Below are positions 1 to 25,727 of a stretch of DNA of 25,727 nt, in pieces. The notes under the pieces are model-generated. The model did not search any database and was not told the DNA's origin. It saw only the letters and a list, made by a program, of their open reading frames with translations. The position numbers and the translations under genes were made by a program. Source of the stretch: a virus. How positions within the stretch are numbered: the stretch's first letter is position 1; each line of letters starts with the position of its first letter. The stretch is taken from IMG/VR virus record IMGVR_UViG_3300035698_018473, positions 1-25,727 of that record. One strand, written 5' to 3'.

Positions 1-76
1 CATAGAAACGCAACCCCCGTTTTTTTGACCTGCCGGATTCTGTAAACCAGTTGACAACTTTTGAATAAAAAAATGC

Positions 77-106
77 TTGACAACCTGTAAACTGTTATAT
101 TATATT
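77..106 (+). promoter_or_regulatory. Probable sigma-70-type promoter of the packaging/head operon
   Basis: A perfect -35 box TTGACA (77-82) is followed after 17-18 nt by TTATAT/TATATT (100-106). Transcription would start near 112-114, leaving a leader of about 85 nt before the first gene at 200. A second TTGACAAC lies upstream at 51-58 but has no good -10 box, so it may be part of a repeated regulator site instead. Seen directly: the boxes and spacing. Promoter function is inferred. Confidence 0.6.
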
Positions 107-137
107 ACTATCTACTAAATACTTTGGCTCAGTAAGT

Positions 138-169
138 CCTGTCTCATTATTTATAGATGGTGAGGCAGG
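138..169 (+). terminator. Leader hairpin, possible attenuator or terminator
   Basis: CCTGTCTCA (138-146) can pair with TGAGGCAGG (161-169) as a 9-bp stem with one G-U pair and a 14-nt loop. A short T run follows (173-177). It lies between the predicted promoter and the first gene. It could end transcription from upstream, act as an attenuator of the structural operon, or be a target for antitermination. The U run is short, so termination may be incomplete. Confidence 0.4.
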
Positions 170-199
170 CAATTTTTAAAAAAGAAAAATTAAAATTAA

Positions 200-1258
200 A
201 TGAAAGACCCCAAATACTACACAGTAATTGAATTTGCAAATTCGATTAAAATCAGTCGTCAAGCAGTTATGAAAAATGTCAAGACAGGATTGATCCCATC
301 TGTAAAAATAAATGATATTACAAATATCGATATTACCAATAAAAATGTTCTTGAATATATCGAAAACACAGGTAAAAAGTTCACTGCAATAAATAGGGAT
401 TCGTCAACAAATACGCAAAGTAAAAAACCGATTAAATCAGTTAGCACCAAAAATGTTGAGGCTGTTGCAGGAAATATTAACGGCGGTCGTTATTTCAAAG
501 GTGCACTGCGTCAGGCTATCCTTGAACGGGATAATTTTAAATGTGTCGTATGTGGGGCAACATCTCAAACCGGGGCAGTCCTTGAAGTGGACCATATTAA
601 AGAATATGAAGATGGCGGTAAAACGACCCTTGCAAATGGACAGACATTATGCACCGAATGCAATAAGGGAAAACACAGCCTTAAAAAGAAAACTGAAAAC
701 AATGAAACCATATCACAATACGAATTTGGGAAAAGAGTCAAGGCACATAGAAATTCAATCAGCCATGCAATCGATAATAATATAATTGATGTCGATTCTA
801 AGGGAAAAATAAATTATACAACTGAAGTTATTAAATGGTATAATCAGAAACCGGATGAACCGGATGAACAGGAAATTCCGGAATATTTAAAAGACCTGAC
901 TGATTCAGGTGAAATAACTTTTCAGCAATTAGTCAGCCTGTCTAAAAATGAGCTTGATAAAATCAGAATTTACGAAACGATTAAAAAGATCAAAATTGAG
1001 ACAGATTTCAAAAGAGGTGATTTAATCTCTAAAAAACTTGTCAGATTAGTATTAGGTAAAATGCATCAAATCGACACAAGCGAATGGCTTTCCCTTAAAA
1101 ATAAGATTGTGCCTGAAATTGCTGCCGTCCTTGAATGTACCGATCCGGTCAAATTACTTGAAGCTGAAAAACGGGTTGATGTTGAGGTCTGGAAAATTCT
1201 GAAACATGGTAAGATATTGTTAGATAAATTTCTACAGAAACAGGATGAAAAAATATGA
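200..1258 (+). CDS. HNH endonuclease fused to a Nu1-like small terminase subunit
   Basis: This 352-aa protein has four visible parts. Residues 6-52 look like a small winged or excisionase-type helix-turn-helix. Residues 100-160 form an HNH nuclease module with C115/C118, the D131-H132 pair, N146, and C151/C154 followed by N155. Residues 170-216 are a second helix-turn-helix of the kind found at the N-terminus of lambda Nu1-type small terminases. Residues 226-345 are helical and charged, with the K/R-rich pattern and 'RGDLI' turn typical of Nu1-like C-terminal regions. Its place just before the large terminase supports a role in recognising phage DNA for packaging. HNH proteins beside terminases (HK97 gp74) are known to support DNA cleavage during packaging. 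Lambda Nu1 is about 181 aa, so this is nearly double. The start has only an A-rich stretch upstream and no clear SD. The nuclease could alternatively be a homing-type insertion. Confidence 0.72.
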   Translation: MKDPKYYTVIEFANSIKISRQAVMKNVKTGLIPSVKINDITNIDITNKNVLEYIENTGKKFTAINRDSSTNTQSKKPIKSVSTKNVEAVAGNINGGRYFKGALRQAILERDNFKCVVCGATSQTGAVLEVDHIKEYEDGGKTTLANGQTLCTECNKGKHSLKKKTENNETISQYEFGKRVKAHRNSISHAIDNNIIDVDSKGKINYTTEVIKWYNQKPDEPDEQEIPEYLKDLTDSGEITFQQLVSLSKNELDKIRIYETIKKIKIETDFKRGDLISKKLVRLVLGKMHQIDTSEWLSLKNKIVPEIAAVLECTDPVKLLEAEKRVDVEVWKILKHGKILLDKFLQKQDEKI

Positions 1259-1446
1259 CAGATAAAAAAATACTCGATTATATTTTTAAAAAAGGTGAAA
1301 TTGAATTTACCAAAGACGAACTTAAATTTATGAGAAAAATTGATGCTGAACGGAAAAAAAGAGGCTACCCTTTTAAATCTGGGGAACCGTATGATTATAT
1401 GGCAATAGGTATTTATATGGGAATTAAATTTATAAATGAATCCTGA
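1255..1446 (+). CDS. Small hypothetical protein between terminase subunits
   Basis: A 63-aa protein that I do not recognise. It starts in an ATGA overlap with the small terminase stop, and its own end overlaps the large terminase start by 11 nt, so it is translationally coupled on both sides. It is charged and mostly helical in its first 40 residues, and its C-terminal part reads 'YDYMAIGIYMGIKF', which is more hydrophobic. No metal-binding or catalytic motif is visible. The coupling makes it a real gene and hints at a role in packaging, but that is inference only. Confidence 0.6.
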   Translation: MTDKKILDYIFKKGEIEFTKDELKFMRKIDAERKKRGYPFKSGEPYDYMAIGIYMGIKFINES

Positions 1447-3406
1447 CATACAATTCCTATCAGAATTAAACGACCAGAAACCGATTGAACCGCCCCCACG
1501 GTATATATCTAATTATATCGAAGGTCGTAGAATAATGCCGTTGAATACTCCTATCCCGGGACCTTGGGAAAACTGGCGTACTCAATATGGCGTGGAAATA
1601 ATGGATTGCCTGTCTCCGTGGAATCCGACACAACGGGTTGATGTAATGAGTGCAGCGCAGGTAATTAAAACCTCGCTCATGGAAAACACAATCGGTTATT
1701 ATATGGGAGCATGTCCAGCACCTATTCTGTTTATGTCTGCTACAGATGCACTTTTAAACAGATGGGCATCAAAACGACTTGAGCCACTAATCGATTCATT
1801 AGGATTAAGAGACAGATTTATTTCACCTGTTGAATCTGAAAAATCAAGGCGTACAGGGGACACGTCCAGGCAGAAACTATTTTCCGGCGGATTCCTTGAA
1901 ATGGCATCAGCACAGAGCCCTTCCAGCCAACGTGCCGATTCTGTCAGAATACTACTTATTGACGAACCGGATGCAGCACCGGAATTATTGAACACTGGTG
2001 AAGGTTATTTCGATGAAGTTGCTGAAGCCAGATGTAAAGGATGGGGCAACCGGAAGAAAATATTAGCATGTTCCACGCCAACCGAAATGTTAAATTCTAC
2101 AATTCACAGGCGATTCCTATTAGGCGATCAATGCGAATATATGGTCAGATGTCCATTATGTGGAAAATTTCAGCTATTAACCAGAGGGACAGAAAAAGGT
2201 AGTCACGGTCTAAGATGCGAAATGAAAAACGGTCAAATCGAATTTGTTTATTATTTATGTGATTTCTGTCATGATGCTATATTTGAACATCAGAAAAGCG
2301 ATATGATCCGCGGTGGTAAATGGGAGCCAATGGCAAGGCCTGAACGGCTCAGGAGATCATTCCATATCAATTCATTATTGTCTCCGCTTGGAATGTATTC
2401 CTGGATTGACTACATGTCAGATTATAATAAGGCACTTAGAATGCCGGACGGAATGCGATCCCTTACAAATCTAGGGGACGGCTTGCCTTATGTCGTATCA
2501 GGAACAAGACCGAAAGCAGGAAAAATTCTTGAAAATAGAGGCAAATATAAACAGGGCACAGTTCCAGAGGGAGTATTATATTTGACAATCGGATTAGATG
2601 TTCAAAGAGGTTCAAAAACAAATCCGGACAATCCGCCCCGCCTGGAGCTTGAAATTCTTGGAATTGGTTATGGATATCGAACCTGGTCAATTGATTATAA
2701 AGTTTTTGCTGGTGAAATAACAGACGCATTTGATGGGGCTTGGGAAGATCTACACCAATGGGCATGCAAGACAAATTTAATCTATATCAGAGAAATTGAC
2801 GGATTTAAATTCCCTATATCGTTAATATTTTTAGATTCCGGTGATGGCGAGAGTACAGATGTTGTTTACCAATTTTCCCAAAGATGGCAAAACACATTTC
2901 CGATTAAAGGCCAAAGATCAATCATGCGGAAAAAGAATGAAGGCGTTGACGAATTAACAGACATGAGCCACAAGAGATATCGGGCATCTAAAATAAATGA
3001 AGATATTTCTATTTATACAATATCAACAGTATATTATAAAAATCAGATTTACAACAACCTTAAAATTGACCGATTGCCGATTGATCCGCAGAAACCCGGA
3101 TTCTGTGATTTTCCGAATGAATACGGAGAAAAGTATTTTGATATGCTTACTTCAGAGGAAAAAATGCGTGATGGATCATTTGATGCAAAGGGTCGCAGGA
3201 ATGAATCTCTTGATTGTCGTGTTTATGCATTATGTGCAGCCGATGTATTTCTTGATTCTGAATTATTAAATTATAAAGCAGATGCAAAAGAAAAAGGATG
3301 GAATGCCGCCCAGATTCAAAAAATTACCCACAGGAACGTAATTGACGAAATGACAAGGCAAACTCAAGTTGTAAAAAAAATTATGGAAAATAATGAAAAA
3401 TATTAA
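1436..3406 (+). CDS. Terminase large subunit, GpA family
   Basis: A 656-aa packaging motor: an ATPase that pumps DNA into the procapsid plus a nuclease that cuts it. The deviant Walker A region is at about residues 71-80 (MSAAQVIKTS). Walker B is 'RILLIDEPD' at 171-179. The coupling motif is ACSTPT (211-216). A zinc-knuckle-like pair, C239/C242 and C275/C278, is common in this family. The RNase H-like nuclease domain begins at 'GLDVQ' (386-390), with a second acidic residue at D467 and the family's late 'LDCRVYAL' stretch about 60 residues from the end. Length agrees with lambda gpA (641 aa). The 3' end overlaps the methyltransferase start by 14 nt. The GpA type predicts cos-like or related cutting, but no cos site was identified. 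Confidence 0.95.
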   Translation: MNPDIQFLSELNDQKPIEPPPRYISNYIEGRRIMPLNTPIPGPWENWRTQYGVEIMDCLSPWNPTQRVDVMSAAQVIKTSLMENTIGYYMGACPAPILFMSATDALLNRWASKRLEPLIDSLGLRDRFISPVESEKSRRTGDTSRQKLFSGGFLEMASAQSPSSQRADSVRILLIDEPDAAPELLNTGEGYFDEVAEARCKGWGNRKKILACSTPTEMLNSTIHRRFLLGDQCEYMVRCPLCGKFQLLTRGTEKGSHGLRCEMKNGQIEFVYYLCDFCHDAIFEHQKSDMIRGGKWEPMARPERLRRSFHINSLLSPLGMYSWIDYMSDYNKALRMPDGMRSLTNLGDGLPYVVSGTRPKAGKILENRGKYKQGTVPEGVLYLTIGLDVQRGSKTNPDNPPRLELEILGIGYGYRTWSIDYKVFAGEITDAFDGAWEDLHQWACKTNLIYIREIDGFKFPISLIFLDSGDGESTDVVYQFSQRWQNTFPIKGQRSIMRKKNEGVDELTDMSHKRYRASKINEDISIYTISTVYYKNQIYNNLKIDRLPIDPQKPGFCDFPNEYGEKYFDMLTSEEKMRDGSFDAKGRRNESLDCRVYALCAADVFLDSELLNYKADAKEKGWNAAQIQKITHRNVIDEMTRQTQVVKKIMENNEKY

Positions 3407-4172
3407 ATTACACCATGGAGACTGCCTTGATATAATGCCGTCAATTCCTGATAATCATATTGATCTAACAGTAACAAGTCCACCTTATGATAATTTAAGG
3501 ACTTACAATAATTCTCTTGAATGGAATTTTGATATATTCAAAAAGATAGCAAATGAATTATACAGAATTACAAAAGATGGAGGTGTTGTTGTTTGGGTTG
3601 TAGGCGACGCAACAATTAACGGAAGTGAGACAGGCACAAGTTTTAAACAGGCTTTATATTTTATGGAATGCGGTTTTAATTTAGAAACCATGATATGGGA
3701 AAAAACAGGTAGCGGGTGTCTTGGAAGCAATAAATTTTATAGTCAAAATTTTGAATATAATTTTATATTAACTAAGGGGATGCCAAAAACAACAAATTTA
3801 ATATGTGATAGAAAAAATAAAAGTAAAATAAAATTTGTAAAGACAAATGGAAGAATTGATAAAAATGGAAAAAGTACAAACAGGATTATTAAGACAAAAG
3901 AATATGGTAAAAGGAATAATATTTGGCAATTTGATACACAAAAAAATTCAGATCATCCTGCCCCGTTCCCTGAACAATTAGCAAACGACCATATAATTTC
4001 ATGGTCAAACGAAAACGACTTAGTTTTTGATCCATTTATGGGAAGTGGTACAACAGGGAAAATGTCAGTATTAAATAAGCGTAGATTTTACGGAATTGAA
4101 AAGGAATTAAATTATTTTAACATATCAAAACAGAGAATTGAAGATGCACAGGCACAGGGAACTTTATTTTAA
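3393..4172 (+). CDS. DNA N4-cytosine/N6-adenine methyltransferase
   Basis: A 259-aa amino-methyltransferase of the N6_N4_Mtase family. It transfers a methyl group from S-adenosylmethionine to the exocyclic amine of a cytosine or adenine. The catalytic motif TSPPY is at residues 28-32 and the SAM-binding motif DPFMGSGTT at 214-222. This order (catalytic first, SAM last) is the beta class. The 'HPAPFPEQLA' stretch at 189-198 is also typical. No restriction partner lies nearby, so it is an orphan enzyme. It probably protects phage DNA from host restriction or marks it for another purpose. It starts inside the terminase 3' end, so it is in the packaging operon. The region around 3480-3920 looks more AT-rich than its neighbours, which would fit acquisition. 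The target sequence cannot be read from the protein. Confidence 0.9.
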   Translation: MKNIKLHHGDCLDIMPSIPDNHIDLTVTSPPYDNLRTYNNSLEWNFDIFKKIANELYRITKDGGVVVWVVGDATINGSETGTSFKQALYFMECGFNLETMIWEKTGSGCLGSNKFYSQNFEYNFILTKGMPKTTNLICDRKNKSKIKFVKTNGRIDKNGKSTNRIIKTKEYGKRNNIWQFDTQKNSDHPAPFPEQLANDHIISWSNENDLVFDPFMGSGTTGKMSVLNKRRFYGIEKELNYFNISKQRIEDAQAQGTLF

Positions 4173-4186
4173 TTTATAAAAATTAC

Positions 4187-4216
4187 TTGACAATATATTA
4201 TAATGTATTATATTGT
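4187..4216 (+). promoter_or_regulatory. Promoter overlapping an AT-rich 27-bp palindrome (candidate operator)
   Basis: TTGACA (4187-4192) is followed after 16 nt by TATATT (4209-4214), in the 108-nt gap after the methyltransferase gene. The same stretch forms a near-perfect palindrome over 4190-4216: ACAATATA (4190-4197) mirrors TATATTGT (4209-4216), and only two of the 13 base pairs around the centre fail. A repressor or activator dimer bound there would cover both promoter boxes. A further TTGACA at 4245-4250 has a TATGAT box only 12 nt downstream and is a poor promoter. Motifs are seen directly; promoter and operator function are inferred. Confidence 0.55.
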
Positions 4217-4280
4217 ATCAAACATAACTTTTTTTTTAAACCTATTGACAAACCGATCAGAATATGATTGATTTGTTTAT

Positions 4281-4553
4281 ATGGGATATGTAACCGCACG
4301 AAAAGCACGCCTTCAGGCACAACTAATAAAAGTACAGGCACAGATTGCCGCACTTGATGCTGCAATTCTTGAAATGGCTGCATCAGGCGTTAAGTCATAT
4401 TCATTCGATTCGGGCGAAGGATCGCAGAAAACTACCCGCCGTTCCTATAAAGAAATCATGGACATGATAAACCAGCTCAATGCAACCGAGTCCCATTTAA
4501 TAAATGAGTTATCCCGAATGGGAATAGTCTCAATCAGATTGAGGCGCACATGA
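4281..4553 (+). CDS. gpW-like head-tail joining or small head protein
   Basis: A 90-aa protein directly before the portal, the position of lambda gpW (68 aa), which closes the filled head and prepares it for tail binding. Residues 3-36 form a long Ala/Gln-rich helix. Residues 39-52 are a loop with 'SYSFDSGEGSQ', followed by 'TTRRS' and a second helix at about 55-80. Helix-loop-helix with a Ser/Gly/Gln-rich hairpin is the usual pattern of small gpW-like or DUF6148-like proteins at this site. The gene ends in an ATGA overlap with the portal. No SD is visible before the ATG; the sequence upstream is AT-rich. The gpW label rests mostly on position and pattern. Confidence 0.6.
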   Translation: MGYVTARKARLQAQLIKVQAQIAALDAAILEMAASGVKSYSFDSGEGSQKTTRRSYKEIMDMINQLNATESHLINELSRMGIVSIRLRRT

Positions 4554-6121
4554 TTTTAAATAAAATTAAATCATTCTTTTCAAGAAATAAAGTTCAAGCC
4601 CTTCAGAATTACACCGGCGGTTCCCGCACTAATAACGGCAGTAAATTTCCTTCCGGATTAAGCCCGCGAAGTCCGATAAATATGTTTGATCATTTTGCTA
4701 TGAGGCAACAGGCCCGGAAGGCATTGAATGATTCTACGGTTGCAAAATCTATTGTTGACCGATTTGGAAATACTGTTGCAGATACCGGACTCAGATTAAA
4801 ACCTGTTCCCGATTCTGATATGTTAAATATAACACCCGAAGCGGCTGAAGAATGGGCAGAAAATAGAGCCAGTGAATTTCATATGTGGGCGCAATCTAAG
4901 AAATCAGACAGAGCAAGAATAAATAATTTTTATCAAAACCAGCTATTATATTCTAAATGGCAACAGCGCGACAATGATATGTTCACCCGTTTCTATTATT
5001 CAAGGGAAAAAGATTTATTTAATCCACTACAAATAGGATTTATTGACCCGAACCAAATAAGAGGAACGGCTTACACTTCGACTTATATGCAACCCGGGAT
5101 TGACGATGGGATAATAAGAGATGCCGGCGGTCGCGAGACTGCTTATAAAATTTGGTCAAAAGATTCAGATGGTCAATACAAAGAAAAAACGATTCAGGCA
5201 ATCGGCGCAAGATCAGGGCGTATAATGATGAATCATGGATATAATCCCGAATATGCCGGACAGGGTCGTGGTTATTCAAGAATAGCACATGCCCTTCAGG
5301 AATTTTCTGATCTTACAGATTTTTCAATTTCAAATATTCAAAAAGCAATAAATCAAGCTTCATTCGTTGGTGCAATAGAAAATGATCAGCAGGATGCAAG
5401 CCAACCGCTTGAAGGATTGCCGGCAGGGCCTATTACTAATTATGGTGTAAATGATACAGATACATCAACAACTAATAATTCAGCAGATGAGGTTGAGGCT
5501 ATAAACTGGGAAACTTCACCAGAGGCAACAATCAGACAGCCCGGATCAATGTTAATCGGTAATCTTAGAAAGGGCGATAAAATGAAGTATCTCCAGGACA
5601 CTTCGCCATCAGCTCAATATAATACATTTGTTGAATCATTTTGTTCATATTTATCTGCATCAGTTGGAATGCCGGTCGAAGTTTTATTGATGAAATTTAA
5701 TCAAAATTATTCTGCAAGTCGTGCAACACTAATATTATTCTGGCGCGAAGCTCAAATCTGGCGCGATGAAATGGCAGCGGATTTTCTTAATCCGGTCTAT
5801 GAAATGTGGTTATCAGAAGAAATCGCAGCCGGTAGAATTCAAGCCCCAGGCTGGCAGGATATGAGACTTCGAACAGCATGGTTAAATTGTGAATGGGCTG
5901 GCTCGCCAATGCCTGATATTGATCCGGTTAAATCACTAAATGCAGCAGAAAAGGCAGTGGAATTATCATTCCAGACTCTTGATGACGGAGCAAGAAATTA
6001 TAACGGATCATCCGGCAAGGCAAACAGAATTAAAAATACACGACAATTCGAAGAATTACCAGCAGCACCTTTCACAGTAAATATAAATGAAACAGTTATG
6101 GAGGAAAAAGATAATGCCTAA
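4550..6121 (+). CDS. Portal protein, lambda gpB family
   Basis: A 523-aa portal subunit, close to lambda gpB (533 aa). Twelve copies form the ring at one capsid vertex through which the terminase packages DNA. Family signatures include the early 'RQQARKALNDS' segment (residues about 51-61), the 'DRFGNTVADTGLRLKP' stretch, the 'LIGNLRKGDKMKYL' segment near residues 335-350, and the conserved 'GMPVEVLL' with 'NYSASRA' that follows at about residues 376-400. The start codon overlaps the gpW-like stop (ATGA). The last 30 residues run past the SD and start of the next gene, so translation is coupled. Confidence 0.93.
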   Translation: MILNKIKSFFSRNKVQALQNYTGGSRTNNGSKFPSGLSPRSPINMFDHFAMRQQARKALNDSTVAKSIVDRFGNTVADTGLRLKPVPDSDMLNITPEAAEEWAENRASEFHMWAQSKKSDRARINNFYQNQLLYSKWQQRDNDMFTRFYYSREKDLFNPLQIGFIDPNQIRGTAYTSTYMQPGIDDGIIRDAGGRETAYKIWSKDSDGQYKEKTIQAIGARSGRIMMNHGYNPEYAGQGRGYSRIAHALQEFSDLTDFSISNIQKAINQASFVGAIENDQQDASQPLEGLPAGPITNYGVNDTDTSTTNNSADEVEAINWETSPEATIRQPGSMLIGNLRKGDKMKYLQDTSPSAQYNTFVESFCSYLSASVGMPVEVLLMKFNQNYSASRATLILFWREAQIWRDEMAADFLNPVYEMWLSEEIAAGRIQAPGWQDMRLRTAWLNCEWAGSPMPDIDPVKSLNAAEKAVELSFQTLDDGARNYNGSSGKANRIKNTRQFEELPAAPFTVNINETVMEEKDNA

Positions 6122-6386
6122 TCCCGTAGAAGTAGCATGCCCCGCAGGAGCGTGGACAATAGTTGCAACCAATGTCACAGCAGGAAGCATAAAAAGACTG
6201 AGCAACAGCCCAAGATCATGGCTTGAAACATATCGATTAACCGGTGGGGCAGCCCCTACACTACAAAGTGAAGGATCAAAAACATTTATTCATTCAGATA
6301 CGGCAATAATTGACAGCCCATTAGCAGGAATTGATGTTTACATTATGGCAGTTGGTAGAGCCGGTCGAGTCAGGAGGGATGTATAA
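6114..6386 (+). CDS. Small beta-rich phage protein, possible virion accessory protein
   Basis: A 90-aa protein. I chose ATG 6114 because GGAGG (6100-6104) sits 9 nt upstream; an in-frame ATG at 6087 would add nine residues inside the portal gene. The composition (many Ala/Val/Thr/Gly, 'PAGAWTIVATNVTAG', 'GIDVYIMAVGRAG') predicts a compact beta sandwich. Proteins of this pattern occur in phage head clusters, but I know no experimentally proven role. It overlaps the next gene by 1 nt (TAATG). Its place next to the portal suggests a head decoration or stabilising part. Confidence 0.6.
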   Translation: MPNPVEVACPAGAWTIVATNVTAGSIKRLSNSPRSWLETYRLTGGAAPTLQSEGSKTFIHSDTAIIDSPLAGIDVYIMAVGRAGRVRRDV

Positions 6387-7405
6387 TGCCTAATGATATA
6401 ATAGGTCCAGGCGGAAGTGATGCAGCGGCAATTGCTGCAATCGTAGCAAAACAGGTAACGCTCTTAATTGTCGAAGGAAAAGTTGATGCAATAGATATCG
6501 AACTTGATGAAATGGCATTACAGTCAGAAGTTGAATCGACCACCCTTGTTTCAGGTGCAGGATCAACAGCAGATAATACAAGATCAGGAAGTTTAATCCG
6601 TTCAATAGCAGATTATTGGGTTGCATATTATGCAGTATTTGCAACATTTATAAATGATGTTACAGCCGGATTTTTAGCCGGTGCAAAAGAAGCTACCCTT
6701 ACTGCTGGACTTACAGCAGGCTCAAAAGAAGTTGATATGGGAGTTTTGGCAGATACAGCGGTTGCAGTTCCAGCAGCTTCAGATACTATGTTCACATGGG
6801 TAAAATCTTTATTTTTAGGATTTGCGGGATTCGCAACAGTAACTTTTCCAGCACTTGTATCTACAATAGGCAGTCCGGCAGGTGCAAGCGTTTCGGCAGA
6901 CATTAAAGAGATAGATGATAAAACAGGCGAATTAACGTCAATGGTTGCCGTTCCTTTTACAGTTAACACGGAAGAGGTTTTGGCATATTTACAAACCGGA
7001 TATTTCCACGTTCATGGAGCTTCCTTCATATATCCGGACAAAGCTATTCCAGTAGAATTGACAGCAAATGCCGCGGCATGGAATGAAACGGGAACTATTG
7101 TTGAAATAATACCAGCCAATACAATTACAAAAACATTTGATTTGCACTGGGGTTCAATTACAAGTATATCTGCAACTCTTGACGGTGTTATTGATATTTT
7201 TTCTGGCGGTGCAGGATCAGAAGTTAAAATTGCTTCTATTGATGTTTCAAGAACGTCAAATTTTTCAAGAGAAAATGCAATGCCGGTTCAAATCCCGCAA
7301 CAGGTAGCAAATGCCAGAATTAGTGCAAGATTCACAAGCTCAACAACAAATGCTGATACAGTAAGTTTAAAAGTATATGGTCATGTTTATGATACGAGTT
7401 TATAA
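6386..7405 (+). CDS. Putative head fibre or virion surface protein with C-terminal beta domain
   Basis: A 339-aa protein in the phage head cluster. Residues 1-60 are Ala/Ile/Val-rich and probably helical, with an early 'GPGGSD' turn. The middle (about 80-190) is very rich in Ala, Thr, Val and Gly. The last 140 residues alternate hydrophobic and polar residues, including 'GTIVEIIPANTITKTFDLHW' near residues 232-251, 'ARISARFTSS', and 'VYGHVYD' just before the end. This C-terminal pattern recurs in phage structural proteins of unknown function and looks like a jelly-roll or other beta sandwich. It overlaps the preceding gene by 1 nt. Lambda has no counterpart here. A head fibre or decoration role is inferred from fold pattern and position. 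Confidence 0.55.
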   Translation: MPNDIIGPGGSDAAAIAAIVAKQVTLLIVEGKVDAIDIELDEMALQSEVESTTLVSGAGSTADNTRSGSLIRSIADYWVAYYAVFATFINDVTAGFLAGAKEATLTAGLTAGSKEVDMGVLADTAVAVPAASDTMFTWVKSLFLGFAGFATVTFPALVSTIGSPAGASVSADIKEIDDKTGELTSMVAVPFTVNTEEVLAYLQTGYFHVHGASFIYPDKAIPVELTANAAAWNETGTIVEIIPANTITKTFDLHWGSITSISATLDGVIDIFSGGAGSEVKIASIDVSRTSNFSRENAMPVQIPQQVANARISARFTSSTTNADTVSLKVYGHVYDTSL

Positions 7406-7446
7406 TTTTAAGCCATTCGGCACAAGTGAAAAGAGGAAGGGATGAA

Positions 7447-7635
7447 ATGGAGAATGGAGTTGAAATCTTGTTATCGGCTGTTAGTTATTCTCTGGCTTGC
7501 GTCGGTTCTTTGCTGTTTTTCATCGGCGGGCTTATTGCTTACATATTCAACCGGCATACAAAAGAAAACGATAGTCTGTTTAAAAAAAACGACCACGACC
7601 ACGAAAGTTTTAAAAGAATCGAAGGCAAAAAATGA
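7447..7635 (+). CDS. Small single-span membrane protein, possible holin-like lysis protein
   Basis: A 62-aa protein if started at ATG 7447, which has a strong SD (AGGAAGG, 7434-7440) six nt upstream; an in-frame GTG at 7426 would add seven residues. Residues about 5-33 form one hydrophobic span rich in Leu/Ile/Val with 'GSLLFFIGGLIAYIF'. The tail is polar and charged with 'NDHDHESFKRIEGKK', reminiscent of the soluble part of small phage lysis accessory proteins. It opens a cluster containing an amidase endolysin, so a holin or holin-helper role is plausible but not provable from sequence. Its stop overlaps the next start (ATGA). A competing 68-aa frame from 7442 was rejected. Confidence 0.6.
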   Translation: MENGVEILLSAVSYSLACVGSLLFFIGGLIAYIFNRHTKENDSLFKKNDHDHESFKRIEGKK

Positions 7636-7967
7636 AAGGCATAAATAAAACAATAAATTATATTCCATTCGGAAAGAAAGATATTGTCTTTGCCCCGTTC
7701 GTCTTTTGGCTTAAAGGATTTACACCAACAGATAAATTGAAAAGACATGCTAAAATACATTTGCCACAACAAGTTGAATGTTTATATATTTTCTTTTTCA
7801 TAATTTACGGAATAGATTTTTTGATAAAATTGGCAATCGCAAGAGATATAGAGATGGCATATTTGATGGTTGGATTTGAGCGTGAAGCTTATCAAAATCA
7901 AGCTGATAAAAATTATTTGAAGAATAGAAAAAGATTCGCATGGATAAAATACCTATGTCAAAAGTAA
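7632..7967 (+). CDS. Membrane-associated protein with HxxxH motif, degenerate metalloprotease-like
   Basis: A 111-aa protein. Residues 36-48 read 'KLKRHAKIHLPQQ', followed by a hydrophobic span at about 51-70 and a conserved-looking 'FEREAYQNQ' (82-90), then 'YLKNRKRFAWIKYL' near the C-terminus. I associate this layout with small proteins of phages and bacteria that carry HExxH..QQ, a membrane helix and FEREAY, and so resemble zinc metalloproteases. Here the Glu of HExxH is Ala (HAKIH), while both His (H39, H43) and the Glu residues of FEREA (E83/E85) remain. It might bind metal without proteolysis. It lies between the putative holin and the endolysin, overlapping both. The family link is from memory of the pattern; function is unknown. 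Confidence 0.6.
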   Translation: MKGINKTINYIPFGKKDIVFAPFVFWLKGFTPTDKLKRHAKIHLPQQVECLYIFFFIIYGIDFLIKLAIARDIEMAYLMVGFEREAYQNQADKNYLKNRKRFAWIKYLCQK

Positions 7968-8389
7968 GAGACATAATAATTCATTGCTCAGATTCAACCT
8001 TCGGGAATGCCCTACTAATTGACCAGTGGCACAGGGAGCGCGGATTTGATTGCATAGGATATCATTTTGTAGTATTGAACGGATATCCTTTTTCGAGCAA
8101 ACAAAAAATAGATGTTACTGATGGCATGATTGAAACCGGAAGGGCTATAGATAAAAAAGGCGCACACTGTAAAGGTCATAATAATAATATCGGAATTTGC
8201 CTGATTGGTAAAAGTGGAAAATTCACAGATAATCAATTATTCGATTTGAGTGATTTAATAATGAGTCTTAAAGATCAATATAAAATCGGAAAAGTAAAGC
8301 AACATTCTGATTATGATAAAAAGAAATATTTTTGCGCCGGATTAAGTGCTAACCAAATGTCAGATTTAAAGGAGATTGTTAATGGTTAA
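7940..8389 (+). CDS. Endolysin, N-acetylmuramoyl-L-alanine amidase (Amidase_2)
   Basis: A 149-aa amidase of the T7 lysozyme/PGRP fold, which cuts the bond between N-acetylmuramic acid and L-alanine in peptidoglycan. Key residues match T7 lysozyme in order and spacing: H15 in 'IIIHCSDS', Y41 in 'GYHFVV', H122 in 'QHSDY', the Lys run 127-129 and C132. So H15, H122 and C132 would hold zinc, with Y41 and Lys in catalysis. 'GAHCKGHNNNIGICLIG' (74-90) is the conserved central strand. There is no signal peptide, so export would need a holin. The length matches T7 lysozyme (151 aa). An in-frame ATG at 7955 is an alternative start; neither has a strong SD. Lysis genes are flanking. Confidence 0.92.
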   Translation: MDKIPMSKVRDIIIHCSDSTFGNALLIDQWHRERGFDCIGYHFVVLNGYPFSSKQKIDVTDGMIETGRAIDKKGAHCKGHNNNIGICLIGKSGKFTDNQLFDLSDLIMSLKDQYKIGKVKQHSDYDKKKYFCAGLSANQMSDLKEIVNG

Positions 8390-8576
8390 GAAAAATCAAA
8401 CAACAGCTGGTGAAATCGGAGACGATATAATTAAGCTAATCAAAAATCATTGGATCAAGATAATCTTAATAATAGCAGTTACCGGAATTGTCGGTACAGG
8501 TTTTAAATGTTCTTGTGGAGATATGAAAGTTGAAAAATCAGCAGTAATAAAATACGAGAGCTTGAACACAAAATGA
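8382..8576 (+). CDS. Small single-span membrane protein of the lysis cassette
   Basis: A 64-aa protein. ATG 8382 is the start because AAGGAG (8369-8374) lies seven nt upstream; a TTG at 8376 is in frame but weaker. One transmembrane segment is visible at about residues 22-42 ('WIKIILIIAVTGIVGTGF'), followed by 'KCSCGD' and a short charged tail. It directly follows the amidase and overlaps the next membrane protein gene by 4 nt (ATGA). The position fits a holin, antiholin or spanin component, but it lacks the long coiled-coil periplasmic region of an inner-membrane spanin and has no convincing lipobox. Role uncertain. Confidence 0.6.
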   Translation: MVKKNQTTAGEIGDDIIKLIKNHWIKIILIIAVTGIVGTGFKCSCGDMKVEKSAVIKYESLNTK

Positions 8577-8980
8577 ACAAAGTAAAACAAATATTATCCG
8601 GTATTTTAATTATCGCTGTGATATTTATATCGGGTTTTTTCGCAGGTAAATTTTATGATTCTGGAAATATAAAAAATGAGGATATCAAAAAAGGTGCAAT
8701 AATAAATAACTTTGTTAACCGTGATGTCAAAAAAATGACTCCGGAATTCAAAAACATAGAATTAAACTGTTATTACAATTCACCTTTTATTATAGATTTC
8801 GAGCCGGTATCAGGCAAGGGAAATTATCAGATAATAAGCGCATTATGTGACAGGACGGCAACCAGAAATATAAATATACCGGTTGCAACATCAGGAAATT
8901 TTAAGTTTTATATCGGGTTAGGTCTTGGAATAGTTGGCACAGGTTTACTGGCTTACGGTTGTTACAAAATTTTTAAGTGA
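8573..8980 (+). CDS. Two-span membrane protein of the lysis cassette, unknown function
   Basis: A 135-aa protein with a hydrophobic segment near residues 7-25 and a second near 110-132 ('FYIGLGLGIVGTGLLAYGCY'), separated by about 80 polar residues with two Cys (in 'LNCYY' and 'ALCDR'). The central part would sit on one side of the inner membrane, tethered at both ends. I do not recognise the family. Its start overlaps the preceding membrane gene (ATGA), so the two may act as a pair, for example in lysis timing or envelope disruption. It ends just before the head protease, whose SD lies in its last codons. Confidence 0.6.
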   Translation: MNKVKQILSGILIIAVIFISGFFAGKFYDSGNIKNEDIKKGAIINNFVNRDVKKMTPEFKNIELNCYYNSPFIIDFEPVSGKGNYQIISALCDRTATRNINIPVATSGNFKFYIGLGLGIVGTGLLAYGCYKIFK

Positions 8981-8991
8981 GGAATGAAGAA

Positions 8992-10131
8992 ATGATAATA
9001 ATACCAATAAGCGGAATAATCGCAAATTTTGAAATGGAAAATGAGTCGAATGTTACCCCTGATTCGTTAAGGAAATCACTTAATGATGCAAACGGTGCTG
9101 ACATTTTAGTTACAATAAATTCGCCAGGCGGTGGAGTTTTCGCAGGGTTAGAAATGTTTTCATTATTAAAAAATTATTCTGGAAATGTTGAAACAAGGGT
9201 TGTATCTCTTGCTGCATCAATGGGTTCGGTTCTTGCACTTGCAGGAAATAAAAGATCCGTTGAAAGCACAGCAATGTATTTTATACATAATGCACAAAGT
9301 TGGGCATCTGGGGATTACAGGGAGTTGTATAAAGAAGGCAAATGGCTAGAAGATATTTCTGCACTGCTTGCAAGTTTATATGAAAAATATACAACACTGT
9401 CGATTGATGATGCTGTTGAGTTAATGGATGCAGATACTCAATTTTTCGGTAAGGACCTAGAATTACTTGGTTTTGATATTGTTGATGTTGATGAAGATAT
9501 AAATGAAAGTCAGGCAAGAGTTAATGCTAAATTAAAATTTTCTGAAGTTGTAAATAAAATTAAAAATGAAAATTATTCTGATGACTTGGAAAAAGTAGCA
9601 GCATCAATCGATTATGAAAAATATGGATTAAAAGCACAAACTCCGGTCTCACAAGTTGAGCCGGTTATAAATATTAACCCCGCCAACAGCGGGCAAAAAC
9701 CAAAGGAGGACGTACCCATGAATTTAACTGAACTCATGGCTTCGAATCCCGCCGCTAAAATCGAGCTTGATAATCAAATTAAAGCCGAAAAACTGGCAGG
9801 GGTCGAAGAGGTAACAACCGCATTGATTGAGGTAAATAAAAAAGCCGCAGTTTATGCAAAAAATGAGGATTACCATAAGGCAATCCGGAATCATGCAATT
9901 GATGTGATGGCAGGAGATAAGAGTTTTGAAAGTCTTGAAGCTCTTGTTGTTAATGCTGACATGATCAAAGAAATGGCAGCAAGTGCAAATGCAACTGCTG
10001 ATTCAGCAGAAGCAGGTGAAACACCAGGCGAACAAACAGCCACAGCAATGGAAAATGGAGTTGTAAATACTGCTGAAGATATTTCAGCATCAGCCAAAAA
10101 GCTAAAACAATCTTTGGGACGGGGGGATTAA
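8992..10131 (+). CDS. Head maturation protease, ClpP/S49-like (lambda gpC analogue)
   Basis: A 379-aa procapsid protease with a C-terminal scaffold domain. The ClpP-like fold is clear: 'INSPGGGVFAG' (42-52) is the oxyanion strand, Ser76 lies in 'AASMGS', His99 in 'YFIHNA', and Asp148 in 'DADTQ' has the spacing expected for the third catalytic residue. It cleaves itself and the scaffold during capsid maturation. From about residue 243 ('MNLTELMASNPAAK') a helical, Ala/Glu/Lys-rich scaffold region follows. I chose ATG 8992 over an in-frame GTG at 8977 because TGAGG (8978-8982) is suitably placed. Lambda gpC is 439 aa. The following gpD- and gpE-like genes confirm the assignment. Confidence 0.9.
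   Translation: MIIIPISGIIANFEMENESNVTPDSLRKSLNDANGADILVTINSPGGGVFAGLEMFSLLKNYSGNVETRVVSLAASMGSVLALAGNKRSVESTAMYFIHNAQSWASGDYRELYKEGKWLEDISALLASLYEKYTTLSIDDAVELMDADTQFFGKDLELLGFDIVDVDEDINESQARVNAKLKFSEVVNKIKNENYSDDLEKVAASIDYEKYGLKAQTPVSQVEPVININPANSGQKPKEDVPMNLTELMASNPAAKIELDNQIKAEKLAGVEEVTTALIEVNKKAAVYAKNEDYHKAIRNHAIDVMAGDKSFESLEALVVNADMIKEMAASANATADSAEAGETPGEQTATAMENGVVNTAEDISASAKKLKQSLGRGD
9718..10131 (+). CDS. Nested scaffolding protein (lambda Nu3 analogue), in frame inside the protease gene
   Basis: An internal start in the protease reading frame would give a separate 137-aa scaffold. ATG 9718 is preceded by a near-perfect SD, AAGGAGG (9703-9709), eight nt upstream, which is stronger than the SD of the full-length protein. 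The encoded region is helical, rich in Ala, Glu and Lys, and lacks the protease domain. In lambda, Nu3 is made in the same way from the 3' part of C and shapes the procapsid before being degraded. The same arrangement at the same place strongly suggests a nested gene. The SD is seen directly; separate production is inferred. Confidence 0.75.
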   Translation: MNLTELMASNPAAKIELDNQIKAEKLAGVEEVTTALIEVNKKAAVYAKNEDYHKAIRNHAIDVMAGDKSFESLEALVVNADMIKEMAASANATADSAEAGETPGEQTATAMENGVVNTAEDISASAKKLKQSLGRGD

Positions 10132-10134
10132 ATT

Positions 10135-10584
10135 ATGGCAGTACAAGCAAGTAGTGATAACACAACCGAACCACTGATTTTATCCGGCGAAGCAGTCGCA
10201 AAAGAAGGAACAATCACACAGGATCTGGCAAGAGCTACAGTTCTTTTGTCAAATACTGTGATGGCATTTAATGCCACTACTCAGGAATGGGTCCCGTTTA
10301 CAAGCCTTGTTACAGTAAATGGAGAATCTGTACCTAGAGGAATTTATCTTGGAGATAATATTACTGCCGCAGCTCTTGTTGCAGGCGACATTACAAATGC
10401 ACCTATCCTTGTAGGAAAAGCAGTTGTAAGTAATGAAGTAATTGTTTTTGATGACGATACTCTTGACAAAGATGATATTGTTAATCCGGGAACAATAGAA
10501 GCTCGCCCCGCATGGCTGGCATTGCAGGAAGCATCAAGTATTTTCATTGAAGATACTATATCAATCTCAGAATTTGAGAACTAA
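10135..10584 (+). CDS. Head decoration protein, lambda gpD family
   Basis: A 149-aa capsid-stabilising protein. Trimers of gpD-type proteins bind the threefold sites of the expanded head and hold it against packaging pressure. Family features are the N-terminal flexible segment ending in 'SGEAVAKEGTITQ' (residues 17-29), beta-rich centre with 'PRGIYLGDNITAAALVAGDI', 'VLVGKAVV'-like strand, and a C-terminal helix starting near 'ALQEASSIFI'. Lambda gpD is 110 aa, so loops are longer here. It sits between protease and major capsid genes, as in lambda. The SD is a G-rich run (ACGGGGGGAT) that overlaps the protease stop region. Confidence 0.87.
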   Translation: MAVQASSDNTTEPLILSGEAVAKEGTITQDLARATVLLSNTVMAFNATTQEWVPFTSLVTVNGESVPRGIYLGDNITAAALVAGDITNAPILVGKAVVSNEVIVFDDDTLDKDDIVNPGTIEARPAWLALQEASSIFIEDTISISEFEN

Positions 10585-10596
10585 GGAGGAATATCA

Positions 10597-11823
10597 ATGA
10601 GCGTAACACCTACACCTAATGACACATATTCCCGTTTCATGGATGAGATGTTCGACGAATCGAGCGCCGTATCTGAATCAACAGTATGGCAATCATTTTT
10701 CGGAAATTCTGCACATGGCGGATCAAGAACAATTTACAGCCCCGATTCTGAGGTTATAGATATTGACATTGAAAGAGCAAATGAGAGAACGGCACAGCTT
10801 ATTCCTAGAGGCACATATTCAAGGAATCTTGGCGATACTCAAAAAAATACTGCTCTTGAAAATTACACTAGTTTTGCCCGTGTATTCCCATTTGCAGAAG
10901 AAGAAGGCGATATTACAGCCGGTCAGATTCTTAAGCGTATGGGCGGAGAACCCACCTATGGCGGCATGACTAAGCCCGAGAGAATGCAGGCTCTGGCTTT
11001 CAAACATCACAATGAACATATCAGACGATACGTCAGATTGTTTGAAATCCTTGCAGGTTCTTCATTACTCACAGGTCATATGCCTGCAATACTTGGAACT
11101 GCGAATGCTGACCAGATTTATGATTTCCGCAGAAATGCAGGAAACTTCATAACTCCGACAGTTGCATGGAATGCAGTTGGTGCAGATATTCTTGGCGATA
11201 TTGACGGGGCATGTAACGTGGCAAGGCAGAACGGAAAAGTTAAATTAAATGTAATGTTCTTTGCATCAGATGTTGCAAGTGCATTTTTTAACGACTCTAC
11301 AATTCAAACACTTTCAGATAATAGAGGGTTTTCACTTGTAAGAGCCGGACAGCTTGATCCTGTTCCTGGAAATCTTATGCCGCTTGTAAATAGTGGAGCA
11401 GATTACAGAGGGTTTATAATTACGCCATCAGGCCGTCAACTATGGATATTCTGTTACAATGATTTCTATCAGGATTCGGACGGAGCTCAGCAACCATATA
11501 TGCCACTTGGAACAGTATTCCTTGCTAATTATGGCGCAAGATGTGACAGATATTTTGGACCACCCGAAAGATTGCCGCTTGTAAGTTCAGATATGGCATG
11601 GTACAATGAAATGTTTGGCATGAACATGTTGTCTCCTCAGATGCCTATGGGAATTGAAAACCAGTCTGCAATTGTGACCCCTCAGATGTTTTACTGCGAT
11701 GCAACAAAAACTGCAGATAATAAAAGGGTTTCAATCAGGACACAAACAGCACCGATTTTTGCAACAACAAGAACCGATGCATTTGTGACATTATCAGACG
11801 TAATTGATGCCGGGACATCCTAA
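10597..11823 (+). CDS. Major capsid protein, lambda gpE family
   Basis: A 408-aa HK97-fold capsid subunit of the gpE type. Supporting stretches are 'TYSRNLGDTQKN' near residues 72-83, the 'KHHNEHIRRYVRLFEILAGSS' region around 141-160 that corresponds to the family's long helix, 'NVMFFASDVASAFF' in the axial domain, and the late 'GARCDRYFGPPERLP' with 'WYNEMFG'. Lambda gpE is 341 aa; this is moderately longer. The start has a consensus SD (AAGGAGG just after the gpD stop), as expected for the most abundant virion protein. The 3' end overlaps the next start by 1 nt. Confidence 0.92.
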   Translation: MSVTPTPNDTYSRFMDEMFDESSAVSESTVWQSFFGNSAHGGSRTIYSPDSEVIDIDIERANERTAQLIPRGTYSRNLGDTQKNTALENYTSFARVFPFAEEEGDITAGQILKRMGGEPTYGGMTKPERMQALAFKHHNEHIRRYVRLFEILAGSSLLTGHMPAILGTANADQIYDFRRNAGNFITPTVAWNAVGADILGDIDGACNVARQNGKVKLNVMFFASDVASAFFNDSTIQTLSDNRGFSLVRAGQLDPVPGNLMPLVNSGADYRGFIITPSGRQLWIFCYNDFYQDSDGAQQPYMPLGTVFLANYGARCDRYFGPPERLPLVSSDMAWYNEMFGMNMLSPQMPMGIENQSAIVTPQMFYCDATKTADNKRVSIRTQTAPIFATTRTDAFVTLSDVIDAGTS

Positions 11824-12146
11824 TGATTATTTGGGTTGATGATAAATCAGTGTTGTGGTATAGCAACAGACAGATTTCAGCAGGTGAAGTTGTGCCTGCT
11901 GGAGCACTGAGTCCTGCCAGAATAAGCATGCTGATGAAAAAGAATCCGCCTAAGATTGAGATCCATCCGGACAATCCGAAAACTGTTACAACTCCTGATT
12001 TTGATCCTTATGAAGATTTGGTTAAACCAGACAAAAAGGAAAAATTTGATCCTGAAAAATATGTAATAAAAAATGAAAAGCCAAAACCGAAAAGGAAATC
12101 AAGAAGTAAGAAAAATAAATCAGCAGGTCCGGCGGTATTTGACTAA
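11823..12146 (+). CDS. FI-position head protein with basic C-terminal tail, unknown function
   Basis: A 107-aa protein right after the major capsid gene, where lambda has FI (a packaging accessory protein). The first 40 residues form a small folded part with 'NRQISAGEVVPAGALSPARI', a pattern also seen in short phage proteins at this site. The remainder is Pro/Lys-rich and probably disordered, ending in a strongly basic stretch (residues about 88-102, 'KPKRKSRSKKNKS'). Such a tail could contact DNA or the acidic terminase. It overlaps both neighbours by 1 nt (TAATG). Sequence similarity to FI itself is not convincing; the name is positional. Confidence 0.55.
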   Translation: MIIWVDDKSVLWYSNRQISAGEVVPAGALSPARISMLMKKNPPKIEIHPDNPKTVTTPDFDPYEDLVKPDKKEKFDPEKYVIKNEKPKPKRKSRSKKNKSAGPAVFD

Positions 12147-12559
12147 TGATTAACTTGCGCGAACAGGTAGAACTTGACCTTAAGGATAGCATTGAATCTG
12201 AATGGAAGATGAATGTTGAACTTACAAGTCCTGACGGAATAAAACAAACTTATTCTAAAAATAATCCGGCAGAATTACTTGGCGGGCAGGTTCTATATTT
12301 TTCGCGCGGGGAGAATCCATCAACTGGTGAAATGATTTATGTCAATTTACCTGTTGTTACTTTACGAATATCGTCACTTGACCGAGTACCCGTAGCCGGT
12401 GAAACTTGGTATATTAAAATGCCAATTTCACCAGTGGCAGGTGCTTCAAAAGTAGCATTTGTTTTTACATCAGATCAAGCTCCGCAACATGGAACTGATA
12501 TTGGATTCATCAGAATTTATCCGCAAAAAATAGAGACTGAAGGGAGTCCGACATCATGA
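12146..12559 (+). CDS. Head-tail connector, lambda gpFII-like (head completion)
   Basis: A 137-aa protein. Lambda gpFII (117 aa) joins the head connector to the tail. Residues 20-125 are beta-rich, with a conserved-looking core 'LPVVTLRISSLDRVP.AGETWYIKMPISP' (about 68-97, one residue not shown) that matches the pattern of the phage attachment/stopper family (Phage_attach). The N-terminal 18 residues form a helix (NLREQVELDLKDSIE). It lies between the FI-position gene and the tail terminator, as in lambda. Overlaps: 1 nt upstream, 4 nt downstream. The fold assignment is from pattern and order. Confidence 0.65.
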   Translation: MINLREQVELDLKDSIESEWKMNVELTSPDGIKQTYSKNNPAELLGGQVLYFSRGENPSTGEMIYVNLPVVTLRISSLDRVPVAGETWYIKMPISPVAGASKVAFVFTSDQAPQHGTDIGFIRIYPQKIETEGSPTS

Positions 12560-13209
12560 TGATGTTCAGGCAAATTAAAACAGCGATTGTATCACTTTTA
12601 GAATCGGAAGCTGAAAGCCGTTTCCGTGTTCTTGGAAGTCGTAAGCAGTCAAAGTCTGCATCAGAAATAAAAGACAATAGCAGACTTGTTTTAGTCAGAT
12701 ATTCTGAAGGGACTTTTCCAAAAGGTTCAAGTAAAATGCGCGGAGCTAAAACGCATGATGTTAATTATGACATTGAATTATCGGCAAGTTCAGCAGCAAA
12801 GGGAGACTTGACAGCGCTTGAATCATTGACGGCAACCCCGGAAGAAAAGGCGGCGGCACTGCTTGCAATTAGTGAAGCCGGCGCAGAAGCTGATGAATTG
12901 ATTGATGAATTGATTGAATATGTTTTTCAGATTTTGGCAGATGCAAGGAATGAAGATTTGGGACTTGAAAAATATGATAGTTCAAGCCGTTGGATTGAAC
13001 GGATTCAAAAAGACACACCAGTTGAGCGGGGTGATCTTGTAGTATGCACAGCTTTAATAAAATATACCTGCCTTGTTGATGAGGTGGTATTAGGGGACTT
13101 AGGCAACAAGCCTGATCCTTCAGTAATAGAATCAACAATTGATGTTGGATTACCGGATGCAGATGATGAAGTTATTGACGGCACCGGAATCACTACATCA
13201 AATTCTTAA
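12556..13209 (+). CDS. Tail terminator/completion protein (lambda gpU or Mu gp37 position)
   Basis: A 217-aa protein. An N-terminal helix (residues 2-20), 'RVLGSRKQSKSASEI', several strands ('RLVLVRYSEG', 'THDVNYDIELSASS'), a long central helix rich in Ala/Glu (about 94-130), and the strand 'LVVCTALIKYTCLV' near 160-173 fit tail terminator proteins, which cap the finished tail tube and join it to the head. The acidic last 40 residues look disordered. It begins with three consecutive Met codons and is coupled to the preceding gene. It directly precedes the sheath gene, so it closes the head-tail junction block. The family name is inferred from order and pattern. Confidence 0.6.
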   Translation: MMMFRQIKTAIVSLLESEAESRFRVLGSRKQSKSASEIKDNSRLVLVRYSEGTFPKGSSKMRGAKTHDVNYDIELSASSAAKGDLTALESLTATPEEKAAALLAISEAGAEADELIDELIEYVFQILADARNEDLGLEKYDSSSRWIERIQKDTPVERGDLVVCTALIKYTCLVDEVVLGDLGNKPDPSVIESTIDVGLPDADDEVIDGTGITTSNS

Positions 13210-13229
13210 AGTAAGGAGGGAAATAAAAA

Positions 13230-14789
13230 ATGACAATAGGACCTAGTAACCTAGCGGCAGTTAACGGAGTTGGAATAAAGAATGCAAAATTTGCAGTCAC
13301 AGCTCAAGTAGTCGCACAAAAAAATGTAATTATTGGAACATGGGATCAGACAACTTATGCTTCAATTGTTGAAAATGTTCCGATTCGTGTTTTTTCGGCT
13401 GAAGATGTTGGCGGAAAAACAGGATATGGCTTCATGCTTCATAGACTTGCAAAAGCAATGTTCAAGGGCGGAGTTGTAGAAACATGGATCATTCCACAAA
13501 AAGAAGTCGGCTCACCCCCTGCATTATCAGCAGGCGAAGTTGATTTTACAGGAACAGTATTAACAGCAGCCGGAGTTGTGGCTTTATATATAGCAGGCGA
13601 ATTAGTCAGCTATGTTGGAGCAATTGCCGATGCAGACACAGATGTTTCAGATGGATTGGCAGCACTAATTACAGCCGATGATTCATTACCAGTTGAGGCA
13701 ACAAGCCTTGCAGGAGTATTAACATTAACATCAAAATCAGCAGGTGATGATTGGGGCGATAATATTGACATCAGCCTTAATCTTGCAGATGATGATGAAA
13801 GTCCAGCCGGGCTTGCAGCAGTAATTACAGGCATGACAGGCGGAGCAGGCACACCTGATATTCAGGATGCACTTGATGCAATGGGAACAGGTGATGCTCA
13901 GAATGAAAAGAATTTCACAAATCTCAGTCATGGTTATGGATTAGACTCTGCAACACTTGTTGCAATTTCTACATATAACGGGCTTGGAAATACATTTGTT
14001 GGAAACTATAAAAAGGAAATTTCCAGACCGTTCAGATCATTAAATGGTGATACAGATGAAGCATTCGCAGCACTTACGGCTTTACTTGTAATTGCAAATG
14101 CAAACCGGAATGATCGGACTAATGGGATTTTACCGGTTCCAGATTCTCAAAATCATCCTGCAGAAATTGCAGCAATGGCAACCGGAATTATGGCAGTCAC
14201 TAATTCCATCAGGGCAGAAGAAAGTTATATCAATAAACTTCTTCCTGGAATATGGCCCGGAGCAAGAGCCAACCGATGGACGAATGATAATGACAATAGA
14301 AATGATGCAGTTAAAGGCGGTATATCAGCTTCATTTGTTAAAAATGATGCTGTCTATATGAAAAATATCATTACGATGTATCGACCGGCAGATGTTTCAC
14401 CGGAATCAAATGCTTATAGATCAATGAGAAATATTAGCATATTGCAAAACATCGCTTATAATTACCGCGCCAATTTTGACCTTGAGAAATGGCAGGGCAT
14501 AACTATTGTTGAGGATGTGACAGAAGTTTCCGAAACTGTTGATGCAGAAAAAGCAAGAGATACAGATGCAGTAATTGATGACCTTGTTGCACTTGCAAAA
14601 GCATTTGTCGGGAAAGCATGGTTGTATAATGATGTTTATACACTGGCAAATTTGAGTGTAACACTTAGGGCAGGACTTACAGGATTTGATATTTCATTTC
14701 CATGTATCTTGTCAGGCGAAGGTGGAATATTCAACACTAATATTCCTGTTGATACTTCAATTGCCATATTGACCGCAGGAGGTGCATAA
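13230..14789 (+). CDS. Contractile tail sheath protein, Mu gpL-like
   Basis: A 519-aa sheath subunit; its presence makes this a contractile tail. The N-terminal part contains 'PIRVFSAEDVGGKTGYG' (51-67), followed by a variable domain (about 92-210) with 'LTAAGVVALYIAGELVSY' and 'LTLTSKSAGDDWGDNIDIS', a pattern typical of Mu-type sheaths. The C-terminal part has the conserved 'NISILQNIAYNYRANFDL' region near 395-415 and a final tube-facing domain ending 'PVDTSIAILTAGGA'. Mu gpL is 495 aa. A good SD (AAGGAGG) precedes the start. The stop overlaps the tube gene by 1 nt, so sheath and tube are coupled. Confidence 0.93.
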   Translation: MTIGPSNLAAVNGVGIKNAKFAVTAQVVAQKNVIIGTWDQTTYASIVENVPIRVFSAEDVGGKTGYGFMLHRLAKAMFKGGVVETWIIPQKEVGSPPALSAGEVDFTGTVLTAAGVVALYIAGELVSYVGAIADADTDVSDGLAALITADDSLPVEATSLAGVLTLTSKSAGDDWGDNIDISLNLADDDESPAGLAAVITGMTGGAGTPDIQDALDAMGTGDAQNEKNFTNLSHGYGLDSATLVAISTYNGLGNTFVGNYKKEISRPFRSLNGDTDEAFAALTALLVIANANRNDRTNGILPVPDSQNHPAEIAAMATGIMAVTNSIRAEESYINKLLPGIWPGARANRWTNDNDNRNDAVKGGISASFVKNDAVYMKNIITMYRPADVSPESNAYRSMRNISILQNIAYNYRANFDLEKWQGITIVEDVTEVSETVDAEKARDTDAVIDDLVALAKAFVGKAWLYNDVYTLANLSVTLRAGLTGFDISFPCILSGEGGIFNTNIPVDTSIAILTAGGA

Positions 14790-15163
14790 TGCCTAATATT
14801 GGAACTATTGGAAAACTTGTGATTGACGGTGTCAGTTTTGATGTAATGGCAGATGCAAAAGCAAGTTTCAAGAGGGCAGGTTTTGAAATTGAAGGGATTG
14901 CCACAACAGGCGAAACACTTTTCAAGATAACAAAACGTGTTCAGTTAATTGAAGGCGTTGCCATAGCAGGCACACCGGCAAAAATTGAATCATTGGCATT
15001 GAAAGCAGATTCACTTGCAGACTTGACATTATCAATAACATTCGCAGACGGTTCAGTTTATAAAGCAACCGGCAGAATAAAATTTGATACATGGGAATCT
15101 GATACAGGTGAAGCCGTTGTTGATCTGATTCCAAAGAAAACATGGACGCCATTTTTGGCTTAG
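14789..15163 (+). CDS. Tail tube protein, Mu gpM-like
   Basis: A 124-aa protein, close to Mu gpM (118 aa). It polymerises around the tape measure to form the inner tube through which DNA passes. Visible features: the beta-strand start 'GKLVIDGVSFDVMADAKASFK' region (residues 8-28), the tube loop 'GFEIEGIATTGETLFKI', then 'LTLSITFADGSVYKATGRI' and the last strand 'GEAVVDLIPKKTW'. Starts in a TAATG overlap with the sheath. It is followed by the glycosyltransferase instead of the usual chaperone. Confidence 0.88.
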   Translation: MPNIGTIGKLVIDGVSFDVMADAKASFKRAGFEIEGIATTGETLFKITKRVQLIEGVAIAGTPAKIESLALKADSLADLTLSITFADGSVYKATGRIKFDTWESDTGEAVVDLIPKKTWTPFLA

Positions 15164-15172
15164 GTGATATAA

Positions 15173-15991
15173 ATGTTGCCGGTATATATTTTAATTCGTT
15201 CATCAAACCGCCCTGAATTTTTCAGGCGAATGATGTTGACAATAGAAAATCAAACTTATGAGAATATTGTTACAATCGTTCATTCAGATGATCCGAGAGA
15301 TAAATATATTACCGGCGATATTATAATCAGGGGGTCGTCTTATGGTCCAGCTTATGGCAATGCCCCTTATAATTTATATAATAACAGATTATTAAATGCA
15401 ATACCAGATCAGGAAGGATGGTTTTGTTTCATGGATGATGATGATGAATATTCAAATCCTGATTCGATTGAAAAGATTGTTGCAGCTTCAGAAATCGACA
15501 AAATAAATGTATGCCGCGTTGAACGATGGGACGGGAAAATATTTCCTGCAAATTGGAGAGCGCAGAAAACATATCAAACAGAATGTTTTTTCCTACACAC
15601 CAGCCACAGAAAAAAGGGCAAATGGTGGGGACATAAAGGAGGTGATCACAACTACTCGAAGCAGTTGACACAAGTATTACAGATAAACTGGATTGAAGAT
15701 TTGATATTATGCAGGGCACAGGAGGGAAAAGGACACGGTCGAAAGTTGGATAAAAATAATAAAACTATTGACAAATCAAAATCTTTCAAGTCTGATGAAC
15801 AGGTTATTTGTCTTGGACTTGTACCAGTCAAGGCACCAAATAAAAAAGAGAGAATAGGGCAAGGGGAGTATCGAAGATTGCCTTATGAATTGGCTTACAG
15901 ATATGAACAGGAAGGAAAAGTAAAAATAACGTATGCAAATTTGTCACAGGACGCAGTCCCTGACAGAATAAATAAATTTTTTAAAACTTAA
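15173..15991 (+). CDS. Family 2-like glycosyltransferase inside the tail operon
   Basis: A 272-aa GT-A fold sugar transferase. The N-terminus 'PVYILIRSSNRPEFF' (3-17) followed by 'SIENQTY'-like 'TIENQTYENIVTIV' is the typical nucleotide-sugar fold start. 'FCFMDDDDEY' (84-93) carries the metal-binding DxD. A 'GHKGGDHNYSK' segment (153-163) may be in the acceptor or catalytic region. The C-terminal third (about 205-272) is basic. No transmembrane segment is present, so it acts in the cytoplasm, on a protein or nucleotide-linked acceptor. An AGGTGAT SD (15162-15168) supports the start. Mu-like phages have tube followed directly by chaperone, so this is an insertion. Possible targets are a virion protein such as tube or sheath, modified phage DNA, or host surface glycan precursors. 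The acceptor is unknown. Confidence 0.8.
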   Translation: MLPVYILIRSSNRPEFFRRMMLTIENQTYENIVTIVHSDDPRDKYITGDIIIRGSSYGPAYGNAPYNLYNNRLLNAIPDQEGWFCFMDDDDEYSNPDSIEKIVAASEIDKINVCRVERWDGKIFPANWRAQKTYQTECFFLHTSHRKKGKWWGHKGGDHNYSKQLTQVLQINWIEDLILCRAQEGKGHGRKLDKNNKTIDKSKSFKSDEQVICLGLVPVKAPNKKERIGQGEYRRLPYELAYRYEQEGKVKITYANLSQDAVPDRINKFFKT

Positions 15992-16006
15992 AAAGGTGGT
16001 GGAATT

Positions 16007-16435
16007 ATGACAGATGCAATATTAAAACAGGAAAATATTTTATCAAAAGGAAATGCGAAAAACGAATTACAAAAGATGTTTGATTATTATGAAATCGACA
16101 TTGATGAAATGGATGACAAGGATTTAAAAAAAGCAATTAAGAGCGGATTTTCTCAGCTTGTAAAAGGGACAATGAAGGGTCGGCTTCAAATTAAACTTGA
16201 AGAAAAAGGCATAAAAATAATTCAGAAAACAAGATCAGGAACAGAAATAGTTTACAGAGAAATTGACGGAAATGCAAAATCAGAAATGGACGGATTCGGA
16301 GCAACAGATTTTTACAGCAAATCATACGCTTTAATGGGTGCACTTTCTGAACTTGGAGCTGATGCAATTAAGCAATTAAAGGGAGTTGACTTGTCAATGG
16401 CAGAAACACTTGGCATGATTTTCCTGTCAGTGTAA
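16007..16435 (+). CDS. Tail assembly chaperone, zero-frame product (Mu gp41 position)
   Basis: A 142-aa protein in the position of Mu gp41, between tube and tape measure. Chaperones of this class coat the tape measure and recruit tube subunits. The sequence is mostly helical, with an N-terminal acidic part, a central 'KGRLQIKLEEKGIKIIQKTRSGTEIVYREI' strand region split over residues about 59-88, and a helical end. An AGGTGG SD precedes the start. It stops at 16435, but the -1 frame remains open from 16390 to 16635 and has no usable start codon near its beginning, so a longer frameshifted form is likely (see separate entry). Confidence 0.75.
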   Translation: MTDAILKQENILSKGNAKNELQKMFDYYEIDIDEMDDKDLKKAIKSGFSQLVKGTMKGRLQIKLEEKGIKIIQKTRSGTEIVYREIDGNAKSEMDGFGATDFYSKSYALMGALSELGADAIKQLKGVDLSMAETLGMIFLSV

Positions 16436-16635
16436 ATCGATTATGGCAATGGGAAGGAAATTTATTTTCCCGCGGACAATCGATTGATGTTATTAAAAAT
16501 TTAAGATATGCAGAATTAAAGGAGTGGAATATTTGGCATGAACTTATGGCAGACGCAGAATCAAAAACAAAATGTTCCAAATGCGGTGCAAGTTATGACA
16601 GCCGGAAATATAAGAATTGCCCGAGGTGTAAATAG
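16390..16635 (+). CDS. -1 frame extension of the tail assembly chaperone, ending in a zinc ribbon
   Basis: This reading frame is open for 81 codons and continues the chaperone in the -1 frame. It has no ATG, GTG or TTG until an ATG at 16546, so it is best explained by programmed frameshifting, as in lambda G/GT, P2 E/E' and the Mu-like chaperones. The likely slip is in 16417-16423 (GATTTTC), where tRNA-Phe on TTC can re-pair with TTT. A two-tier stem (AATCGATT 16435-16442 with 16478-16485; GGGAA 16451-16455 with TTCCC 16467-16471) begins about 11 nt downstream. The product has Trp-rich 'NRLWQWEGN', a helix 'AELKEWNIWHELMADAES', and a C-terminal zinc ribbon CSKCG...CPRCK. Its TAG stop overlaps the tape measure GTG by 1 nt. 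Shifting is inferred; the slippery site is not a classic heptamer. Confidence 0.7.
   Translation, partial: LVNGRNTWHDFPVSVNRLWQWEGNLFSRGQSIDVIKNLRYAELKEWNIWHELMADAESKTKCSKCGASYDSRKYKNCPRCK
16435..16485 (+). promoter_or_regulatory. RNA stem-loop downstream of the candidate frameshift site
   Basis: Outer stem AATCGATT (16435-16442) with AATCGATT (16478-16485), inner stem GGGAA (16451-16455) with TTCCC (16467-16471). It begins at the zero-frame stop of the chaperone, a suitable distance to pause ribosomes over 16417-16423. AATCGATT is itself palindromic, which allows alternative pairing. Function is inferred. Confidence 0.45.
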
Positions 16636-18092
16636 TGTCTGATTTTGCAGTAAGAACCGGATTTTTCGGTACAGATAAATTAAGCCCAGTCTTTAAAAGG
16701 ATGGGGAAAAATGCTGACGTATTCGGAAATAAGGGTCAGCGTGCAATGGGAAAAATGGGTCGTGGCGTTGCCAGCTTAAAGGCAGGCATGAAATCTATGT
16801 TGCCATTATTCGGAGTTGCTGCAATTGCACATTTTGCCAATAGGGCAATAAATTTAGCAAGTGCATTGACAGAAGTTCAAAATGTTGTTGATACTACATT
16901 CGGAAAAGGTGCAGCAACAATAAATAAATTCGCAGATACAGCCATTGAAAAATTTGGTCTGTCAGAATTACAGGCAAAAGAATTCACAGGAACACTTGGC
17001 GCAATGGCTGTATCAAGTGGTATTGCTGGAGATGATCTTATCAAAATGACAAAGGATATTGTAGGTCTTGCCGGTGATTTTGCATCATTTAGAGACATGC
17101 AACCTGAAGAAGCCTTTACAAGTTTACAGTCTGTTGTCACTGGAATGGCAATGCCAATGCGAAGATTTGGTGTCGATTTAACAATTTCAAGTTTAAAGGC
17201 TTTTATGTTATCAAAAGGAATGAGGAAGTCGTGGGAACAAATGTCGCAAGCTGAAAGAATAATGTTAAGATATAAATTCATTATGGAAAAAACAAAAATT
17301 GCACAAGGAGACTTTGCAAAAACTCTTGATGAATCTTATGCGAATCAAAAGAGGGTATTGAGTACTAAATTTGATCAAGCAATGGCAAAAATAGCAGTGA
17401 AAATTTTACCGAGACTAATAGAATTATTTCAAAATTTGAATCAAGGACTTACAAAATTAAATACTGATAAAATTGGTGACTGGCTTCTAATGATGGTTGA
17501 TGTAGTCCCTCCATTAGTCAAGGCATTTTTGGCTTATAAGGCTGTAATGATAGGAATTGCATTTGTGAAGGGAGTTTTAGCAGTAAGAACAGCGGCATTA
17601 ACAGCCTTAAAGTGGTTAAGCGTCACAGCAACCAATGCAAGTACTTTGTCATTATACGGTGCAGCAACAGCAACAGAAGTTGCAACAGTTGCAACAAGTG
17701 GATTTGGTGCTTCGATTATTGCCGCCACTTGGCCCGTGCTTGCCCTACTTGCAGCATTGACCGCAGTAGTTTTAATTTATAAAAACTGGGATAAAACACA
17801 AGCGGCATTTGATAAATCAGGCATTAAATCAGGAATGTCAAAACAGGAAATTGAAAGTGGTGAAGGTGCTGGTTTTTTTGGAGCATTTGCAAAAGGTTTG
17901 CAAAATCCTAAATTTAACCAAATAGATATGTCGTCCCCGACAGCCCCTAATGAAGCGCAAACTTTAAAAAATGAATCTCAGGCATTAGAGGGAAAAATAA
18001 CAGTAGTTAATGAATCAGAAACTGCAACACTAAGAGCAGAAAACAAGGGAGCCAAAGGAATCGATTTTAATGTGATAGGTCAAAATCCATGA
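16635..18092 (+). CDS. Tape measure protein
   Basis: A 485-aa protein that sets tail length and exits ahead of the DNA. It begins at GTG 16635 behind GAGGTG (16623-16628). Residues 9-60 are basic and helical with 'KMGRGVASLKAGMKS'. The region 75-260 carries the TP901-type tape measure pattern: 'ALTEVQNVVDTTFGKG', 'FGLSELQAKEFTGTLGAMA', 'QPEEAFTSLQSVVTGM', 'KTLDESYANQKRVLS'. Two hydrophobic segments at about 298-316 and 361-383 could insert into the host membrane during ejection. At about 1.5 A per residue this predicts a short tail of roughly 70 nm. It ends in an ATGA overlap with the next gene. Confidence 0.88.
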   Translation: MSDFAVRTGFFGTDKLSPVFKRMGKNADVFGNKGQRAMGKMGRGVASLKAGMKSMLPLFGVAAIAHFANRAINLASALTEVQNVVDTTFGKGAATINKFADTAIEKFGLSELQAKEFTGTLGAMAVSSGIAGDDLIKMTKDIVGLAGDFASFRDMQPEEAFTSLQSVVTGMAMPMRRFGVDLTISSLKAFMLSKGMRKSWEQMSQAERIMLRYKFIMEKTKIAQGDFAKTLDESYANQKRVLSTKFDQAMAKIAVKILPRLIELFQNLNQGLTKLNTDKIGDWLLMMVDVVPPLVKAFLAYKAVMIGIAFVKGVLAVRTAALTALKWLSVTATNASTLSLYGAATATEVATVATSGFGASIIAATWPVLALLAALTAVVLIYKNWDKTQAAFDKSGIKSGMSKQEIESGEGAGFFGAFAKGLQNPKFNQIDMSSPTAPNEAQTLKNESQALEGKITVVNESETATLRAENKGAKGIDFNVIGQNP

Positions 18093-19447
18093 GTTGGGAA
18101 AACGAAACAAAAGATGTAATTAAATTTAAAGCCCCATCCGCACAGGACACAGGCCTAATTGGTTCGGCAATTGGAGCAGTAAAAAAAGCAGTAACAGGAA
18201 CAGGAATTGGCGGTGAATTTGAGGCATTATGGCGTGGCGATGAACGGTCAATGGAGCGCAAAGTAGGAATGTTTGACCCTCCAAATATAGACGGCACATT
18301 TGTTCAGGATCTTGGCGCGAAGGCTTGGATGTACCCGATTACATGTTATTTTCAGGGACTCAGGCATAACAAAGAAGCCGAGCGATTCGCGCAGGCATTA
18401 CAAACAGAATCGGGCATCTGGGAAGTTGATCATCCAACAAAAGGGAAATTACCTTTAATGTTATTGGCAGTTACAGAATCAATTCAACCGATTGACAATG
18501 GCAATTATACAGTATTTAAAATGTCATGGATCAGACCGGCACAGGCACAGCCGATAGATTCAGCAGCCAGTTTCCTTGATAAAATAGATAGTGCAATAAA
18601 TACAATTGAAGATACAATGATCGTGGCACAACAACTTCGAACGGACGGATATGCCGCTGTTCAATCTGCAATAAATACATTCAATAGTGCATCAGGATCA
18701 ATTCAATCTGTACTTCAGGCAATTATAGAAACTGATTCAATTATCAGTGATGCCTACAATTCAGCACTTGCAGCTTATAATTCAGCAATAGATAATTTTT
18801 CAATCGACAATTCTGATCCAACTGATATTTATACAGCTTCAATCGACATGATGACAGCCCCTACACAGGCAACAGATGATTTCTCAACCGGATATACTAA
18901 TTATGACAATCTTTATGATCAATTAGTCACTAATTTTACTGGCTCAACAGACCTTGATACATTGACTGCAATTGATGAAAATACCAACAAATACAAAGTA
19001 CAGGAATTTTTTCTTGTATCGATGTTCCTTAAAATTTGTAATGTTTTATTGAATTCAACATTTGAAACACGGGTTCAAGTCGTATCTGCCATTGACAATA
19101 TTACAGAATTTTTTGATAAAATGATTATTGAGCTTGACCGGATGCAGGATGTATTCAAAGACCTTGACCTTCAATATCAATTATATACACAGTCAGCAAC
19201 TTATTCAGATTTATACTCTATTTATGGCGATACATTAAGATATTTATTTTCACAATTTTATAATTTATCATCAGAAAAACGATTTACGATATTAAAATAC
19301 AGGTCACCCCTTGAAATTACAGTCACAGAATATGGGACACTTGGCGATAGTGACGAAAATTATGATTTATTTATCAAGTCAAATAAATTGGATGGAAATG
19401 ATATATTGCTACTTATCCCGGGAACGGAGGTTGTGATTTATATCTAA
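18089..19447 (+). CDS. Mu gp43-like tail/DNA circularisation N-domain protein
   Basis: A 452-aa protein. The N-terminal 150 residues match the pattern of the DNA_circ_N family found after the tape measure in Mu-like phages: 'FEALWRGDERSMERKVGMFD' (around 46-65), 'VQDLGAKAWMYPITCYFQG', 'WEVDHPTKGKLPLMLL', and 'YTVFKMSWIRP'. Known members are tail hub or tape-associated proteins; the 'DNA circularisation' name is historical. The central part (about 165-390) is long, helical and low in charge, rich in Asp/Ser/Thr. The C-terminal 60 residues are beta-rich ending 'LIPGTEVVIYI'. It overlaps its neighbours by 4 nt and 1 nt. Confidence 0.85.
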   Translation: MSWENETKDVIKFKAPSAQDTGLIGSAIGAVKKAVTGTGIGGEFEALWRGDERSMERKVGMFDPPNIDGTFVQDLGAKAWMYPITCYFQGLRHNKEAERFAQALQTESGIWEVDHPTKGKLPLMLLAVTESIQPIDNGNYTVFKMSWIRPAQAQPIDSAASFLDKIDSAINTIEDTMIVAQQLRTDGYAAVQSAINTFNSASGSIQSVLQAIIETDSIISDAYNSALAAYNSAIDNFSIDNSDPTDIYTASIDMMTAPTQATDDFSTGYTNYDNLYDQLVTNFTGSTDLDTLTAIDENTNKYKVQEFFLVSMFLKICNVLLNSTFETRVQVVSAIDNITEFFDKMIIELDRMQDVFKDLDLQYQLYTQSATYSDLYSIYGDTLRYLFSQFYNLSSEKRFTILKYRSPLEITVTEYGTLGDSDENYDLFIKSNKLDGNDILLLIPGTEVVIYI

Positions 19448-20655
19448 TGTTTGAAGATTTGATCGGAAAAAGACCTGATGAATTGACAGTAATTTCAAAC
19501 GGAATTGAGTTGCCGATTCTGTCAGGTCGTTTCATGCGGTCAATGGATACAGTATCAGATGCTTTTACCGGTTTATTTAATTGGGAACCAGGGGTCAATA
19601 ATCGAATTGATGCAGCTACAAAAAGAGGTCAATTTCAATCTTCTAATATTTATCTTGGAAATAAGCTTCAAATGGTAGGAGTTCTTTTTAATGTATTCGA
19701 GCGACAATCAAAAGACGGCACAACAAAAGACCTTGAAATTTTCAGCCCCACAGCTCATATAATTGACAGTACAGTTGTTAAGCCATTCGAATCAAGAAAT
19801 ATTACCTTAACAGATAGATGCAAACAACAGTGTTATCCGTTTGGAATAGGCGTTGTAATTGGTGAAGGTGTTGATATTAAGCAACCTAGAAAAGAGCTCA
19901 GAAAAGTTGAGACCGGTAGGACATTACTTGTTAATATTAAATCACTTGATGCTTATAAGGGATTAGTTCCACAGACTGACACGGTTGAAATTAAAGAAAC
20001 TAAAATTGTAAGCAGGACAGTTTTTGACGAAGTGAAATTTAAAAGAGTATCTGCAAAACAGACAGACACGGTATTTAAACATTTGTCAAAACTTGCAGCA
20101 CAAAGAGGATTCCTTCTATCAAATACAAAATATGGCGATCTGTTAATCACAAAAGCAAATTTAAAAGGAAAATCCATTGGTGAAATTGTCAAAGACTCTT
20201 CCTTGATTGATACATTCGGTGTTGATTATAACGGGCGTGGACGGTATCAATTTTACAAGGCAATCAGTCAGAGCTCAAGGCGTGGACGATCAAAAAGCAC
20301 AGTAATTGCCACAGATGAAAATGTAAAAGTTCCACGACTATTAGCATTTGGAGCAGGCGATTCCTTGCCAGGTGAAGGACTTAATGCAGCAGAATATCGG
20401 AAAAACAAATCAGCAGCCGATGCCTTAACAATAGATTTTCCTGTAAATAGTTGGATTGGTCCGGACGGTAAATATTGGCAACCTAATACACTTGTGACAG
20501 CAACAGATCCGATAATTTCGGATCAGGGATTTACATTTTTGATATCTAAGGTTGAATTTAAAATTGACAATAAAGGCACACGGGCGGTGCTCAGTTTGAA
20601 ACCTCCGACCGCATATTCGGCAGGCGCACTTCTTGAACCGTGGAGCGAAGAATGA
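19447..20655 (+). CDS. Baseplate hub protein, Mu gpP/gp44 family
   Basis: A 402-aa protein related to phage Mu gpP (about 379 aa) and to T4 gp27-type hubs. Trimers form the base of the tail tube on which the spike sits. Supporting segments are 'LIGKRPDELTVISNGIE' at the N-terminus, 'RSMDTVSDAFTGLFNW' (31-46), 'GIGVVIGEGVDI' in the middle (about 136-147), 'FKHLSKLAAQRGFLLSNTKYG' around 198-218 with 'GDLLITKA', and late 'KYWQPNTLVTATDPIISDQG'. It is followed by the spike and baseplate wedge genes in Mu order. Stop and next start overlap (ATGA). Confidence 0.88.
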   Translation: MFEDLIGKRPDELTVISNGIELPILSGRFMRSMDTVSDAFTGLFNWEPGVNNRIDAATKRGQFQSSNIYLGNKLQMVGVLFNVFERQSKDGTTKDLEIFSPTAHIIDSTVVKPFESRNITLTDRCKQQCYPFGIGVVIGEGVDIKQPRKELRKVETGRTLLVNIKSLDAYKGLVPQTDTVEIKETKIVSRTVFDEVKFKRVSAKQTDTVFKHLSKLAAQRGFLLSNTKYGDLLITKANLKGKSIGEIVKDSSLIDTFGVDYNGRGRYQFYKAISQSSRRGRSKSTVIATDENVKVPRLLAFGAGDSLPGEGLNAAEYRKNKSAADALTIDFPVNSWIGPDGKYWQPNTLVTATDPIISDQGFTFLISKVEFKIDNKGTRAVLSLKPPTAYSAGALLEPWSEE

Positions 20656-21194
20656 TAGGTGTAATTACAGGAAGTGAACAAATAAAAAACCGTGATGGTG
20701 ATGTCATTAAAATTATGTTGCAGGTTGAGATTGCAGAAGATGATGTAAAAACAGTCGAGCTAATGACACAATCTGGTGAAGATACACATCCTGCAGCCGG
20801 CGGGAAAGTTATAATAATTGAAAATGAGGAATCTGATTTAATTGGCGTTGCTACAACAGACGATCTTGATGTCACAGTTGATGCAGGTGAAAAGGAATTT
20901 TATTCAACCGATGATCCTGTCACAGCAAAATTAGCAAAGATTAAATTAGATAAAAATAGTCAGGTTATCCTTAATGATGGCACTGATTATGCAGTTGCAT
21001 TTGAAGATTTAAAGGCGGTTGTTGATGAAATTCAGACAGCCATAACAGATTTGAAAACTGCAATGGGTGCTGGTTGGGGTGTTGCCCCGACTGATGGCGG
21101 TGCAGCTTTAAAGGCAGCGGTTGGCGTATGGTTCGCAACACCACTTTTAGAAAATATTGACGCTGCTAAAATTGAAAAAGTGAGGGTGCCATGA
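20652..21194 (+). CDS. Baseplate spike protein, Mu gp45 family
   Basis: A 180-aa protein from ATG 20652, which overlaps the gpP-like stop; an upstream in-frame GTG at 20640 was not chosen. In Mu, gp45 is the trimeric membrane-piercing spike, with an OB-like N-domain and a beta-helical tip. Here residues 1-90 are beta-rich ('KIMLQVEI', 'TVELMTQSGEDTHPAAGGKVIIIE') like the OB part. The segment 'AKLAKIKLDKNSQVILNDGTDYAV' region (about 88-112) fits short beta-helix repeats. The C-terminus is helical ('FEDLKAVVDEIQTAITDLKTA') and ends Ala/Gly-rich. I see no His-rich iron-binding tip motif (HxH) as in P2 gpV. Confidence 0.8.
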   Translation: MIGVITGSEQIKNRDGDVIKIMLQVEIAEDDVKTVELMTQSGEDTHPAAGGKVIIIENEESDLIGVATTDDLDVTVDAGEKEFYSTDDPVTAKLAKIKLDKNSQVILNDGTDYAVAFEDLKAVVDEIQTAITDLKTAMGAGWGVAPTDGGAALKAAVGVWFATPLLENIDAAKIEKVRVP

Positions 21195-21361
21195 TTAAAA
21201 AAATTTTCACAGGAAAATATAACGGCTGCTTGATAGTTGGATTAAAGTTTTCGATAAGAATAAGATTTGATTGGTTTTATTTAATTCCAACATATAGCAG
21301 TTTTAATCAATCGATAAGTTGGTTAATTTTTCAGGTATCACTAATAACGGAGTATCAATAA
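21191..21361 (+). CDS. Small hypothetical protein between spike and gp46 genes
   Basis: A 56-aa reading frame whose ATG overlaps the spike stop (ATGA, 21191-21194) and whose TAA overlaps the gp46 ATG by 1 nt. This exact fit on both sides strongly suggests a real gene. It is basic, aromatic and hydrophobic, with 'KFSIRIRFDWFYLIPTY' (about 20-36) and 'SWLIFQVSLI' near the end. It may be a small peripheral or membrane-associated protein. No known motif is recognised. Choosing the ATG at 21361 for gp46 (rather than a TTG at 21319) leaves this gene intact. Confidence 0.6.
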   Translation: MIKKIFTGKYNGCLIVGLKFSIRIRFDWFYLIPTYSSFNQSISWLIFQVSLITEYQ

Positions 21362-21807
21362 TGTTTAATAGATTCGCAGGTGAACCAGCCGTTCAGATAA
21401 CAGAGAACGGTGCATCAATGACTTTTAAAGGTGGTCAACCTGTTATGGATCAGGGAATAGAAAATGCAATTTTAATATCATTATTTACTAAGCCCGGATT
21501 TTGGGGCAATGATCTTGTAACAGAAGAATCAAAAAAAATTGGTTCAAACTTTGAACAGATTAGAACGGTTATCGATATTGATACGATAAATGATGTGGCA
21601 CAGGATGCAGAAGATGCATTGAAATCTTTACAGGATTCCGGTTTAATTGGAGACATTGACGTAACAGTTACAAATCCGCGGGCAGATCAGATTGATACAG
21701 TTTTAACGGTCCACCCCCCCGGTGCAGAATCTTATAATTTTATATTCACAAAAAATGGCGCAAGCTGGATCGGACAAAAATATTATCCAGCAAATGAGAG
21801 GTTTTAA
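21361..21807 (+). CDS. Baseplate wedge protein, Mu gp46 family
   Basis: A 148-aa protein like Mu gp46, a wedge component related to T4 gp25 that starts sheath assembly at the baseplate. Segments supporting this are 'SLFTKPGFWGNDL' (about 41-53), typical of the family, and 'AEDALKSLQDSGLIGDIDVTV'-type region near 83-102, followed by the strand 'IDTVLTVHPPG' and the C-terminal 'YNFIFTKNGASWIGQKY'. ATG 21361 has ACGGAG about eight nt upstream. The stop overlaps the baseplate J start by 1 nt. Confidence 0.85.
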   Translation: MFNRFAGEPAVQITENGASMTFKGGQPVMDQGIENAILISLFTKPGFWGNDLVTEESKKIGSNFEQIRTVIDIDTINDVAQDAEDALKSLQDSGLIGDIDVTVTNPRADQIDTVLTVHPPGAESYNFIFTKNGASWIGQKYYPANERF

Positions 21808-22982
21808 TGAGCAATAATATTCCAACAACAGCACAATTATTTACAGATTATCTGGCACAACTTGAAGCGTCAATCGGTCAGGACAGCCCTCTAAATGACA
21901 GGGCATTCCTTCAAGTGCTTGCACAGGTTGAGGCTGGAATGGATGTCGGACAATATAAGAAATCAGCAAATGACATTTTACAGGCATTTGCACTTACTGC
22001 AACCGGCGCAGGTTTAGATGTAATAGGAAATAATGAATTAACACCGCGGAAACTTGCACAGGCTTCAGAATTTACAGCAACATTGCCAGCCTTGACAGGG
22101 ACAATAATTCCTGCCTTGACTGAATTTGTAGGTGATCCGAACGGCTTAAGATATAAAACTCAGGCAGATGTCACAGCCGTATTAAATGTTGCCACATTAT
22201 CAATGAAGGCGGTTGACTCAGGTTCGGCGGCTAATCTTGATGTTGCAGACACATTATCAATTTCGGCACAAATTGCAGATGCAGAAACGGTCTTAACAAT
22301 TACAGTAATTGATGTAATTGGAACAGATGAAGAAACAGATGAAGATTACAGACCGAGAGTATTATTTGCACAGCGTGCAGTTACAGGCGGTGGCAATGCA
22401 TCAGATCATAAAATATGGTCCGAGACAGTCACAGGTGTAAAACGTGCATTCCCTTATTCGGGCAGACCACCAGCAGACGGAGCAAGTTTTCCGGGTGATA
22501 GATCGGTTTATGTTGAAAGCACCACTTCAATTGATGCAGACGGAATACCACCGGTTCCATTGCTTGCAGATGTAAGGGATGCAATAAATACTGATCCTGA
22601 TACCGGATTAAGCCGTGCAATATTAGGTTTAACAGATGCCACATTATGGGTTGAGCCGATTATAAGAACTAATATATTTGTCGAAATTAGAACACTTGTT
22701 GTCAGTGCAGAAAAAGAGGCAGCCTGTAAAGCTGACTTATTAAGTGCAACAGATAATTATTTTAGAAACATTGCCCCTTATGTTGACGGGGTCGATTTGC
22801 CACAGGAACGAAATGACTCAATTACTCCATTATCACTATCAAAAATTGTTCAAGATGTTTTATTCTCTTATGGTGCAACAAGTCAGGGCATAGGATTCGG
22901 GCTGGTGGTGGGCGTATTTGTTTCACTTTATTTTTTAGATCAAGGTGAACTTACAAAAGGCGGCGGAATAGTTTATGCTTAG
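21807..22982 (+). CDS. Baseplate J family protein (Mu gp47)
   Basis: A 391-aa wedge protein. Baseplate J-like proteins (T4 gp6, P2 gpJ) link the hub to the fibres and switch shape on contraction. Family features: the N-terminal 'SIGQDSPLNDRAFLQVLAQV' region (about 19-38), 'LDVIGNNELTPRKLAQASEFTATL' near 71-94, 'GTDEETDEDYRPRVL' (about 172-186) followed by 'AVTGGGNASDHKIWS', and 'VTGVKRAFPY' with the acidic loop. The C-terminus has 'PLSLSKIVQDVLFSYGA'. It overlaps the next gene by 8 nt. Confidence 0.92.
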   Translation: MSNNIPTTAQLFTDYLAQLEASIGQDSPLNDRAFLQVLAQVEAGMDVGQYKKSANDILQAFALTATGAGLDVIGNNELTPRKLAQASEFTATLPALTGTIIPALTEFVGDPNGLRYKTQADVTAVLNVATLSMKAVDSGSAANLDVADTLSISAQIADAETVLTITVIDVIGTDEETDEDYRPRVLFAQRAVTGGGNASDHKIWSETVTGVKRAFPYSGRPPADGASFPGDRSVYVESTTSIDADGIPPVPLLADVRDAINTDPDTGLSRAILGLTDATLWVEPIIRTNIFVEIRTLVVSAEKEAACKADLLSATDNYFRNIAPYVDGVDLPQERNDSITPLSLSKIVQDVLFSYGATSQGIGFGLVVGVFVSLYFLDQGELTKGGGIVYA

Positions 22983-23775
22983 TCGCAAGATATTAAATTC
23001 ATTATTGCCGGAAGGCGCTTTTTGGGAGCCTGCAACAGATGATGATTATGATAATCTGCTTGAAGGGATTGCTGAAAATACTGAATCTGTCAGGACCAAT
23101 CTTGATTATGTCAGGACTGTAAGAAATCCATTATTGACAACATTATTGTCAGACCTTGAAAAAGATTATGGAGTGATTCCTGTCCCTGCATCAACCGAGC
23201 CAGAAAGACGTAATCGGTTATCCGGAATAATGTATAATAAATCGTCAATCCCTACCTATGAATTATTGGAATTAAAATTGCAGGCAGCCGGATTTGATGT
23301 TCAAGTTCATGCAAACAGTCCTGCAGTTGATCCGGCAACATTCCTTGATGAAGCATTTCAAATGACTTGTGACGATGTATTACCAGGTGGAAATGATGCA
23401 CAATGTGATGAAGCAGAAGCCTATTGTGGCAGAATTGGCGGATATTTATTAGTCAATGGAGCATTTTATTTTTCATATCCGGTTTATACACAATTATGCG
23501 ATGAAGCACTTGTTCAATGTGATGAAACGGATGCACTTGCAGGGAATTATTCAGGCGTTGCACTTGAAGATATTGCTTATCCATTACCGGCAGTAGCAGG
23601 TTATTGGCCGTTAATATTTTTTGTCGGCGGAGATGCAACACGAAATGCACTTGGTGAAATTACAAACATTGATATCGCACCAGTACAAAATGAACGGCAG
23701 GCAGAATTTAAAAGTTTAATATTAAAATATAAACCTATGGCAACATGGGCGGCGTTAATAGTAGTATGGAGTTAA
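22975..23775 (+). CDS. Baseplate protein, YmfQ/Mu gp48 family, with cysteine-rich insertion
   Basis: A 266-aa protein; Mu gp48 is shorter, near 190 aa. The N-terminus 'ILNSLLPEGAFW' (6-17) and 'LEKDYGVIPVPASTEPERRNRL' region (61-82) are classic for YmfQ/DUF2313 proteins, which close the baseplate periphery. The end 'LILKYKPMATWAALIVVWS' is also typical. Residues about 125-190 hold five cysteines (C132, C144, C151, C175, C182), four of them in a CD or CDE setting. They make two related blocks, 'TCDDVLPGGNDAQCDEAEAYCG' (split here: TCDD..., QCDEAEA) and 'LCDEALVQCDETDA'. These could bind metal or form disulfides in the virion. Confidence 0.85.
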   Translation: MLSRKILNSLLPEGAFWEPATDDDYDNLLEGIAENTESVRTNLDYVRTVRNPLLTTLLSDLEKDYGVIPVPASTEPERRNRLSGIMYNKSSIPTYELLELKLQAAGFDVQVHANSPAVDPATFLDEAFQMTCDDVLPGGNDAQCDEAEAYCGRIGGYLLVNGAFYFSYPVYTQLCDEALVQCDETDALAGNYSGVALEDIAYPLPAVAGYWPLIFFVGGDATRNALGEITNIDIAPVQNERQAEFKSLILKYKPMATWAALIVVWS

Positions 23776-23794
23776 ATTAAAGGAGGATGTAATC

Positions 23795-24619
23795 ATGATA
23801 GATTATGCAGCAGTTTTCGCAAATACAACAAATGCATTTCCAGACATTGTGGCTGACAACGTAAGCGCACCAGGGGCAGGAGATGGAACAGAATTTATTG
23901 CAGCACTTATTGATGACCATTGGGGAGCAAGACAGGATTTAATGACACGGGCAGCATTAACACCAGATGCAGCAACCGAAGCCGAAGGATCAAGTCAATT
24001 CATGGATGCGATGGCAAAAGCATTTGCAATCGGTCCCGGAATAATTATGAACTATCCAAAAAATGACACACCGGCAGTAAAAGGCGATAGGCTGTTATTG
24101 TTGCAGGGGCAGGTTCTTGATAATACGGCGGGCGCTTATGATTTGTTAGTTGATGAAGTATGGGTTGGAGTTGACCCAGCAAATGCAGATACCGATTATT
24201 CAGGATATTATAAAACATCAGATGCTCTTGGAGCAGTAAGAGATGATGCAGGCAATTATTTTGTGTTGCCTGATACAAGGGGTCTTGGATTTAAAAATAT
24301 TGGCACAGCAACAATAAATGCCAGAAATAAAGTTGGCCCGGTTGTATTATCAGAATTGCAAGAGGATCAAATGCAACAAATCACAGGTACTATAACAACA
24401 AGAGCCGGAGATCCCGGAGGTGCTTCAATATTAGGAGCAACAGTTGCCGGTGCTTTTTCTGTTGGAGGAGTTGGAGGGGCTTTAAATGATTGGACAAGAA
24501 GTGCTAATACTACAGCTTCTCAAGATTATGATTTTGACTCAGATGATTCCCCAAATGCAAGAACAGGAATTGCAACTCGTGATAGTTCAATCGGTACAAA
24601 TTTCGGAATAACTTACTAA
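23795..24619 (+). CDS. Tail fibre protein with collar-like domain
   Basis: A 274-aa protein after the last baseplate gene, where fibres are found in Mu-like phages. Its start has a strong SD (AAAGGAGG). Residues about 150-165 contain 'NYFVLPDTRGLGFKN', the pattern of phage tail collar/fibre shafts (xFxLPDxRG). The N-terminus would attach to the baseplate. Residues 190-274 are Gly/Thr/Ser-rich with 'GATVAGAFSVGGVGGALNDW' and end in 'SIGTNFGITY', as expected for a receptor-facing tip. It is short for a fibre, and no chaperone of the Mu U or lambda Tfa family is recognised nearby. It probably binds a host surface sugar or protein. Confidence 0.75.
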   Translation: MIDYAAVFANTTNAFPDIVADNVSAPGAGDGTEFIAALIDDHWGARQDLMTRAALTPDAATEAEGSSQFMDAMAKAFAIGPGIIMNYPKNDTPAVKGDRLLLLQGQVLDNTAGAYDLLVDEVWVGVDPANADTDYSGYYKTSDALGAVRDDAGNYFVLPDTRGLGFKNIGTATINARNKVGPVVLSELQEDQMQQITGTITTRAGDPGGASILGATVAGAFSVGGVGGALNDWTRSANTTASQDYDFDSDDSPNARTGIATRDSSIGTNFGITY

Positions 24620-24628
24620 GGAGAAAAT

Positions 24629-25450
24629 ATGAAAACTGTAATAACTCAAAAAATAAATGATTATGACATAATTCAGAATATCGGAAATGCTGATGGCATG
24701 ATTGACCCGATTGAAACTAATAAAATTGTTGCCGTAGAAATTGAAAAAACTGATATTGCAAAACAGATAAAAGGTATTAAAAAGCAAATATCTGTGTATA
24801 TGAATCAGTCAAAACAGGCGAAGCAGGCAGCCAAAGATTCTGCAACACCGGACGAAAAAAAGAAACATTTTGAAGAACATGTATTCAGAATGAAACAAGC
24901 GAAGGAATTAGAGGCTGAACTTGCACCACTTAATAAAGCCCTGAAAAAAGTATTTGGCGAATTGGTACATGAGCACGCCATATATTTTAACATCAAACAT
25001 CCTGAAGGGGTTAAGGAAAAAATAATTCCTGATGATGAAGCTGTGATAATATTAGATAAAATGGGTATTGCTGCCGATGCCGGAAAATTGCTTGATATTA
25101 AAGGAAATCAGATTGAAGATTTTACCGGAAAAATGTTCTATAAAAAGTTAGCTGATGGCTGGCATAAATGGGGAACATATAATATTGGCGAAGCACCGCC
25201 TGCAGGTTATATGGAAAAATTGTCTGATGATGATATTGCTGATATGTCGGCACAGATTGAAAATGAACGGATTAAAAGTTTAAATGCACAGGCAAAATCA
25301 GCAGAAAAAGAAAATGCAATTGCTGGAATTAAATCAAGTGCTGGAATGCTGAAAAATGAACTTGAAGTCCAGGGTGACAAATCGGCTCTGAAAAACGCTC
25401 AGGATTGGCTAAAGGCTGAAACTGAAAAAGTAAATGTTAAATATGGTTGA
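24629..25450 (+). CDS. Coiled-coil protein of unknown function after the tail fibre
   Basis: A 273-aa charged protein. Residues about 30-110 are highly helical with heptad-like Lys/Glu/Ala runs ('KQIKGIKKQISVYMNQSKQAK', 'EEHVFRMKQAKELEAELAPLN'). A middle part (about 125-205) is mixed, with 'GKMFYKKLADGWHKWGTYN', which recalls tail fibre assembly proteins that carry a Trp-rich small domain. The C-terminal 70 residues are again helical. It follows the fibre gene with a proper SD (AAGGAG) and ends just before the terminator. A fibre chaperone role is possible from position, but I do not recognise the family. A structural fibre stalk is another option. Confidence 0.55.
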   Translation: MKTVITQKINDYDIIQNIGNADGMIDPIETNKIVAVEIEKTDIAKQIKGIKKQISVYMNQSKQAKQAAKDSATPDEKKKHFEEHVFRMKQAKELEAELAPLNKALKKVFGELVHEHAIYFNIKHPEGVKEKIIPDDEAVIILDKMGIAADAGKLLDIKGNQIEDFTGKMFYKKLADGWHKWGTYNIGEAPPAGYMEKLSDDDIADMSAQIENERIKSLNAQAKSAEKENAIAGIKSSAGMLKNELEVQGDKSALKNAQDWLKAETEKVNVKYG

Positions 25451-25457
25451 AATAAAA

Positions 25458-25475
25458 AGCCCCGATTAAGGGGCT
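25458..25475. terminator. Bidirectional rho-independent terminator
   Basis: AGCCCC (25458-25463) pairs with GGGGCT (25470-25475) around a six-nt loop. On the minus strand the stem is followed directly by TTTTTATT, a strong signal. On the plus strand it is followed by GATTTTATT, a weaker one. It lies eight nt after the last plus-strand stop and just below the 3' end of the minus-strand tRNA-like element, so it separates converging transcripts. Confidence 0.8.
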
Positions 25476-25488
25476 GATTTTATTAAAA

Positions 25489-25596
25489 TGGGATGACAGG
25501 AATCGAACCTGTCTATTAACATGGTCAACAGTTCAAAGCGTAAGCCCATAAAAGGGTCAATGCTTATCCCTTGCGTACACCGTCCGCCACATCCCC
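25489..25596 (-). tRNA. tRNA-like gene with an oversized anticodon region; identity not assignable
   Basis: On the minus strand, GGGATG (5') can pair with CATCCC (3') as acceptor. A D-arm-like TGGCGGACGGTGTACGC follows, and the T-arm ACAGG-TTCGATT-CCTGT (plus-strand 25496-25512) is canonical. Just before it, CTGTTGAC-CAT-GTTAATAG (25513-25531) folds as a long variable arm, as in Leu/Ser-type tRNAs. The middle is unusual: CAAGG can pair with CTTTG (25534-25538 with 25569-25573), but 30 nt lie between instead of seven. The whole is 108 nt against the usual 85-90 for long-arm tRNAs. No clear anticodon can be read, the first acceptor pair is G-A, and no CCA is encoded. It could be a working odd tRNA, a decayed one, or a tRNA-derived structured RNA. 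Confidence 0.5.
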
Positions 25597-25727
25597 GCAT
25601 TTATTTTTAAGCCTATTTATTTCATCTTGTTGTAATTTTATTACATCTAATGCCAATTCGGGATGTCCATGTGTATAATCAACAAATGATGCTTCAAAAA
25701 TTTCCTTTACTTTGTCTAAAACAGTTA
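25564..25727 (-). CDS. Partial hypothetical protein, 3' end only, running into the tRNA-like element
   Basis: The minus strand is open from the right edge of the window to a TAA at 25564-25566, giving the last 53 residues of a protein whose start lies outside. It is acidic and helical: 'DKVKEIFEASFVDYTHGHPE' is followed by 'LALDVIKLQQDEINRLKNK', a probable coiled coil. The final residues CGDVADGVRKG are read from the 5' half of the tRNA-like element (33 nt overlap). No family recognised. Its codon use fits that of the phage genes. It could be a phage gene on the opposite strand or, if this is a prophage edge, a host gene. Confidence 0.45.
   Translation of the reverse strand, partial: TVLDKVKEIFEASFVDYTHGHPELALDVIKLQQDEINRLKNKCGDVADGVRKG

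Follow-up and report, generated by a model that had tools for sequence, protein, structure and literature searches.

Genes and reading frames at the locus

The window, by which we mean the whole 25,727-nucleotide stretch analyzed (a 25.7-kb virus record, IMGVR_UViG_3300035698_018473), carries a contractile-tail structural module that includes GpA-type terminase, sheath, tube, chaperone, and tape measure genes, and further structural genes for DNA_circ_N, a GpP/gp44-like hub, and baseplate J. The gene order is sheath-tube-(GT2-like ORF)-chaperone-tape measure; the small chaperone ORF thus lies between the tube and tape measure genes, as the G/GT class of tail chaperones requires, with the GT2-like ORF intervening. 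The features considered here are as follows:

14789..15163, + strand: tail tube protein (phrog_4699 tail tube, E = 8e-7), with which the extension presumably associates
16007..16435, + strand: zero-frame tail assembly chaperone, 142 aa, in the position of gpG and P2 gpE, directly before the tape measure gene
16390..16635, + strand: −1 frame extension ORF, which ribosomes probably enter at about 16423 (70 codons), with a predicted fusion of 209 aa
16420..16426, + strand: putative −1 slip site T_TTC_CTG, with Phe139 in the P site and Leu140 in the A site, aligned with T_TTT_TTA/G in most relatives
16435..16485, + strand: putative stimulatory two-tier stem, with an 8-nt spacer after the slip A-site codon
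16549..16632, + strand: C-terminal zinc-ribbon-like tip with its lead-in, CSKC-X11-CPRC
16635..18092, + strand: tail tape measure protein, 485 aa (phrog_1535, E = 3e-31; phrog_8462, E = 1e-21), presumed client of the chaperone

The chaperone ORF occupies the zero frame from 16007 to 16432 on the + strand and ends with TAA at 16433-16435. The −1 frame is open for 81 codons (16390-16632), its TAG (16633-16635) overlaps the GTG of the tape measure gene (16635-16637) by 1 nt, and it shares only 16390-16432 (43 nt) with the zero frame. These readings, first made in a first-pass annotation, are visible in the sequence, and so is the lack of a start for the second ORF: the single ATG, GTG, or TTG in the −1 frame is the ATG at 16546, which comes 3′ of the conserved core described below. 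The tape measure protein is short and therefore implies a short tail.

The ORF at 15173-15991 has a sub-threshold match to GT2 glycosyltransferases (PF00535, E = 1.7e-4), and its place between tube and chaperone is unusual. Directly upstream of the terminase large subunit gene, 200-1258 encodes a 352-aa protein with an HNH endonuclease domain (PF01844, E = 1e-11), which may be an HNH/small-terminase fusion because its N- and C-terminal parts resemble a terminase small subunit. A DNA methylase gene (3393-4172; PF01555, E = 3e-38) has terminase and portal genes on either side.

Identity of the zero-frame protein

The chaperone matched phrog_4648 over residues 7-140 of 142 (E = 2e-9), and 36 of the 39 chaperones in the set of loci described below matched the same family, which has no function annotation and is modeled without frameshift and extension. 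The top three viral-library fold matches to its AF2 model (pLDDT 93) were unnamed phage proteins (best E = 1e-6), and those at ranks 4 and 6 were annotated "Tail assembly chaperone" (E = 0.05-0.07, prob = 0.89 and 1.00). These matches, together with the position before the tape measure gene, bear out the first-pass identification as a tail chaperone. Neither the chaperone nor the extension had a significant family match in Pfam or NCBIfam, tblastn of either against GenBank phages gave no match or chance matches only, and PDB sequence searches and fold searches returned nothing significant. The assignment of phrog_4648 as a frameshifted tail chaperone is a new point.

Conservation of and selection on the −1 frame

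Relatives were obtained from an IMG/VR profile search and one scan of bacterial and archaeal genomes, with close duplicates omitted, which gave 39 distinct junctions (the window and 38 viral or MAG loci); the tape measure protein as bait was without success for finding relatives. L017 and L018, which end before the junction, were excluded, and L054, among the 39, ends inside the extension. Three relatives are in bacterial MAGs, two of which are named (Zixiibacteriota and Desulfuromonadales). The extension was in the −1 frame in all 37 other loci readable past the junction, and a single-frame fusion or a destroyed extension frame occurred in none of them; across junctions the zero-frame stop comes 6-12 nt after the slip codon pair. 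The alignment of homologous loci, which had been suggested as a check, thus shows the frame kept throughout. None of the outcomes named as speaking against the proposal was seen: no relative has the frame mutated away or one continuous frame, and the window lacks a start codon ahead of the conserved core. The core of the extension in relatives reads WQWxGNLFxRxQxIxxIKxLRxAExxEWNxWHExM. At L016:4378-4557 the −1 frame is open and several near-invariant residues are lost (VWMGTLIS..EWISIIEMM), perhaps from a local frame disturbance.

Synonymous and nonsynonymous differences were counted 3′ of the zero-frame stop in 13 close relatives. The resulting pN/pS was 0.28 in the −1 frame vs 1.20 and 1.20 in the other two frames, and pairwise values in the −1 frame were 0.24, 0.25, and 0.20 for the window against L002, L006, and L020, respectively; because pS is near saturation, these ratios indicate which way selection acts but not precisely how strongly. 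Purifying selection acts on the −1 frame only, and the extension is, as in the G/GT class, a conserved overlapping frame without its own start that is selected as protein. The window itself is a single metagenomic contig, which leaves room for a sequencing error in what is really one continuous frame, or for a dead extension. Error was rejected on the two-frame layout of 37 other distinct loci with their closely placed stops, and selection on the extension speaks against decay; we give the two together a negligible probability.

Alternatively, the extension might be translated independently of the chaperone, starting at a non-AUG codon or at the ATG at 16546, the latter giving a 29-aa zinc ribbon. 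An ATG aligns near the 16546 position in most relatives, and many have one inside WQWMG; the window, however, has GAA where relatives have the WQWMG ATG, and so has no start before its conserved core. Internal initiation was rejected because even the first residues of the core, upstream of that ATG, are conserved. Moreover, members that lack the zinc tip conserve Met44 just as those that carry it do, the GGAG nearest ATG 16546 is ~18 nt away, and the slip codon and stem are placed exactly as a frameshift would require, so that we regard an own start as very improbable.

Probable slip site

An in-frame T_TTY (Phe) was present within the last eight codons at 39 of 39 junctions vs 11 of 507 background stretches (eight-codon stretches elsewhere in the same genes), and T_TTY_TTN at 29 of 39 vs 0 of 507. 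The aligned codons in relatives are mostly ATT, CTT, or GTT followed by TTT and TTA or TTG, i.e., T_TTT_TTR. The window and L002 have ATG ATT TTC CTG TCA GTG TAR in common, and other members have CTC, TCG, or ATC as the A-site codon; within this homologous set, the A-site half varies (TTA/TTG, TTC-led, CTC, TCG, ATC, CTG) and T_TTY and the stem position are constant. The overlap thus holds a slippery sequence, as it does in the G/GT class, and in the window this sequence is degenerate (T_TTC_CTG).

The first-pass annotation had taken GATTTTC as the slip point. The site is indeed nonstandard, but the heptamer has to be moved: the relatives place it at T_TTC_CTG (16420-16426), not at G_ATT_TTC (16417-16423). 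The two readings share the same Phe codon and differ in which neighboring tRNA mispairs. We infer from the comparison with relatives that the Phe codon is more probably read in the P site; the A-site reading would require re-pairing of the Ile-tRNA with GAT. The suggestion of a new frameshift signal could not be sustained, since relatives carry an ordinary T_TTT_TTR, the heptamer kind of P2, at the same codon and a 3′ stem; the alignment indicates that the window site is a weakened form of this ordinary signal.

A-site re-pairing in the window heptamer is poor (CTG to CCT). In 8 of 20 loci (L003-L024), an SD-like element (GGAGGTG/GAGGTG) precedes the heptamer by 11-12 nt; it is absent from the window and L002. 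This is the spacing of the dnaX type, and the element may simply reflect Ala-Glu-Val codons. Given the poor A-site re-pairing and the absence of the SD-like element, frameshift efficiency in the window may be low. Annotated sites without an XXXYYYZ heptamer do exist, as the authors of PRFect noted (PMC10885494).

Downstream RNA structure

The two-tier stem that had been proposed downstream of the slip point is present in the window: its outer stem pairs 16435-16442 with 16478-16485 (both arms AATCGATT) and encloses 16451-16457 / 16465-16471. Taken alone, the window stem did not differ significantly from shuffles (z = −1.0 to −1.5; +0.3 over 104 nt). The family was scanned in 60-nt segments against dinucleotide shuffles (33 loci, 30 offsets), and the mean z was −1.77 for segments starting 6 nt past the slip A-site codon, compared with values between −0.53 and +0.29 at the 29 other offsets; a finer scan of 39 loci peaked at a mean z of −1.90 at +4 nt, the loci scanned being mutually related and hence incompletely independent. 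Across the family, RNA structure is thus enriched nowhere but 4-8 nt past the slip site. The arms differ among loci, so that what is kept is a stem at this place and not one particular sequence. L057 (2960-3010) and L058 have a long near-perfect hairpin after the slip site and an extension ~12 codons longer.

Most relatives have 7-8 consecutive T at the slip site, which would suit slippage of the transcript on the T run in place of ribosomal slippage. The run is, however, only four T long in the window and L002 (ATTTTCC) and five in L032, L048, L049, and L063, and published transcriptional slippage occurs on longer runs (A over 7, T over 8; PMC3711429). Transcriptional slippage was rejected on these short runs; the downstream structure and its spacing also fit ribosomal slippage, and we rate the transcriptional route as marginally less probable even than an own start.

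The zinc-ribbon-like tip

The first-pass annotation reported a zinc ribbon in the −1 frame, and CSKC(X11)CPRC is there as described, its metal binding being a prediction. The four-Cys tip occurs in 5 of 39 sequences (the window, L006, L010, L020, and L022), all four Cys being kept, with spacings of CX2C-X11-CX2C in the window, CX2C-X11-CXC in L006, L020, and L022, and CX2C-X9-CXC in L010; the five sequences thus each have two CxxC/CxC knuckles ~10-20 residues apart, as in a zinc ribbon. All five carriers fall within one supported clade of 16 (100/97) that includes tipless members; four changes are needed to place the tip on the tree, and well-supported branches force at least two. The tip is accessory and not part of the conserved core.

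The HMM search of the extension that had been suggested gave sub-threshold Pfam zinc-ribbon matches and no zinc-ribbon profile above the cut-off (best Zn_ribbon_15, 17.3 vs 28.9 bits). In the AF2 model of the extension (pLDDT 87), a short beta hairpin (E50-52, E59-61) comes after three helices and lies at the first Cys pair, and the weak PDB matches were mostly metal sites, including rubredoxin, PHD, and RBR fingers. The four cysteines might bind no zinc, a reading that concerns the tip only and is independent of the frameshift; the sub-threshold profile matches, the Cys spacing that varies among carriers, and the weakness of the fold matches are in its favor. All five carriers nevertheless keep the four Cys, pN/pS of the zinc tail alone is 0.35 (window, L006, L020, and L022), the modeled hairpin sits at the first pair, and metal sites dominate the fold matches. 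On sequence and model, zinc binding is likely, and we consider a non-binding tip unlikely, although with an appreciable chance. The tip would most likely serve as a metal-stabilized cap or an extra contact surface at the chaperone-tube interface. A zinc tip on a tail assembly chaperone was not described in the literature searched, where zinc-ribbon mentions in connection with tail chaperones concerned a reference on an HNH nuclease and a gene unrelated to this one.

Proposed mechanism and significance

The conserved frame, the selection on it, the slip codon, and the position of the structure argue for the programmed −1 frameshift that the first-pass annotation had proposed. We hold with high confidence that this is a G/GT-type gene with a stem-aided −1 slip on T_TTC, a 209-aa fusion product, and a zinc-ribbon-like tip present in few relatives. 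Most ribosomes would stop at 16433-16435 and release the 142-aa chaperone. A minority, on reaching the Phe codon at 16421-16423, would shift one base backward, tRNA-Phe moving from TTC to the overlapping TTT at 16420-16422 with the aid of the stem 8 nt downstream, and would read the −1 frame to 16632. The predicted junction is ...LGMIF|PVSVNRLWQW..., or ...LGMIFL|VSVNR... if the A site already holds Leu-tRNA and this slips as well. On the pattern of lambda and P2, the short form would coat the tape measure protein, and the long form would recruit tail tube subunits through its helical extension.

A more specific version is tentative, and we think it somewhat doubtful as a whole: that the window and L002 use a single-tRNA slip with a mispairing A-site codon, that the family forms a series needing only T_TTY and a stem, and that a zinc-dependent tip tunes the tube contact.

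With this reading, phrog_4648, a phage family without annotation, gains a function and a recoding event. The natural series of A-site codons, with T_TTY and stem position fixed, offers a ready test of the minimal phage −1 site. New here are the degenerate T_TTC_CTG, which two diverged phages have retained, and the zinc-ribbon-like tip. The predicted metal binding of the tip, if true, would give a handle on how the long chaperone contacts the tail tube, an interaction that is poorly known.

Comparison with known systems

The G/GT class of frameshifted tail assembly chaperones reportedly goes back to Xu et al. in 2004. In lambda, gpG and gpGT are likewise a short and a frameshifted long chaperone between the tube and tape measure genes; the slip site and extension of lambda differ from those of the window. 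In phage Mu, the tail genes are ordered alike (the Mu type) and recoding occurs at the corresponding position (PMC2628397, PMC5009743), with a frameshift of −2 in contrast to −1 in the window, and the chaperone showed no similarity to the Mu gp41 profile (hhalign prob = 0.1). Recoding at the chaperone place by −1, −2, or +1 shifts is well known (PMC5009743, PMC2628397, PMC10885494); in the lambda model, G forms a coat on the tape measure and T brings in the tube protein (PMC5009743), and measured frameshift efficiencies of HK97-like chaperones are 6-7% (PMC3711429).

For P2, we took the facts from the annotated P2 record. Its gpE and E+E′ resemble the window in having a chaperone before the tape measure gene and a −1 frame extension, and the heptamer at its annotated −1 site is T_TTT_TTG, as in many relatives, whereas that of the window is T_TTC_CTG. 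The zero-frame chaperone was unrelated to the P2 gpE profile (hhalign prob = 0.2), and the extension had no match to Pfam GpE. A helical extension with a PSE(I/L)..M...EL..W motif is seen in P2 E′ and in this family; the extension of the window is longer than that of P2 and has the WQWMGNLF motif, and P2 lacks the zinc tip. When the extension core was aligned to a set of nine E′ sequences of the P2 type (hhalign E = 3.9e-5, prob = 70.6, 21 columns), the result was suggestive of homology without proving it. Judged by its sequence, the locus is of the known G/GT (P2 E/E+E′) kind of tail-chaperone frameshift, and because the extension core resembles P2 E′, its departures from that kind are limited to the zinc tip and the degenerate heptamer.
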